From Fodinibius salipaludis (GTDB lineage Bacteria; Bacteroidota; Rhodothermia; Balneolales; Balneolaceae): DNA of 64,000 nucleotides. Below are positions 1-64,000 of this stretch, piece by piece. The stretch is taken from positions 62,001-126,000 of the forward strand of contig NZ_NSKE01000005.1 of assembly GCF_002287075.1 (NCBI RefSeq). The letters are read 5' to 3'. The first letter of the stretch is position 1. Each line of letters starts with the position of its first letter. The position numbers were made by a program, and so were the translations under genes. The notes under the pieces were generated by a model, which searched no databases, was not told the origin of the DNA, and saw only the letters and a list, made by a program, of their open reading frames with translations.

Positions 1-183
1 ACAGGAATGATTACAATATAAATGAGCGTTTTATTTGTCATAGTAAAGAGTAAATTTGTTTTGTGGAATGTATAAAAAATTAAAGGCCAAAAGGAATAAT
101 TAATCCAGTAAAATACTGCTAAAGAAGAATGCTATTTATTACCTTTATCCATCAAAAATTAGGAATAAAACTACCTGCTTTTT

Positions 184-1947
184 ATGTCTGTAACAAATGA
201 TGAAATTGCCGAACGCCTGCGTGAAATTTATCAACTAATGCAGCTTGCCGGTGAAAATAGATTCCGTGCCATTGCTTTTGACCGCGCTGCACAAACCATC
301 GAATCGCTAAACGAAGATATTGATGACTACATCGAAAATGATTCGCTGACTGACATTAAGGGTATTGGTAACTCAATTGCCGAAGATATAAAGTCGTACG
401 CACAAACAGGAACCATCGAAGTACTCGATAGCCTGCGCGACCGTATCCCCGAGGGCATTATAAAATGGCTGGATATTTCGGGATTGGGTCCCAAAAGTAT
501 CGCTAAAATTCACGATCAGCTGGGTATTTCTGAACTCGACGAACTCAAAGAAGCCTGTCAAGACGGCCGGGTAGCATCCCTCGACGGACTGGGAGAGAAA
601 TCGGCCCAGAAAATTTTAAAGTCTATTGAGTGGATGGAACAGTTCGACGAACGTTGTCGCCTGGATGAGGCCACCGAGATTGCAGAACCTATGTATGATT
701 TTCTCAAAGATCGAGAAGGCGTTGAGTCCATTGAAATTGCGGGCTCGCTCCGTCGATCAAAAGAAACTATTGGCGATGTAGATATTCTCATTGGGGCCGA
801 TGAAAAACATATTACGAATCTATTTGATGCTTTTGTAAATCACGATTTGGTCGTTGAAGTGCTGGGTCGCGGTGAAACAAAGAGCTCCATCAGAACCGAA
901 AACGGGCGTCAGGCTGATCTACGTATCGTTAAATCCAAGCAGTTTCCCGCTGCTCTGATGTACTTTACTGGCAGCAAAGAGCATAACGTTGTGCTACGTC
1001 AACGTGCCCGGGAACGAGGTCTCTCACTCAATGAATACGGGCTCTTCAAGCTTGACGACGATGGTAACACCGATTTTGATCAACCTATAGGCTATAGCTC
1101 TGAAACAGACATTTACGAACACCTGGATCTTCATTTTGTACCCCCGGAACTGCGCGAAGATCGCGGAGAGATCGAATTCTATGAATCGCACAAATCCATG
1201 GATTTGGTGACCAATGACGATATTCGCGGCGTTCTTCATGCGCACAGTACCTACAGCGACGGCAAATTTTCGATTAGAGAGATGGCCGAAGCCTGTATAG
1301 ATCGTGGCTATGAATATTTAGGGTTAACTGACCACTCTCAAACGGCCGCTTATGCGGGCGGACTATCAGTTGATGAGATAAAAAAGCAGTGGAAAGAAAT
1401 CGATGAGCTCAATAAAGAGCTCGCCGATAACGGTATCGACTTCAAAATATTTAAGGGTATCGAATCGGATATTTTAAACGACGGAAGCCTGGATTATGAG
1501 GATGATATCCTTGAAGGTTTTGATTTTGTAATCGCCAGCGTACATAACGGATTGGGGATGTCGCGCGAAAAGATGATGACCCGTTTCCGTAATGCCATCG
1601 AAAATCCCTATACCGATATTGTGGGACACCCTACCGGGCGACTTTTACTACAACGCGACAGCAGCGACCTGGATATGAATAAACTTGTCGAACTGGCCGC
1701 AGAATATGACACTGCCATTGAAATCAACGCTAATCCCCGCCGCCTCGATTTGGATTGGCGACACGGTAATAAAGCCAAAGAGATTGGATTGATGTCCGCT
1801 ATTAATCCCGATGCCCACAGTAAAAAAGGCATCGATTACATTCCCTATGGCGTGCGTATTGCCCGTAAAGCCAAGTTTGAGAAAGAGCGTATCCTAAACA
1901 CTAAAAGTGCTGATGAACTTATGGAGTGGTTTCAAAGCCACCGGTAA
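184..1947 (+). CDS. polX: DNA polymerase/3'-5' exonuclease PolX (pol beta family with PHP domain)
   Basis: A family X repair polymerase, expected to fill short gaps during base excision repair. The N-terminal 8-kDa and helix-hairpin-helix region covers about residues 1-150 and has IKGIGNSIAEDI near 58. The nucleotidyltransferase core has GSLRRS at about 187-192, the metal-binding pair DVD at 198-200 and a third aspartate near 245 (RQADLRI). A C-terminal PHP domain starts near 345, with HAHSTYSDG at 352-360 and LTDHS after it; in this family it gives Mn-dependent 3'-5' exonuclease activity. The length of 587 aa is close to the usual 570-580 for bacterial PolX, and all metal-ligand motifs seen are intact. 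The gene stands alone and runs convergently into the LacI gene, with only 3 bases between the stops. A TAAATTTG box lies at 51-58, but no good -33 element was found. Confidence 0.96.
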   Translation: MSVTNDEIAERLREIYQLMQLAGENRFRAIAFDRAAQTIESLNEDIDDYIENDSLTDIKGIGNSIAEDIKSYAQTGTIEVLDSLRDRIPEGIIKWLDISGLGPKSIAKIHDQLGISELDELKEACQDGRVASLDGLGEKSAQKILKSIEWMEQFDERCRLDEATEIAEPMYDFLKDREGVESIEIAGSLRRSKETIGDVDILIGADEKHITNLFDAFVNHDLVVEVLGRGETKSSIRTENGRQADLRIVKSKQFPAALMYFTGSKEHNVVLRQRARERGLSLNEYGLFKLDDDGNTDFDQPIGYSSETDIYEHLDLHFVPPELREDRGEIEFYESHKSMDLVTNDDIRGVLHAHSTYSDGKFSIREMAEACIDRGYEYLGLTDHSQTAAYAGGLSVDEIKKQWKEIDELNKELADNGIDFKIFKGIESDILNDGSLDYEDDILEGFDFVIASVHNGLGMSREKMMTRFRNAIENPYTDIVGHPTGRLLLQRDSSDLDMNKLVELAAEYDTAIEINANPRRLDLDWRHGNKAKEIGLMSAINPDAHSKKGIDYIPYGVRIARKAKFEKERILNTKSADELMEWFQSHR

Positions 1948-1950
1948 CCA

Positions 1951-2964
1951 TTACAACTTTTTCTCCGTCGAGCCACGTTTAACTAATATAGGATCAGAAA
2001 CCTGTTGTACAACAGGAGTATCGGCCGCCCCAATTAATTTGGTCATCTGCTTTATAGCTTTAACTCCGATGGTGTACATTTTTTGATCTATTGTTGTAAG
2101 GTCGAGATATTTGCTCAACTTTATATTATCGTATCCCATAACAGCCACATCTTCGGGCACATTGATACCTAACCGAGAAAGGGCGTACATCGCTCCAATA
2201 GCCAAGGTATCATTCAGACAAAAAATAGCCTCCGGGAATGCCCCCTGCTTATCAAATTTGTGGATGGCTTCGAAACCCGATTCTTCCGAAAATCCGGCAT
2301 GCTTGCTAATTGAACCCCGCACAAAATGTTCATCTTTTATCTCAATGCCCTGCTTATCCAGATAATCTTGAAATCCTCCTGTACGCTCTTTGGTCATTGC
2401 TGATTCTTCAGCTGCCGAAATAATCCCGATAGACTCATATCCCTGACTTACCAGATGCTCAGCTGCCAGATGACCACCTTGATAATCATCAACCTGAAAA
2501 TAACTGTACTCTGGATGAGTCGCATTTACCAGCACCGTTTGTACTTCGGTAGCCTGCAACTGTTTGTGGATACGTTCAGGAAGATCAATTGAGATAATGA
2601 CTAATGCATCAGCTATTCCTCGTCCGAAAAACTCTTTCAGACCTTTCTCGGGATCATCCGACCCGGTGTTATAAATCATCATATCCAGATCGGTACGACC
2701 AATCTCATCCTTGATTCCTTTAAGCACCTCATTAAAATAGGGAGTCGTGAATGATGGTACCACAACACCCAGGAGTTCTGTTTTGCTACTGGCCAGTTTT
2801 CGAGCCGTTAGCCGCGGGGCATAATTCATTTCGCGCATTGCTTTTAAAATACGTTTCTTTGTTTTATCAGAGACGCGCGGCGAATCATTAAGAACCCGAG
2901 AAACAGTAGCCGTACTCACACCAACTTTTTTGGCAATTTCATAAATGGTAGGTTTCTTAGCCAT
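1951..2964 (-). CDS. LacI family transcriptional regulator
   Basis: A 337-aa DNA-binding repressor or activator of the LacI/GalR family. The N-terminal HTH is clear (TIYEIAKKVGVSTATVSRVL, residues 6-25), followed by the hinge-helix region around 48-60 and a periplasmic-binding-protein-like effector domain from about 62 to the end (LGVVVPSFTTPYFNEVLKGI). The family binds sugars or nucleobases at the cleft; the effector here cannot be read from the sequence. No sugar utilisation gene is adjacent: polX lies downstream (convergent) and a CHRD-domain gene lies upstream (divergent), so the target is probably elsewhere or the gene itself. The LacI and CHRD genes share a divergent intergenic region of about 170 bases. 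Confidence 0.93.
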   Translation of the reverse strand: MAKKPTIYEIAKKVGVSTATVSRVLNDSPRVSDKTKKRILKAMREMNYAPRLTARKLASSKTELLGVVVPSFTTPYFNEVLKGIKDEIGRTDLDMMIYNTGSDDPEKGLKEFFGRGIADALVIISIDLPERIHKQLQATEVQTVLVNATHPEYSYFQVDDYQGGHLAAEHLVSQGYESIGIISAAEESAMTKERTGGFQDYLDKQGIEIKDEHFVRGSISKHAGFSEESGFEAIHKFDKQGAFPEAIFCLNDTLAIGAMYALSRLGINVPEDVAVMGYDNIKLSKYLDLTTIDQKMYTIGVKAIKQMTKLIGAADTPVVQQVSDPILVKRGSTEKKL

Positions 2965-3136
2965 AGCACAAACAATAATATTACTTTAAAAAGTTATCCG
3001 TTCCCTTCTTTATTCAAAAACAAGTCTTACAACACAAATTGGATAGTACATATTATTGATGAACTATTTAAACTGCAAAATAAAACAGGTATCTTTCGAG
3101 TTAATTATATACACATCACCACGTAGGATTAAAATT

Positions 3137-3595
3137 ATGAAACGATTATCGATTTATACATTTACGGTGCTGTTGGGGATATTCTGGATGTTAGGTGATA
3201 TAACCGATATTAAAGCCCAACAATCCAAAAAGATTATTTTGGCAGGCTATAAGCATAACCCTCCTGTCTCTACTACTGGGTCGGGTTTAGCCACTGTCAC
3301 GTTACATGGTGATACATTAACAGTGAAAGGAAAGTTTGAAGATTTAAATGCTAATTATTCGGGTGCTTATCTGATGGTAACCATTCGAGGACAGAGCGGC
3401 AATCAGTTACACCGTTTAAAAGCAAAGTTAAATGAGGACAAAACGGGAGGCAAGTTCATTGGAAAAGATAACCGATTTGTACTTTCACCGTCACAAAAAA
3501 CATTGTTAAAAAAAGGAGATATTTATATCAATATCAGCTCATTTGAAAACAAAAAGGGAGAATTACGCGGAAATATTGGTCCCATAGGGGGATGA
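3137..3595 (+). CDS. exported CHRD domain protein
   Basis: A 152-aa secreted or periplasmic protein. The open frame extends to 3056, but the ATG at 3137 is preferred because it starts directly with a signal peptide (MKRLSIYTFTVLLGIFWML, cleavage expected near IKAQQ). The mature part matches the CHRD domain: alternating beta strands (ATVTLHGDTLTVKGKFEDL) and the terminal GELRGNIGP, which is the family hallmark. CHRD domains occur in chordin and in many bacterial exported proteins; the bacterial function is unknown. The N-terminal part is short, so this is a single-domain version. The gene is monocistronic in appearance. Confidence 0.8.
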   Translation: MKRLSIYTFTVLLGIFWMLGDITDIKAQQSKKIILAGYKHNPPVSTTGSGLATVTLHGDTLTVKGKFEDLNANYSGAYLMVTIRGQSGNQLHRLKAKLNEDKTGGKFIGKDNRFVLSPSQKTLLKKGDIYINISSFENKKGELRGNIGPIGG

Positions 3596-3604
3596 TTATA
3601 TTTG
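3576..3604 (+). promoter_or_regulatory. Bacteroidota-type promoter for yaaA
   Basis: TTG at 3576-3578, an 18-base spacer, then TATATTTG at 3597-3604. This matches the TTG-N19-TAnnTTTG consensus of the primary sigma factor in Bacteroidota to within one base of spacing. It overlaps the 3' end of the CHRD gene and would give an untranslated leader of about 90 bases before the yaaA start. The motif is seen; its use is inferred. Confidence 0.5.
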
Positions 3605-3702
3605 ACCACCCTATTTCTATGACATGGAATGATCTTTTTTAGGAAACGGGTTATACACTTCACATTCAAAACACAAATATTAAACGCTGACAATATTATT
3701 TT

Positions 3703-4464
3703 ATGAAAATTGTTATTTCACCGGCAAAATCACTGGACTATGAAAGCGAACTGCCAACTGATAAAGCCACACAACCTCGTTTTTTAGATGAGGCAGAAAC
3801 CCTTAATAATGAACTGGCTCAAAAATCTAAAGATGAGCTAAAAGATCTCATGGACATCAGCCAGAACCTGGCAGATCTGAATTATGAGCGTTACCAAAAG
3901 TTCTCTACTCCTTTCAATAAAGATAACGCCCGCCCATGTATCTATGCCTTCAATGGGTCGGCGTACAAAGAATTAGATGCTTATTCCATTGATAAAAACC
4001 ATATTGATACGCTCCAGGATAGCCTGCGTATTCTTTCCGGGATGTACGGTATCCTTCGTCCGCTGGATCTGATGCAGCCCTATCGCCTGGAAATGGGCAC
4101 CAAAATGCAAGTTAATGGACACGACAGGCTATATGATTTTTGGGCCGATAGCCTTACCGAAGCCTTAAATAAAGAGCTTAAAGATGATGAGCTGTTCGTC
4201 AACCTTGCCAGCAAAGAGTATTTCAAAGCACTGCAGCCCGATAAGTTAAAGGTGGATGTCATCAAGCCAAAGTTCAAAGACTTTAAAAACGGGAATTTAA
4301 AAACGATCGGCTTTTACGCTAAGAAAAACCGCGGAACCATGGCTCGTTATCTCATCGAAAATAAGGTTGATAGCTACGAAGGTTTGCTGGGCTTCAATGG
4401 AAATGATTACAGCTACAGCGAAGAGCATACTGAAGATAAAAAAGAACCGGTTTTTATACGGTAA
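3703..4464 (+). CDS. yaaA: YaaA family peroxide stress protein
   Basis: A 253-aa member of the YaaA (DUF328/UPF0246) family. The diagnostic N-terminus (MKIVISPAKSLDYES) and the inner motifs NGSAYKELDAY and GMYGILRPLDLMQPYRLEMG are present, and the length is typical. In Escherichia coli, YaaA lowers intracellular free iron during peroxide stress and so limits Fenton damage to DNA; the fold binds DNA. The gene is preceded by a recognisable Bacteroidota-type promoter and followed by a strong hairpin shared with the convergent histidine kinase gene. Confidence 0.95.
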   Translation: MKIVISPAKSLDYESELPTDKATQPRFLDEAETLNNELAQKSKDELKDLMDISQNLADLNYERYQKFSTPFNKDNARPCIYAFNGSAYKELDAYSIDKNHIDTLQDSLRILSGMYGILRPLDLMQPYRLEMGTKMQVNGHDRLYDFWADSLTEALNKELKDDELFVNLASKEYFKALQPDKLKVDVIKPKFKDFKNGNLKTIGFYAKKNRGTMARYLIENKVDSYEGLLGFNGNDYSYSEEHTEDKKEPVFIR

Positions 4465-4480
4465 TAAATTTTATAACCAA

Positions 4481-4508
4481 GTAAGGACACGCTCCAGCGT
4501 GTCCTTAC
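4481..4508. terminator. perfect 12-bp hairpin between convergent genes
   Basis: Arms 4481-4492 and 4497-4508 are perfectly complementary, with a TCCA loop. The hairpin sits 17 bases after the yaaA stop and 32 bases from the histidine kinase stop, so it could end transcription from both sides. There is no long T run on either side, so a REP-like role or a hairpin protecting mRNA ends is also possible. Confidence 0.55.
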
Positions 4509-4540
4509 AATATAATCAGGCTTACTAAACTTTCGATAAA

Positions 4541-6652
4541 TTATCCCTTAGGCAAAGTCACATAAAAAGTTGTCCCCTCTCCTTCGGTACTCTCCAAGTC
4601 AATAGTTCCGTTTTGTTCTTCAACAAACTCCTTACACAACTGTAATCCCAAACCACTGCCCGTCTCATCATTAGTGCCTGGACGAGAATTTCCCTGCAAC
4701 AAAAAGATATCAGATTGTTGCTTCTTCGGAATGCCAATACCGGTATCCTTAACCTTGAAGGTTATCATGTTACTTTGCTCCTCCGCCATTACTGTAACGG
4801 CATCACCCTCTTTCGAAAATTTTATCGCGTTATTAACCAAATTTCGGATAACCAACTGTAACAAATTGGAATCTGCTTTAACCTTCAGGTTTGGTTCTAT
4901 CTCATTGGAAAGTGATATTGATTTATGTTCAGCCTGAAGGGAACAGTTTTCCAATACATCTTCCACAAGTTCATGAGCATTAAGTATTTCCAGCTCTATC
5001 TCCAGACCGGACATTTGACTATGTGCCCAACTCAACAAATTGTCCATCATGGTAATATTCTCCATGATCGACATTTCCAGCTCCAAGGCAATTTCCCTGA
5101 CCTCATCAACTTCAAGATCCTCATCCTTTAACAGATATAAAACGCCTTTCATAGAAGCCATCGGAGATCGCAAATCATGGGCAATAATGGCCATCATTTT
5201 ATCTTTAACCTTATTGAGTTCTTCCAGCTCTCTGTTTACCCGTTTCCGCTCTCTATTGGATCGATATAGGACAAAAATTAAAATCAAAATTATCGCAATC
5301 ACTAATGTTGACATCCCAATAAGCCAACTCTGAGCAGTAATACGGGCCTGTTGCTGCGCCTGTTTTTCCTGTAACAGCTGATTTATTTTTTGCTGTTGTC
5401 GCAAGCCTAATTCTGTCTCGGCCAGAGCCAGCTGCTCATCTTTCTGAACTTCAGTTAAACGGTCTGATACCTGTTTGGCTAACTCATGGTACTTGAGAGC
5501 CTGTTCAAAATTGCCTTCTTCCTTATATACTTCATATAGTTTTTCTGCGGCCGATATTCTAAATGGTGGAGAATCTACCTTCTCAGCAATCTCAAAGGCA
5601 TCATTATAAAAATTAGTCGAGGCTGAGTACTCCCCGCGAGCAGCCGCAACATCCCCAAGTCCCACAAAATTATGAAAGAGCCCAGCGGGCACGCTTGCTT
5701 TTTGGGAATACTCTAATGATTCTTGAAAATGTTCCTCTGCCTCATCAAGCTCTGATTTTTTTAAATGAAACATCCCCATGTTATGCAAAAGTTGGATAGG
5801 AGGATTATCGGGACGAATTTTATCATGGATTTCCCATGCTTCTCTATACAAATTACGCGCTTCATCATAATTCCCAAGATCACGCTGCGTGCTGGCCAAA
5901 TTATGTTTTGCCATCAATAATGTGTTGTGAAATCCCTGCTTTTCACTAACCGTAACTGATTCTTCAAGGTATGTTAAGGCATCCTCGAAATTTTTATCCT
6001 CAAAATAAAGATTCCCCAAGTTATTTAAGGCCGTAGCCAAAAAGCTGCTGTCCCCGACAGTCTCAGCAAACCTGATACCTTTATGGTACAATGAAATAGC
6101 TTCACTCCGATTACCCAGGTTCTGATAAATAGTAGCCTTATTGGAATTGATTGCAGCATATATTTTTGGGTTTTCCAACGAATCAATCAGTGACAATCCC
6201 CGATTATACGTATTCATCGCTTCGGGATACTTCGATTGGTAACGATAAGCCGTAGCCAGTAGATTTAAGACCTGGCTTTGCACTTTTTTATCTATTGAAG
6301 ATCGTTCGGCAGCCTGCTCAAGTACCACTCGAGCCGAATCGTAACTTCCTGCTTCCAGATAGTACTCTCCAAAAAATTTTTCAACAACTTGTAATAAATC
6401 AGAATCAGATATTGAATCAGCCACTCGCTGAGCTTCACTCAAAATATCGCGCTGTCTGCGAGTTTCTCCCTCTCTCTTTGCCTCTTCAGCTATTTCCAAA
6501 TACGAATAAACTAAGGCACTGTCAGTTTTAGCATTTTCTATTTTAATTTCTTCTTGCTGATTATCCTGTGCAAAAGCCTCGAAACCCGGCCAGCATAATA
6601 CCAACAGTAAAAGAATTATTGAAAAGCTAAAACAGGGTGATCGCTTGGCCAT
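4541..6652 (-). CDS. tetratricopeptide-repeat sensor histidine kinase
   Basis: A 703-aa membrane histidine kinase. It has an N-terminal signal sequence (residues about 8-28, ending FAQD), a periplasmic array of TPR repeats over about 50-400 (for example ATALNNLGNLYFEDKNFEDA), a single membrane span near 440-460, then a cytoplasmic kinase. The phospho-acceptor is in IAHDLRSP at about 490. The HATPase domain follows, with N box NLVNNAIKFS, DTGIGIP and GSGLGLQL. The region between the TPRs and the span is glutamine-rich and probably coiled coil. This two-step architecture is common in Bacteroidota. No response regulator gene is adjacent, so it is an orphan whose partner and stimulus are unknown. 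Confidence 0.93.
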   Translation of the reverse strand: MAKRSPCFSFSIILLLLVLCWPGFEAFAQDNQQEEIKIENAKTDSALVYSYLEIAEEAKREGETRRQRDILSEAQRVADSISDSDLLQVVEKFFGEYYLEAGSYDSARVVLEQAAERSSIDKKVQSQVLNLLATAYRYQSKYPEAMNTYNRGLSLIDSLENPKIYAAINSNKATIYQNLGNRSEAISLYHKGIRFAETVGDSSFLATALNNLGNLYFEDKNFEDALTYLEESVTVSEKQGFHNTLLMAKHNLASTQRDLGNYDEARNLYREAWEIHDKIRPDNPPIQLLHNMGMFHLKKSELDEAEEHFQESLEYSQKASVPAGLFHNFVGLGDVAAARGEYSASTNFYNDAFEIAEKVDSPPFRISAAEKLYEVYKEEGNFEQALKYHELAKQVSDRLTEVQKDEQLALAETELGLRQQQKINQLLQEKQAQQQARITAQSWLIGMSTLVIAIILILIFVLYRSNRERKRVNRELEELNKVKDKMMAIIAHDLRSPMASMKGVLYLLKDEDLEVDEVREIALELEMSIMENITMMDNLLSWAHSQMSGLEIELEILNAHELVEDVLENCSLQAEHKSISLSNEIEPNLKVKADSNLLQLVIRNLVNNAIKFSKEGDAVTVMAEEQSNMITFKVKDTGIGIPKKQQSDIFLLQGNSRPGTNDETGSGLGLQLCKEFVEEQNGTIDLESTEGEGTTFYVTLPKG

Positions 6653-6763
6653 TCAATTATTTTTTTATTTCAACCTATTCTATTTAGTGAGAGAATTCTT
6701 TTTGAGAAAAGACCATTCAACCCCAAGTTAATTGTAAGACCAAACAACAAACCATAATAAATA

Positions 6764-7735
6764 TTAGGTTCCTGCCTTGGCAGTCTTGCCCAACGGTATT
6801 TTATCTACCGCATCCAATGCGGGAGTAGGATCCCCCATAATATAAAAATGGATGCCCGGCGCGCCGCCCTCCAACAACTCGGTGCACTGTTGAGCCGCCC
6901 ATTCAACACCAATTTCTCTTGCATTACCGGGATTCGCTTGTACCTCGTTCGATAAGGCTTCCGGAATATTCAGATGAAAAAACTTCGGAAGGAAATTCAA
7001 ATGTCGCTCACGTGTAAGAACCTTTAAGCCCGGTACAATCGGGCACTCTATGCCGGCAGCTCTGCACTTTTCCACAAAACGAAAATAGGCATCGTTATTA
7101 AAAAACATCTGCGTTACGATATAATCACCACCCGCATCAACTTTTTCTTTCAGCCTTGCTACATCAAAATCCAGATTGGGTGCTTCAAAATGCTTTTCCG
7201 GATACCCTGCGACCCCCACACAAAAGTTCGTCTCATGAGCATTTACGATATCCTCCAGGTATTCCCCCTGATTCATACCCTTTACCTGTTTCACCAGGTC
7301 AATCGCATATTTATTATAGGTCCCATTTTTAATACGGGGAGTAGAATCATCAGGTGCATCTCCCCGAATAGCCAGCACATTATCAATTCCCAGAAAATTA
7401 AGTTCAATCAAGGCATCTTCGGTCTCCTCCTTCGTAAATCCTTCGCAAATTAAATGAGGAACCGGATCTACATCATATTTATGTTTAATCGCCGCACAAA
7501 GACCAATCGTCCCCGGACGTTTTCGTTTGATATGCCGCTTTATTGTTCCATCCGGTAGTTCTTCGTAATATGATTCTGCCGCGTGATAGGTCACATCAAT
7601 AAAAGGCGGATTGTACTTCATCACCTTGTCCAGCGACTCAAAAACCTTATTCACCGAGCCCCCTCTCTTCGGTGGAATGATTTCAAATGATATTAACGGT
7701 TCTGTTGCTCTTTCGTAGTGTTCAATTACTTTCAT
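6764..7735 (-). CDS. metF: methylenetetrahydrofolate reductase
   Basis: A 323-aa TIM-barrel flavoenzyme that reduces 5,10-methylene-THF to 5-methyl-THF, the methyl donor used by MetH. It begins with the family pattern ISFEIIPPKRGG at about 15-26 and carries LAIRGDAPDD, the conserved folate/FAD-site stretch, and VTQMFFNN further on. The length suits bacterial MetF without a eukaryotic regulatory domain. It is divergent from metH, so producer and consumer of 5-methyl-THF share one control region (7736-7901) that contains a foldable leader. Confidence 0.96.
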   Translation of the reverse strand: MKVIEHYERATEPLISFEIIPPKRGGSVNKVFESLDKVMKYNPPFIDVTYHAAESYYEELPDGTIKRHIKRKRPGTIGLCAAIKHKYDVDPVPHLICEGFTKEETEDALIELNFLGIDNVLAIRGDAPDDSTPRIKNGTYNKYAIDLVKQVKGMNQGEYLEDIVNAHETNFCVGVAGYPEKHFEAPNLDFDVARLKEKVDAGGDYIVTQMFFNNDAYFRFVEKCRAAGIECPIVPGLKVLTRERHLNFLPKFFHLNIPEALSNEVQANPGNAREIGVEWAAQQCTELLEGGAPGIHFYIMGDPTPALDAVDKIPLGKTAKAGT

Positions 7736-7753
7736 TTACTATACTTTTCTTTG

Positions 7754-7761
7754 TACCTTTG
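7754..7761 (+). promoter_or_regulatory. possible -7 element for metH
   Basis: TACCTTTG matches the Bacteroidota TAnnTTTG box. No clear TTG lies 18-20 bases upstream, so this is weak. Transcription from here would include the whole foldable leader at 7767-7857. Confidence 0.28.
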
Positions 7762-7766
7762 GGATC

Positions 7767-7857
7767 CAAAAACTTTTCTGCGGGTTACGCGATTTTCGCA
7801 GAGAAAATCTAACAGTGTCTAAGGTAATCACTTCGTAGCTTAGTTGAAAAGTTTTTG
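7767..7857. promoter_or_regulatory. foldable leader between metF and metH
   Basis: A perfect 12-bp stem closes the region: 7767-7778 pairs with 7846-7857. Inside are two smaller stems, 7779-7782 with 7797-7800 (TGCG/CGCA) and 7819-7823 with 7839-7843 (CTAAG/CTTAG). The outline resembles a three-way junction of about 90 nt. Being palindromic overall, it could form in the metH leader or, on the other strand, in the metF leader. I could not match it to SAM-I, SAM-II, SAH or cobalamin riboswitch consensus motifs. The pairing is seen; regulation is inferred. Confidence 0.42.
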
Positions 7858-7901
7858 TGCAACCACAAGTACCTAATAATCAATTACCTGGACGTTTTTA
7901 C

Positions 7902-10900
7902 ATGAAATTTGAGCAAATAACTGATCTGCTAAAAGATCGCATACTGATTCTGGACGGTGCTATGGGCACCATGATTCAGGATCACAACCTCACCGAAGAC
8001 GACTATCGTGGCGAACGCTTTTCCGATTTCGACAAAGCTGATGACCTCAAGGGTAATAACGATCTGCTGAGTATTACCCAGCCCGATATTATCAAAGATA
8101 TTCACCGCCAATTCCTTTCAGCGGGATCCGATATCATTGAAACGAACACATTCAACAGCACTTCTATTTCGCAGGCCGATTATGAGATGCAAAACTTGGC
8201 CTACGAACTTAATGTAGCCGCTGCCCAAAATGCGCGCGAAGTAGCTAATGAATTTACGGATAAAAATCCCGATAAGCCCCGCTTCGTGGCGGGCGCCATT
8301 GGTCCTACTAATAAAACGCTATCGCTGTCACCGGATGTAGAAGACCCCGGCTACCGCGCCATTACATTCGATCAATTAAAAGAAGCATATTCGGAACAGA
8401 TTCGCGGATTGGTCGACGGCGGTGCTGATATCCTGCTCGTTGAAACCATTTTTGATACGCTTAACGCCAAGGCTGCCATTTACGCCATACACAAGTATAT
8501 AGAAGAAACCGGCAACGAGATCCCTGTAATGATTTCAGGGACCATCGTAGACCAAAGCGGGCGAACCTTGTCCGGGCAAACGACCGAAGCATTCTGGATT
8601 TCGGTATCACACACTAAGAACTTGCTTAGTGTAGGCTTAAACTGTTCGCTCGGATCCAAGCAGATGCGTCCCTATATCGAAGAACTTGCTAACATTGCGG
8701 ACTGCCACACGAGTCTCTATCCGAATGCGGGACTGCCCGATGAGATGGGTGATTACAACGAGACACCCGAGTTTATGGCCGACCAGCTGCGGGACTATGC
8801 AGAATCAAATTTTGTAAACCTCGTAGGCGGATGTTGCGGCACCACTCCCGAACATATCGAAGCAATCGCTGAAGCAGCCAAAGAATGCGAGCCGCGAGAG
8901 ATCCCCGAGCAAAAACCGTATTTGCGATTAAGCGGACTGGAGCCGCTGGTTGTTCGTCCCGAAACCAATTTTGTAAATATCGGTGAGCGCACCAACGTGA
9001 TGGGATCGCGAAAATTCAAGCGACTCATCAAAAATGAAAAATATGAGGAAGCGCTCTCGGTAGCACGTCAACAGGTAGAAAATGGGGCGCAGATCATTGA
9101 TATCAACATGGATGAGGGCATGCTCGAATCCGAAGAAGTGATGGTCGATTTTCTGCAGCTTATAGCCGCCGAGCCGGATATTTCGCGCGTCCCCATAATG
9201 ATCGATTCCTCGAAATGGTCGGTACTTAAAGCGGGCCTTAAAGCCGCCCAGGGAAAATGTGTTGTAAACTCTATTTCGCTCAAAGAAGGGGAAGAAGAAT
9301 TCAAGGAACATGCCCGCGAAATTCTCAACTTTGGTGGTGCTGTGGTTGTCATGGGCTTCGACGAAAAAGGACAGGCCGACAACTACGAGCGACGTATTGA
9401 AATAGCTGAACGAGCCTATAACATCCTTACGAAAGAAGTTGGCTTTGCGCCCCAAGATATCATTTTGGATCCCAATATTCTGACGGTAGCGACTGGTATC
9501 GAAGAACATAATAACTACGGCGTAGATTTTATCAAAGCTACTGAATGGATTAAAGAGAACCTTCCGCTGGCAAAAGTGAGTGGCGGACTCAGCAATATTT
9601 CGTTCTCTTTCCGCGGTAATAATAAAGTCCGTGAGGCGATGCATTCGGTCTTCCTGTATCATGCTATCAAAGCGGGACTCGATATGGCTATTGTCAATGC
9701 CGGTCAGCTCGAAATCTATGAGGAGATTCCCGATAAACTGCGTGAACTCGTTGAGGATGTCATCCTAAACCGCCGTGATGACGCCACCGAACGACTGGTG
9801 GATTATGCCGAGGAGATAAAGGATGATAAGACTGAAACAAAAGAAAAAACGCAGGAATGGCGTACTAAATCCGTCGAAAAACGCATTGAACACGCACTGG
9901 TCAAAGGCATTGTTGATCATATTGTGGATGATGTGGAGGAAGCCCGGCAAAAATTCGATCAACCTATCGAAGTAATTGAGGGTCCGATGATGTCCGGAAT
10001 GGATGTGGTCGGTGATCTTTTTGGATCGGGCAAGATGTTTCTTCCACAGGTGGTGAAAAGTGCCCGAGTGATGAAAAAAGGGGTAGCCCATCTCATCCCC
10101 TATATTGAAAAAGAAAAAGAGAAGAATCAAAACAGTGAGCCCAAAGCCAAGGTACTCCTGGCAACCGTTAAAGGTGATGTCCACGATATCGGGAAAAATA
10201 TCGTTTCGGTCGTACTGCGCTGTAACAACTTTGACGTGATCGATCTCGGAGTTATGGTTCCGGCTGATAAAATCCTCGAAGAAGCCCAAAAGAACAACGT
10301 TGATATTATCGGGCTAAGCGGACTCATTACACCTTCGCTGGATGAGATGGTGCACGTGGCCAAAGAGCTGGAGCGCGAAGACTTCAAACAGCCATTAATG
10401 ATTGGAGGGGCTACGACCTCACGCACACATACAGCAGTCAAGATTGAGCCAAATTACGATCAGCCCGTGATACATGTGCTCGACGCCTCGCGAAGTGTAT
10501 CCGTCACGGGAAACCTGGTATCTAAAACGCTGCATGATGAGTTCGTTAAGAAAATAAAAAATGATTACGTGAAGTTGCGTGAACGGCACGAGGGACGTTC
10601 CAGCCGCAAGACCTACTTGCCGATTGAAGAAGCACGTAATAATGCTACCGAAATTGACTGGAGCCCGACTGATATTGTCAAACCGAACGAATTGGGAACC
10701 AAAGTTTTCGACAACTATCCGCTGGAAGAAATCCGAAATTACATTGACTGGGGACCGTTTTTTATTGCCTGGCAGATGAAGGGCAAGTTTCCGGATATCC
10801 TGGAAGACGAAAAATATGGCGAAGAGGCACGGAAATTATATGATGATGCCAACGAGCTGTTGGACAAAATTATCGATCAGAAATTGCTTAAAGCCCGTGC

Positions 10901-11597
10901 AGTTTTAGGACTGTATCCTGCCAACTCGGTGGGGGATGATGTAGAACTGTATACCGATGATAATCGCGAAGAAGTACTCACTACTTTTCACATGCTGCGT
11001 CAACAGGCCCAAAAACGACGAGGCCAACCCAATAAGGCACTATCAGATTTTGTAGCTCCCAAAGCATCAGGCATTAAAGATTATATGGGCGGCTTTGCCG
11101 TGACGGCCGGAATTGGTGCCCCAGAGCTGGTCAAAAAGTTCGAGGATGATCACGATGATTACAACGCTATTCTTACCAAAGCACTGGCCGACCGGCTGGC
11201 AGAGGCTTTCACCGAACTGTTGCACGAGAAAGTGCGCAAGAAAATCTGGGGATATGCTCCGAATGAAACGTACAGCAATAAATCACTGATCCGCGAGCAG
11301 TACGATGGTATTCGTCCCGCACCGGGTTACCCCGCACAGCCCGACCATACCGAAAAGCGCATTCTTTTTGATCTGCTTGATGTGGAGGATAAAGCAGGAA
11401 TTACACTGACGGAATCTTTTGCCATGCATCCGGCCGCTTCAGTTAGCGGATTGTATTTTGCACATCCCGAATCTGATTATTTTAATGTGGGCAATCTTGA
11501 GAAAGATCAGATCGAGGACTATGCCAAACGTAAAAGCATGAACGTCGAAGAAGTTGAACGCTGGTTGGGACCGAACCTGAATTATGATCCAGAGTAA
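7902..11597 (+). CDS. metH: cobalamin-dependent methionine synthase
   Basis: A full-length B12-dependent methionine synthase of 1231 aa from the ATG at 7902. A GTG lies in frame at 7857 but sits in the leader stem. Domains in order: homocysteine-binding barrel ([12 protein letters not shown] near the start; zinc ligands C248, C311 and C312); pterin-binding barrel from about 350 ([17 protein letters not shown]); cobalamin-binding Rossmann domain with the cobalt-ligand motif DVHDIGKN near residue 759; and the reactivation domain with the AdoMet-binding [12 protein letters not shown] near 1138. The usual cysteine in PACPDH is glutamine here. The last 75 codons are repeated downstream at 12280-12512 at about 80% nucleotide identity, so the present 3' end may have been acquired by recombination. 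Confidence 0.97.
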
Positions 11598-11664
11598 CAG
11601 AAATTGATAAAGAATTACTAAACTTTGGAAGCTTGATAAAGCTTTATAAAGAATAATATAAGTT

Positions 11665-12171
11665 TTATTCTATTTCCAACTGGCGGATATTATCCCTGCC
11701 TACCATATTCATCACTTCTTTCATATTATTAACATTCACCTTGTTGGATTGCACATAATCAACAGGTAAAATGGCTACTCGAAAAACCTGATCCTGTGTG
11801 TATTCATCTCCAACGGTACTCAGATCGGTATCACCGGTTAAAAACAGCTTCACATCCGCAAGCGTATGATCAAATGCATACTGCAATTCACCATCGTCAA
11901 AAAATACCGAGGCGGGCAATGGCTGCCATACATCATTGCCGGTATTTTGATCTACTTCCCAAATCAGGTACACCATAACAATGTCAGTGGATAAAACCTC
12001 AATATCAGGAAATTCAGAAAATACCGTATAATTATTCGATTCATTGAAGCTGGCTTCTACCTCATAGGCCTGCCCCACGGGTCCCGGTGGGCCCTGCGGT
12101 CCGGCCGGGCCTTGTTCGCCTTGGCATGAAACTATAATTATAACTGCCAACATCAGACTGAATTTCTTCAT
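11665..12171 (-). CDS. lipoprotein with short collagen-like segment
   Basis: A 168-aa predicted lipoprotein. The signal peptide ends in a lipobox (IIIVSCQGEQ, acylated Cys at about 16), followed at once by five Gly-X-Y triplets (GEQGPAGPQGPPGPVG), a short collagen-like stretch often seen after the lipid anchor in Bacteroidota lipoproteins. The remaining part is a small beta-rich domain of unknown function (MVYLIWEVD, DVWQPLPASVFFDDG). The start is supported by a strong AAGGAG about 9 bases upstream on the minus strand. It lies between metH and the stranded second copy of the metH 3' end, in the opposite direction, and so is the only gene carried by the apparent insertion. Confidence 0.75.
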   Translation of the reverse strand: MKKFSLMLAVIIIVSCQGEQGPAGPQGPPGPVGQAYEVEASFNESNNYTVFSEFPDIEVLSTDIVMVYLIWEVDQNTGNDVWQPLPASVFFDDGELQYAFDHTLADVKLFLTGDTDLSTVGDEYTQDQVFRVAILPVDYVQSNKVNVNNMKEVMNMVGRDNIRQLEIE

Positions 12172-12279
12172 AGTACTTCTCCTTATTAGGTGAAAATGGA
12201 AACTATATCTTCTGAAGCTTAACGCTCAGTTGTAATGTAATATTTGCTGAGAAATACACATTCACATGGACATGTGATT

Positions 12280-12512
12280 TTTTTGATCTGCTGGATGTGG
12301 AGAATACAACGGGCATTACCCTGCCCGAATCGTTTGCGATGCATCCGGCAGCTTCGGTAAGTGGGCCCTATTTTGCCCATCCTGAATCGGACTATTTTAA
12401 TGTGGGTAACTTTGAAAAAGATCAAATCGAGGATTATGCCAAACGTAAAGATATGAGCGTTAGCGAAGTTGAGCGGTGGTTGGGTCCCAATCTGAATTAC
12501 GAACCGGAATAA
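12280..12512 (+). pseudogene. stranded 3' end of metH (last 75 codons)
   Basis: This stretch aligns without gaps to the last 233 bases of metH (11365-11597), offset by exactly 915. By hand count 65 of 75 residues are identical, with 46 nucleotide differences over 228, mostly in third positions. The reading frame and stop are intact, but the rest of methionine synthase is missing, and homology begins abruptly at a T run near 12280. It is in the same orientation as metH. A hairpin terminator follows at 12520-12546. The synonymous bias says it was selected as coding sequence until recently. A fragment this short contains only the end of the AdoMet reactivation domain and is unlikely to act alone. 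Confidence 0.85.
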
Positions 12513-12519
12513 CATCAAG

Positions 12520-12546
12520 CCTGAAAGATCACAGAGGTCTTTCAGG
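12520..12546 (+). terminator. hairpin terminator after the metH fragment
   Basis: Arms CCTGAAAGA (12520-12528) and TCTTTCAGG (12538-12546) with a 9-base loop, then TTTG. It lies 8 bases after the stop of the metH fragment. No comparable terminator follows the intact metH, which suggests that this is the original metH terminator. Confidence 0.55.
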
Positions 12547-12578
12547 TTTGAGGAGGCTAACTTCACGCTATATTACAA

Positions 12579-13895
12579 TCATTCACTATCAATGTTATTT
12601 ATTGCGCTTCTTATCAGTCCATATCCTAACAAGCCACTTATCAATGAGCCCGATATAATACCAACCTTTGCATACTCTAAAAATACTGGCGACTCAAAAG
12701 AAAGTCCGCCTATGAAAAGCGACATAGTGAATCCTACGCCACTTAAACACGCAAGACCGTACACAATTTTCCATGTCCCTTTTTGCTCAGGAAATGTACT
12801 GAGCCCAACAACCTTCATTAAGAAAGCTGCCGAAAATATTCCTATCTGTTTCCCAACAAAAAGTCCAAGTAAAATACCCCATGTCAATGTTGACGAAAAA
12901 GCTTCTACAATTAATTGGCTATCGAAAGCCACCCCTGCATTAGCAAAAGCAAAAACAGGAATAATTCCATAAGCTACCCATGGATGCAAATGATGTTCAA
13001 GTCTGTGCAAAGGAGATTCCGACTCTGAAACTACATCATCCATATAATTCAATGCCGTCTCACGAGCTTCTCCCTGATCATTTTTCAAAGCATGCTTGAA
13101 AAGGCTTACTGCACCTTCGGCTTTTTCAAGCAAACTATTAAGACTTGTGTTGCGAGTTGCAGGAATTATAAGTCCAAGAACAACTCCAGCAATCGTGGCA
13201 TGTACTCCTGATTTTAGTACCGCCACCCACATTATAATACCCACTATCATATAAAATCCAATCCTCCTTACATTCATCAGATTAAAAATAAGAAGCACGA
13301 TAAAACACCCTGCCGCAACTGCCAAAGCTGTCATTTGGATACTTGCTGTATAAAAAAGTGCAATAGCCATTACCGCAATTAAATCATCAACTACTGCGAC
13401 CGCTGTTAGAAACACCTTTGCCCAGATGGGTACTTTAGACCCCAGTAGCGTAAGGATTCCAATGGCAAATGCAATATCAGTTGCAATTGCTATGGCCCAA
13501 CCCTGCGAGAATTCGGTTCCTGCATTTAACGCGATAAAGATGGCTCCGGGAACTAAGGCGCCGCCCAATGCTGCCACGATAGGAGTAAGTGCAAGTTTGA
13601 AATTAGACAGCTCACCATATTTTAGTTCTCTTTTTATTTCTAAACCAATTAGCAAAAAGAAAACAGCCATTAGCCCATCATTAATCCAAAGCAGCAATGG
13701 CTTTTCAATGTTGAGTGATGGAGTACCCACCGTGAGTGTTGATTGAAAGAAATTAAAATAGCTTTCACTCATAGGGCTGTTGGCAATGAGCAAGGCCAGA
13801 ACTGTAGTAATGAGTAACAAAATCCCAGATGAAGATTCTGTTTTAAAAAACTCTTGAATAGGCGTCAGTGGATTAAATGTTATTTTATTCTTCAT
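12579..13895 (-). CDS. nhaA: Na+/H+ antiporter NhaA
   Basis: A 438-aa inner-membrane antiporter that exports Na+ in exchange for protons. Family features are plain: IANSPMSESYFNFF near the start, LLLWINDGLMAVFFLLIGLE, the adjacent aspartates in TAVAVVDDLIAVMAIA (the Asp163/Asp164 pair of E. coli NhaA), and the C-terminal VGFTMSLFIGGLSF. The segment KHALKNDQGEARETALNYM around residues 270-290 is a cytoplasmic loop typical of the long version found in Bacteroidota. It fits a Na+-exposed lifestyle together with the NhaC-type gene at the right edge. It is transcribed toward the metH fragment. Confidence 0.95.
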   Translation of the reverse strand: MKNKITFNPLTPIQEFFKTESSSGILLLITTVLALLIANSPMSESYFNFFQSTLTVGTPSLNIEKPLLLWINDGLMAVFFLLIGLEIKRELKYGELSNFKLALTPIVAALGGALVPGAIFIALNAGTEFSQGWAIAIATDIAFAIGILTLLGSKVPIWAKVFLTAVAVVDDLIAVMAIALFYTASIQMTALAVAAGCFIVLLIFNLMNVRRIGFYMIVGIIMWVAVLKSGVHATIAGVVLGLIIPATRNTSLNSLLEKAEGAVSLFKHALKNDQGEARETALNYMDDVVSESESPLHRLEHHLHPWVAYGIIPVFAFANAGVAFDSQLIVEAFSSTLTWGILLGLFVGKQIGIFSAAFLMKVVGLSTFPEQKGTWKIVYGLACLSGVGFTMSLFIGGLSFESPVFLEYAKVGIISGSLISGLLGYGLIRSAINNIDSE

Positions 13896-14033
13896 TTCTG
13901 TTCAGATTTATAGGCATGTTATTTATTACCGCTTCTTTTGTTACCATTACCAAGATTTTCTTCACAAATAAATAAGGTTATATGGTAGAAAATGCTGCAA
14001 AAAATCGTGGTTTCATACAACTAAAAGAAGTAT

Positions 14034-16109
14034 TTATGCTTTTAATTTCCTTATAGCATCGGGACTTCCAATAATCGTAAGCTCATCTTCGGCTTCCAGC
14101 ACAGTATCACCGTGAGGAATAATTAAATCATCGTCTCTGTAGATGATAGCTACCAGGCAATCGCCCGGCAAATTAATTTCTCCGATCTTCTTTCCTTTTT
14201 GACGATTTAGGAATTCATTTTCAGAAACATGTAGATGGATAAAATGCTCATCACTTATAAGCACTTCTCTAAGCTGCTTTTCTGATTTTGCCTCGCGCCA
14301 CCGCTGCAGGAAACTGGGTTGGTTTACAATCTCAGCCAAGTGCCCAACAAGGCGCATATCAAGGCCATAAGCTTCTACAGGGGTAATGAGAAACATTAAT
14401 GCATGCTTCTCTTCATCAATATCGCTCGATAATTTATCAACCGAGCTATTTATTCTAAACCCAACCATCTCAGCGGTAGTAATAGCTTCATATCCTATCT
14501 GGCATATAACAACTCCCTTTCCAATATTATGAGTCTTGGTTTTGTATTGTTTCTGCAACTCATGTTTAATCTCATCCGTTCCTTTCTTTGTACGACCCGA
14601 AAATATCTCTGCAGTAATATCTGTGCATTCATCAAGCAACTTGTTGCTTTCACTGATATCTCTGATGACACTCCGAGCTACAACTTGTTCATAAGCTAAT
14701 TTATCTTCACCGTTTTTTTCATTCAGAATCGACATTAGCTCATATTCGAGTGCTTCGTATCTTTTACGACCAAGCCGCTCATGCACATGAAAAATAGCCC
14801 CTTGTCGCTCTATCTTTTCTCCGGCATAATAGAAGTACCAAACGATGCAGAGCACAATCATTATCCCCGTTAGAGATACAGGCATCAGCCCCATTTCTGC
14901 AATGAGCCACACAGGGATTAACATACCAGCTATCTGCACCCATGGATACAGCGGAGATCGAAATCCGGGGGAATATGCCTCAATCTTGCTTTCGCGCATT
15001 ACCACAACTGCAAGGCTCATTAAGCCAAAAAGAATCAATTGAAATGCACTTGCCAGCTTTGCTACCGCTTCTACATCAAAAACTAATAGAACAACCGCCA
15101 TCAAAATTATCGTTACTGTAATTGCAAACGAGGGCGTCCCAGTTTTTCCTAATTTTGAAAATCTGGGACTAATTAACTCATCCCTCGACATTGCAAATGG
15201 GTATCTGGAAGCCGACATAATTCCGGCATTTCCGGTTGATGCGAAAGCAGCAACAGCTGCAACAACAACTGCTGTGACGCCCCATGAACCTGGCAACCAC
15301 GACAAAAACTTTTTACCCGCATCAGCAACGGGAGTAAGACTCGCATAAAATTCTTCAGGATTAAGAACGTTTAACATGATATAAACCCCCAGTACGTAAA
15401 TGATAGCAGCGGTAAAAAGCGACAATATCATGCTCAACGGAATATTTCTATCTGGATTTTTAACCTCCTCAGCAACACTTGTTACCTTTGTAAGGCCGGC
15501 GTATGAAACAATTACAAGTCCAATGGTATAGGTAAAACCATGGAGCCCATTCCGGAAAAAGTCCGAATATTCACTATAGGTGCTCTTGGCTTCTGATCCC
15601 CAAACAACCGATAAACCCTGAATAATAAATACGGTCATGATTCCCAGAAGCGTGGCTACGAGGATACGCTGCAATAACGTTGTCTCTTTGGCTCCATATA
15701 TATTAAGTACCCCAAATATTACTGTGAGAATAAGAGCTAACTGAGTAATTGGTACATTCACATAAAGCGACAGATAGGCCCCCATACCAATTAATGCGAA
15801 GGCGCTCTTAAAAATCAGAGCAAACCAGGAACCAAGTCCTCCCACAGTACCTATCATTGGTCCTAAGCTGCGATCTAAAAAATAATAGGTCCCTCCTGCC
15901 TTAGGCATAGCAGTTGACAATTCTGCCACGCTCAACATCGAAGGTATCATTAACAAACCAGACGCAAGATAGGCTAAATAAACAGATGCCCCGGTTTCAG
16001 CAGCTGCAATTCCCGGCAGCAGAAAGAAACCCGAACTAAACATGGCCCCCGTACTAATTGCATAGACATCAAATAGGCCTAACTCCTTATTAAGTTTTCT
16101 TTTTTTCAT
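14034..16109 (-). CDS. APC-family amino-acid permease with EIIA-like and TrkA-C tails
   Basis: A 691-aa protein of three parts. Residues 1-430 are an APC-superfamily transporter with about 12 spans (LGLFDVYAISTGAMFSSGFF; EEVKNPDRNIP). Residues about 455-620 match the PTS EIIA type 2 fold (ALMFLITPVEAYGLDMRLVG; LQRWREAKSEKQLREVL). Residues about 622-691 are a TrkA-C/RCK-C domain (GKKIGEINLPGDCLVAIIYR; DELTIIGSPDAIRKL). In true EIIA the phosphorylated histidine follows IAIP; here the aligned stretch is VVIC followed by Q537, so phosphotransfer is not expected. The tail is more likely a ligand- or nucleotide-sensing regulator of transport. The substrate is unknown. A 15-bp perfect inverted repeat lies about 230 bases upstream. 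Confidence 0.88.
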   Translation of the reverse strand: MKKRKLNKELGLFDVYAISTGAMFSSGFFLLPGIAAAETGASVYLAYLASGLLMIPSMLSVAELSTAMPKAGGTYYFLDRSLGPMIGTVGGLGSWFALIFKSAFALIGMGAYLSLYVNVPITQLALILTVIFGVLNIYGAKETTLLQRILVATLLGIMTVFIIQGLSVVWGSEAKSTYSEYSDFFRNGLHGFTYTIGLVIVSYAGLTKVTSVAEEVKNPDRNIPLSMILSLFTAAIIYVLGVYIMLNVLNPEEFYASLTPVADAGKKFLSWLPGSWGVTAVVVAAVAAFASTGNAGIMSASRYPFAMSRDELISPRFSKLGKTGTPSFAITVTIILMAVVLLVFDVEAVAKLASAFQLILFGLMSLAVVVMRESKIEAYSPGFRSPLYPWVQIAGMLIPVWLIAEMGLMPVSLTGIMIVLCIVWYFYYAGEKIERQGAIFHVHERLGRKRYEALEYELMSILNEKNGEDKLAYEQVVARSVIRDISESNKLLDECTDITAEIFSGRTKKGTDEIKHELQKQYKTKTHNIGKGVVICQIGYEAITTAEMVGFRINSSVDKLSSDIDEEKHALMFLITPVEAYGLDMRLVGHLAEIVNQPSFLQRWREAKSEKQLREVLISDEHFIHLHVSENEFLNRQKGKKIGEINLPGDCLVAIIYRDDDLIIPHGDTVLEAEDELTIIGSPDAIRKLKA

Positions 16110-16751
16110 CTTATTCTGAGCTTATTTCATTTATTACGACTTTTACTCCCTATTCTTCGAATTAGTTCTGTAATACTACACTTGTATTTTGTCTCTTTAA
16201 TGGTGCGATTTCCCATCCCTATAACATGATACAGGCACAAAACCATGCATTAAAAGGTATGCTTAACCAAGAATTAAAAATCAGTATTACCACTAACCAA
16301 TTTGATGTTACTAGCTTCTACCACACTTGCTTAAGAATTCTTTACAAGTACTTTACTTGTAAAGAATTGACATGGCAAATAGTCGCAAAGCCAGTACGGA
16401 TTAATTCAGTGGTGATATGCGTTCAAGAAAATAATTTGGATGATAACTTCTTGTAGTGTTGGCAACTATAAGAGTTATGCACTGATGACATTTCGCAATC
16501 CAAACCGAAAAAAGAGAGGATATAAAACAAACTGTATTAAGCAAGGTTTTGGTATACATAGCCAGGGGCTGTTAATATTTCAATTGCAGTTTAGCTAATC
16601 AGGGGCAAACCTTACTTATGAAATCAACCAATCAAGTTGGTTGGCGTCCATAAACAGACACCCCTTATTTTTATCAGATCTAAATAACGTATAAATTATA
16701 AGTCTTGCAACTTTTTTGAGCACAAAATGAAAAAAATCGTTCGTCCATTTT
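16110..16751. other. gene-free stretch upstream of the permease
   Basis: No convincing gene was found here. A 76-codon frame at 16226-16456 runs straight through an inverted repeat, has no recognisable domain, and looks random. The stretch holds the 15-bp inverted repeat (16336-16368) and a 6-bp imperfect hairpin AACCAA/TTGGTT near 16626-16642. It lies next to two gene remnants and is probably decayed sequence plus the permease promoter region. Confidence 0.5.
16336..16368. repeat. perfect 15-bp inverted repeat, 3-base spacer
   Basis: Arms AATTCTTTACAAGTA (16336-16350) and TACTTGTAAAGAATT (16354-16368) are exact reverse complements around CTT. No T run follows on either strand, so it is not a typical terminator. 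It could be an operator for the permease gene (start at 16109) or a relic of a mobile end. Confidence 0.6.
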
Positions 16752-17001
16752 TTATATTCGTTTTACGAAATGGGAAAGGTTTCCAACTAAAATTACGATT
16801 ACACTACCAACCACTGTATATAACGGCCATGCAATAACCAGCGGTTCTCCCGGCAGCAGGTTATGAATAGGACCTTCAACCATAAACACCAGCGAGACCA
16901 ATCCCACAAAAAACCAATCATTGCATCGGTCTTGTCGGGTTCTGTGAAAAAGCATTAGCTGTAAAACACAGCAATGCGATAGATAATAGTATATATCTCA
17001 T
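16752..17001 (-). pseudogene. scar joining a signal peptide to the tail of an SSS symporter
   Basis: Two unrelated pieces are joined. From the ATG at 17001 the minus strand encodes a clean signal peptide, MRYILLSIALLCFTANAFSQ, then a few codons and a stop. From about 16945 down to 16752 the DNA matches the C-terminus of the symporter at 22037-23572: PDKTDAMIG, then after a one-base deletion in a T run near 16907, FMVEGPIH, LPGEPLVIAWPLYTVVGS and a final VGNLSHFVKRI. The symporter part is thus out of frame with the signal peptide and frameshifted within itself. I read this as a deletion that fused the start of a secreted-protein gene to the end of a downstream symporter gene. Upstream, an AGGAGG at 17069-17074 precedes an ATG that stops after two codons, perhaps another remnant. 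Confidence 0.8.
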
Positions 17002-17212
17002 TAATTTATTTGTCTCTAGAATTGAAATTCTCGATTGATTAATAGTTGTGCCTTTTTATTCCATTTAACCTCCTCTTGATTTCCTTTAAATTGAAAAATA
17101 AACGATAATTTTAAGTGCACAAGAATCACAAAAGAAGTGAATGTTGCAAAATCCCAATATTTGTAATAGAGGTTAGTTTAACCACCAAACCATCATTTTT
17201 TACAAATAAAAA

Positions 17213-17240
17213 AAGCCCACAAGCTTTCACCTGTGGGCTT
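17213..17240 (-). terminator. rho-independent terminator of the SusC-SusD chimera
   Basis: Stem AAGCCCACA (17213-17221) with TGTGGGCTT (17232-17240), followed on the minus strand by a T-rich run. It lies 20 bases after the stop of the chimeric gene, so the truncated gene still has its downstream terminator. Confidence 0.8.
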
Positions 17241-17260
17241 AAAGTCTGCTAAAGCAAAAT

Positions 17261-19495
17261 TTATATCTCGGGATTCTCCGGGGTATTTGGATTGTTCTGA
17301 CGCTCTGATGTAGGATATGGATAGTATACCCTGTTACGTTCTGCACTCAGAGCCGGATCGCTGGATGGAACTGGACGTCCCAGGCGACGTGCATCTTCAA
17401 AACGCATACCGGTTAGGTACATTTCTGCGCTACGCTGTCGATAAATTTCCTCAAACAACTCGGTGTCACTTGTTCCACCACTATAAGCAGGCAAATTAGC
17501 ACCTACACCAAAAGCATCTTGTGACGGCTGCTTTGTGCGAATATTGTCAATCTCATTGACAGCATCACCCGGTCGATCTAGGTTTACGTATGCTTCAGCA
17601 CGAATCAGGTTCATTTCTCCGGGCAAATAGACCGGGATCGGATCGCTGGCACTGGTATAGAATCCTTCTACTTTATCAATCGGAAGCCCATTCGGTGTGC
17701 TCTGTGAATTATCCGGACTAAGATAGAAATCTAACCGTGCATCCCCAGCTTCTGTTACAAAAAGACGGTCTTTATAACCAAATGTCTGCTGACCAAATAT
17801 TCCATAAATAACCGTCTCACTTCTAAATTCTCCTGGCTGTTCAAAGTTGGCACCACCAGAAACAACTCGAGAACCTATGCTAAACTGTTGTGCTTCCAAA
17901 CCGATTGTTTCAACATTTTCATACTGTAGGGTACCGCCAAATAAGGTACTGGAATTTAACCATGGTTTGATATCTGTCTGGTAGCTTATTCTCAGATCAT
18001 TGTTCAATTGGAAAAACGCCCGCTCTGATCGACGACCAAAGCCAGTTGACAAGCCCGGGGCGGAAGTACCGGGCGGAATAAAAGCAGTTCCTACTTGAGA
18101 GTAAGTATCTAAACCTAACGTATGGTCTATAGACAATCCTTCGTGAGGTGTTAATGATAACTTAGCGCTACCAATGACACGGTTAACTTCATTTTGGAAG
18201 TCGTAGGTATCAATTACCTCCAGGGGATTGGCCAAATTTGTATTATTGGGATATTCTCCTGTCTGAGGATCTGGTTCGGGATTAACCGTATTAGGACCAA
18301 AAATAAACCCAGTTAGGGCACCATAGGAAGCATTCAAACCTCCATTGGGAATCTGCTGGTTATTACTATGGGAATAGCTCAGACTTGTTGAAAGGTTCGC
18401 CCAATTCGTCAATACCTGGTCTAGATTCAAACGTGCTGTAGAACGCTGATAATTGGAGCCATCGACGATACCTTCATTATTTTTATGAGAACCTGAAATA
18501 TAATAACGAGTGTCATTAGCTCCACCAGAAATAGACAGAAATTGGTTGGTTCCAACGGCAGTCCTAAAGATATAATCCTGAAAATCATATCGCTTACCAG
18601 ACATTACGTTGCCGCTATTGTCCAGATAATCTCCATTTTCATTTTGTGCCATGTTAACATCCAGGGTCTTACGAACCTTGTCAACATTAACGGTTGACTT
18701 AATAGTTATCGAAGGCGTCCCCGATTTACCTTGTTTTGTAAAAATCTGAACAACTCCATTGTTAGCTCGCGATCCATAAAGAGCAGCAGCAGCAGCTCCT
18801 TTAACAACCTCAATGCGGTCTATATCTTCGGGATTTAAATCTGCAAGACGATTTGTAGAAGTACCTCCTACATCAACTAATTCAGGAGAATCGTTATTTA
18901 CGATCACTCCATCCACAATGTAGAGCGGGCTTGCACTACCAAGAAGAGTACCTGTTCCACGCAGTCGAACACTAATTCCACCTGCGGGATCACCAGAGTT
19001 TTGCTGCACAAGTGCACCAGCAATTTTGCCTGATAGTCCTGCATCAATTTCGGTAACTCCCGTAGAGGCCAACTCATCAGCACTCACTGTAGAAATAGAG
19101 TTACCCAACTGACGTTTCTCTGTCAAAACCGAGGCACCAGTTACAACTACTTCATCCGCTCCAATAACATCCTGTTGAAGTGCAATGGTACCCAAGGCAA
19201 TTTCCTGTTCATCTCCGAACTCAACCTCACGCTCAACCGTCCGGTATCCTATAAAAGTAATGCGCAAATTATAGGTTCCAGGCTCAACTCTTGCTGTAAG
19301 TTCAAAAGTACCATCTGCATCAGCTGATGTACCGATGGTGGTATTTTCAATACTTACATTCGCTCCCGTTAATGGGTCCTCTGTTCGTTGGTCTATCAGC
19401 GTACCAGTAACCGTGTACTCTACGTCTTGCGCTTGCAAAGAAAACGGCAAAAGTAGTAGACAGACAAACGATAGTAGTCGTATCCGATTTGTCAT
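17261..19495 (-). CDS. in-frame SusC-SusD chimera
   Basis: An uninterrupted 744-aa frame made from two different proteins. Residues 1-581 are SusC-like: signal peptide ending SLQAQ, a carboxypeptidase-regulatory beta sandwich (TGANVSIENTTIGTSADADG), DEVVVTG, the plug (RLRGTGTLLGSASPLYIVDG; VVKGAAAAALYGSRANNGVV) and the first part of the barrel as far as GIFGQQTFGYKDRLFVT. From residue 582 (about 17752) it becomes the C-terminal 163 residues of a SusD-like lipoprotein: GEMNLIRAEAYVNLDRPGDA, EEIYRQRSAEMYLTGMRFED, ARRLGRPVP and YYPYPTSERQNNPNTP. A normal pair has about 1000 plus 500 residues, so roughly 400 of SusC and 300 of SusD are gone. It has a good AGGAGA ribosome site and its own terminator. 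The barrel cannot close as in normal SusC, so transport is unlikely. A natural deletion or an assembly collapse are both possible. Confidence 0.88.
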   Translation of the reverse strand: MTNRIRLLSFVCLLLLPFSLQAQDVEYTVTGTLIDQRTEDPLTGANVSIENTTIGTSADADGTFELTARVEPGTYNLRITFIGYRTVEREVEFGDEQEIALGTIALQQDVIGADEVVVTGASVLTEKRQLGNSISTVSADELASTGVTEIDAGLSGKIAGALVQQNSGDPAGGISVRLRGTGTLLGSASPLYIVDGVIVNNDSPELVDVGGTSTNRLADLNPEDIDRIEVVKGAAAAALYGSRANNGVVQIFTKQGKSGTPSITIKSTVNVDKVRKTLDVNMAQNENGDYLDNSGNVMSGKRYDFQDYIFRTAVGTNQFLSISGGANDTRYYISGSHKNNEGIVDGSNYQRSTARLNLDQVLTNWANLSTSLSYSHSNNQQIPNGGLNASYGALTGFIFGPNTVNPEPDPQTGEYPNNTNLANPLEVIDTYDFQNEVNRVIGSAKLSLTPHEGLSIDHTLGLDTYSQVGTAFIPPGTSAPGLSTGFGRRSERAFFQLNNDLRISYQTDIKPWLNSSTLFGGTLQYENVETIGLEAQQFSIGSRVVSGGANFEQPGEFRSETVIYGIFGQQTFGYKDRLFVTEAGDARLDFYLSPDNSQSTPNGLPIDKVEGFYTSASDPIPVYLPGEMNLIRAEAYVNLDRPGDAVNEIDNIRTKQPSQDAFGVGANLPAYSGGTSDTELFEEIYRQRSAEMYLTGMRFEDARRLGRPVPSSDPALSAERNRVYYPYPTSERQNNPNTPENPEI

Positions 19496-19569
19496 AAATG
19501 TTCTCCTATTTAATTGTTATTTCATAGCGACAATCATCGCGAATGCCGCAAATTATAGCTAATAAATAC

Positions 19570-20655
19570 TTATTTAGATGTAGTTAAGCTCTGTATTTTA
19601 TCCCATACTTCAGGATCTTCTTGTCCCAATCGCCATACCGATATTCCACGGAGATCAAATTCTTCTAAAAGTTGCAACTTGGGTTCTATTGATCGCGCAT
19701 CTTCTATAAATGCATATTCAAACACCCCGTCATGACTCCATAACGCATAATGAGTTTGGTGATTTTCAATCCAAACCATATCCGCATCGTAGCGTTCCAC
19801 CAGTCCCATCACTTTTTCATAAGAAGCGCCCCGGCCATTGACAAAACCACCCTGTTCCTCATTGTAATCGGCAAACCAAAAATTAGAGTAGAACGGTATT
19901 CCCAGCGATATTTTTTGGGGATCGATTTCAAGGTCAATCATATACTCAATCATCTCCTTCATCCAAGAAATGCCCGCTACGGGGCCGGGCGGCGTGCGAC
20001 GTGTATGCTGCGAATACGTCATCAGCGAAAGAAAGTCGCCGGCTTCAGCCATTGCTTTTAAATCGTAGGCGCCCCGCCAGTATTCATATAAAAACCGGTG
20101 GTATTCGGTTTTCAGATCAAAATCAGTATTGGTTGGAACCACGGCTGCAGAGAGGGATAAATCATTCTCATGAAATGCTTCAGCTGTTTTACGATAAAAA
20201 TCTGTAAATGCATTACGATCATTAATATGGATATTTTCAAAGTCAAATTGCCAGCCCGCATATCCATGCTTCAACGCCAAATCAACCATCATATTGATTG
20301 TTCGATGCTGAGCTGAGGAATCCTGCAAAAAATTATGGAAAAGCTCGCGATCAAAACCGGGATTCACTACCAGCGGAATAACGTCAATACCTTTTTCCTC
20401 AGCTATTTCCATGACCCGACTGTCCACTTCTCCCCATAAAATGCCGGTTTTAGAAATGGAATAGGTCTGCGGGGCTACAATCGAGATGTGATCGCTGTTG
20501 GCCTCAAAGCTTTCAAATGAATCTTCGGTATCTACGTAGTAGAAAAGATTCTCAGAATTATATTGCGCCTTTGTATCCGAAAAAGCGAGTAAAAATAATC
20601 CGAAAAGGAATAAAAAAGCCAATCCCCTAATACAACATGTGGTTATATTTCCCAT
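19570..20655 (-). CDS. exported glycoside hydrolase family 18-like protein (YaaH/SleL type)
   Basis: A 361-aa secreted protein with a signal peptide (residues about 8-30, ending TKAQ). The body is a GH18 TIM barrel of the YaaH/SleL type, which hydrolyses or binds GlcNAc-containing polymers such as peptidoglycan or chitin. The catalytic strand reads GWQFDFENI at about 133-141: the last Asp and the catalytic Glu of DxxDxDxE are kept and the earlier acids are not, as in the spore-cortex hydrolase branch. Other markers are FLSLMTYSQH, ISLGIPFYSNFW and the terminal GISVWRLGQEDPEVW. It lies in the same direction between the serine hydrolase and the SusC-SusD chimera, 74 bases from the latter, and belongs to the amino-sugar cluster. 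Confidence 0.85.
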   Translation of the reverse strand: MGNITTCCIRGLAFLFLFGLFLLAFSDTKAQYNSENLFYYVDTEDSFESFEANSDHISIVAPQTYSISKTGILWGEVDSRVMEIAEEKGIDVIPLVVNPGFDRELFHNFLQDSSAQHRTINMMVDLALKHGYAGWQFDFENIHINDRNAFTDFYRKTAEAFHENDLSLSAAVVPTNTDFDLKTEYHRFLYEYWRGAYDLKAMAEAGDFLSLMTYSQHTRRTPPGPVAGISWMKEMIEYMIDLEIDPQKISLGIPFYSNFWFADYNEEQGGFVNGRGASYEKVMGLVERYDADMVWIENHQTHYALWSHDGVFEYAFIEDARSIEPKLQLLEEFDLRGISVWRLGQEDPEVWDKIQSLTTSK

Positions 20656-20731
20656 AGCCCCTCAATAGTTAGCAAAAAGTCCTTTTTCTAACCTACTAAA
20701 AAAATATGAAACCACATATATTTATTGACAG

Positions 20732-21964
20732 TCAATTTTCATTTTTCCATACGTGATTAAAAACAGCTTGTCGAAGCGGCCCTAAATCAAAATAACTGCC
20801 ACCTTCTTGGCGACCAACGTTTTGGCGATTGGTAAGAAAAATAATGGAGAGCGAATCTTGGGGTACAATTAAAATATTAGTACCTGTAAACCCGGTGTGT
20901 CCGAACGTACCATCGGGACTTCCCTCCGCAGCAATAAATGATTTACCCATGGCCCATCCGAGCCCATTGCCATATTGATCTTTGGTAAGAAAGGTATCGA
21001 CGATTGATTCTGAAATGAACTGTTCCCTCTCCTTATATCCTTTATTCATCAATAAATCCACCAGCACCTGTAAATCATCCACCGTAGAAAATAATCCCGC
21101 ATGGCCCGCCACACCACCATTAGCATACCAGGCATTCCCGTCATTGACTTCACCCCAGAGAGTATATTCCCGCCAGCTGTCCCACGACTTCGGATCCACG
21201 TCAACGTTATAGCCAAACTCATCATCATACACCATCTGCTTCTCAAAAGGATTTCCATGGGAAGTGGCCGCAATTTTTTTATACCCTTTTCCCATTGGAT
21301 TAAACATCGTATTTCGCAAATTCAGAGGCTGGTAAAGATTGTCTTCCAAAAAATAATCCAACTTTTGGCCCGATATATTTTCAATAATATCGCCCAGCAA
21401 CATAAACCCCAAATCACTGTAATGTCGACCTTCCCCTACCTCCCATTTTAAAGGTAGATTGGCAATATACCGGTACCGCTCTTCTTTGTCTTCAGCATGA
21501 TAATATGTGGGCACCCACTGCGCCAACCCTGAGCTATGGGTAAGCAGATGACGAATAGTAATCTGGGATTTTTCTCCTTTCTCAAACTCTGGCAAATAGT
21601 TGCGAATGGGATCATCCAATGAAAGAGCATCCTCATCCAAAAGTTTCATAATCCCAAAAGTAGTACCCATTACTTTGGTCAGCGAAGCCACATCAAAAAG
21701 ATATTCGGTCGTCATTGGTTCGGGATTATCCACCTTTTGCATACCATAATCATACTTCTGAGCGTATCCGTAGGCCGCCCGATGCAGGATGGAATCCCCC
21801 TTCCTGATTTGTATCACCGCTCCTGGAATATGATCTTCTTTAATCTCTTTCTGGATGAGGCTGTCGATAGCAGCGATTTTCCCAACCTTTTTAGGCTCCA
21901 CATCGGGATTTGAAGTACAACCAACAAATATCGTTAATAAAAGTCCCAGAAATAGTTTGCGCAT
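20732..21964 (-). CDS. beta-lactamase-fold serine hydrolase lipoprotein
   Basis: A 410-aa predicted lipoprotein (MRKLFLGLLLTIFVGCTSNP, acylated Cys 16) of the class C beta-lactamase/DD-peptidase superfamily. The three active-site motifs are intact: SLTK at about 94-97, YSD near 180 in place of the classic YxN, and HTG near 354 (TFGHTGFTG). Such proteins in amino-sugar clusters of Bacteroidota accompany N-acetylmuramidases and AnmK, and probably act on peptides or lactyl-peptide links of muropeptides; antibiotic hydrolysis is not implied. It shares its direction with the symporter upstream (72 bases) and the GH18 gene downstream (76 bases), so the three probably form one operon. Confidence 0.88.
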   Translation of the reverse strand: MRKLFLGLLLTIFVGCTSNPDVEPKKVGKIAAIDSLIQKEIKEDHIPGAVIQIRKGDSILHRAAYGYAQKYDYGMQKVDNPEPMTTEYLFDVASLTKVMGTTFGIMKLLDEDALSLDDPIRNYLPEFEKGEKSQITIRHLLTHSSGLAQWVPTYYHAEDKEERYRYIANLPLKWEVGEGRHYSDLGFMLLGDIIENISGQKLDYFLEDNLYQPLNLRNTMFNPMGKGYKKIAATSHGNPFEKQMVYDDEFGYNVDVDPKSWDSWREYTLWGEVNDGNAWYANGGVAGHAGLFSTVDDLQVLVDLLMNKGYKEREQFISESIVDTFLTKDQYGNGLGWAMGKSFIAAEGSPDGTFGHTGFTGTNILIVPQDSLSIIFLTNRQNVGRQEGGSYFDLGPLRQAVFNHVWKNEN

Positions 21965-22036
21965 TTTTCTTCTGATTTAATATATATCCCAATATCCCAT
22001 CGATATAATCGACTATAACACTACGTAAATACTTCT

Positions 22037-23572
22037 TTATTTTTTTCGAATCCAATACGTAATATTCCCAACCATCATCACAATGGCGCTACCTACCACC
22101 GTATAAAGCGGCCAGGCAATGACCAGAGGTTCACCGGGCAATATGCTATGAATCGGACCTTCAACCATAAACAACAGGGAGATCAATCCCACAAAAAAGC
22201 CAATCATCGCATCGGTTTTATCCGGAGCTTCAGAAAATCGTCCCAGCAGAAATGCCCCTAACAATCCACCGTAGGTATAAGAGGCAATTCCAAGACCGAG
22301 TTCAACAACGGCGGGACGTTCCCCCTCCTGGAGTTGTAAAAAAGCAAAGAAGAAAGCAGATCCAGTTAAAATAACGGCCCACACCATCGTAATGATACGC
22401 GAGATCCGCAGATCCTCGGCTTGCGAGTTATCTTTTCCAAAGTAAGGCTTATACAGGTCCAGCGTCGTTGAAGAAGCCAGGGAGTTGAGTGACGAACTGA
22501 GGCTACTCATTGCCGCAGCAAAGAGTGAGGCGATAATTAATCCGGACAGACCCACCGGCAACTGCTCAACAATAAACTTGGCAAAAATTTCATCAGTCGT
22601 TGCCAATCCCAATGCCTCTGCCGATTGTGCATCATAAAACGCATAAAGCAGTAAACCAATAAATAGAAACAGCCCAAACTGCAGGGCAACCACTACGCCG
22701 CTCCATACCAATGCGCGTTGACTATTATCTACGTTTCGGGTTGTAAGAAGGCGTTGGACAATGAGCTGATCGGTTCCGTGCGAGGCCACTGAAAATATCG
22801 CCCCTCCAATCAACGCCGTAAAGAAGGTATAGGGCTGAGCAATAAAGTCCGAGAATGGTTGTCCGAATCCAAAATCAAGAATTTGTAATTTCCCCGCATC
22901 TGCGGCTATCGACATCGCTCCACTCAAACCATTCGGCAAATCAGCAAGGACAATTCCGATGGCCAGCGCCGCACCGCCTATATACACGGCCATCTGCATT
23001 ACATCCATCCACACAACAGCTTTTATCCCCCCAATGAGCGTATAAATAAGGGTTATAATAGATATTGCAGCAATAGCTAACAGATACACCTCGAAATCAG
23101 TCCATCCGATAAATGCCCCTCCAAGGCGAAGGATAATTGCAAGAGGAATAGCCGTAGCAAAAAGACGAACGCCATCAGCCAACAGGCGGGTAATCATAAA
23201 AGTCGTGCTTGTTGCATTCCTCATACCGGGACCGAACCGCTGTTCTAAAAACTGGTAAGCCGTAGTTTGTTTTCCCTTAAAATAGGCGGGAAGTAAAAAT
23301 TTACTGACTAAGATGCGTCCCACAATATAACCCAATGTTATTTGCAGAAAGGTGAGATTTCCTCCATAGGCTACTGCGGGGATACTAATAAAAGTAAGCG
23401 TGCTCGTCTCTGTTGCCACCACTGAAAACATGACCGCCCACCATGGCAACCCTTCGCCTCCCATAAAATAATCCGAGGTTGACGACTGGCGCCCGGCGGC
23501 ATAAATACCCAACCCCGCAACCGCTATCAAATACACGACAATGACAACGTAATCTATGACTGAAAATTCCAA
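22037..23572 (-). CDS. sodium:solute symporter (SSS family)
   Basis: A 511-aa inner-membrane Na+-coupled symporter with about 13-14 spans. SSS-family markers include YLIAVAGLGIYAAGRQ, YFMGGEGLPWWAVMFSVVAT, KTTAYQFLEQRFG-like sequence around 105-115 and SSLNSLASSTTLDLY. The context (AnmK, NagB-like, GH18, serine hydrolase) suggests import of an amino sugar or anhydro-muramyl sugar; this is inference. Its C-terminus, from PDKTDAMIG to the end, is duplicated in decayed form at 16752-16945. It heads a minus-strand operon and is divergent from anmK. Confidence 0.92.
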   Translation of the reverse strand: MEFSVIDYVVIVVYLIAVAGLGIYAAGRQSSTSDYFMGGEGLPWWAVMFSVVATETSTLTFISIPAVAYGGNLTFLQITLGYIVGRILVSKFLLPAYFKGKQTTAYQFLEQRFGPGMRNATSTTFMITRLLADGVRLFATAIPLAIILRLGGAFIGWTDFEVYLLAIAAISIITLIYTLIGGIKAVVWMDVMQMAVYIGGAALAIGIVLADLPNGLSGAMSIAADAGKLQILDFGFGQPFSDFIAQPYTFFTALIGGAIFSVASHGTDQLIVQRLLTTRNVDNSQRALVWSGVVVALQFGLFLFIGLLLYAFYDAQSAEALGLATTDEIFAKFIVEQLPVGLSGLIIASLFAAAMSSLSSSLNSLASSTTLDLYKPYFGKDNSQAEDLRISRIITMVWAVILTGSAFFFAFLQLQEGERPAVVELGLGIASYTYGGLLGAFLLGRFSEAPDKTDAMIGFFVGLISLLFMVEGPIHSILPGEPLVIAWPLYTVVGSAIVMMVGNITYWIRKK

Positions 23573-23845
23573 AAAGACCTCTTTTTTGAGCTTATAATTA
23601 TCAACTCCAGCTTTTTATTGAGCCCAATATTTGTTGGGTTGCCCAAAAATAAGCGGTCATTATTATAGTGATTTATTTTTAGGATTACAGAACATGCTTA
23701 AATATTACGCTGAATGCTCTCATAGCCCTCATATAATCCTACTCAGCAAAAACTAAATTAGTATAGATTTTTCTATTGCTATCAATCCTTAAATACCGTT
23801 GATTATAGCATCTTGGTAATTTCTCAAATCCAACAATGTTTGTTA
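23573..23845. promoter_or_regulatory. divergent control region of the symporter operon and anmK
   Basis: 273 bases without a gene, between oppositely directed operons. It contains a small hairpin, CCCAA (23623-23627) with TTGGG (23634-23638), about 50 bases upstream of the symporter start. No consensus promoter could be assigned. Confidence 0.35.
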
Positions 23846-25042
23846 ATGAATCCCTCTGTTGAAAAACTCTATAGCATTGCGCAAAAACCGAGTAGAACTG
23901 TCATTGGATTGATGTCGGGGACTTCACTGGATGGGTTGGATATTGCTTTATGCCAGATTAATGGTAGTGGAAACGAAACGGGGGTAGAACTGAAAAACTT
24001 TAAGACTATTCCCTATGATTCCGAATTAAAAAAACGTCTTAAAGCTATAAGCTCAGTCCAACAAGTTTCTCTGAAGGAGGTTTGCCTGCTGCACTCTAAG
24101 CTTGCCGGGCTACATGCAGAATTTATTCTTTCAGCTTTGGAAAAGTGGGATATCAAACCCGACCAAATAGATTGTATTGCCAGTCACGGGCAAACCATTT
24201 ATCATGCTCCCAAAATTCAGCATCGTCAGGACGACTCCCCAAATACCACCTTACAAATTGGAGATGGTGATCATATTGCCCGCAAAACAGGTATTTTAAC
24301 GATTAGCGATTTTCGTCAGAAACATACGGCAGCAGGCGGAGAAGGAGCGCCCCTTGCAGCGCCGGTCGATCAGATGCTTTTTACCCATGAGTCGGAAAAT
24401 CGCATCTTATTGAATATCGGCGGCATTGCTAATTTTACATATCTACCTGCAAGTTCCAATCCTGACAAGGCACCCATCACGACGGATACTGGTCCCGGGA
24501 ATACGCTCATTGATAATGCTGTGCAAAAATATTTTGATAAGGATTTTGACAAGAACGGCCGTATCGCAAGGCAGGGTTCTGTAAATAAAACTGCTCTCAA
24601 GGCACTCAAAACGGATCCTTATTTCAAGAAATCCTTTCCTAAAACAACCGGCCCCGAAGTATTTAATTTAGAGTGGATGCAACAACGACTTGACAAATCA
24701 AAAGTTGGGGATATCCCATCCGAAGATATAGTGGCCACCCTCACCCGTTTATCGGCAGATACTATTACTGAATCCGTAAAAAAGGTAGTTTCAGATTCTC
24801 AAAATATCATTATTTATGTGAGCGGTGGTGGTTTTCACAACCCTGTGCTTATGGATTGGCTTAACGAGTTATTGCCCGACTGCCACATTTTATCTTTTGC
24901 TAAAATCGGCTTTGATCCCGATGCCAAGGAGGCCGTTATTTTTGCAATATTAGCCAACGAATTGCTTGCCGGAGAAGGGTTTTCAATAAATACTGACAGT
25001 AATAAAAAAGTTAATTTTGGCAAAATTTCTTTCCCAGAATGA
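23846..25042 (+). CDS. anmK: anhydro-N-acetylmuramic acid kinase
   Basis: A 398-aa sugar kinase that opens the 1,6-anhydro ring of anhydro-MurNAc and phosphorylates it to MurNAc-6-phosphate, a step in peptidoglycan recycling. The glycine-rich phosphate motif GLMSGTSLDGLDIA lies at about 21-34. Other hallmarks are IASHGQTIYHAP, LQIGDGDHIA, DFRQKHTAAGGEGAPL and the kinase glycines in VSGGGFHNP. A TTG at 23813 extends the frame, but the ATG at 23846 gives the usual N-terminus. The gene is followed by the NagB-like gene after about 116 bases. No murQ etherase is visible in the window, so the fate of MurNAc-6-phosphate must be handled elsewhere. Confidence 0.93.
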   Translation: MNPSVEKLYSIAQKPSRTVIGLMSGTSLDGLDIALCQINGSGNETGVELKNFKTIPYDSELKKRLKAISSVQQVSLKEVCLLHSKLAGLHAEFILSALEKWDIKPDQIDCIASHGQTIYHAPKIQHRQDDSPNTTLQIGDGDHIARKTGILTISDFRQKHTAAGGEGAPLAAPVDQMLFTHESENRILLNIGGIANFTYLPASSNPDKAPITTDTGPGNTLIDNAVQKYFDKDFDKNGRIARQGSVNKTALKALKTDPYFKKSFPKTTGPEVFNLEWMQQRLDKSKVGDIPSEDIVATLTRLSADTITESVKKVVSDSQNIIIYVSGGGFHNPVLMDWLNELLPDCHILSFAKIGFDPDAKEAVIFAILANELLAGEGFSINTDSNKKVNFGKISFPE

Positions 25043-25158
25043 GTAATTGGACAAACTTTCAATAATTGATAAAACCAAGTTTTACGTTAGAAATAATATT
25101 GCAGTAATTCGAAATTCCCGGAATCTATTTCACTTGCACCTAATTGAATAATATTATT

Positions 25159-27087
25159 ATGCAAAACGACGCTAAAAAAAATCGTCTAACTTATTACGAA
25201 AATATTCCCACCGATATTTTTAAAGATGCAACCACAGCTTCGAAACATGTTGGCGAAGAGATTGCCAATCTCATCCAAGAAAATAATTCCGTTGGCCAAA
25301 CTACGGTACTGGGATTTGCTACCGGCTCGACTCCCACCCAAGTGTATGACGAGCTTATCCGGATGCACAATGAAGAGGGACTTACGTTCCAAAACGTGAT
25401 TACGTTTAACCTTGACGAGTATTTCCCGATGGAACCAGAATCGCTGCAAAGTTACGTGCGATTTATGAATGAACATCTTTTTAATCATATTGATATCCCG
25501 GAAGATCAGGTACATATCCCCGACGGCACTATTGCGGAAGAAGATGTGGCGGAATATTGCAAGAATTATGAGCAAAAGATTCAAGATGCTGGTGGTCTTG
25601 ATATTCAACTGCTGGGTATCGGACGAACAGGACATATCGGTTTTAATGAACCCGGCTCGCGTCCCAATTCCGGCACCCGCCTTATTACCCTTGACGGCAT
25701 TACTCGAAAAGATGCGGCCAGCGACTTTTTCGGCGAAGAATACGTACCACGCCGCGCCATCACTATGGGGGTTGGTACCATCCTGGATGCCGATCGCATC
25801 ATTATGATGGCATGGGGGGAGGGCAAAGCACCTATTATAAAAGAAACAGTAGAAGGTCCCATACGCGAAAGGGTTCCTGCAACTTATCTACAAAAGCATA
25901 ATAACGCACAGGTTATTTTGGATGAGGCCTCGGCCGAAAACCTCACCCGCAAAAAAACGCCCTGGCTACTTACTACCTGCAATTGGGATGACAAATTGAT
26001 TCGCAAAGGTGTTGTTTGGCTCTGCCAAAAAGTGGATAAGCCTGTCCTAAAGCTTACCGATGGAGATTATAACGAACACGGCATGGGCGATCTTCTTACC
26101 CAGTTTGGGCCGGCCTATGATATCAACCTAAAGGTTTTTAATGAGTTACAACATACCATCACAGGCTGGCCGGGTGGTAAACCTAATGCCGAGGATATTG
26201 ATCGACCCGAACGTGCTGAACCTTATCCAAAACGTGCTATTGTTTTTAGTCCTCATCCCGATGATGATGTCATTTCTATGGGCGGTACACTCATTCGCCT
26301 GGTCGAGCAAGAACATGAGGTACATATTGCTTATCAGACATCGGGCAATATTGCTGTTTTTGATGATGATGTAATACGCTTTGTAGATTTTGTCTCGGAG
26401 TACAACGAGATGTTTGATATGCAACAGGAAGAAGCTGAAAATATGCTTGGTGAAATCAAGCAATTTATTAACCAGAAAGAGCCCGCAGAAGTTGATTCCC
26501 AAGCAATAAAACATATTAAAGGACTCATTCGGCGAGGTGAAGCAAAAGCTGCTGCACGCTATTGTGGAGTGCCGGAAGAGAAACTCCACTTTTTGGACAT
26601 GCCCTTTTATGAGACCGGCCGCGTGAAGAAAAAACCACTCTCAGAAGACGATATCGATATTATTATAGATCTGCTCCGTGAAGTTAAGCCTCACCAGGTT
26701 TATGCCGCCGGCGACCTTTCTGATCCACACGGAACCCACCGTGTTTGCCTGAAAGCCATTCTATCTGCACTTAAAGAGTGTCAAGACGACGACTGGATGC
26801 AAGATTGCTATATCTGGCTCTACCGCGGAGCCTGGCAGGAATGGGATATTAACGAGATTGAGATGGCGGTGCCTTTAAGTCCGCAGGAATTGGCAAAAAA
26901 GCGGCGCGCTATTTTCAAACACCAATCACAGAAAGATCGTCCGCTTTTCCCCGGTCCTGATGAGCGTGAATTCTGGCAACGTGCCGAACAGCGAAACCGT
27001 GAAACCGCCCTGCTCTATGATGAACTTGGTTTTGCCGAATACGAGGCCATTGAAGGATTTGTGCGATATAAAGAGCTGGATAAATAG
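25159..27087 (+). CDS. nagB: glucosamine-6-phosphate deaminase-like protein fused to PIG-L deacetylase domain
   Basis: A 642-aa two-domain cytoplasmic protein from the ATG at 25159 (an in-frame TTG at 25144 is less likely). Residues 1-265 are NagB-like, with FNLDEYFP (catalytic Asp at 86) and GIGRTGHIGFNEPGS. H159 and E164 of the ring-opening triad are present, but the position of E. coli Asp141 is T157. Residues about 355-630 are a PIG-L/LmbE deacetylase: SPHPDDDVISMGG and the distal DPHGTHRV supply the zinc ligands. The arrangement is widespread in Bacteroidota and suggests GlcNAc-type deacetylation coupled to deamination in one polypeptide. The Asp-to-Thr change leaves the deaminase activity uncertain. 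It belongs with anmK in the amino-sugar cluster. Confidence 0.9.
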   Translation: MQNDAKKNRLTYYENIPTDIFKDATTASKHVGEEIANLIQENNSVGQTTVLGFATGSTPTQVYDELIRMHNEEGLTFQNVITFNLDEYFPMEPESLQSYVRFMNEHLFNHIDIPEDQVHIPDGTIAEEDVAEYCKNYEQKIQDAGGLDIQLLGIGRTGHIGFNEPGSRPNSGTRLITLDGITRKDAASDFFGEEYVPRRAITMGVGTILDADRIIMMAWGEGKAPIIKETVEGPIRERVPATYLQKHNNAQVILDEASAENLTRKKTPWLLTTCNWDDKLIRKGVVWLCQKVDKPVLKLTDGDYNEHGMGDLLTQFGPAYDINLKVFNELQHTITGWPGGKPNAEDIDRPERAEPYPKRAIVFSPHPDDDVISMGGTLIRLVEQEHEVHIAYQTSGNIAVFDDDVIRFVDFVSEYNEMFDMQQEEAENMLGEIKQFINQKEPAEVDSQAIKHIKGLIRRGEAKAAARYCGVPEEKLHFLDMPFYETGRVKKKPLSEDDIDIIIDLLREVKPHQVYAAGDLSDPHGTHRVCLKAILSALKECQDDDWMQDCYIWLYRGAWQEWDINEIEMAVPLSPQELAKKRRAIFKHQSQKDRPLFPGPDEREFWQRAEQRNRETALLYDELGFAEYEAIEGFVRYKELDK

Positions 27088-27128
27088 CCAGACCTTAAGA
27101 AGATCAATCGTTTTATAAAAGATGTCGC

Positions 27129-27716
27129 CTACTGTTCTTGCAACCAATCATAAAATTTCTGTATAGCTTTGCCCCGGTGGCTGATTTCATTTTTAATCTC
27201 CGAATCCAATTCAGCAAATGTTTTTTTATATGCTGCAGGAACAAAAACCGGATCATACCCAAATCCTCCGGTTCCCTGCTCTTTTGTTCTGATAGTGCCA
27301 CGACAAACTCCCTCAAACGTATAGGATCCTTCATCCGTGACTAATGCAGCCACTGTTCTAAATTGAGCTCCCCGCCGCTCCATAGGTACACCTGCAAGCT
27401 CATCCAGCAATTTATCCACATTATCCTGATAGGATACATTTTCCCCAGCATAACGGGCCGAATACACCCCAGGACGTCCATTCAAAGCATCCACTTCGAG
27501 GCCGGTATCATCAGATAATGCAGGCAAACCGGTCTCATTATGTACGTATCGTGCTTTTTTTAGGGCATTACCTTCCAACGTATCGGCATCCTCCTCAACT
27601 TCTTCCAACTTAGGAAAATCGTAGGTTGACTTAAGCTCAATGCCTAATGGTGCCAATGTGGCTTGAAGCTCCTTAATTTTGTGCTTGTTTCGCGAAGCTA
27701 AAACAATGGTATCCAT
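27129..27716 (-). CDS. rdgB: RdgB/HAM1 family XTP/dITP diphosphatase
   Basis: A 195-aa house-cleaning nucleotide pyrophosphatase that removes dITP, XTP and related non-canonical purine nucleotides. All family motifs are present: ASRNKHKIKEL at the N-terminus, ALSDDTGLEVDALNGRPGVY in the middle, and GGFGYDPVF and SHRGKAI near the end. The length is typical. It is convergent with the NagB-like gene and lies 19 bases downstream of a PfkB kinase gene, probably in the same transcript; both act in purine metabolism. Confidence 0.95.
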   Translation of the reverse strand: MDTIVLASRNKHKIKELQATLAPLGIELKSTYDFPKLEEVEEDADTLEGNALKKARYVHNETGLPALSDDTGLEVDALNGRPGVYSARYAGENVSYQDNVDKLLDELAGVPMERRGAQFRTVAALVTDEGSYTFEGVCRGTIRTKEQGTGGFGYDPVFVPAAYKKTFAELDSEIKNEISHRGKAIQKFYDWLQEQ

Positions 27717-27735
27717 ATTTATATTATCCTCTCAC

Positions 27736-28740
27736 TTATTCAGCACCTTTTGCTTCTTTCAAAATCTCCTGCATTTGGTGCCATTTCAAACGTGGACCAA
27801 ATTGAGATACCACTTTTGATCCCGCAAGGCTGGCCAGCTTTCCGGCACCCGCGAATCCCATACCATCTGTGATACCGTATAAAAATGCACCGGCATACAT
27901 ATCTCCCGCACCATTGGTATCAACAGCTTGTACATCATAGGGCTCGATATCGATGAAGGTATCACCATCATAGATCATAGCACCATTGGCTCCCTGCGTA
28001 ATTACAAATCGTTTGGCCTCCTTTTTCAGGGCTTCTCGTGCCTCTTTCAGGTTATCTTTACCCGTATAAATTTTTGCCTCTTTCTCATTACAAAAAAGAA
28101 GATCAACCGAAGCTCCTATAATATCTTCAAACCGACTTTTAAATCCTTCTACGATCGACGGATCGGAAAGGGTGAGCGCTGTTTTTACATCATTCTGCTG
28201 GGCTATTTTCTTAGTCTGTTTCATCGTTTCAAAACCGTTCTCTGAAGTAACCAAATAGCCTTCGATATATACATACTCGGAATCACGAATGGCCAGCTCA
28301 TCAATTTCTTTGGTTGACAGGTTTTGGGTAATCCCCAAATAAGTATTCATCGTTCGCTCAGCATCATCCGTAACCATCACTAAACACTTTCCGGTGATGC
28401 CGTCTTCTCGCTCCTGTCGATCAAAATTAGTATCAATACCGGCCTCCTTCATATCGTCGAGATATAAATCCCCGAAAGGATCATTGGCAACCTTGCATGA
28501 ATAAAATGCTTTGCCCCCAAACTGACTTACAGCAAACACGGTATTAGCTGCTGATCCACCTGGCTTTTCAACGGTTTCTTCCCGACTGATATCACTAATA
28601 AGTTGGAATTGGGTTTCCTCATCCACTAATGTCATAACACCTTTTTCAACATCATGTTTTTCTAAAAACTCATCACCGACTTCAAATTCCATATCCACCA
28701 GTGCATTGCCAATACCATAAACGTTGTACTTCTTTTTCAT
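27736..28740 (-). CDS. PfkB-family kinase, probably adenosine kinase
   Basis: A 334-aa ribokinase-superfamily protein. Diagnostic motifs are GNALVDMEFEVGD near the start, the substrate-site signature GGSAANTVFAVSQFGG around 61-76, and the ATP/anion-hole signature DTNGAGDMYAGAFLYG around 272-287, with the catalytic Asp in GAGD. The overall pattern (FYSCKVANDPFG; NTYLGITQNLS) resembles bacterial adenosine kinase-like proteins more than fructokinases, so conversion of adenosine to AMP is the best guess. It is immediately upstream of rdgB. Confidence 0.85.
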   Translation of the reverse strand: MKKKYNVYGIGNALVDMEFEVGDEFLEKHDVEKGVMTLVDEETQFQLISDISREETVEKPGGSAANTVFAVSQFGGKAFYSCKVANDPFGDLYLDDMKEAGIDTNFDRQEREDGITGKCLVMVTDDAERTMNTYLGITQNLSTKEIDELAIRDSEYVYIEGYLVTSENGFETMKQTKKIAQQNDVKTALTLSDPSIVEGFKSRFEDIIGASVDLLFCNEKEAKIYTGKDNLKEAREALKKEAKRFVITQGANGAMIYDGDTFIDIEPYDVQAVDTNGAGDMYAGAFLYGITDGMGFAGAGKLASLAGSKVVSQFGPRLKWHQMQEILKEAKGAE

Positions 28741-28842
28741 AAAAGAATATTATTAGTCAAACTGAAATTATGCCTATCAAATAATGAGCGGAAAATACGA
28801 ACTCTTAATGGTTCAATAAAGTTCAGATCTACAAATAAAAAA

Positions 28843-28868
28843 GCACCTGCCTAATTAAAGACAGGTGC
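28843..28868 (-). terminator. rho-independent terminator of the subtilisin gene
   Basis: Stem GCACCTG (28843-28849) with CAGGTGC (28862-28868), followed on the minus strand by TTTTTTATTT. It lies 26 bases downstream of the protease stop. Confidence 0.82.
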
Positions 28869-28894
28869 CCAAATGTAACACTACCTGTTTAATT

Positions 28895-30124
28895 TTATTG
28901 AAACACGATAGGGTCTGGTGTGCCATCGGGATCACCGTTGGCTGTACCATCCGTAGAAGGATTTCCACCGGTCAAAAGCAGCACTGCCGCAGCGTGTGGA
29001 CTTGCCATTGACGTACCACTGATGGTGTTTACACCGTTATTTTTCCATAACGATTTTACATCTACACCTGGAGCGGCGTATTCTATTGGAGGGTTAGCGT
29101 AATTTGAAAATGAAGCAAAGTCATCATTAGAATCTATCGCCGAAATCGTATAGACATTATTGTACTCTACACGCGCCGGAGATGAGTTATTCGCATCAGC
29201 CCCATCATTTCCGGCAGCCACAGCAAAATAAATTCCTTGATCAGCAGCATTTCTAACTGCATCATCAACAGCTTGTGAAGTTCCTCCACCAAGACTCATA
29301 TTTGCCACATCCCCCGGAGAAGCATTTGCAGCCACATAATCTATTCCAGAGATAACCCCAGAATAAGAGCCACTACCATCGCTATCAAGTACTTTTACAC
29401 CAACGACGCTTGCACCTGCAGCAACTCCAATAACATCGATATCATTATCAAGAGCAGCAATAGTACCAGCGACATGCGTACCATGACCATTGCCGTCATC
29501 AGCTGAGGACTCTGAAGAAACAAACGAGGTACTGCGCTGAGTGTCAACATTCAAATCATCATGATCAAGATCTACTCCACTATCAATTACCCAGGCAGTA
29601 AGCCCAGAGCCATCAACAGCTCCTCCAATACGATCAATTCCATAAGGAGTTTCCTGTGGATCTCCGCCTCCATCATCGCATCCAATGCCAAAATAAATAC
29701 ACCAAAAAGAATCAGTGGCTTCGGGAGGTGAAAGCATTACAATACGATCTTGTTCAACATATTTTACCTCATTATCGGTCTTTAGATTTTCCAGCTGTTG
29801 AGAATTCAGCTCCGCCGTAAAGCCACCAATTGCATTCGTATATCTATTTACAATAGCATCTTTGGCTATGCTGTGACGACCGGATATTTTCGATATTTTT
29901 TTCTTTCTTTCACCGGCAACAGCCTTGTCTTTACTTACTTTGTTATCGAATACAACAATATATTGGTCTTCTATAGGCTGCCCCTGTTTATTTTGAAGTT
30001 GTTCAGCCTTTTCATCGAGATTATCATTTGATTTTTCGACTTCTGTGGGTTGATCACAACCTGTTATCACAAGAAAAGCAACAACAAGAATTGTACTCAA
30101 CTTTGATAATGTTTTATTTAACAT
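28895..30124 (-). CDS. subtilisin-like (S8) protease lipoprotein with inhibitor I9 prodomain
   Basis: A 409-aa exported serine protease. The ATG at 30124 is chosen because it begins a lipoprotein signal peptide, MLNKTLSKLSTILVVAFLVI followed by TGCDQ (acylated Cys 23); the frame continues upstream without purpose. An I9-type propeptide spans about 50-125 (DQYIVVFDNKV; GFTAELNSQQLENL). The catalytic triad is intact: Asp in VIDSGVD near 180, His in GNGHGTHVAGT near 213, and Ser in SGTSMASPHAA near 371. It lacks the C-terminal sorting or PA domains common in larger family members. It probably remains anchored to a membrane after maturation. It is monocistronic, with a strong terminator. Confidence 0.93.
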   Translation of the reverse strand: MLNKTLSKLSTILVVAFLVITGCDQPTEVEKSNDNLDEKAEQLQNKQGQPIEDQYIVVFDNKVSKDKAVAGERKKKISKISGRHSIAKDAIVNRYTNAIGGFTAELNSQQLENLKTDNEVKYVEQDRIVMLSPPEATDSFWCIYFGIGCDDGGGDPQETPYGIDRIGGAVDGSGLTAWVIDSGVDLDHDDLNVDTQRSTSFVSSESSADDGNGHGTHVAGTIAALDNDIDVIGVAAGASVVGVKVLDSDGSGSYSGVISGIDYVAANASPGDVANMSLGGGTSQAVDDAVRNAADQGIYFAVAAGNDGADANNSSPARVEYNNVYTISAIDSNDDFASFSNYANPPIEYAAPGVDVKSLWKNNGVNTISGTSMASPHAAAVLLLTGGNPSTDGTANGDPDGTPDPIVFQ

Positions 30125-30467
30125 AAATGATATTTGATTTATTAGAATTATGCTTACACGAGGTAAGCCCACAATCATGAGAGAGGCATTATGAATAGTT
30201 TTATATTTAGAACTATGACCATAAGTGCCCTACAATCCTCATTCCATCCCTCACAACTTTAGATAAACATGAGTTAAAAACTTGCATCCTGTTACAAAAT
30301 ATTCCATTGAAGGAGTTCAAATCATACAATAATCAAGGGGTTACTATTTCTGATTTAGCCAAAATAATTGATTACATTTTCGTAAGCGGTTTTTACAAAT
30401 CTGCCACCCCATAGAATAGATTTTAACCTTTACTGTCAGCCATCAAAGCAAGTATGCACAGGATATA
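30125..30467. other. intergenic region between divergent protease and NUDIX genes
   Basis: 343 bases with no gene. The in-frame extension of the protease at 30125-30178 is not thought to be coding. No strong hairpin or consensus promoter was found; it presumably holds the two divergent promoters. Confidence 0.4.
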
Positions 30468-31106
30468 ATGCAAGATCTTTTAGATTTTTTAGAACAACGC
30501 TTATCCCAAAACCTGCCGGGTAAAAAGGCCCAAATCGAGATGGCTCCCGAACCGGTTGACGGTGGCGATATTCGAGAGATGGAGCCCCCGCCGGAAGTCA
30601 ACAAGAGCAGTGTGCTGATTTTACTTTTCCCCAACGAAGATGATGAAATGGAACTGGTACTAACACTGCGTAGCCATGATATTGATCACGGTGGGCAGAT
30701 TAGTTTTCCGGGAGGGCGTGCTGAAAAAGGAGAGTCACCGCACCAGACGGCACTCCGCGAAGCAAAGGAGGAAATTGGGGTACTGCCTGATACAGTAACA
30801 ATTATCGGAGAGCTTAGTGAGTTATATGTGAGTCACTCAAACAATCTCGTTACACCCGTTGTTGGCTTTATAAATAAGAGACCTGATTTTATCACAAATC
30901 CTGCTGAAGTAGAGGAAGTTTTTGCTGTAGAACTGAAGTCTCTGCTACATAAGAAAAATATCACCGTTGAAGATTGGGATCTCCAATCGTATACCTATCG
31001 GGTCCCCTATTGGGATGTTCACCAGGTCCCGCTCTGGGGGGCTACTGCAATGATGCTGAATGAATTCCTTGATCTGTACCGAGAATTTATAAACAAAAAA
31101 AGTTAA
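30468..31106 (+). CDS. NUDIX hydrolase (CoA pyrophosphatase-like)
   Basis: A 212-aa NUDIX-fold diphosphatase. The NUDIX box occupies about residues 82-104, beginning GGRAEKGES and ending REAKEEIGV, with all catalytic glutamates. The preceding DHGGQISFPGGRAEKG agrees with the CoA pyrophosphatase branch (YeaB/NudL), which cleaves CoA to 3',5'-ADP and phosphopantetheine. Substrate assignment is by family only. The copper-ATPase gene starts 15 bases downstream, which suggests co-transcription without an obvious shared function. Confidence 0.9.
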   Translation: MQDLLDFLEQRLSQNLPGKKAQIEMAPEPVDGGDIREMEPPPEVNKSSVLILLFPNEDDEMELVLTLRSHDIDHGGQISFPGGRAEKGESPHQTALREAKEEIGVLPDTVTIIGELSELYVSHSNNLVTPVVGFINKRPDFITNPAEVEEVFAVELKSLLHKKNITVEDWDLQSYTYRVPYWDVHQVPLWGATAMMLNEFLDLYREFINKKS

Positions 31107-31121
31107 TCCTTTTGCCCCATA

Positions 31122-33476
31122 ATGAAGGCTGAACACTGCACTCTTTGCGAACTCGAAACCCCCGACCCGCCCATTACTGATCCGGATATAGATGGCGTTT
31201 TTTGCTGTTCGGGCTGTCTGCATGTATATAAGCTACTCCAAAATATGGAGGGTGAACAAGCTGAGCAACTTCGCAAGCAAACCATCCAAAAAAGACACAA
31301 TGAGCAAAAGGAAACTACGCTACCCGAAGATTACGAAGAAGCTTTTTTTAAAGTAAATGGCATGCACTGTTCAACCTGCGAATCATTCGTGGAAGCATTG
31401 GCAGATCGAGAAGATAGTATTTACAAAAGTGAAGCCAGTTATGCTTCAGAAATGATAAAGGTTTATTATGATCCTAAATCAATAACTCCCGATACCCTTC
31501 CCGATAAATTGAGCAAGTTGGGCTATAAGGTTCGACCCATTGAATCATCTGCAAAAGAGGAGCAGCTCAACGAAGTGGCCCGCATTATTATCGGTGGTTT
31601 CTTTGGAATCATCGGGCTACTGTTATACGTGCTATTTTTATACCCCTCTTACCTTGGCGGTGGTGGCATAGTTCCTCTTACAGAAAACGAAAAGCTTTTT
31701 TTCGTTTCTAACATTTTTGTAATGACCACTTTTGTTTTACTGTACACCGGGTTTCCAATTTTACGCGGAGCATGGGTTTCCCTTTCTGTGCTTAAACCAA
31801 ATATGGACCTGCTCATTACTATTGCAGCCGTCAGTGCTTATTTATACAGTGTGGGAGCCATGCTTATTGGATCATCAGAAGTTTATTTTGATGTAACCAT
31901 GGCTATCGTGCTTGTCGTTTCTATTGGAAATTATTATGAGAAAAAAATAAAGTCCGGCAAACATAATTTACTGGCAAAACTTACTGAAAAGCGCATCCAA
32001 TACGCGCGATTACTTCAAAATGGTAAAACCAAAGAAACGGCTATTGAGAACCTCAATCCGGGAGATCAGGTGTTGGTTAAAGCCGGGGAACGCATCCCCA
32101 TCGACGGTACCGTTATAGATGGTAGGGGTGTTGTCAATGAGGCCCTGATGACGGGCGAATCGATACCGGTTTCAAAAGATGTGGGAGATTCTGTACTCAG
32201 CGGCACTATTCTTACTCAAAATGCCCTTACTATTGAAATAGGTGATAGTGTTGAAAGTACTATTGATAACTTAATGCAGATGATGTGGAATATTCAGTCG
32301 GCCCGCCCCGGCCAACAGCGGCTGGCTGATCGTATTGCCACCTGGTTTGTTCCCAGTGTTATCCTCTTAGGTATCGTTACGTTTGTCTACCACATGATGA
32401 GCGGAGCCGGTGCCACAGAATCAATGCTTTCGTCGCTGGCTGTGCTTATTGTTTCCTGTCCCTGTGCATTGGGGCTGGCTACCCCTCTTGCCATTGCGTC
32501 GGGTATTAGAAGCGGCCTGGAACACGAAATTATTTTTAAAACGGCGGCTGTGTTTGAAGAGCAAATGGATACTGCTACTGCTGCATTTGATAAAACCGGA
32601 ACGTTAACAACAGGAACAATGCAACTTCTCGATAATGGAAATAATGAGCAAGCACTCCGGTATGCAGCACAGTTAGAGCAATATGCTTCTCATCCCATTG
32701 CAGAACCTATTGCTGCATATGCAACAAATAAAAATACCGTAGATGATTTCACCTCTTACTCTACCGGGATTTCAGGGCAAATAAACGGGATGCAAATTTT
32801 TGTTGGTCAGCCTGAATGGATTAATAACCACCTGCAAATTACTGAGAAACAATGGGAAAAGATTAATTCCGGTAGAAATGAGGGAAATGTTCCCGTTGCA
32901 GTCGGATGGGATAATAGAGTTCGGAGTATTTTGACAGTAGGTGATCAGATACGGGATGAGGCACCGAAAATTGTGAAAAAACTGCAATCCGAAGGAAAAA
33001 AAGTTGCTATTATTACCGGGGATAGTAAACAAGCCGGAGATGCAATCCGCAGAAAGCTAAATCCTGATTTCCTCTTTACAGAAACGCGCCCCGACTCCAA
33101 ATCCAATATTGTTGAAGAACTGCGAAAATTTGGCCGAATTGCAATGATCGGTGATGGAAGTAACGACGCCCCGGCCCTTGCTCAAGCTGATCTTGGAATT
33201 GCGTTTGGAAATTTAACCGCCATTGCCGCTGATTCAGCTCATGTTATTATTCCGCGAGAACAATTGGGGCTAATACCCGCGGCCTTTAATGCTATAAAAT
33301 TAACCAAGAAACGTATCCGCCAGAATCTGGGATGGGCGTTTCTCTATAATATTATCACAATTCCTCTCGCTATTGCAGGAGCAATAAATCCATTATTTGC
33401 TGCCGTTGCAATGGCAACAAGCAGCCTGTTGGTGGTAGGCAACTCATCGCGAGATATGCAGCTTATATCTGAATAA
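31122..33476 (+). CDS. ccoI: CcoI/FixI-type heavy-metal P1B ATPase
   Basis: A 784-aa copper-type P-type ATPase. The N-terminal Cys-rich metal-binding domain (C6, C9, C28, C29, C32) and an HMA domain with the CSTC pair near 82-85 are the architecture of CcoI/FixI, which delivers copper for cytochrome oxidase assembly. Catalytic elements: CPC in the membrane metal path near 446 (SCPCALGLATP), phosphorylated Asp in FDKTGTLT near 489, SHP of the nucleotide domain, and GDGSNDAPAL near 677. Eight spans are expected. It points toward the ba3-type oxidase operon and ends only 4 bases from the convergent gene at 33481, which supports the role in copper supply. Confidence 0.92.
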   Translation: MKAEHCTLCELETPDPPITDPDIDGVFCCSGCLHVYKLLQNMEGEQAEQLRKQTIQKRHNEQKETTLPEDYEEAFFKVNGMHCSTCESFVEALADREDSIYKSEASYASEMIKVYYDPKSITPDTLPDKLSKLGYKVRPIESSAKEEQLNEVARIIIGGFFGIIGLLLYVLFLYPSYLGGGGIVPLTENEKLFFVSNIFVMTTFVLLYTGFPILRGAWVSLSVLKPNMDLLITIAAVSAYLYSVGAMLIGSSEVYFDVTMAIVLVVSIGNYYEKKIKSGKHNLLAKLTEKRIQYARLLQNGKTKETAIENLNPGDQVLVKAGERIPIDGTVIDGRGVVNEALMTGESIPVSKDVGDSVLSGTILTQNALTIEIGDSVESTIDNLMQMMWNIQSARPGQQRLADRIATWFVPSVILLGIVTFVYHMMSGAGATESMLSSLAVLIVSCPCALGLATPLAIASGIRSGLEHEIIFKTAAVFEEQMDTATAAFDKTGTLTTGTMQLLDNGNNEQALRYAAQLEQYASHPIAEPIAAYATNKNTVDDFTSYSTGISGQINGMQIFVGQPEWINNHLQITEKQWEKINSGRNEGNVPVAVGWDNRVRSILTVGDQIRDEAPKIVKKLQSEGKKVAIITGDSKQAGDAIRRKLNPDFLFTETRPDSKSNIVEELRKFGRIAMIGDGSNDAPALAQADLGIAFGNLTAIAADSAHVIIPREQLGLIPAAFNAIKLTKKRIRQNLGWAFLYNIITIPLAIAGAINPLFAAVAMATSSLLVVGNSSRDMQLISE

Positions 33477-33480
33477 ATTA

Positions 33481-34041
33481 TTACTGATTTTGATTGTACC
33501 GAACAGGAACCTTATCCAAGGGTACTTCCTGGCTTACCTTCTTCGTAGAATCCTTTCCTGTTTTTTGATCCGAACTTATAAACAGCTTTGTGGGAATATC
33601 ACCGTTGGGTAATATCCATTCGCCATATACTTGGGCCGGTGCCGACTGTTTTACCTCCCAACTGTTATTATCACCCGATAACATTTTTTTGCTTTGTAAG
33701 CTCAGGCTATCAACACTGATTTCCAATTCATCCTGACTACTGCTATCGGCAGACGTCAACCCCAATGCAAAACGCCACTCTTGAGCACTAACTTTGATAC
33801 GAAGTTCATCAATAACGACGACAGATGCCTGATCCGAAAACAGCGTGTCTCCCTCACCAAACCCACGCACATCTTCTACATCAAACCCCTGGCTATTTGC
33901 ATCCTTTTCATCTTCAAATATTTGAACATTAATTAAATTAAAAAGAGTCATTAACTCCACTAACACAGGAACTCCAATTCCTACAATCACTAAAATTTTC
34001 ACCAACTTCTTGGTGGAGTTATCAGACTTTTCCTCAGACAT
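33481..34041 (-). CDS. uncharacterised single-span membrane protein next to the oxidase genes
   Basis: 186 aa, not recognised. A short charged N-terminus (MSEEKSDNSTKK) is followed by one membrane span at about 12-34 (LVKILVIVGIGVPVLVELMT) and then a Ser/Asp-rich extracytoplasmic region with two beta-like stretches (ASVVVIDELRIKVSAQEWRF; PAQVYGEWILPNGDIPTKLF). No cysteine or metal-binding motif is seen. It lies downstream of the oxidase subunit I gene in the same direction, but a terminator intervenes at 34092-34134. It may be an accessory protein of the oxidase or a separate unit. Confidence 0.6.
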   Translation of the reverse strand: MSEEKSDNSTKKLVKILVIVGIGVPVLVELMTLFNLINVQIFEDEKDANSQGFDVEDVRGFGEGDTLFSDQASVVVIDELRIKVSAQEWRFALGLTSADSSSQDELEISVDSLSLQSKKMLSGDNNSWEVKQSAPAQVYGEWILPNGDIPTKLFISSDQKTGKDSTKKVSQEVPLDKVPVRYNQNQ

Positions 34042-34091
34042 AACTTTTCAACAAAATATTCTTATTCTGCAATAACTCGTTATCAAAAACA

Positions 34092-34134
34092 AAAGCCCTT
34101 GTCCGTTCAAAAATAGTAAACAGACAAGGACTTT
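34092..34134 (-). terminator. terminator of the cytochrome oxidase operon
   Basis: Arms 34092-34103 and 34123-34134 pair over 12 bases with one mismatch, and a T-rich run follows on the minus strand. It lies 24 bases after the subunit I stop. Confidence 0.7.
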
Positions 34135-34157
34135 ATTCATCTAACAAATTTAGGTTA

Positions 34158-35834
34158 TCAAGATGGTCTCGGCAGTGCACCCGGTGAAAAGATACCGTCA
34201 GCCACCATCTCCCAAAGTGGGAAGGCGTAAGCCAGAACGACCAGTAAGAGTGCCAATCCAAACCACAGCTTCATATTATCCAATATAGCCGGGGTATGCT
34301 CTACACCCGACAATGGTTCGGGAATATAATCATCTACCGGTTTGTCAGATTTTTCACCGGCAAGCCATGAGGCAACGACCACCCACAGAAAGAGTATCAG
34401 CGAAATCATAAGGATGGTACCGCCTATAGCAATTTGCCATTTCATTTCGGTCATTGTCCCAAAAATAGGCTCAAAATCAAAACCTGAATATTCGGGCTCT
34501 GCGGTACGTCGGGGTACCCCCGCAAGTCCGGCACGATGCATTGCGTTTGACATTAACGTCATCCCCAAGAACCACGCGTATGGTTGTATCAAAGCCAGCG
34601 TTTTATACTTAAGCTTTCTACCGGTAAGCTGTGGGAGTAGCCAGTATGTGATGGCCATAAAGGTTAGGGCTACCGCTGTTCCCACGGTCAAGTGAAAGTG
34701 CCCCGGCACCCAAATGGTATTATGAATCAGAACATTAATATTCATTGAGGCATTAATCATTCCGCTAAAACCGCCGGCAGCAAACATAATTCCAGCCAGC
34801 GCACAACCTACAAACGCGGGACTATCCCAGGGGAGCTTGCCAATCCACTTAAGATATCCTTTCCCGCCACGTTGTCGGGCTCCGTGCTCCATACTGGCTA
34901 CAACCGTAAACAGCGTAATTAAACTTGGCAACAGAATTAACAGCGTTGTCGCCATAGCATAGAATTTAAATCCAACAGAAATTCCTGCATCAGCATATTG
35001 ATGATGGTATCCTACCGGGGTAGAAAGCAGTAAGAAGATGATAAAGACAATCCGAGTCATTGAATCACTGAATAAGCGTCCACCTGAAAGCTTCGGCAAA
35101 ATAGCATACCATACGTAGTAAGCCGGTAACAGCCAGAAGTACACAACAGCATGACCAAAGAACCAGAATAGCGTTCTCGGCAGTAAGGGTTCAATTTCTG
35201 TAACCCATCCAAGCGACCATGGAATCAATAATCCCACAACCTCGAGGGCCAAGCCAATAGTACAAACGTACCACATTAGCATAGTAAAGAGGGTCATAAA
35301 TGCGAGGATAGGAATCCGTTCATTCGGATTTTCCGCCCGCCATTTTCTGTATGACCAGAACCAGTCTGCACCGGCCATCCACGAACCTACTACTACAAGG
35401 GCCAGCCCAATGTAGAACATCGGGTGAGCTTGTAAAGGCGGATAAAAAGTATAGAGCACAGCAGCTCGGATCGAACTATCCGGAACGAGTCCTCCCAAGA
35501 TAGCTATTGTCGCCATCACCAATCCAATGGTCATCAGCCAAAACCATGACCAGGTAAACGTCAAATTCTCAGGTTCGCGATCGAGACTTCGCGTTACGCC
35601 CCATACAAAGAGGCCAGCGATAAAAAATGTTGTGAAAATTAATGCCAGCAATACCCCATGGCCTGTTAATAGCGTATAGTATTCCCCGGAATTAAAAAAT
35701 CCGCGAAAGACATTGGTACGGTGCAGGGCTTGGACAAATCCAAAGAGCCCTCCAATAGCAAGCGCTATAAAAGCAACAATGAAATTAGCTTTGGCAACTT
35801 TTGCAGCTTTCGGATACTTGTGTATAAATGTCAT
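34158..35834 (-). CDS. cbaA: ba3-type cytochrome c oxidase subunit I
   Basis: A 558-aa haem-copper oxidase catalytic subunit with about 13 spans, the site of O2 reduction and proton pumping. The Cu-B/cross-link segment reads GHAVVYFWLLPAYYVWY, the B-type version of the family rather than the A-type GHPEVYIL. TGHGVLLALIF holds an early haem ligand His, TPVGYHHQYADAG the two Cu-B histidines, and WVPGHFHLTVG the late haem ligands. The length suits ba3-type subunit I. It overlaps the subunit II gene by 4 bases. The partner subunits are subunit II and a short IIa-like protein immediately upstream. Confidence 0.93.
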   Translation of the reverse strand: MTFIHKYPKAAKVAKANFIVAFIALAIGGLFGFVQALHRTNVFRGFFNSGEYYTLLTGHGVLLALIFTTFFIAGLFVWGVTRSLDREPENLTFTWSWFWLMTIGLVMATIAILGGLVPDSSIRAAVLYTFYPPLQAHPMFYIGLALVVVGSWMAGADWFWSYRKWRAENPNERIPILAFMTLFTMLMWYVCTIGLALEVVGLLIPWSLGWVTEIEPLLPRTLFWFFGHAVVYFWLLPAYYVWYAILPKLSGGRLFSDSMTRIVFIIFLLLSTPVGYHHQYADAGISVGFKFYAMATTLLILLPSLITLFTVVASMEHGARQRGGKGYLKWIGKLPWDSPAFVGCALAGIMFAAGGFSGMINASMNINVLIHNTIWVPGHFHLTVGTAVALTFMAITYWLLPQLTGRKLKYKTLALIQPYAWFLGMTLMSNAMHRAGLAGVPRRTAEPEYSGFDFEPIFGTMTEMKWQIAIGGTILMISLILFLWVVVASWLAGEKSDKPVDDYIPEPLSGVEHTPAILDNMKLWFGLALLLVVLAYAFPLWEMVADGIFSPGALPRPS

Positions 35835-36349
35835 TCTACCAGATTACTTTTATCAAACTCAGATTTAGGTACTACCTTTATTTTACCCTCCATAACGTGG
35901 TGGGCCGGTCCGCAATACTCATTACAGACGATTCCATATTCTCGTACTTCAGGAAAGATCGTCGTAAATTTTGCTACCTGCCCCGGTATAGACATCGTAT
36001 TTAGATTGGTTCCCGCGACATCAAAACCGTGCAACACATCAGGGCTTGTTATATAAAACGTAACCCGCGTATTAGCCGGTACCACAATAGGTTGTGCGGT
36101 TCCAGGATTAAAAGCAAACTGAATAGTTTGCACATAAACCTCATATTCAGTTTGACCATTACGAGTCACTTCACGTACACCCGGATTACCAAACTTAGTG
36201 TCAGCCAGGTTTTGCGGATCAATAGTTGCATGATCTCCGATCACCTTTAAATCCATCGCTACAAAACCATATACCACGGTAACGATAAAAAAGGCAATCA
36301 GTACAAAGGATAGTTTTATCCAGAACTGTTCGAACTTATGTATATGCAT
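35831..36349 (-). CDS. cbaB: ba3-type cytochrome c oxidase subunit II
   Basis: A 172-aa subunit II with a single N-terminal membrane span (about residues 12-32) and a periplasmic cupredoxin domain. All dinuclear Cu-A ligands are visible: H107 (LHGF), then C142, C146, H150 and M153 in VCNEYCGPAHHVM. The single span and short length are typical of ba3-type oxidases. It accepts electrons from a soluble cytochrome c or cupredoxin. It is translationally coupled to subunit I by a 4-base overlap and follows the small IIa-like gene by 16 bases. Confidence 0.94.
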   Translation of the reverse strand: MHIHKFEQFWIKLSFVLIAFFIVTVVYGFVAMDLKVIGDHATIDPQNLADTKFGNPGVREVTRNGQTEYEVYVQTIQFAFNPGTAQPIVVPANTRVTFYITSPDVLHGFDVAGTNLNTMSIPGQVAKFTTIFPEVREYGIVCNEYCGPAHHVMEGKIKVVPKSEFDKSNLVE

Positions 36350-36365
36350 ATCTTTGGTTTGTTAA

Positions 36366-36581
36366 CTAATCTATGATGGAAGGAGCATTTCCGGCAAATT
36401 CTACGAAATACATGAAAACCCACATCAACGCTACAATAGCAAAGTAGATTAATGTGAGTGTTAACGTACCGTAAGGCTGATACTCATCAATCGTTATTTC
36501 GCGAACTATATCCGGATTGCGTTCTTCCCAGCTCTTTTCAGATTCGTTATTGTTAGTTGGATTACTTTTTTCTTCTGGCAT
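36366..36581 (-). CDS. small cytochrome oxidase subunit (IIa-like)
   Basis: A 71-aa protein with a charged, disordered N-terminus (EEKSNPTNNNESEKSW) and a single C-terminal span (TLTLTLIYFAIVALMWVFMY). Position and shape match the small subunit IIa (CbaD type) that accompanies ba3 oxidases and occupies the place of the second subunit II helix. It is the first gene of the operon IIa-II-I. Confidence 0.8.
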   Translation of the reverse strand: MPEEKSNPTNNNESEKSWEERNPDIVREITIDEYQPYGTLTLTLIYFAIVALMWVFMYFVEFAGNAPSIID

Positions 36582-36746
36582 AACAAGAGCTCATTTTTTA
36601 TTTAGCCTGCCCAATTGTTTGGAGACAATTAAGTATTAAATTAGTATAACTTCAAGCCCCATATTTTATTTAGATTCAATTTGTCAAAACTTATCAGCTT
36701 CAAATATGCATCGATACCAACTGCTCTTAATATTGAATTATTTTTT

Positions 36747-37715
36747 TTAATTAACCCAATAAGACGAATCAAGCAGTCGGTTTCCCGCTTTATCAAAAAC
36801 GGCATAATTGAACCCCTCTTGAATACTATACCCACCAAACTGGCCTTCTTTGTTGATGGCAATAAATCCAACCTGAATATCCTCAACTGAATCATTTTTT
36901 TTAACAATACGTTCTACAGCATGTTTACAAGCCTGTTCGGGCGAATCACCGCGGCGCATATTCTCCACCACCAAGTGGGTTCCACCAATACGGATAATTT
37001 CCTCTCCTAATCCCGTAGCAACAGCCGCTCCAACTTCATTATCCACAAATAAACCGGAACCGATAAGCGGAGAATCGCCCACCCTTCCATGCATCTTCCA
37101 AGCCGTTCCGCTGGTCGTACACGCTCCCGACAAGTTTCCGTTATTATCGAGCGCTATCATTCCGATGGTATCATGATTTTCAATATTAATCTCTGGCTGA
37201 TATTCAGTATTTTTTTGCCATTCCTCCCAGTCCTCTTGCGATGCTTTCGTCAGCAAATCCTCTTTTTCAAAACCTTGGTCAAGAGCAAAATCCAAGGCTC
37301 CCTGTCCCACCAACATCACATGCGGTGTTTCTTCTTTTACCTTTCGCGCCACCGAAACAGGATGCTTAATATGCTGTAAGGCCGCCACCGATCCGCATTG
37401 ATCATTCTCATCCATAATGCAGGCATCGAGTGTTACGAACCCATCGCGATCAGGTCGACCACCATAACCAACCGTCCGCACTTCAGGGTTGCCTTCCGGT
37501 ACCCGGACGCCGGCCTCTACTGCATCCAAAGCAGAGCCATTTTGGGATAAAATCTCCCAAGCTGCTTCGTTTGCGGTTTTTCCAAAATTCCATGTCGAAA
37601 CAACGACCGGCTTTCTACCGCTTGAACCACCATCGGTAAAATCTGTCGCTAAATTTTTAACGGGCAACAATCCACCCATGGCTGTAAGTTTCAAAAATCT
37701 TTTCCGACTAATCAT
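36747..37715 (-). CDS. N4-(beta-N-acetylglucosaminyl)-L-asparaginase (glycosylasparaginase)
   Basis: A 322-aa Ntn-hydrolase precursor that is expected to cleave itself into two chains and release aspartate from GlcNAc-asparagine or beta-aspartyl peptides. The autoprocessing/nucleophile threonine lies in NHDTIGMIAL near 182. GRVGDSPLIGSG and GLGEEIIRIGG complete the active site. The N-terminus (ISRKRFLKLTAMGGLL) resembles a Tat signal but has RK instead of RR; export is likely, the route uncertain. The first of three minus-strand genes after it is an FAD oxidoreductase and the next an M20 amidohydrolase, a set that suggests salvage of amino acids from modified peptides. Confidence 0.9.
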   Translation of the reverse strand: MISRKRFLKLTAMGGLLPVKNLATDFTDGGSSGRKPVVVSTWNFGKTANEAAWEILSQNGSALDAVEAGVRVPEGNPEVRTVGYGGRPDRDGFVTLDACIMDENDQCGSVAALQHIKHPVSVARKVKEETPHVMLVGQGALDFALDQGFEKEDLLTKASQEDWEEWQKNTEYQPEINIENHDTIGMIALDNNGNLSGACTTSGTAWKMHGRVGDSPLIGSGLFVDNEVGAAVATGLGEEIIRIGGTHLVVENMRRGDSPEQACKHAVERIVKKNDSVEDIQVGFIAINKEGQFGGYSIQEGFNYAVFDKAGNRLLDSSYWVN

Positions 37716-37805
37716 AAATCAATTTTTCAGAGATTAATATGTCATTAGAATTCATTTAGCACTATAAAGTGCAACAAAATCTAAGTAAAAAGGAGCATAT
37801 ATTTG

Positions 37806-38906
37806 CTACGATTCGAGCATTTCTGACACCCCTCTTCCAACTTCCATCCCAATAGCAATACCCATTCCGCTTAACCCCGCAGCCACAAATCGATTTCTAT
37901 CAAGCTGTTTTACAATAGGTGTTTTAGTAGGTGAAAAGCCCATAATTCCCGACCACTCGTAATCGATGTTCCAATCACTTCCACACCCCAATACTCCAGA
38001 AACAAACTCCTTGAGGTGTAATTTAATCGTTCCATTGGTTCCAAACTGATCAGTTTGCTCTCCCTCTTTATCCAAATTACGAGCCCCGCCAATTAACAAC
38101 CTGTTTCCAACATTCCGAAAATAAACATAGCCCCGGTCGTGATGGAAGATCCCCTTCCACGGAAAATTCTCCTGCTCATTTGTTACCATCACAAATCCGC
38201 GCGCCGGATTTATCTCAAGTTCAGGCAACAACCTTTGGACAAACCCATTAGCTGCAAATAATACCTTATCAGATTCGATTTCCAATCCGTTAGCAATACT
38301 AACGATCCCATCTTTCGTTGCATCCTCCACCCTGCTATTCCACTTGATATCAACCCCAACAGAACTCACCTTTTTCGCCAGCGCCTCCATCATTTTACCG
38401 GGATGCAACGCTCCCTCCAACCTATTTCTTATTACCGGATATCCCTGTAATTCATCTTTAGAATAAACCTCGTTTTCATTTATCAGCGCCCGCATCCATC
38501 CGTTAAACCGATCAATCTGGGCCGATACTTTCTCAAACTTCTTTCGGGATTTAAAGAATTCATACCCACCACAGTGTTCATATCCAATAGCCTCTTCTCC
38601 GAGTGTTTGCTTTAAAAGCTCCAAACCTTCATACCGACGTTTTATTCGCTCTTTTATATTTTCTTCTGAATCTTTTTCCATATCCGCCAGATGCTCCCCG
38701 ATCGATCCTACACAAGCAAAACCGGCATTGCGCGTACTGGCTCCCTGCGGCAAAAATCCTCGTTCAAGCACCGCTACTCTGGCGGATGGATTTTGTTGCT
38801 TATAAAACAAGGCCGACGACAACCCCACAATCCCAGCTCCGACAATAGCAAGGTCATACGGTTTCAAGAATGAATCTTTTTCCCAGAACGAAGATGAATA
38901 ACTCAT
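37806..38906 (-). CDS. FAD-dependent oxidoreductase (DAO family)
   Basis: A 366-aa flavoprotein of the glycine/D-amino-acid oxidase superfamily. The FAD-binding motif is LAIVGAGIVGLSSALFY at about 20-36. GASTRNAGFACVGS follows around 55-70, as in glycine-oxidase-like enzymes, and the C-terminal GLSGMGIAIGMEVGRG contacts FAD. No signal peptide or membrane span is seen, so it is cytoplasmic or peripherally bound. The substrate is probably an amino acid or amine, but the sequence does not decide which. It is 63 bases downstream of the M20 gene and 90 bases upstream of the asparaginase gene. Confidence 0.87.
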   Translation of the reverse strand: MSYSSSFWEKDSFLKPYDLAIVGAGIVGLSSALFYKQQNPSARVAVLERGFLPQGASTRNAGFACVGSIGEHLADMEKDSEENIKERIKRRYEGLELLKQTLGEEAIGYEHCGGYEFFKSRKKFEKVSAQIDRFNGWMRALINENEVYSKDELQGYPVIRNRLEGALHPGKMMEALAKKVSSVGVDIKWNSRVEDATKDGIVSIANGLEIESDKVLFAANGFVQRLLPELEINPARGFVMVTNEQENFPWKGIFHHDRGYVYFRNVGNRLLIGGARNLDKEGEQTDQFGTNGTIKLHLKEFVSGVLGCGSDWNIDYEWSGIMGFSPTKTPIVKQLDRNRFVAAGLSGMGIAIGMEVGRGVSEMLES

Positions 38907-38969
38907 ACATATAACTATTTACTTTAAAACAATCCGCAGTATCAAAACAAAATCATAGAATACCGGTGC

Positions 38970-40166
38970 TTAACTTTTAGGAATCGGCTCAAAAACCAGG
39001 GATGCCATAAGTGCTGCGCCTGTCAAAAAACAATCTTCATCGATATTATATTTGGGATGGTGCCAACTGTACGTTGAATCCGTCTTTTCACTGCCACTTC
39101 CCAAAAAGAAAAACGCACCCGGAAATTCCTGCTGATAAAATGCAAAATCTTCACCGGCCATAATCGGATCATCCAACAAGTGTACCTGTTCATCCCCCAA
39201 AATATTTTTAGCGGAATGAACCAAGTTATTTGTCGCCCAATCAGTGTTCGTTACCGCAGGATATCCGTAATCAAAGTCAAAGGTGTAACGCCCCCCGGAA
39301 GCTTCTGTAATCCCTTTAACAATAGCCTCAATACGATTCTTGATCATATCAGCTGTTTCCTGGGCAAAGGTCCTGACTGTACCCAGCAGTTCTACCTTTT
39401 CGGAAATGATATTATGCGCTGATCCGCCGCTGATCTTTCCCACCGTCACTACCGCAGACTCGGTGGGATTCACATTTCTGCTTACAATCGTTTGCAGCTG
39501 ATTTACAATCTGTGATGCCATCACAATAGGATCCACCGCCTGGTGTGGCGAAGCCGCGTGACCGCCTTTCCCAATAACTTCAATCCTAAACTCGTCGGGA
39601 CGTGCCATCAGCGGCCCCTCCTTTACGGCAATTTGCCCGGGTTCCAACTCAGGATAAGAATGCAATCCATAAATAACATCAACTCCCTTCTCCTGCAGGT
39701 AGCCCGTCTCACAGAGAAGCCGCCCGCCGCCCGGCAGTTTTTCTTCACCCGGCTGAAAGACAAGCAACACCGTTCCCTCAATTTCATCCCTCAAATCGGA
39801 CAGGATATGCGCCGCCCCCAACAAATTTGCGGTATGAGCATCATGTCCGCAACAGTGAGCTACGCCTTCATTTTCTGACAAAAATTCTTCTTTGTGATCT
39901 CCCTCTTCAGTAATAGACAAAGCATCAATATCTGCACGCAAGGCAACTACTTTTGAGGATGACTTTCCTCCTTCAATAATCCCAACACATCCGGTTTCAA
40001 GGGGACGATCAACAGGAATATTGAGCTCATCGAGCTGGTTGACAATAAATTCAGTCGTTTCATGCTCCTGATAACTCAGCTCTGGATGCCGATGCAAGTG
40101 ACGACGAACATCCACTATTTTCCTGTGATATGCTTTTGCCTTCTCTTTAAATTTAGTTACTTCCAT
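38970..40166 (-). CDS. M20 family amidohydrolase
   Basis: A 398-aa metal-dependent amidohydrolase of the M20D group (IAA-amino acid/hippurate hydrolase type). Metal ligands are in CCGHDAHTANLLGAA (about 107-121), FQPGEEKLPGGG, YGLHSYPELEPGQ and the distal AGEDFAFYQQEFPGAF. The dimerisation insert contains IEVIGKGGHAASPHQAVDPI. The enzyme removes acyl groups from N-acyl amino acids; the exact substrate is unknown. It is the first gene of the minus-strand set with the FAD oxidoreductase and glycosylasparaginase. Confidence 0.92.
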   Translation of the reverse strand: MEVTKFKEKAKAYHRKIVDVRRHLHRHPELSYQEHETTEFIVNQLDELNIPVDRPLETGCVGIIEGGKSSSKVVALRADIDALSITEEGDHKEEFLSENEGVAHCCGHDAHTANLLGAAHILSDLRDEIEGTVLLVFQPGEEKLPGGGRLLCETGYLQEKGVDVIYGLHSYPELEPGQIAVKEGPLMARPDEFRIEVIGKGGHAASPHQAVDPIVMASQIVNQLQTIVSRNVNPTESAVVTVGKISGGSAHNIISEKVELLGTVRTFAQETADMIKNRIEAIVKGITEASGGRYTFDFDYGYPAVTNTDWATNNLVHSAKNILGDEQVHLLDDPIMAGEDFAFYQQEFPGAFFFLGSGSEKTDSTYSWHHPKYNIDEDCFLTGAALMASLVFEPIPKS

Positions 40167-40312
40167 ACGTCTTGTTTATTTAAGATGGATTGTTCCTGAA
40201 AATAGGAATTTTATTGAAAGTCTATGAGGATAATTCTGCAACAATATCACTGTCGTTTTCGTAAAGGTTTTAAGTTAAACAATGCATTATCCAATGATCT
40301 AACAAGAAAATC

Positions 40313-41620
40313 ATGATTAAGCGCAATATTTCCTGGGAAATTGTATTAGCCGGTATCACATTTATCGGTATTGCGGTGTATCTGCTCTCAAACACTCCCA
40401 ATTCTGATTCCTCTTCTGAAGCTACGGAATGGCAATCCGAAGGAAGTCCCCCGTCAGCACCAACACCTCCTTCGCTTCCAAATTCCATCGTGATTGATCT
40501 CCAAAACTTGGAATCGCTTAAAAATCTTGAAAAACTTCGCAATATCGACGATCTGAAAAACCTCCAGCAACTTGAATTTGAGATCAAGAATCTGGACAAA
40601 TTAATACAACAGCACGCACAAAAGGATTTTCATGAGGAAAGTTTACAGGTAGGACTGCAACAGCTCGAGCGAGAACTTCAAAAAGTTAATCAAAATGACT
40701 TTAACGTTAAGCTTCAGGACCAAAAGCTGTATATCAACCGAAAGTACGATGTCGATGAATCGCAATGGACAGAAGTGAGTCCCGGTGTTTTTGTATATCA
40801 AGACTCGTTTTCTGCCGATGATTTTGAATCTCTTGATTTCTCAGTCGGTTTTGGAAATCTGAATATCGTTGGTAATGGCTCATCCAACAGTGAGATCACC
40901 CTTCGCGTTACCGGTGATATTGACGATCCTGCTGTAATTGCTCGGGAGTTAAATATTCAAAAAAATCTTGCTAATGCTGATGCCAAATTTGAGGTAACAT
41001 CCGCCAACGGGAGTTCTATTTCAGAAAAAATAAATCTGGAAGCAACGTTATCTCTTCCCAAACATCTTGCGCTTACAGCAAATACATCCGGCGGACATAT
41101 CACCGCCAATCAGCTGAAAAACTCCCAAAAGCTAACTACATCTGGAGGTCATATTACCGTATCGGACCTTGAAGGAACAACTAATGCTCAGACGTCCGGT
41201 GGTCATATCACCGCCAATCGAGTGTTTGGCGATATAGCAATGAGTACCGGGGGCGGCCATATCAAAATACAAGAAACCGGTGGTAACCTGGAGGTCAAAA
41301 CAGGCGGCGGACATATCGATATACAAGATGCCGAAGGTAGTATTTCTGCAAAAACTTCCGGCGGCAATATTTCTTCTACTATTAAATCAGCTCACGATCA
41401 GTTGCGCTTCACTACTTCTGCCGGTAATATTTCACTATCCTTGCCCAAAGACTTCGCTGCTGATTTGGATATATCCGGCACGTCGGTAAATTTAGATGAT
41501 GTATTTAGTTTTGACGGCACAAAAAATCGTGGAAGTATTACGGGAACACTAAACGGTGGCGGACTCCCTATCGTTATCAACTGCGGATATGGAAATGTGA
41601 ATATCAACGCTAACGATTAA
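40313..41620 (+). CDS. DUF4097 beta-repeat protein
   Basis: A 435-aa protein with an N-terminal membrane segment (about residues 6-24, IVLAGITFIGIAVYLLSN), a low-complexity Ser/Pro region, and a coiled-coil-prone stretch around 60-130 (LESLKNLEKLRNIDDLKNL). The C-terminal beta domain from about 250 is built of short repeats centred on SGGHI or GGGHI: TSGGHITAN, TSGGHITVS, TSGGHITAN, TGGGHIKI, TGGGHIDI, TSGGNISS. This is the DUF4097 (putative adhesin) fold, a beta-helix-like domain of unknown role. The mnmD start codon overlaps its stop (TAATG), so the two are co-translated although no link in function is known. Confidence 0.82.
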   Translation: MIKRNISWEIVLAGITFIGIAVYLLSNTPNSDSSSEATEWQSEGSPPSAPTPPSLPNSIVIDLQNLESLKNLEKLRNIDDLKNLQQLEFEIKNLDKLIQQHAQKDFHEESLQVGLQQLERELQKVNQNDFNVKLQDQKLYINRKYDVDESQWTEVSPGVFVYQDSFSADDFESLDFSVGFGNLNIVGNGSSNSEITLRVTGDIDDPAVIARELNIQKNLANADAKFEVTSANGSSISEKINLEATLSLPKHLALTANTSGGHITANQLKNSQKLTTSGGHITVSDLEGTTNAQTSGGHITANRVFGDIAMSTGGGHIKIQETGGNLEVKTGGGHIDIQDAEGSISAKTSGGNISSTIKSAHDQLRFTTSAGNISLSLPKDFAADLDISGTSVNLDDVFSFDGTKNRGSITGTLNGGGLPIVINCGYGNVNINAND

Positions 41621-42399
41621 TGAGTGAACCAAAGAAAGAGCAATCAAAACTGGTAGCTACTCGCGACGGCTCTCACACGCTCTACTCTTCCCAATTTGAC
41701 CAACACTATCATAATCCCAATGGGGCCGTAGCAGAAAGCAAGCACGTCTTTTTTGAGCAATCCCAACTATTAGATGATATTCAAAACTCTAATCCTGCTA
41801 CCATTTTGGAGGTAGGTTTCGGTACCGGACTCAACCTTCTTTTACTGATGGACTATTACCTGGACTTTAACTCAAATTCCACCGTCGATTTCTATTCTAT
41901 CGAGGGATTTCCAATCAGTCCCCAAACTGCAGAAAATCTAAACTATGGCCAGCACCTCAACCATCCCGAACTGATCAATCATTTGGCCAAAATTTTTAAT
42001 GGCCTATCTAACGGGATGAATAAATTTTCGCTCACTCCCAATATTACCCTTCATCTATTTCATGGAATGTTCGAAGATTTCAGTCCTGATAATCTACAAG
42101 CTGATTACATTTTCCATGATGCCTTTTCCCCGGATGTTAACCCAGAGTTGTGGACGGGCGATACATTTAAAAGATTAGCCGGTTTTAGTCATGACGAGGC
42201 AATGCTAACAACTTATTGCGCGGCCTCCAAAGCCCAAGGAGCGATGGCATGGGCCAGATGGAAAGTAGCAAAAACACAGGGTGCTCTGGGCAAACGGGAA
42301 ATGATTGTTGCTTCACCGAGTGAGGAACCACTTTCCAATTTCGAGCGTATCAACGAAGAACATTACGCCAACCGCTACGGGGAGGGAGACTTTGACTAA
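41620..42399 (+). CDS. mnmD: tRNA (mnm5s2U34) methyltransferase MnmD
   Basis: A 259-aa SAM-dependent methyltransferase that makes the last methyl transfer of mnm5s2U at the wobble position of tRNA. It corresponds to the methyltransferase half of the bifunctional MnmC of gammaproteobacteria and occurs alone in Bacteroidota. Motif I is ILEVGFGTGLNLLLL near 62-76. The substrate-side motifs YIFHDAFSPDVNPELWT and TYCAASKAQGAMAW are characteristic. The start overlaps the stop of the DUF4097 gene. Confidence 0.93.
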   Translation: MSEPKKEQSKLVATRDGSHTLYSSQFDQHYHNPNGAVAESKHVFFEQSQLLDDIQNSNPATILEVGFGTGLNLLLLMDYYLDFNSNSTVDFYSIEGFPISPQTAENLNYGQHLNHPELINHLAKIFNGLSNGMNKFSLTPNITLHLFHGMFEDFSPDNLQADYIFHDAFSPDVNPELWTGDTFKRLAGFSHDEAMLTTYCAASKAQGAMAWARWKVAKTQGALGKREMIVASPSEEPLSNFERINEEHYANRYGEGDFD

Positions 42400-42496
42400 G
42401 GATCCCATCCACTGGCTGGGTTAGCCATCAGATGGAATAGAGTCAATATCCAGACATTACTACTCATCCGACAGCAAACCCAGCATCAAACCAAGA

Positions 42497-44479
42497 TTAC
42501 TGCCCTTTTTCCTGGTTCTGAAACCGTCGCAGCAGTCGTCCTAAAAATTTATCGGCATAAACCTTGTTGATGTGGTCCATATCAGCCAGCAACACCAACC
42601 GTTCTTTGCTCCGTGAAAAAGCTACGTTTAACAACCGGGGTACTGCCAATCCATTTTTGTCCTCATCAAACGGACGCACCGAATAATGTCGCCGCCGACC
42701 ATACTGTTGCTCACCGCTCATCACCGTGTCAAAAATAATAACATCCTTTTCACGTCCCTGAAACGTGTGAATAGTCCCCACCTCAATCATCCCAAAATCG
42801 TTTTCGTACAGTTCATTACGAATGTCATAAACTGTACTTCGAAACGGCACAATAATCCCGATTTCTTCCACCGGCACCTGATTCTTCAGTACCAACCGCC
42901 TCACCATTTTAATCAAAATATGACTGTGCACCTCGTTAACCGGACTAAATCCACGGCCCTCATCTTTTTGTGTTAGCACCGGACCATATTTTTGACTGTC
43001 AATCACATTAACCGTGGGTGCACTACTCTCTTGCGGAGTTATAGCGGGATCTAAATCCTGATCTGCTTCTGCCGTTTTCAAACGTCCTTCGTAAAAGACC
43101 GTACTCAACACTTCGGCCAAATCTTCATTAAGCCGGTATTGGGTGTCATAAAAAGTAGTAAGCGGACGATTTTGATCGTGCCATTCAAAAAGATCTTCTG
43201 TAGTATCAGCACTCGAAGCAAATGTAAAAATATCCTCCTCCAAAAATTTCCGAGCATGTGCATCGTCCGTCAACGCAATAGGCGGCAACTGCATAGGGTC
43301 ACCTACAACTACAACATGCGACTTTGCCTTTGCAGCAAGTACCATCAAATATGGCAAGTTTGCCATCGAAGCCTCATCAATCACAACCGCATCAAACGTT
43401 TGTCCATCAAAGAGATCTGAAGTACAGACCTTAGCCAAAGTAGTAGCCACAAGTTGCTTTCTTTCCAACTCAACCCGCTCATTCACGGTGATCAAACGAT
43501 CGATTTTCTCTTCCAGGGCCGCCTCTCCACCATGTTCATCTACACGTTCGCCCAGCATGTTGATACGCTCCTCCAATTCTTCGGGTACACTTTCACCATG
43601 CTCTATCAGGTTGTCAATCTCCTTTTGCAGCTTCTGATATTCACCCAACAGGTTATCTAAATTACCCGCTTTTTCCTTACCCTCCTGTTTCTTTTGCTCT
43701 ACATGTTGATCAAAAATCACATTCGCCAGGCGATCACTATCCAAAGCCATCTCTCCAAATCGTGTAACCTTTTCTTCGAGATGCTCTTTCTCTACAGATG
43801 TCAGTGCCTGCAATGCACTCAACAGTCCCACATCCACCGCCCGATTCGTATTGGCTGCAAAAAGCACGCGCTTACCCTTAATTAGATAATTGGCAATCAT
43901 AAATCCCAGCGTAGAGGTCTTGCCTGTACCCGGCGGTCCCCACACGTAGAGTACTTCATTTTGCAAAGACTTTATAAGCGATTCGTGCTGGGATTCATTA
44001 CGTCTGCTGTCATCGAGCACGCGGGTATTTTCATCATAATTGTGGTGTTTATCCGGGTCAGGATAAAATAGGCGCCCCATCCGTTTTCGGGCTTCTTTAT
44101 CTTTCGATTCGAGCAGATTCTCCAATTCCATGCGAAGACGTCGCAATACAAAATCATTTTCCCATTCCAGCTGTACCTTGGGCAAAGTGGATCCAAAATT
44201 ATGAGGAAAGTCCAGCACTACTTTTTCATCCTCTACAGAAACCGGGTATAATTCCAGCTCATCCTCATGATCCTCCATCTCTCCTTTAATAACTTCTGCA
44301 AAACGAAGGGAAGTATTACGGGATTCGAACTCGTAATAAAAAGCATTGGGGGGATGGTCATCGCGCCGCTTACCGTCAAACAAAACATCTCGGGCCGGCT
44401 TCTCGCGTACCGTTTCTATCTCCGAGGACACCGCCTCAATAGCACGTGTTAACAGCTTTTTTATTTTCTTGTCAGACAA
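42497..44479 (-). CDS. superfamily 1 DNA/RNA helicase (DNA2/NAM7 type)
   Basis: A 660-aa Upf1/DNA2-like SF1B helicase. Walker A (GPPGTGKTS) lies at about 183-191. Walker B is VVIDEASMAN, the Gln/Arg motifs are VVVGDPMQLPP and DTQYRLNE, and the C-terminal ATPase half has GTIHTFQGREKDVIIFD and NVAFSRSKERLVLL. A coiled-coil insertion sits between motifs Ia and II (residues about 250-325, KEGKEKAGNLDNLLG). No nuclease domain is present. The likely start is a TTG at 44479; no ATG occurs before residue 60. It directly abuts a 7-bp minisatellite with no Shine-Dalgarno sequence, so start and expression are uncertain. The gene follows a GntR gene. Confidence 0.88.
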   Translation of the reverse strand: MSDKKIKKLLTRAIEAVSSEIETVREKPARDVLFDGKRRDDHPPNAFYYEFESRNTSLRFAEVIKGEMEDHEDELELYPVSVEDEKVVLDFPHNFGSTLPKVQLEWENDFVLRRLRMELENLLESKDKEARKRMGRLFYPDPDKHHNYDENTRVLDDSRRNESQHESLIKSLQNEVLYVWGPPGTGKTSTLGFMIANYLIKGKRVLFAANTNRAVDVGLLSALQALTSVEKEHLEEKVTRFGEMALDSDRLANVIFDQHVEQKKQEGKEKAGNLDNLLGEYQKLQKEIDNLIEHGESVPEELEERINMLGERVDEHGGEAALEEKIDRLITVNERVELERKQLVATTLAKVCTSDLFDGQTFDAVVIDEASMANLPYLMVLAAKAKSHVVVVGDPMQLPPIALTDDAHARKFLEEDIFTFASSADTTEDLFEWHDQNRPLTTFYDTQYRLNEDLAEVLSTVFYEGRLKTAEADQDLDPAITPQESSAPTVNVIDSQKYGPVLTQKDEGRGFSPVNEVHSHILIKMVRRLVLKNQVPVEEIGIIVPFRSTVYDIRNELYENDFGMIEVGTIHTFQGREKDVIIFDTVMSGEQQYGRRRHYSVRPFDEDKNGLAVPRLLNVAFSRSKERLVLLADMDHINKVYADKFLGRLLRRFQNQEKGQ

Positions 44480-44480
44480 C

Positions 44481-44574
44481 TGGTTACTGGTTACTGGTTA
44501 CTGGTTACTGGTTACTGGTTACTGGTTACTGGTTACTGGTTACTGGTTACTGGTTACTGGTTACTGGTTACTGG
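44481..44574. repeat. 7-bp minisatellite, 13.4 copies
   Basis: Unit TGGTTAC repeated without error from 44481 to 44574. It lies between the GntR gene and the helicase and ends 1 base before the helicase start codon. On the minus strand every reading frame meets TAA within 21 bases. On the plus strand all frames are open and one encodes a WLLVTGY heptapeptide, which is a by-product. Copy number is likely to vary by slippage. Confidence 0.9.
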
Positions 44575-44632
44575 AAGTTGAAAATAGGACACTAATAGTC
44601 AAACACTTATAACATTCCTAATTCTTCATTGC

Positions 44633-45559
44633 TTATTGGTCCCAAAGCTCAGCCCGAATGGTATCGGCGCTCTGCTCCGAAATGCTGTATCTTAACATAA
44701 TGCGTCGTCGCTCGGGAATCTTTTTCTCTACCAGCTTAGCACTTTCCAAGGTATACAAAATCAAGTCGGTTTCTCGGACAAAAAGAGGCAATGATTCTCC
44801 ATACGTAGCTCCCGCCACAAATGATCCCCCAAACTTAATACTCGTTTTCAGTTCATCAATAATTTTAGGAATTGACTGATCATCTGCCGTTACCAAACCA
44901 ATCGTATCAATAGCCGCACGATCTACTATCGACAGCAACGTATCCGGATTTATACTGTAAACAATAGGCAACAGACGACCCTTTTCAGCAAATCCGCGGA
45001 ACTTATTGACCAGCTGTATCGGCACAAAAAGGGCATCAAACTTGACTGTTTCATTATACTGATTGGCGTTTAAAATTTTACTGCGGACACCCACTTCCTG
45101 TTTTATTGCATCAGCCAGCATGCGTCCCAGCTCATTCGTTTCACCGATACTGGCACAGCTTTCAATACGATCGGGCCAATCCATAAAACTAAGCTGCTCC
45201 TGGAAAAGCTCATCTATTTCTGATTCATCCAGTCCATAACCAATCAGCTCTTCCAAAAGCTTACGCATTTTATCGGCGCCGATTTCGAGGCGATCAGCCT
45301 TATCAAGATTGGTATTCTGCCGTTCCACGATAAAACCCTTCCCCCGCTCTCCGCGAATAAGGCCCTCATCCGCTAAAATATGATACGCTTTGCGCACGGT
45401 ATGAAAACTCGACTCCAGCTGTTGCCCCAGCTCCCGGGTAGACGGTAAGGTCTCTCCCACCTGGAATTGCTTGGTGGCAATCATCAGCCGGATGCGATCA
45501 GCAATATATTTGGCAGAGGTTTTCAAAGGATCTGGAATGCATTGACAATTAACGCACAA
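44633..45559 (-). CDS. GntR family transcriptional regulator
   Basis: A 308-aa regulator. The winged HTH occupies about residues 12-80: ADRIRLMIATKQFQVGETLP, STRELGQQLESSFHTVRKAY, LADEGLIRGERGKGFIV. The C-terminal part (about 90-308) is a periplasmic-binding-like effector domain with no aminotransferase signature (ISKVLDDSQ-type residues absent; IIDELKTSIKFGGSFVAGAT present). The start at 45559 is a TTG; no strong Shine-Dalgarno is seen, and a TTG 11 codons later would also serve. It sits upstream of the helicase gene in the same direction. Its target is unknown. Confidence 0.85.
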   Translation of the reverse strand: MCVNCQCIPDPLKTSAKYIADRIRLMIATKQFQVGETLPSTRELGQQLESSFHTVRKAYHILADEGLIRGERGKGFIVERQNTNLDKADRLEIGADKMRKLLEELIGYGLDESEIDELFQEQLSFMDWPDRIESCASIGETNELGRMLADAIKQEVGVRSKILNANQYNETVKFDALFVPIQLVNKFRGFAEKGRLLPIVYSINPDTLLSIVDRAAIDTIGLVTADDQSIPKIIDELKTSIKFGGSFVAGATYGESLPLFVRETDLILYTLESAKLVEKKIPERRRIMLRYSISEQSADTIRAELWDQ

Positions 45560-45606
45560 AAGATAGGTGTTTCAATACTCTTTCTCATTGATGATTTCAA
45601 ATAAAA

Positions 45607-45637
45607 AAGGTCTGCTCCCAAAATAGGAACAGACCTT
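45607..45637 (-). terminator. rho-independent terminator of the TonB-receptor operon
   Basis: Stem AAGGTCTG (45607-45614) with CAGACCTT (45630-45637) plus an inner TCC/GGA pairing, followed on the minus strand by a T run. It lies about 20 bases after the TonB receptor stop and marks the end of the eight-gene operon. Confidence 0.85.
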
Positions 45638-45658
45638 TAAGGCTATAATTTACCGGAT

Positions 45659-48130
45659 TTAGAACTGTAATCCATCAAAATCAAACTGCACCGACAACCA
45701 GAATGTACGACCCATTGGAGCAGTACCCAGCAGATCCACATTTTCGGTATCCAGCAAATTATTAACACTTCCCTTAACCGTAAAACCGGTATCCATGATA
45801 TCAAAGCCGGCACTTACGTCAAGCTCAAACTTAGACGGAAGCTCTGCTTTGTTATTGGGATTGTTGTCATCATCTAACAATACATCACTATTCCAATATC
45901 CCGAAACATACTGGTAGCTATCGCGCCAGCGCCCGTTTACCTTCACAAACGGTTCAGTAAATGTTGATGAAGTAAAGAAGTCTTTAGCAGTAAAACCTCC
46001 CTTCACTTTTACCGGCGGGGTATTAAGCGGAAGATCTGATCTTCCCAGCTCTTTAGTGAAACTGGCAAGCTTAATGGCAGACATACTTGCATTCATGCTA
46101 TACCGATCGTTAAAGTAATAATTAAGCCCTACATCCATACCCTGCACTTCCGCCTCACCGTAATTAACGTAGGTTTGAACAGCTGTAAAATTACTGTTGG
46201 GTGCCTCCACCTCACTGCCATTTTGATAGGCAATAGTATTAGCACCGTCGGCAATAATCTGCGTGCCAATAAAATTTTTATACCATGAGTAATACCCGAC
46301 GATATCGACAAATAATTTTTGTCCCCAAACCCCTTTATAGCCTAACTCCGCTGAGTTAACTTCTTCAGGTTCTACGGGATTAATCGTACCAGCAACACTT
46401 CCAGATGGATCCTGTATCGTATATCCCTCTGAGTTACCTTTGATCAATAATGCATAATTTGGACCAAGAGCATTAGCTACCGGTATAAAAGCATGACTTT
46501 GCAAGATAGTGGGCGATGTAAATGCTCGGTTGTAAGTAGCTCTTACATTGTGCCCGTCCGCAACCGTATAAACAACCGATCCCTTGGGACTAAACTGCAT
46601 ATCATAGTCCGTATTCTCATCTACGCGAGCAGCTGCAACCAATTCTAATTTATCCGGCACCACATCATATCCCAACTGGGCGTAACCGCCAAACAATTCT
46701 CGACTGATGTCTTTATCACCGGCATCGTCAAGATAGGTTCCTCCAGATTCCGGCAGCATATTCCGATAATTAAGCCCAGTTACCAGATCCAGGTCACCAA
46801 ACGTATTGTTATATTGCAACTCCGAATCATAAATCTTGGTGTCATCAACAAAGGCAACGCTCTCACGAATATCACCCAGCGGGATTTGACTCAGCGGAAC
46901 CCCCTGATTTACTAACGCCTGAACAGCGGTAACTACTTGGTTTAACTGATAACTGCCGGCCTCATTTCCATTTCGCGTAACCTGGGCATACCAGTGATTA
47001 TTACTTGCCGTAAGTGACTGGTAATTAACCTTCCAGTCCTCAATACGATTACGTCCATTCGCCGTCAAAGAAAACTGACTCGTAGATGACCAACCGTATT
47101 TCCCGGAGACCGTCCATCCGCCAAGTTTATAATAGAGCGACCCATTTATCTTTTTGGCACCCACGTCGTAATCTTCAACTACATCCGCTTCAAAAATATT
47201 ACTGGGATCGCTTGTGTCCGTAACATCCGTCCGATAAAAATGAAGATTATCTTCACGCTGAGGTTTAAAATCCTCCGCTTCCATATATTGACCGGTAACT
47301 TTCCAGCCAAACTTATCGTTCACCGTTCCGGCGGCACGAAATGTAAAATCAGCCAAACTCTGATTACCTACCCTTGAAGAAACAGTCACTCCCGAATCAT
47401 CCCACGGATCTTTGGTCGTAATGTTGATTACACCCGACCCCGAATTTGGTCCGTACAAAGCAGAAGCCGGACCTAATACAACCTCCATATTTTTTACATC
47501 AATCTTACTGGCCGGCAAAAAGTTACCCTGCGGCAAACCGGTTGCTCCAAGTGTTGCCAAGCGTCCGTCAATCATAAACAATAGTCGTGTATTGAAACTG
47601 CTATTAAATCCCCGTGCAGAAATAAGCTGCGTATTTATACCGGCATTACTGTAATTTACCCCCTTAAGATTTGACAGCGACGACATAAACGTAGACCCAC
47701 CCGACATTTCCAGGTCCTCGGGCGATACTCTTTCAATCGTGGTAGGCGATTCCAACAGCTTCTCAGGACGTCGCGAACCCGTCACCACAACCTCGTTGCC
47801 CTGCCATACGGTTTCCTGCATCTGTATATTATGCGTTAGCGATGCTCCCGCTTCAACCGTAATCTGCTCACTCAGATAATCAGAAAATCCTAAATACGTA
47901 GCCTTTACTCGGTACGTACCCGGCTCAAGTCCACTGATCTCATATTGTCCATTGGGGCCTGTTGCTGCCCCTTGGTTTGTACCCACAATAGATACATTCA
48001 CCCCGGGCATTGTTTCCCCTGTTTCCTGATTAGTTGCCGTACCTTCTATAGTCCCTGTATTTTGCGCCATTGCTCCCATCACCGAGAACAACAAAAAGCA
48101 AAACACTGCTATTATTGATTGTATTTTCAT
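45659..48130 (-). CDS. TonB-dependent receptor with carboxypeptidase-regulatory domain
   Basis: An 823-aa outer-membrane receptor. A signal peptide (residues 1-22, ending GAMAQ) is followed by a CarboxypepD-reg beta sandwich (about 25-105, MPGVNVSIVGTNQGAATGPN), a TonB-box-like segment (GNEVVVTGSRRPEKLLESP), the plug (about 115-225, MEVVLGPASALYGPNSGSG) and a 22-strand barrel to the terminal aromatic FQF-type residue (LSVQFDFDGLQF). It is not accompanied by SusD, so it is of the vitamin/siderophore/small-molecule type. It is the last gene of the operon and presumably imports the substrate for the enzymes encoded upstream. Confidence 0.92.
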   Translation of the reverse strand: MKIQSIIAVFCFLLFSVMGAMAQNTGTIEGTATNQETGETMPGVNVSIVGTNQGAATGPNGQYEISGLEPGTYRVKATYLGFSDYLSEQITVEAGASLTHNIQMQETVWQGNEVVVTGSRRPEKLLESPTTIERVSPEDLEMSGGSTFMSSLSNLKGVNYSNAGINTQLISARGFNSSFNTRLLFMIDGRLATLGATGLPQGNFLPASKIDVKNMEVVLGPASALYGPNSGSGVINITTKDPWDDSGVTVSSRVGNQSLADFTFRAAGTVNDKFGWKVTGQYMEAEDFKPQREDNLHFYRTDVTDTSDPSNIFEADVVEDYDVGAKKINGSLYYKLGGWTVSGKYGWSSTSQFSLTANGRNRIEDWKVNYQSLTASNNHWYAQVTRNGNEAGSYQLNQVVTAVQALVNQGVPLSQIPLGDIRESVAFVDDTKIYDSELQYNNTFGDLDLVTGLNYRNMLPESGGTYLDDAGDKDISRELFGGYAQLGYDVVPDKLELVAAARVDENTDYDMQFSPKGSVVYTVADGHNVRATYNRAFTSPTILQSHAFIPVANALGPNYALLIKGNSEGYTIQDPSGSVAGTINPVEPEEVNSAELGYKGVWGQKLFVDIVGYYSWYKNFIGTQIIADGANTIAYQNGSEVEAPNSNFTAVQTYVNYGEAEVQGMDVGLNYYFNDRYSMNASMSAIKLASFTKELGRSDLPLNTPPVKVKGGFTAKDFFTSSTFTEPFVKVNGRWRDSYQYVSGYWNSDVLLDDDNNPNNKAELPSKFELDVSAGFDIMDTGFTVKGSVNNLLDTENVDLLGTAPMGRTFWLSVQFDFDGLQF

Positions 48131-48237
48131 ATGTACTCCCCTTTTTGTTGGGATTTATTATTAAGGTTAAACATCCGACTAATTTATTTTTATGACTATC
48201 AAAGTTTTTAAATTTTTCAAATACTATCGATAAAAAA

Positions 48238-49314
48238 TTATTGGCTACTGTTTTTTTGAAGATGATCCGAGAGTGCTTGTTTTGTTAACGTAGGCTTTTC
48301 AATAAATGGCGTATGCCCGCAATCCTTTATGTGCTCACGAAAAACCTTCCCTCCTTTCGACTGATATTCAGCAAGGCTAAATTCAATTTGTAATGTCATT
48401 GGCTGCGGCGGGTACTTTGCTTCTCCGGGCCAACCTTCCCGCAAACTCATCTTCCCCTGGTATCCCGGGTCCGAAAAAGAAGTATCCGAAATAATATGGT
48501 CATCTACCCCATGTACCCACAGCAGCGGAGGTTTCGGTTCCGTATTCAAAAAGTCATTCAGCAACGCCTGGTTATACTTCGGCGAAAGCGCATTCACCGG
48601 ACCGTACCTGCCCGGGGCAACACCCGGCCAATACTTCGACTGCTTGTAATCTCCGGGATAATATTTTTCTCCGGTATGAATTTGCAGCATTGCCGTAAGA
48701 ATATCCTCTTCACGATCTGCATGGAACCCTTCTTTCCAAAAAAGTCGATTCATCATATTTCTGGGGGAATATAGCGGGTGATCAGTCGAACGATCCCCTG
48801 CTTTTAACCGATCAGCAAATGCATCCACAACTATTCCTCCACCCGAACCTGAATAATCAGGATTATTCGCCTTACCCTGCTCGCCGTGAATGCCTCCAAA
48901 TCCCATCGGCGGACCGGGCGAAATGAGCGTTACCGTTTCAATATCTGTAGCATGCCGGGCAATGAGCCCCCAGCAGATAAATCCACCCAGCGAATGTCCC
49001 ACAAGATGAAACGGAGGGAGATCCAATTTTTTAATTAATGCAGTTATATCATCCAGCCAATCCTCGATACCTCGAGTTGCATCGATAATCTGCTTTTCAG
49101 TGTCCCCAAAACCACGTAAATCGGGCGCAATGCAATAAAACTCATCCGAAAATTGCAGCATAAACTCCTCCCATATGGTGGAAGTGCACGTATTGCCGTG
49201 CAAAAATAGCATCGGCGTATTATGCTTATTACCTGCCCTAAGCAGATGCATGCGCAGCCGACCGATCTCTACAAACTGCGACGATATTCCGGACAAATGA
49301 TTGATCTTACTCAT
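48238..49314 (-). CDS. alpha/beta hydrolase (operon gene 7)
   Basis: A 358-aa alpha/beta-fold hydrolase from the ATG at 49314. A longer frame to 49374 would overlap the acyl-CoA ligase gene by 68 bases; the chosen start overlaps by 8. The oxyanion strand is PMLFLHGNTCTSTIWEEF. The nucleophile elbow GHSLGG has Ser at about 106, and the catalytic His is in KDCGHTPFIEKP near the end. No signal peptide is seen, so it is cytoplasmic. Together with the ligase, with which it is translationally coupled, it may hydrolyse an ester, lactone or thioester of the imported compound. Confidence 0.85.
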   Translation of the reverse strand: MSKINHLSGISSQFVEIGRLRMHLLRAGNKHNTPMLFLHGNTCTSTIWEEFMLQFSDEFYCIAPDLRGFGDTEKQIIDATRGIEDWLDDITALIKKLDLPPFHLVGHSLGGFICWGLIARHATDIETVTLISPGPPMGFGGIHGEQGKANNPDYSGSGGGIVVDAFADRLKAGDRSTDHPLYSPRNMMNRLFWKEGFHADREEDILTAMLQIHTGEKYYPGDYKQSKYWPGVAPGRYGPVNALSPKYNQALLNDFLNTEPKPPLLWVHGVDDHIISDTSFSDPGYQGKMSLREGWPGEAKYPPQPMTLQIEFSLAEYQSKGGKVFREHIKDCGHTPFIEKPTLTKQALSDHLQKNSSQ

Positions 49315-50797
49315 TCGATAGCTTTTTAAATTCTTCTTCAAGGTCACGCTTCTGAATCTTATTTGAATCTCCAACCGGCAGCGAATCCCTAAAAAATATG
49401 TGTTTCGGCGTCTGATATCCCGCCAGATGCTTCCGACAGTAACTTCGCAGTTCTTCTTTTGTCATAGAAAAACCATCGTTAATGACCACAAAAGCGCAAC
49501 CCGTTTCACCCCACTGCTCATCCGGCACCCCAATCACCGCTACTTGCGCAACAGCGTCATGTTCATAAATCACTTTCTCAACCTGCACGGGATATACATT
49601 CTCCCCTCCACTGATGTACATCTCTTTCTTGCGTCCCACCATGTAATAGTAGCCGTCCTCGTCGCACCGAAACAGGTCCCCAGTATGAACCCATCCATTA
49701 TCAATTGCTTCTTCGGTAGCCTCCGGGTTTTTCCAGTATCCAGCAAACACATGCGGACCTTTCATCAGCAGTTCGCCCACTTCTCCCTGTGGAACTTCCT
49801 CGTTATCATCATCCACAATTTTGACCCCGATGTGGAAATTTGGAAATCCAACCGATCCTTTCTTGCGGATAGCATCTCCGGCCGGTAATGAATAACAGTT
49901 GGGACCCGCCTCCGTCAACCCATACCCCTGACGAATGGGAATTCCTTTCTCTTTATATCGATTAATAGTTGGAATAGGACATGACTCTCCACCGCATATT
50001 GCAAACCGAACACTGCTTACATCCACTTCATCAAAATTGGGTTCCTCCATCATCATCCGCAGCATAGTAGGAATGCCAAATAGTATCGTAATAGCCTCTT
50101 CTTCGATAAGCTCATTACATTCAGCAGCATCAAACTCGGGCTGTAACACCAGCTTGCCACCGTGGTGGATGAGCGGGGTTAACAATACATGCCAGCCGCC
50201 GGTATGATAAAAAGGCGTGTTAACGAAAGCACAATCCTGGCCGGTAAGCTCAAGGCTGATTTCAGTATTGATGGAATTCCAGTGAATCTGTTGCCATGAG
50301 ATCATTGCTCCCTTTGATTTTCCCGTCGTACCTGAGGTGTATAAGATCATGGCAATGTCTTCGGCATCAGCCTCGTATAGTTCAGGATCGGGTTGAGAAT
50401 CATCCAAAACCTTTGTAATCAAACTAAACGAAATAGCTTTGGCAGCTCCCTCTTCCACAAAGGAAAACTCATCAGAACAAACAATCAGGTGAGGATCTGC
50501 ATCATCCAACAGTTCATTCAGTCCTGACTGTGGCAATCGATAATTTAACGGCACCATAACGGTTCCAACCTTGGCACAGGCAAAAAACAGGATCAGGTAT
50601 TCGATATTGTTTTTTGATACAACCGCCAACCGGTCTCCGGCTTCCAATCCACATTCCTGTTGTAGATATCCTGCCAAGCGGTTCGCTTTCTGATTTAGTT
50701 CCCGATAGGTATAACGTTTACCACCAACCGTATCAATCACTGCCTCTTTCTGCGGTGTATATCGTTCTCGTTTTTTTAGCCAGTTGTTATAATTCAT
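49307..50797 (-). CDS. AMP-forming acyl-CoA ligase
   Basis: A 496-aa ANL-superfamily enzyme that activates a carboxylic acid as acyl-AMP and then acyl-CoA. The P-loop is LYTSGTTGKSKGAMIS near 150-165. GYGLTEAGPNCY is the A5 motif, HTGDLFRCDEDGYYYMVGRK the A7-A8 motif with hinge, and the C-terminal lysine lies in DSNKIQKRDL. The length and overall pattern fit the medium/long-chain or aromatic acyl-CoA synthetases; substrate unknown. It is 3 bases from the SSS symporter gene upstream and overlaps the hydrolase downstream. Confidence 0.9.
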   Translation of the reverse strand: MNYNNWLKKRERYTPQKEAVIDTVGGKRYTYRELNQKANRLAGYLQQECGLEAGDRLAVVSKNNIEYLILFFACAKVGTVMVPLNYRLPQSGLNELLDDADPHLIVCSDEFSFVEEGAAKAISFSLITKVLDDSQPDPELYEADAEDIAMILYTSGTTGKSKGAMISWQQIHWNSINTEISLELTGQDCAFVNTPFYHTGGWHVLLTPLIHHGGKLVLQPEFDAAECNELIEEEAITILFGIPTMLRMMMEEPNFDEVDVSSVRFAICGGESCPIPTINRYKEKGIPIRQGYGLTEAGPNCYSLPAGDAIRKKGSVGFPNFHIGVKIVDDDNEEVPQGEVGELLMKGPHVFAGYWKNPEATEEAIDNGWVHTGDLFRCDEDGYYYMVGRKKEMYISGGENVYPVQVEKVIYEHDAVAQVAVIGVPDEQWGETGCAFVVINDGFSMTKEELRSYCRKHLAGYQTPKHIFFRDSLPVGDSNKIQKRDLEEEFKKLSNE

Positions 50798-50800
50798 AAT

Positions 50801-52351
50801 CTACACCGAAGCTGTTGCTTTGTCGTTATCACTTCGAAGTTTAATTCCTTTATTCTTTGCCGCATATATGACAAATCCTACCACTACTGCACTTGTAATA
50901 GCCAGTGCTGCTGCTACAGCCGGATTTTCACCGTCTGCCTCTGAAAACGGCACACGAATCTGTCCGTAGTACACCGTAAAATGAACGGTAACAGCTACAA
51001 GGGAAGCCCAAATAGGTGCTTCTTTGGGTACGTTCTTGAAAAACATGCCCATTAAAATAGGAACAAAAGCTGCTGAGAAGTAGGCGTACACTCCGTTTTG
51101 GGCAAAGATACCCACGCTTAACTTGGGATTGACCAGCTGTTGCCATGAAAGGAACACTGTAATGATGGCCATGGCTATAATTACAAAACGGTTGTATACC
51201 AACTTGGCAGGAAGTCCAAATATATCTTTTGCAAAAATTTCTTTCCCAAACAAGGGCTCGATAATATCATTGGTGATAGATGTGGAAAGTGATTGGATAA
51301 GACTTTCGAGGGTAGAAATACCGGCTGAAATCAATCCCAGCACAATAATAAGTGCAATCGCTACCGTAAACTCTTTCACTACATAGGCGGATACAATGCC
51401 ATCCATCGCAAGGGCTTCACCATCAACCGCTAAATCGGGAAAACTAATACGCGCATACAAACCCGCAATCACCACAAGGAAAAATAAAAACTGCGTAATG
51501 ATACCTACTACCAAGTAGCGGTTCACATCTTCTTCGCGATCCAAGAGAAGGGATTTTGTTAGAATATGTGGCTGACAAACGATGGCAATTCCCACAATAA
51601 ATGGAGCTATAAAGATCTCGAAGTAATCCCGAAACAGAAAGCTACTGTCGTTGGTCAGCTGGGTGAGCTTGGGATCAATCGTATTTAGCTTATCGATGAA
51701 ACCGGTTACACCATTGCTGAAATGATCATATCCTGATCCCAATAACATAATAGCCACAATTACCATAAGTATGGCCTGGATAGTATTGGTATACACCATG
51801 GAGTTTGCGCCACCGTACATCATGTATCCAAAAATAAAAATGACGATACCCAGCAGTACGTAAAATTCTCTTATGTTAAGGGTACTTGCCAATACTTTAG
51901 TGAGACCTACACAAATAAGTACGATAAAAGTAATGAGCAGCAGCGAAAGGAATCCGAAAAGAATTCCAAAGCGCCGACTATCATACATTTTCCGAATCCA
52001 ATCAGCCATGCTCAAAGCTTTGACGTTAGTTCCAAAATTCCGAAATCCCTTGGTAAAAAGAATTAGCGAACCCAATGTTGCCAATGGAAGCGCCAGGCCC
52101 ATAGCAATGACACCACTAAACCCATATAACGATACAAAGCCGGGATTAATAATAAACGTAGCTGCACTGGTGATGGAAGCTGCCAGTGAAAGCCCCACCG
52201 CAGTAGGCGAAAACAGCACGCTTCCCAAAGCATAATCATCCATCTCTTTCGTTTGGCCGGCACCCCGGATTACAAAATAGAGGATCACTCCTGCATAACA
52301 GAGAATAAGTATCCAACCTGCCGTTGCCATTGAGGATGAAGCTAATTCCAT
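50801..52351 (-). CDS. sodium:solute symporter (operon gene 5)
   Basis: A 516-aa SSS-family Na+ symporter with about 13 spans (GWILILCYAGVILYFVIRGA at the N-terminus). It differs clearly from the symporter at 22037-23572. The core has SITSAATFIINPGFV and YGGANSMVYTNTIQ, as in monocarboxylate, proline or pantothenate carriers. Because it is coupled to an acyl-CoA ligase gene by a 3-base gap, an organic acid is the most economical substrate. It is 94 bases downstream of the KAS III-like gene. Confidence 0.9.
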   Translation of the reverse strand: MELASSSMATAGWILILCYAGVILYFVIRGAGQTKEMDDYALGSVLFSPTAVGLSLAASITSAATFIINPGFVSLYGFSGVIAMGLALPLATLGSLILFTKGFRNFGTNVKALSMADWIRKMYDSRRFGILFGFLSLLLITFIVLICVGLTKVLASTLNIREFYVLLGIVIFIFGYMMYGGANSMVYTNTIQAILMVIVAIMLLGSGYDHFSNGVTGFIDKLNTIDPKLTQLTNDSSFLFRDYFEIFIAPFIVGIAIVCQPHILTKSLLLDREEDVNRYLVVGIITQFLFFLVVIAGLYARISFPDLAVDGEALAMDGIVSAYVVKEFTVAIALIIVLGLISAGISTLESLIQSLSTSITNDIIEPLFGKEIFAKDIFGLPAKLVYNRFVIIAMAIITVFLSWQQLVNPKLSVGIFAQNGVYAYFSAAFVPILMGMFFKNVPKEAPIWASLVAVTVHFTVYYGQIRVPFSEADGENPAVAAALAITSAVVVGFVIYAAKNKGIKLRSDNDKATASV

Positions 52352-52445
52352 CTGAATTGGTTTTTGCTTGTCATATTTGACTTATAGTTACGTGCGTGGC
52401 GACTTTATAAACTCTTAAAGGCTATATCCACTATTTTTTAACTCA

Positions 52446-53435
52446 TTACCATCTATAGGCACAAGCTCCAAAATGGAGCCCGCCGCCTGATCCCACAAAT
52501 ACTAAAATATCACCTTTTGAAACTGAATCACTTCGAAGCGCCTTATCAAACACCATCGGTATAGCCGCAGAACCCGTATAGCCAAACTTGTCCATAATAG
52601 TCGGGGCCGTCTCACGCTTCAAGGAGAGATTATCCATCGTCTCCCAAATCTGGTTGATGTTAATTTGTGTCATATAAGCTCCGGCAATATCATCGGTATT
52701 AAAGTCTCCTTTTTCAGCTACCGTACGAATCATATCCGTCCACACCTGTGGATTAATTTCTTTGGGAAATTTTTCAACAAACTGTAGACACTGAATATCA
52801 CCTTGCGATTCACTTCGGGCGGCGGGAGCAGCTGCTCCACCACCATAGATGCCCATGTGTTTATAGTATTCCGGTTTGGTTCGTAAATCGGAAGCTAAAA
52901 ATCCTTCTTCCTTATTTTCGGCAGGCTCCAAAATCACTGCACCGGCTCCATCTGCAAACAACGTAACCGTCTTTTTGTCATTGAGATCCAAAAATCGGCT
53001 CATGCCATAGGCCCCAATCACCATTACTTTTTGATAAACTGAATCGGTTACCATCATACTGTTAGCCAGCGTCAAAGCCGTAGGAAAGCCGGCACAGGCG
53101 GTATTCGTATCCATCGAGGTAGCCTTACTTAACCCTAATTTCTGCTGCACTACTGATGCAGTCGAAGGTGAAATAAAATCGGGCGTATCGGTTGCAATAA
53201 TCAACAGATCGATATCCTCTTTCTCGAGTCCTGCCATTTCCAGTGCCGCTTTTCCCGCTTCTACGCACAAGTCACTGGTGGACTGATCTTCTTCCATCCA
53301 TCGACGCTCGCGGATCGTCAGGTTTTCGCGGAGCCAGGTATCCACATCTTCACCCAGCTGCTCATTAAACCACTCATTTTTGATAACCCGATCGGGGGCG
53401 TATGAACCACTTGCTATAATTCTGGAATGCCTCAT
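52446..53435 (-). CDS. ketoacyl synthase III-like protein lacking catalytic His and Asn
   Basis: A 329-aa thiolase-fold protein of the FabH family. The nucleophile is C114 in NTACAGFPTAL. In FabH the other catalytic residues are His in PHQAN and Asn in GNT; here the aligned segments read MTQINI (Q257) and GYTGSAA (Y286). The terminal glycine loop VFVGSGGGLHFGACAY is normal. Without His/Asn, decarboxylation of malonyl-ACP is not expected. FabH relatives with changed triads carry out acyl transfer or condense acyl-CoA in special pathways. It overlaps the SDR gene by one base (TAATG) and was probably inherited as a unit with it. The family call is sure; the reaction is not. Confidence 0.88.
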   Translation of the reverse strand: MRHSRIIASGSYAPDRVIKNEWFNEQLGEDVDTWLRENLTIRERRWMEEDQSTSDLCVEAGKAALEMAGLEKEDIDLLIIATDTPDFISPSTASVVQQKLGLSKATSMDTNTACAGFPTALTLANSMMVTDSVYQKVMVIGAYGMSRFLDLNDKKTVTLFADGAGAVILEPAENKEEGFLASDLRTKPEYYKHMGIYGGGAAAPAARSESQGDIQCLQFVEKFPKEINPQVWTDMIRTVAEKGDFNTDDIAGAYMTQININQIWETMDNLSLKRETAPTIMDKFGYTGSAAIPMVFDKALRSDSVSKGDILVFVGSGGGLHFGACAYRW

Positions 53436-54178
53436 TAAAATACGAGTCCCCCATCCACTTGAAGTACCGTTCCGGTAATAAACGCTGCCTGCTCGGAAGC
53501 CAGAAAGACATACGCCGAAGCGATGTCTTCCGGTTTACCGAGGCGCCCCAAGGGCGTCTGCCCTTTCAATTCCTCTAATACCTTATCAGGAACAGTATCT
53601 ACCATGGGCGTTTCAATAAATCCGGGTGCCACTGCATTTACACGGACTCCTTTTCGCCCAAGTTCTCTAGCCCAAGTCTTGGTAAGACCGATCACACCAG
53701 ATTTTGTAGCTACGTAATTACTTTGTCCAAAATTACCATACACACCAACAACCGAACTTGCATTGAGAATAACACCTGATTCCTGCTCCCGCATTACTTC
53801 TGCGGCGGCTTTACCGCAATAGAATACGCCATTCAGATTTACATCAACAACCTGCTTCCATTCCTCAGGACTCATTTTCTTGAGCGTAGCATCGCGGGTT
53901 ATACCAGCATTATTGACCAAGATATCTAATTGTTCCCAGCGTTCCTGCAAATTATTCATTGCCTTTTTAACCGCTTCAAAATCAGTCACATCAACTTTTT
54001 CAAAGTGAACTTTATGCCCTTCATCGGTCCATTTCTTTACCAGCTTATCACCGGCATCTTTATCCATATCCCATAGCTCAACACTAGCTCCTCGATCCAA
54101 AAATTGCTGAGCCGTCTCGCGACCAATGCCACCGGCACCGCCCGTAATAAGTATTACCTTACCTTCAAAATCGTTCAT
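53435..54178 (-). CDS. short-chain dehydrogenase/reductase (FabG-like)
   Basis: A 247-aa classical SDR. The NAD(P) motif TGGAGGIG is at 12-19, NNAG at about 89-92, the active-site Ser at about 141 (NASSVVG), and the Tyr-Lys pair is Y155 and K159 (YVATK). The C-terminus, ITGTVLQVDGGLVF, is typical of FabG and PhaB, which reduce 3-oxoacyl-ACP or 3-oxoacyl-CoA. An Asp at the end of the second strand (LWDMDKD) hints at NADH rather than NADPH. It lies between the hydrolase (3-base gap) and the KAS III-like gene (1-base overlap), so it probably acts on the same intermediate. Confidence 0.92.
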   Translation of the reverse strand: MNDFEGKVILITGGAGGIGRETAQQFLDRGASVELWDMDKDAGDKLVKKWTDEGHKVHFEKVDVTDFEAVKKAMNNLQERWEQLDILVNNAGITRDATLKKMSPEEWKQVVDVNLNGVFYCGKAAAEVMREQESGVILNASSVVGVYGNFGQSNYVATKSGVIGLTKTWARELGRKGVRVNAVAPGFIETPMVDTVPDKVLEELKGQTPLGRLGKPEDIASAYVFLASEQAAFITGTVLQVDGGLVF

Positions 54179-54181
54179 AAT

Positions 54182-55138
54182 CTATTTGCTGTTTAAAAAA
54201 TTTAAAATCTCTTTGTTTACCATTTCCGGTTGCTCAAAATGCACAAAATGTCCGGCCTGATCGATTATCTTTAATTTGCTATTAGGCAACTGCTCATGTC
54301 CCGACTCTGCTACTTTTTTTGTTGTTAAATTACTGTGGAGCTGTCGGTTTGGGATCAGCATATCCTGCTTGCCAAAAATGATGAGCGAAGGGTGATTAAT
54401 ACGTGATAATTCCTCAAATACCGGGCCGTCCAACATTGCCTGCACCGATCCAGCATAGGCACGTGCATAACCGTCAAAATTTTCCGCCGATCGAATGGCC
54501 ACCCGATCTTCGATCATAAACTGTGCTTCCTTGGGAAAATCATAAAACGTTGCTTTAAACGTCTGACGGATAAGGGAATCTGGCGTAGCTTTAATAGATT
54601 GTGGCGTTACGAAATTACTCATCATTGCCCCTTCCTGCTCCGTAAAGGTTTCAAATCCGGCCGGGGCCAACAGTACGAGCCTGCTAATTTTATCCGGATA
54701 GTCTATCGCTGCCCACAATGCAATTTGACTACCCATGGAATGGCCTGCCCAAGTAGCTTTTTCAATTTCCAGTGAATCCTGCAAGTCAGCAACTGTTTTA
54801 GCAAAAGACGGAATGGAATAACTATCCACATCTTTGGATGACTTACCATATCCAGGTAGGTCCAATGCTATAACACGATATTTTTCTGACAACGCCGGTA
54901 TAGTTTGTTTCCACGCGGGAATATAACTGCCGAGTCCGTGAATCAGGATAATCGGCTCCCCTTTGCCTTTATCCATATAGGCAACTTTTTGCCCATCCTC
55001 CAACTGTTGATACTCGACGGAATACGGGTAATCCAGATCTGAAAACTGGTTGATCTGGGCCTGTATACTGCCAGTAGAGAAGACCAGCAACAGTATAAAT
55101 CCTACTAAAAAAACCGATATTCGCTTTCTTTCGTCCAT
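54182..55138 (-). CDS. exported alpha/beta hydrolase (operon gene 2)
   Basis: A 318-aa alpha/beta hydrolase with an N-terminal signal peptide (VFLVGFILLLVFSTGSIQAQ, about 9-28), so it acts in the periplasm. The oxyanion segment is IILIHGLGSYIPAW, the nucleophile elbow GHSMGSQ has Ser at about 133, the acid is in IIFGKQDMLIP and the catalytic His in DQAGHFVHFEQ. The fold fits esterases, lactonases and C-C hydrolases. It is the first enzyme gene after the regulator and is likely to process the compound imported by the TonB receptor before the inner-membrane symporter takes it up. Confidence 0.88.
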   Translation of the reverse strand: MDERKRISVFLVGFILLLVFSTGSIQAQINQFSDLDYPYSVEYQQLEDGQKVAYMDKGKGEPIILIHGLGSYIPAWKQTIPALSEKYRVIALDLPGYGKSSKDVDSYSIPSFAKTVADLQDSLEIEKATWAGHSMGSQIALWAAIDYPDKISRLVLLAPAGFETFTEQEGAMMSNFVTPQSIKATPDSLIRQTFKATFYDFPKEAQFMIEDRVAIRSAENFDGYARAYAGSVQAMLDGPVFEELSRINHPSLIIFGKQDMLIPNRQLHSNLTTKKVAESGHEQLPNSKLKIIDQAGHFVHFEQPEMVNKEILNFLNSK

Positions 55139-55194
55139 AGAAAATTAATTTATTAAATATTTGAAAAGTTCCAAACGTTAATTGATAAAAAAAA

Positions 55195-55680
55195 TTATTC
55201 CATTAGCTCCTGGTGCTTTTCTTCCCACGCTTCAACAAACTTTTTGTTGTACTCATCCATCAACTCGTAAAAAGATTTCATTAGCTTCATCTGCTTTTTA
55301 ATAAACTCAGCATCATCTGAATCCATCGATTGGGCCATGGAAAGATATTTTTCAGCAATCTCTATATTATCCTGCATCTTGTTTATCTGATTGGCATAAG
55401 CCTTGCCAAATATATCGTCCGCTGCCTGGTAATAATCCTTGCGATCACCCGGAATCCAAACCTTTTCAATCAGTCCGCGTTCCTTAAGCCGCCGGCAGAT
55501 CTGTGAAATAGGACCCTTACTCATTTCCAGTTGTTCAACAATATCATCCAGCGATTGTGGGTCTTTCGATATAATAAGAAGCCCTACAATGCGTCCCATC
55601 AATGGGTTTAAGCCAAAATTGCTATATCCCTCGGCAAAATCGGCTACAATCTGTTGAGTTAAATCTCTATTCTTTGCCAT
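55195..55680 (-). CDS. GbsR/MarR family regulator heading the operon
   Basis: A 161-aa winged-helix protein of the GbsR subgroup of MarR regulators. The HTH spans about 35-85 (LDDIVEQLEMSKGPISQICR; LKERGLIEKVWIPGDRKDYY), with a C-terminal helical dimerisation segment (FIKKQMKLMKSFYELMDEYN). GbsR proteins in Bacillus repress glycine-betaine synthesis and uptake; in Bacteroidota related proteins regulate diverse transport genes. As first gene of an eight-gene operon it probably controls that operon and itself. The upstream 407 bases contain TGAAACTT twice (55728-55735, 55757-55764), a possible binding site. Confidence 0.85.
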   Translation of the reverse strand: MAKNRDLTQQIVADFAEGYSNFGLNPLMGRIVGLLIISKDPQSLDDIVEQLEMSKGPISQICRRLKERGLIEKVWIPGDRKDYYQAADDIFGKAYANQINKMQDNIEIAEKYLSMAQSMDSDDAEFIKKQMKLMKSFYELMDEYNKKFVEAWEEKHQELME

Positions 55681-56087
55681 AAATATTTTGGTTATTACTG
55701 CTGCGCTAAAATTGCTGTACTATAATTTGAAACTTTTGAAATATTTGCAAACAAAATGAAACTTATTTTTGAATATAAAAATTCTCGGACCTATTTAGGC
55801 ATGGATTTGCCCATAATCTGGGTACACGACCTTTAATGTATCAGTAGCTACAAATCGACGATTAAAAGTAGTAAATCGGAGTTGATAATGTACAAAATAG
55901 ACATTAGAAAGATCTTGTTGCCAACAAATTACAACACTTGTCCCGTTACATTAGCACTGTCATATATTCCACAAGACAGGTCATTTAACATATACTTCAT
56001 TTCTAAATTAGAATATTACTATATGGGTTTTGATTTTTAAGACATATAATACTATATAAGTAGTACTCGATAAGAAATTTATCCAGT
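55681..56087. promoter_or_regulatory. divergent region between the GbsR operon and the TlpA-like gene
   Basis: 407 bases without a gene. Two direct copies of TGAAACTT (55728-55735 and 55757-55764, 29 bases apart) lie about 50-85 bases upstream of the GbsR start and are candidates for an operator. No TAnnTTTG promoter was identified on either strand. Nothing else was recognised. Confidence 0.4.
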
Positions 56088-57722
56088 ATGAAATTATTTG
56101 TGTTTCTTTTACTTGGGATCTTATCCAATTTAACGTCTGCTGCATCTCATCAACCGGTATCCGACAGCGTTACCGTAACCTTTGAAGTAGCTGTACCGGA
56201 GACCACCCCGGAGGACGCCACTATCTTTGGGGCGGGATCACTCAACAGCTGGGATCCGGGCAATCAGGGAAAAGGATTTGGGCAAAAAGAATATGCTCAG
56301 CCACTGACATATCGCGAGGGCAGCTGGACCACCAGTATAACAGCTCCCAAAAACAGTGAAGAATCCTACAAATATACTCGCGGCTCGATTTACAGTGCAG
56401 AGGAACGCGCTGACTACACCTATCGCCCCACTCGAAAAGTAGTATTTAATCAGACTAAAACTGTCAGAGATACGGTTGAAGCCTGGCATGATATCCCACC
56501 AAAGTCACTGACGCAAAACTGGCCGCATCTTAAACTAAAAGAGGCAGATATCACTATAATGTCTGATGACCATCTGATGGATGGCATAGGTACAGTTTTA
56601 TATGACAAAGCAACCGGCACTCAATTTTATGATTTCAATAAAAATGCCACACAAGTTAAAGAGATACCCGATAATTTTTACGATGCCACCTATTATTACC
56701 AGAAGGTTTCAGCTACTACTGATGATCTCCAGCTCATTTCTGCAGCAAAAACAGCCCCCGAAGGTCCGTGGAATATCTTTGTTGATCAGAACGGTGATAA
56801 AAAAATCTCAAAAGAGGAAAAAGTATTCACCATCAGTAATGATGAAGAAAAGTACGAATGGTCGGGAAAAATTCCGGTTAAAGAAATAAAAAATAACAAC
56901 ACGATTATCGACTCGGTTACTTTTTCTCTTCAATATGCCCCTGATTTACCCAGAGGATACACTTCCAGTCCTGGTACTAATGCACCCGACCTTACCTTTG
57001 AATTACCACTCAAAAATCGCCGGGCAACTTATAATGATCAAATATTTTATGTTTCTACCCTATATTTCATTCCATTTAGTAGTCATAATCAGGTGCTCAT
57101 CGACCGCAACCAAAACGACACCTTGGAAGTTGGTTCCGGCTCCAATGAAGTGTACAGTAGTGATCTTAGTCAAATGCGCAGGAAACAGAAGTTTTTCAGT
57201 TATCCATCTTTTGAACTTGGAGAAAACAGCTGGCAAGTTGCCAATATTGAACCCCACGGAGAATGGATTCGCTTGCGTCCTGCACCAAATAAAAGTGCAA
57301 AAAAGAAGATTGCGGACGGACAACCGGCTCCTGACTGGCAAGCAACTGCTGTCACAGGTAAAATACTCAGCTCAGAGAATCTGCGGGGAAAATATATCCT
57401 TTTAGATTTCTGGGGTAGCTGGTGCGGACCGTGTATCCAAGAAATCCCATTGCTGAAGAAAACCTATCAACAATTTAAAGATCAAAATTTTGAGATGATT
57501 GGTTTTGCCTATCAAAGTCGCGAATCACTGGATAAAGCATTGGAAAAATATCAGTTACCATGGCCGCAGATTACGGATGAAAAAGGAAAATGCAGCTCAA
57601 AATTTCTGGTTCGCGGATACCCCACACATTACCTCATCGGTCCGGACGGAAAAGTTTTGGAAAAAGGAAGTAGCCTATCCGGCCAAGAACTCATTCCAAC
57701 GATCGAACAATATTTGAAGTAG
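56088..57722 (+). CDS. large TlpA-family thioredoxin-like protein
   Basis: A 544-aa exported protein. A signal peptide (residues 1-19) is followed by a beta-sandwich-like domain resembling carbohydrate-binding starch modules (VTVTFEVAVPETTPED; DATIFGAGSLNSWDPG), a long region of unknown fold, and a C-terminal TlpA/ResA-like thioredoxin domain from about 405 (PAPDWQATAVTGKILS). The redox motif WCGPC lies at about 445-449. VRGYPTHYLIGPDG has the cis-proline segment. It probably reduces disulfides or cytochrome c precursors in the periplasm. The N-terminal half is unusual for the family, whose common members have 150-400 residues. It is monocistronic. Confidence 0.85.
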   Translation: MKLFVFLLLGILSNLTSAASHQPVSDSVTVTFEVAVPETTPEDATIFGAGSLNSWDPGNQGKGFGQKEYAQPLTYREGSWTTSITAPKNSEESYKYTRGSIYSAEERADYTYRPTRKVVFNQTKTVRDTVEAWHDIPPKSLTQNWPHLKLKEADITIMSDDHLMDGIGTVLYDKATGTQFYDFNKNATQVKEIPDNFYDATYYYQKVSATTDDLQLISAAKTAPEGPWNIFVDQNGDKKISKEEKVFTISNDEEKYEWSGKIPVKEIKNNNTIIDSVTFSLQYAPDLPRGYTSSPGTNAPDLTFELPLKNRRATYNDQIFYVSTLYFIPFSSHNQVLIDRNQNDTLEVGSGSNEVYSSDLSQMRRKQKFFSYPSFELGENSWQVANIEPHGEWIRLRPAPNKSAKKKIADGQPAPDWQATAVTGKILSSENLRGKYILLDFWGSWCGPCIQEIPLLKKTYQQFKDQNFEMIGFAYQSRESLDKALEKYQLPWPQITDEKGKCSSKFLVRGYPTHYLIGPDGKVLEKGSSLSGQELIPTIEQYLK

Positions 57723-58037
57723 CAATTAAATCACATCGGAACAAACGTAATCGATTTCGCCAATAATATCTATATTTTCCCCATTCGAGAAAACATAGAT
57801 TTCTCATTTCGTTACACTCTATTCGAAATGAGAATTAGGTGGAAAGTATGAGCTCAGAAATCGACCAGCCAAACAGAGCAATTTAATAACAACAACTACT
57901 CTGACTGTCATCTCGACCGTCAGGGAGAGATCTTTGTTTGGATAAAAATTTCTTCTCGAGTACTCGGAATCGGAACTCGTTTCAGAATTACAGAAACTAA
58001 AAACCGAGATAAATATCGCTCTACTTCTCGGATCGGA
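57723..58037. repeat. intergenic region with palindromic repeat-like elements
   Basis: 315 bases without a gene. A perfect 11-bp inverted repeat lies at 57801-57811 and 57824-57834 (TTCTCATTTCG/CGAAATGAGAA, 12-base loop). At 57901-57980 there is a sequence of the type TGTCATCTCGACCG followed by GGGAGAGATCTTTG, which resembles the dispersed intergenic palindromes common in Bacteroidota. Only one copy is in the window. No T-rich terminator run is present. Confidence 0.45.
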
Positions 58038-60722
58038 TTAACTCCGCTTTTCAACCAGCTTTTTGAGCTCCGAAACCAGCATCAATGATTCGATGGGCGT
58101 CATCCGGTTGGGATCACATGCTTCAAGCTTATCAATGAGCTGCTCGGTATTGGGGTCGAGCTGCGCCTGAAACAGCGACGGCTGCGTAATTTGATCTTGT
58201 TTCTCCATCTCTTTGGCCGCTTTTTTAACGGCCGCTTTCTTTTTCTTGGCCCCATCTTCAAGCGTACCGTTGCTGTCGGTAAGATCTAAGCTGTGACTTT
58301 CAAGATTAGACAGAATTTCTTTGGCTCGCTCAATAACAATTGAGGGTAACCCAGCCATGTCAGCTACCTGAATTCCATAGCTGTGATCGGCACCGCCGCG
58401 AACCAGCTTACGCAGAAAGATCACCTTGTCATCGTGCTCTTTAACCGACACATTGTAGTTGACAATATGATCATACATGTTCTCGAGCTCGTTAAGCTCG
58501 TGATAGTGCGTGGCAAAAAGCGTTTTGGCTGCCACTGAAGGCTGATTATGCAAGTACTCCGCCAGCGCCCAGGCAATACTGAGTCCGTCAAACGTACTGG
58601 TTCCCCGCCCAACCTCATCCAGCAGGATCAGAGAATTGCGAGTAGCATTGTTAAGGATATTAGCAGCCTCATTCATCTCAACGAGGAACGTACTTTCTCC
58701 CGCAGCCAGATTATCCGACGCTCCCACACGTGTAAATATTTTATCTACTAATCCGATATGGGCTTCCTCGGCCGGAACAAAACAGCCGATTTGAGCCAGG
58801 AGTACTATCAAGCCGGTCTGGCGCAGGATGATACTCTTACCCGCCATATTGGGACCGGTAATAATCAGAATCTGCTCATCCTCATTTTCAGTATGAATAT
58901 CATTTGGGATAAACGGATCTCCCGGCGGCAGTGTTTTCTCTACTACCGGATGACGTCCTTTTGTAATATCAATTTTCTGATCGTCAGCAATAGCCGGCTT
59001 ACAGTAATTATTGTGATACGCCACTTCTGCAAAACTCTGCAGGCAATCGAGTTCGGCAACTGCTCGTGCCACTTGCTGAACATCCTCGGCAAACCCTGCT
59101 ATCTCAATACGCAACTCCTCAAAAAGATCATATTCTAAACCCTTACTCTGCTCTTCGGAGGATAAAATACGTTCTTCAACCTCTTTGAGCTCGGGTGTTA
59201 TATACCGCTCGGAATTCACCAGCGTCTGCTTACGAATAAAATGTTCGGGCACTTTTTCTGCATGGGTATTGGTTACCTCAATGTAATAGCCATACACTTT
59301 ATTGTAGCCGATTTTTAGTGAGTCAATGCCCGTTTCCTCGGCCAGCTCGTTTTTGATATCCGCTATATAGTCCTTGCCATTGCGGGCGATATTGCGAAGC
59401 TCATCCAACTCTTCATTGTAGCCATCCTTAAAAATATCCCCATCGCGCAGACTGGTAGGAGGATCTTCAACAATTGCTTCCTCGATCTTTTCCTGAACCT
59501 CGATAAGCAACTTCATGCGCTCCAGAATATCGTTGAGCAGATACTCATCGAGGTGATTAAACTGTGATTTTGTGATTGGCGTCTGTGCCAGGGAGTCTTT
59601 CAGCTTCACCAAATCACGGGGATTTGCACGTCCTACACAAATACGCGAAATGAGCCGCTCCAGGTCACCGACCTTTTCAAGCTCTTCGCGCACCTTTTCC
59701 CGCACATCGTGATTTACATTCAGTGATTCCACCGCATTCAAGCGAGCGCGAATGGGCTTCATCCGTTTTAGCGGACGCATAATCCACTTGCGCAGCATTC
59801 GTCCGCCCATAGCCGTAGCAGTGTCATCCAAAATAGAGATCAAGGTGCCCTCACTACTACCTCCTTCCTGAATCGTGGTGGTAAGCTCGAGGTTTCGTTT
59901 GGTCGAACCATCCAAAGACATGAAATCGTTGCTCTCAAACTTCTGAATACGCTTGATATGTCCCAGCGAAGCTTTCTGTGTTTCCTGGATATAATGCATC
60001 AGTGCGCCGGCTGCCACGTGGGCAACCTCCAAATCCTCAACACCAAAACCTTTGAGAGAATGCGTCTCAAAATGATCCGTCAGCAAATTATAACCGTATT
60101 CACCTTCGTAGACCCACTCCTCAATAAACGTCATGTTATAATCGAGCAGAAATTCGGGCACATTATTCTTAAGATTTTGAGACAACAACAGCTCCGCCGG
60201 AGCAATAGACTGCATCAGATCATCGAGCCGATCTTTGGGAACTTCACTTACCGAAAATTCTCCGGTAGAAACATCAGCAAAAGCGGCACCCGCAGTTTTT
60301 CCATCCCAATATACAGCCGCAGCATAATTATTCCGCTTGTGCTCCAACAGCTTTTCCGACATCGTTACACCCGGAGTTGTAATCTCAGTCACCTCGCGAT
60401 TCACGATCTTACGACCTGCCTCCTTAGCCTCGGATGGATTTTCCACCTGCTCACAAACGGCCACCCGATAACCTTTCTTTACTAACTTTGGCAAATAGGT
60501 ATCCAGCGCGTGATGAGGAAATCCTGCCATAGGAGTTTGATCACCCCCGTTATTACGCTTGGTCAGGGTTATGCCTAATTCTTTACTGACCAGCTCCGCA
60601 TCATCAGCAAAGCACTCATAAAAATCACCCACTCGAAAAAGCAATATAGCACCCTCATGTTCTTCCTTTATATGATGATACTGGCGCATCAGCGGGGTTA
60701 ACGACTTGGACTTGGTACTCAT
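58038..60722 (-). CDS. mutS: DNA mismatch repair protein MutS
   Basis: An 894-aa mismatch-recognition ATPase. The mismatch-binding Phe-Tyr-Glu is at residues 34-36 (RVGDFYECF). Connector, lever and clamp domains follow (LSSEEQSKGLEYDLFEELRI). The ATPase has Walker A GPNMAGKS at about 625-632, LILLDEVGRGTSTFDGLS (Walker B and signature) and ATHYHELNELE. The C-terminal tail includes a lysine-rich linker (KKKKAAVKKAAK) and the dimerisation segment. The length is normal. It is divergent from yihY and far from mutL, which is not in the window. Confidence 0.97.
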   Translation of the reverse strand: MSTKSKSLTPLMRQYHHIKEEHEGAILLFRVGDFYECFADDAELVSKELGITLTKRNNGGDQTPMAGFPHHALDTYLPKLVKKGYRVAVCEQVENPSEAKEAGRKIVNREVTEITTPGVTMSEKLLEHKRNNYAAAVYWDGKTAGAAFADVSTGEFSVSEVPKDRLDDLMQSIAPAELLLSQNLKNNVPEFLLDYNMTFIEEWVYEGEYGYNLLTDHFETHSLKGFGVEDLEVAHVAAGALMHYIQETQKASLGHIKRIQKFESNDFMSLDGSTKRNLELTTTIQEGGSSEGTLISILDDTATAMGGRMLRKWIMRPLKRMKPIRARLNAVESLNVNHDVREKVREELEKVGDLERLISRICVGRANPRDLVKLKDSLAQTPITKSQFNHLDEYLLNDILERMKLLIEVQEKIEEAIVEDPPTSLRDGDIFKDGYNEELDELRNIARNGKDYIADIKNELAEETGIDSLKIGYNKVYGYYIEVTNTHAEKVPEHFIRKQTLVNSERYITPELKEVEERILSSEEQSKGLEYDLFEELRIEIAGFAEDVQQVARAVAELDCLQSFAEVAYHNNYCKPAIADDQKIDITKGRHPVVEKTLPPGDPFIPNDIHTENEDEQILIITGPNMAGKSIILRQTGLIVLLAQIGCFVPAEEAHIGLVDKIFTRVGASDNLAAGESTFLVEMNEAANILNNATRNSLILLDEVGRGTSTFDGLSIAWALAEYLHNQPSVAAKTLFATHYHELNELENMYDHIVNYNVSVKEHDDKVIFLRKLVRGGADHSYGIQVADMAGLPSIVIERAKEILSNLESHSLDLTDSNGTLEDGAKKKKAAVKKAAKEMEKQDQITQPSLFQAQLDPNTEQLIDKLEACDPNRMTPIESLMLVSELKKLVEKRS

Positions 60723-60851
60723 TTACAAGCAGTGTTTTTGTGCTTAGAATTTAATTTTGTAAAGTTCGTTATCTTTTGATCAAATTAGAGTAGCAAAACA
60801 AAAGCGAACAATGTAACTTTCGTAAACTCATTAATCAGCATTTATTGATCA

Positions 60852-61757
60852 GTGCAGAAGTATAAGGATTTCTGGCGGCTCATCGTAAAATTGGCAAAAA
60901 AGAAAGATGTGTTTTTTAACGCCTCCGCCATCACATTTAATATCTTTATTTGTGCTATCCCATTTATACTGTTGATGATTTCGATCATCGGGTATATTCT
61001 CTCCTATGAAAAAGCATTTGCTGAAATATTACGCTATGGACGCGAGTTATTTCCAAGCTTTACCTACGAATCGCACAGCAGTGATGTATTTCGTGGAGCC
61101 GTAACGTTAGAAACCCTCCTTGAACCGCTTATCGGGGCGCGGCGTATCTTCGGTATTGTGGGTACCATTATCTTAGTCTTTTTCTCGCAGGGCTTTTTCC
61201 ATACGCTCAAGCACGTAGTCTTCGATATTTTCGAGATTGAAGATCGGCGCCACCCTATCCTCGAAATGGTCTATAACTTTTTTACTTTTGGTTTGGTTGG
61301 CGGAGCCTTCCTGTTCTTTAGCCTGGTTATTTCGCTGATTTCCCTGGTATCAATCGACAAGCTTGCACTCCCCTTTACCAATATCGTCTTTGAGATCGGC
61401 TGGATCTATGACTTTCTCAACTTCCTGATTCCCATTTTATTTACCCTCATCCTGTTTTTCATCATCTTTCGATATATCAGCGAAAAACGGATGAAACCGC
61501 AAGTAGCTTTACTGGCAGCAGTGGTTTATTCGGCCCTCTTCGAACTTGCCAAGATGGGAGTAGGGTACTACCTCGAGTATGCTTTAAGCTCCTATCGTTA
61601 TTTCTATCAAGGATATACGATTCTGGTTATTATTGGCATATGGGCCTTCTACTCAGCAGTTCTTTTCGTGGTTACCACCATTATTGCAAAATCATATCAG
61701 GAAGTATTTCTGGAGGATAAAAACATGCAAGAAAATCCTTATACTACGATTTCTTAA
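60852..61757 (+). CDS. YihY/BrkB family membrane protein
   Basis: A 301-aa integral membrane protein with about six spans (ASAITFNIFICAIPFILLMI; GGAFLFFSLVISLISLVSI; VLFVVTTIIAKSYQEVFL). The YihY/BrkB family (formerly called RNase BN) is of unsettled function; suggestions include transport or envelope roles. The start is a GTG at 60852, the first possible start and directly before the conserved WRLIVKLAKKKDVFF. The glycosylase gene begins 2 bases after its stop, so the two are probably co-transcribed. Confidence 0.9.
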   Translation: MQKYKDFWRLIVKLAKKKDVFFNASAITFNIFICAIPFILLMISIIGYILSYEKAFAEILRYGRELFPSFTYESHSSDVFRGAVTLETLLEPLIGARRIFGIVGTIILVFFSQGFFHTLKHVVFDIFEIEDRRHPILEMVYNFFTFGLVGGAFLFFSLVISLISLVSIDKLALPFTNIVFEIGWIYDFLNFLIPILFTLILFFIIFRYISEKRMKPQVALLAAVVYSALFELAKMGVGYYLEYALSSYRYFYQGYTILVIIGIWAFYSAVLFVVTTIIAKSYQEVFLEDKNMQENPYTTIS

Positions 61758-61759
61758 AT

Positions 61760-62365
61760 ATGAGCAACCGGAAGCTTCCCCTTTCTTTTTACCGGCGACA
61801 AGATGTAGTATCCATAGCACAAGAACTTGTTGGCAAGGTATTATGTACCCGGATCGGCAGTGCTTCTTTGACCAGTGGAATTATCACCGAAACGGAAGCT
61901 TACTGTGGCCGAGGCGACCAAGCATGTCACGCCAATAATGGTACCCGAACAGATCGAACGGAAACCATGTATCAAGCCGGGGGCATTGCGTACATCTATC
62001 TGTGCTATGGCATTCATCACCTTTTTAATGTGGTTACAAATGCTAAAAACAAAGCTGATGCTGTTCTTATCCGTGCTATTCAACCTCTTGATGGCAAAAA
62101 AGAGATGTTGCAGCGTCGCAACAAAGAGAACATTAATCCTGCACTAACCGCAGGTCCCGGGCGGTTAACCCAGGCGCTGGGCATCACCACCGGTTTTGAT
62201 GGCACACCACTTATTGCAAATTCGATCTGGATAGAAGATCGGCAGATTGATTTTGGTTCTTCCCTGGTAGCAAATAAACGGGTAGGAGTCGATTACGCCG
62301 GAAAAGATGCAAAGCTCCCGTGGCGTTTTTATCCCCAAGAAAGTAAATGGGTGAGCCAGAAATAG
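61760..62365 (+). CDS. mpg: 3-methyladenine DNA glycosylase (AAG/MPG type)
   Basis: A 201-aa alkyladenine DNA glycosylase that removes 3-methyladenine and hypoxanthine in base excision repair. The catalytic Glu and its surroundings are in SGIITETEAYCGRGDQACHA (about 40-59). GIAYIYLCYGIHHLFNVVT forms the nucleotide-flipping pocket, AGPGRLTQALGI and the terminal LPWRFYP are also diagnostic. The length is typical of bacterial members. It is 2 bases downstream of yihY. Confidence 0.93.
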   Translation: MSNRKLPLSFYRRQDVVSIAQELVGKVLCTRIGSASLTSGIITETEAYCGRGDQACHANNGTRTDRTETMYQAGGIAYIYLCYGIHHLFNVVTNAKNKADAVLIRAIQPLDGKKEMLQRRNKENINPALTAGPGRLTQALGITTGFDGTPLIANSIWIEDRQIDFGSSLVANKRVGVDYAGKDAKLPWRFYPQESKWVSQK

Positions 62366-62367
62366 AA

Positions 62368-62398
62368 AAAGCCTGTTTCGCTAAACGAAACAGGCTTT
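62368..62398. terminator. bidirectional hairpin terminator
   Basis: Arms 62368-62380 and 62386-62398 are perfectly complementary over 13 bp with a CTAAA loop. It is 2 bases after the glycosylase stop and 25 bases from the stop of the convergent gene. The T run is better on the minus strand. Confidence 0.85.
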
Positions 62399-62423
62399 CA
62401 AAATGGAATATCAAAAAAGAGCG

Positions 62424-62912
62424 TTAGTTCTGTCCGTTTTGCTGCTGCTGTTCTTGTGTAATTTTCTGATAGCGCTTAACTACCTCTGGATTTGATTGCA
62501 ATGCCTTTACAATAGCTTGAAATCGCTGTGGCTGAAGTCCATTATTCTCCATTGCGTTCATAATTTCTTTTTGCTGAACCTTCATCAATTTCGGCTGGAT
62601 TTCATCCACTGTTTTCTGCTCTTGCTCTGAAACATCCGCAGAATCAGTTTGAGGATTCCTTTGTTTCATCATAATCTCTTGAAACCGCTCAGGATCCATC
62701 TCCTTATCAGCTAATAAGGAGACAATCTCGGCATCAATTTTTTCATTTACTTCACTGGTAACAGCGGCAAACTTTTTCAGCTCTTCATCACTGATACTGT
62801 CTGGCTGTGTTTGCTGCATCTTCTGTTGCATGGGATTGCCTTGTGCTAAGACCGAACCGGCCATTAACAGAAAACCAAGTACAAAAGCCGCGGATTGTTT
62901 AAAAAACTTCAT
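62424..62912 (-). CDS. exported DUF4168-like protein
   Basis: A 162-aa secreted protein with a signal peptide (MKFFKQSAAFVLGFLLMAG, cleaved after VLAQ). The mature part is all-helical and rich in Gln, Lys and Glu (DEELKKFAAVTSEVNEKIDA). Two similar segments, EEIMMKQRNPQ-type at about 75-85 and FQAIVKALQSNPEVVKRYQ near 135-153, resemble the DUF4168 repeat. The C-terminus is Gln/Asn-rich (EQQQQNGQN). DUF4168 proteins are exported and of unknown function. It ends convergently against mpg. Confidence 0.75.
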   Translation of the reverse strand: MKFFKQSAAFVLGFLLMAGSVLAQGNPMQQKMQQTQPDSISDEELKKFAAVTSEVNEKIDAEIVSLLADKEMDPERFQEIMMKQRNPQTDSADVSEQEQKTVDEIQPKLMKVQQKEIMNAMENNGLQPQRFQAIVKALQSNPEVVKRYQKITQEQQQQNGQN

Positions 62913-63131
62913 AAAATATTGAGTAATTTAAAATTAAATAGATCTTACTTTAAAAATAAGCCCTGTAAACATAGAGATAATTTACTCCGATATAAAATAG
63001 CTTTGTCAAGCTGTTTTAGGGCTTTTGTGATTTGAGGTGGGCTAACGAATGCTTTTACAAAAAATTATACTCCACTTTCAGTATCGTTGAATAACATTTC
63101 TTTTCGGAATATGCATCTTCATGAATACTTT

Positions 63132-64000
63132 TTATTCGGAGATGACCAAAGGATTTTGTGATAACGTACCGAGAAATATGACTGCGATGGTAACCACCAA
63201 CAGTGCTGCCCCAAAATAGTTGTGGGTTACAACCTCCCAGGGAGAAATAGCAAAGGTACCACTAAGTAACAGAGCTTGGTTGCCATAGGGTAGAAAGCCT
63301 TGAGCTATACAGGCGAACGTATCCAGTACAGTAGCACTTCGTTTGGGAGAAATATCGTGCTTTCGGGCCAAGTCTCGACTCAGGTCACCGGTCACAACAA
63401 TAGAAACCACGTTGTTGGCGATACAGTAATCGGTGATAAAAACAAGCACGCCAATCGCAAACTGCTGAGCAAAATTTCCGGTTCTGGATACTTTTTCTGC
63501 CAATCGATTGATGTGATCCGATATCCACTGCAGACCTCCCTGCTGTTTAATAAATTCTCCCAATGACCCCACAAACATCGCCAGTATAAAAATACCCTGC
63601 ATATCAGCAAATCCCCCGGCAATATCGGTACCAAGTGCCGAAATTTCATAGCCGGTAAAAAAGACCCCCTGCAAAGCTGCCATCACAATTCCTAAAAGAA
63701 GCACAAGAAAAACATTCATCCCGCTTACAGCCAGTACCAAGATTGCCAAATACGGTAGTGTTGCCGCCCAGCTAAAAGCTTCGGGCGTAATCGGGGCCGA
63801 GTCGGTAGCTAAAAAGCCAAACACAAGTGTAGTGATAATAAAAGCCGGGAGAGCAAACTTCATGTTTTCCCAGAACTTTTCTTTCATCCCCACCACCTGA
63901 GTACGGGTCGACGCGATGGTGGTATCAGAAATAATGGAGAGATTATCTCCAAACATGGCACCACCCAATAGCGCACCTGCAATGAGTGGTTCGCCGGTTC
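63132..64000 (-). CDS. NhaC-family Na+/H+ antiporter, C-terminal part
   Basis: The C-terminal portion of a Na+/H+ antiporter; the frame runs off the right edge without a start, so the ATG-like positions inside are not starts. The partial sequence begins TGEPLIAGALLGGAMFGDNL, the signature region of the NhaC family, and continues through SIISDTTIASTRTQVVGM and several membrane spans (IFILAMFVGSLGEFIKQQGG; AIGVLVFITDYCIANNVVSI). It exchanges Na+ for protons in the inner membrane; some family members act on malate/lactate. The stop is at 63132. Confidence 0.88.
   Translation of the reverse strand, partial: TGEPLIAGALLGGAMFGDNLSIISDTTIASTRTQVVGMKEKFWENMKFALPAFIITTLVFGFLATDSAPITPEAFSWAATLPYLAILVLAVSGMNVFLVLLLGIVMAALQGVFFTGYEISALGTDIAGGFADMQGIFILAMFVGSLGEFIKQQGGLQWISDHINRLAEKVSRTGNFAQQFAIGVLVFITDYCIANNVVSIVVTGDLSRDLARKHDISPKRSATVLDTFACIAQGFLPYGNQALLLSGTFAISPWEVVTHNYFGAALLVVTIAVIFLGTLSQNPLVISE

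Follow-up and report, generated by a model that had tools for sequence, protein, structure and literature searches.

An in-frame susC-susD chimera in Fodinibius salipaludis, most likely a dead gene left by deletion through a 7-bp repeat

How does one open reading frame come to begin as a SusC-type transporter and end as a SusD-type lipoprotein, and is its product a protein of a new kind? The question is raised by a frame at 17261-19495, reverse strand, in the DNA analysed here (the window: 64,000 nucleotides of Fodinibius salipaludis, positions 62001-126000 of the 310,580-base contig C35). An earlier note, made from the sequence alone, had described a single 744-residue frame that passes from SusC to SusD with no stop. 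That description is correct, as judged from the frame itself, from Pfam and NCBIfam matches and from comparison with a relative: the frame has an ATG start, 744 codons and no internal stops, and in it SusC residues 1-581 are followed by the final 163 residues of a SusD. We annotate it as a probable pseudogene, for the reasons that follow.

The susC remnant (17752-19495, reverse strand) encodes the signal peptide, a CarboxypepD_reg-like domain (residues 29-118 in a Pfam scan), the Plug domain (127-248) and the first 10-11 or so barrel strands, as counted on a model of an intact relative. Like a SusC/RagA transporter, residues 28-581 align to positions 2-555 of the 981 in the NCBIfam profile TIGR04056, but the score of 332.1 bits lies below the curated cut-off of 368.25, and the last 11 of 22 predicted strands are missing. 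The susD remnant (17261-17758, reverse strand), delimited as the C-terminal 163-165 residues by domains and by the match to the relative, includes a SusD_RagB domain (PF07980) at residues 620-715 of the fusion (25.8 bits, gathering score 23.1). Unlike a SusD/RagB lipoprotein, the fusion begins with the SusC signal peptide and has neither the lipoprotein signal nor the N-terminal half of SusD. The PF07980 match spans profile positions 156-235 of 297; we considered this partial coverage as a sign of damage and rejected it, since an intact SusD from the same genus covers the same stretch (157-235, 33.9 bits).

The frame is also furnished with expression signals, as had been claimed. By eye, an AGGAG ribosome site precedes the ATG, and the C terminus, which reads ...NTPENPEI, is followed beyond the susD stop by a stem-loop and T-run terminator (17204-17260, reverse strand), the last part to align with the closely matching block of the relative described below. 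No other lesion was seen in the frame, in agreement with the earlier note.

Searching with the whole fusion protein in 58 genomes (the window's own and 57 relatives) returned some SusC-type match in all 58. The nearest genome was of the same genus, G002. Its matches fall in two places separated by 2 kb, one for the first part of the fusion (96%) and one for the last part (90-96%). These are two intact genes at locus L021: susC at 12487-15432 (981 residues, 96% identical to the first part of the fusion) and susD at 11130-12464 (444 residues, 96% identical over the last 165 residues of the fusion), separated by 22 bp and in different reading frames. The neighbours are those of the window: PBP4B-like and sodium:solute symporter (SSF) genes flank the pair on one side and metH lies at some distance on the other, so that the intact pair that had been proposed for search in the nearest relatives is present at the same locus. 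Among solved structures, G002 SusC matches SusC/RagA chains (best 8aa4_A, E 2.9e-72); for G002 SusD the search gave no significant match (best E 0.03).

Window and L021 align in two collinear pieces, 17204-17758 with 11066-11627 and 17752-19915 with 13689-15843, which overlap in the window by exactly 7 bp. Side by side, the fusion is without 2,068 bp of the G002 layout, a size that, like the repeat, is judged against another species and not against the strain's own parent genes. Measured in the same way, 400 SusC residues are missing, the number given before, and about 280 SusD residues, not the 300 given before.

The 7-bp overlap (17752-17758, reverse strand) is the word GTAACAG, an exact microhomology common to the G002 susC and susD genes. 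The fusion tracks susC to ...CGTCTTTTTGTAACAG and susD from GTAACAG on. The word lies in codons 580-582 of susC and 280-282 of susD, begins at codon position 1 in both and encodes Val-Thr; because the phase is the same in both genes, the in-frame join needs no special explanation. At random breakpoints between the two G002 genes, identity of at least 7 bp arose with a frequency of 0.000575 (200,000 draws), which makes coincidence an unlikely account of the repeat at the junction. The extended stretch of 14 bases is identical at 12, a level reached by 18 of the 3,877,426 pairs of 14-mers between the genes. GTAACAG is one of 242 exact runs of at least 7 bp common to the G002 genes, and not among the longest, which are six runs of 10 bp; that it is only one of so many is a point against reading the join as a scar. 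Codon phase is shared by 136 of the 242, hence an open frame after a deletion of this type would be expected about as often as not. The open frame over the junction, put forward earlier as the main reason for interest, thus loses most of its force.

Because the two genes are intact at the corresponding place in a related species, we read the chimeric frame as a dead remnant and not as a new kind of protein: it is, with high confidence, a deletion scar and most likely a dead gene, which upholds the suggestion of a scar left in frame by chance. An adjacent susC-susD pair would have lost the intervening DNA between its two copies of GTAACAG in a short-repeat deletion, presumably of the slippage or end-joining type. 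The same-phase Val-Thr word would have left the frame open across the join, with start and signal peptide inherited from one parent gene, and stop and terminator from the other.

Chimeric pseudogenes formed by deletion between short direct repeats are a known general class. The locus resembles that class in that two neighbours are joined at a 7-bp direct repeat with all between them lost; intact parents are found in relatives, the breakpoints fall in the repeat and the deleted DNA is missing. It differs in being joined in frame, an outcome expected in about half of cases for this pair.

The age of the deletion can be approached through the divergence of the remaining halves. Between the window's genome (G000) and G002, dS and dN are 0.231 and 0.0186 for the susC part and 0.275 and 0.0216 for the susD part, whereas dS in the neighbour genes is near saturation (metH 1.61, SSF 1.81, PBP4B 2.18). 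In the comparison with G002, which took in 39.4 kb of the window (all but 19901-20499 and 40001-64000), only 17204 to about 19520 (reverse strand) aligns at 91-94% identity, other aligned stretches being at 63-82%, with the exception of a 35-base paralog match inside susC (89%). The block begins and ends close to the start of susC and the terminator of susD. Because dS is 0.23-0.28 within the block and 1.6-2.2 in the three neighbour genes, the susCD block was probably exchanged between the lineages as a cassette after their split, and the deletion would postdate the common ancestor of the two blocks. With three outgroup copies to assign substitutions to branches, the G000 branch carries 9 nonsynonymous and 39 synonymous changes and the G002 branch 12 and 40, with 8 and 30 unassigned. 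The share of the G000 branch that evolved neutrally has an upper bound of about 0.05, or 0.15 and 0.23 under cautious assumptions. The few nonsynonymous changes and the lack of further decay would fit a young deletion, and we infer that it is recent; the fusion frame shows neither a second lesion nor relaxed constraint, however, and a selected product would look the same.

It is possible, though we consider it rather unlikely, that the deletion is real and is carried by part of the population or by the sequenced strain only, as a segregating allele. A very recent event is consistent with this, and each species is represented by a single genome in the set used. Such an allele would refine the scar reading, and the likelihoods of the two overlap.

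An error of assembly or library preparation is improbable. Here the strain would have an intact pair whose halves were wrongly joined, and two facts lean that way: the assembly is a draft (3.58 Mb in 39 contigs, estimated 98.94% complete), and the join occurs in no other genome among 128 of the order that were searched. Against it, a 7-bp word is too short to confuse an assembler, being far below assembler k-mers, and the junction, at about position 79,750, lies inside contig C35 and away from its ends. When the deleted stretch was sought in the window's assembly with a 5,451-bp G002 query, three matches were returned, all at this locus and none inside the deletion; the missing 2 kb was found on no other contig. 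Collapse between repeats, which the earlier note had listed among its explanations, is therefore unlikely.

A second scar about 0.3 kb downstream of the chimeric frame also speaks against an assembly error. By comparison with G002, the signal-peptide start of an outer-membrane-protein gene is here fused with the 3' end of an additional SSF copy (16768-17030, reverse strand). The gene start occupies 16942-17030 and its body is gone, the G002 version having 286 residues; the extra SSF end, at 16768-16939, is 81% identical to the window's SSF gene. By eye, the frame at this scar stops after 27 codons.

If the deletion scar is real, the remaining matter is whether its product has been kept. The same fusion was sought in other genomes, as had been proposed. 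A 117-residue query centred on the junction found matches in 13 of the 128 genomes of the order, and only the window's own genome covered residues 1-117 in one frame. Eight others (G002, G009, G011, G013, G104, G106, G039 and G050) have susC-side and susD-side matches in different frames, of 815-1008 and 443-463 residues, respectively, and in the remaining four the only matches are weak and susC-like (E 1.4e-4 to 5.4e-4, frames of 970-1046 residues). Several single-gene matches extend from a few to about 20 residues beyond the junction, but their frames have the usual length of a SusC or a SusD. Full separate susC-susD pairs are present in G009 (two tandem pairs), G011, G013, G039, G050 and Chitinophaga sp. 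CB10; at the G009 locus (L022:3658-14732) the arrangement is two tandem GH18-susC-susD units, with all frames full-length.

A broader single scan of genome contigs, which may omit records of the window's own genome, gave 13 loci: the record of G009 (76%) and twelve that match on the susC side (26-42%). The matches at L034 and L041 reach residue 617, past the junction, in frames of 1072 and 1165 codons with SusC-like closing strands. As in SusC, the final residue is aromatic in 12 of the 13 frames. The exception, in Prevotella sp. (L044:8858-10984), has 709 codons, was matched only at 185-257 and has no SusC-like closing strand; it is possibly another shortened SusC.

Of the 11 SusD matches in the window's genome, 10 fall in frames of 443-584 residues, the only longer frame (751) being the fusion. 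SusD was also searched for by profile in 12 genomes of the genus. One candidate among the matches listed, a reported 1659-residue frame in G011 (C13:178040-178522), was rejected as a fusion, as its DNA shows two genes: at L055:3595-8550, a TAA at 6988-6990 ends a 1131-residue SusC, and a separate 505-residue SusD starts from 7033. The reported 1659-residue frame length does not fit the L055 sequence. The premise that SusC and SusD are always separate proteins met no contradiction in the 128 genomes or among the matches listed for the 12.

What the fusion has lost was assessed on a structure model of the intact G002 SusC, in which we counted 22 barrel-type strands after residue 255; the count was made in the knowledge that 22 were expected, merging 723-727 with 730-742 and omitting the five-residue 710-714. 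On this count, from low-confidence models, the fusion retains 10 strands and the first residues of the 11th and has lost the last 11, and so is not a complete 22-strand barrel ending in an aromatic residue. Mean pLDDT was 51.8 for the fusion (19-sequence alignment) and 50.3 for the intact-SusC control (8 sequences), and only the succession of strands was used; with the control equally low, the low value for the fusion should count neither for nor against a novel protein. The last SusC residue, F981, is invariant in the eight complete SusC proteins aligned and is lost in the fusion. According to PMC12611786, TonB-dependent transporters are 22-strand proteins related to SusC, and a protein being inserted into the outer membrane of Gram-negative bacteria pairs with BamA through its C-terminal strand. 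Because half the barrel with its closing strand, the lipoprotein signal and the first 280 or so residues of SusD are missing, the product should neither assemble as a transporter nor serve as a SusD lid, and from the loss of strands, lipobox and SusD half we infer a loss of function.

A new functional protein is a less likely reading than a dead remnant, and most likely not the right one. Such a protein would consist of a plug with half a barrel attached to one half of a SusD, and selection would have retained it, for instance as a decoy or a signalling remnant linked to TonB. This is very improbable: the open frame with its start, signal peptide and terminator speaks for it, as does a number of nonsynonymous changes no higher than that of the G002 branch (9 with 39 synonymous vs 12 with 40), but the junction is spanned in one genome of 128, the closing strand, lipobox and N-terminal half of SusD are absent, and the substitution result is equally expected from a young deletion. 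That the joined frame is translated, exported and selected as one plug-bearing chain, a covalent SusC-SusD product that does something other than transport, is likewise very improbable. The new protein that the earlier note had entertained finds no positive support here, with the parts for barrel closure and lipidation missing and one genome spanning the junction.

A natural SusC/D fusion in Flavobacterium johnsoniae was considered as a precedent and dropped, as PMC5127042 describes two separate CusC/CusD pairs. The fusion mentioned in PMC10404256 is of BtuG1 and BtuH, not of SusC and SusD. In a light search of open-licence papers on SusC-SusD fusions, in-frame deletion pseudogenes and susCD exchange, no such fusion was named in the titles and abstract openings covered.

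Upstream of the chimeric frame lies an intact GH18-family gene (19570-20655, reverse strand; PF00704, 87.1 bits), followed by a serine hydrolase of the beta-lactamase family (20732-21964, reverse strand), for which the best NCBIfam match is PBP4B, below the model cut-off. Profile matches further identify the SSF sodium:solute symporter (22037-23572, reverse strand) and an anhydro-N-acetylmuramic acid kinase, AnmK (23813-25042, forward strand), and by eye there is a NagB-like gene at 25144-27087. The family names in this set suggest that the locus scavenges amino sugars or peptidoglycan fragments. The G002 copy of the GH18 gene (L021:15643-16185) has an internal deletion and leaves a 180-residue frame that lacks the WQFDFENIH stretch found in the window; this loss is a decay event of its own, on the side of the relative. 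Together with the second scar it counts in favour of the deletion reading, as further decay at the locus.

The chimeric frame, as a deletion scar, carries a caution: an open frame over a gene junction alone is no evidence for a new protein, because deletions between short repeats often keep the frame, as 136 of the 242 shared words would here. It also shows an uptake locus of amino-sugar or peptidoglycan type that loses and swaps parts, in which the susCD pair apparently passes as a cassette from one Fodinibius-like lineage to another and the neighbouring genes remain in place.
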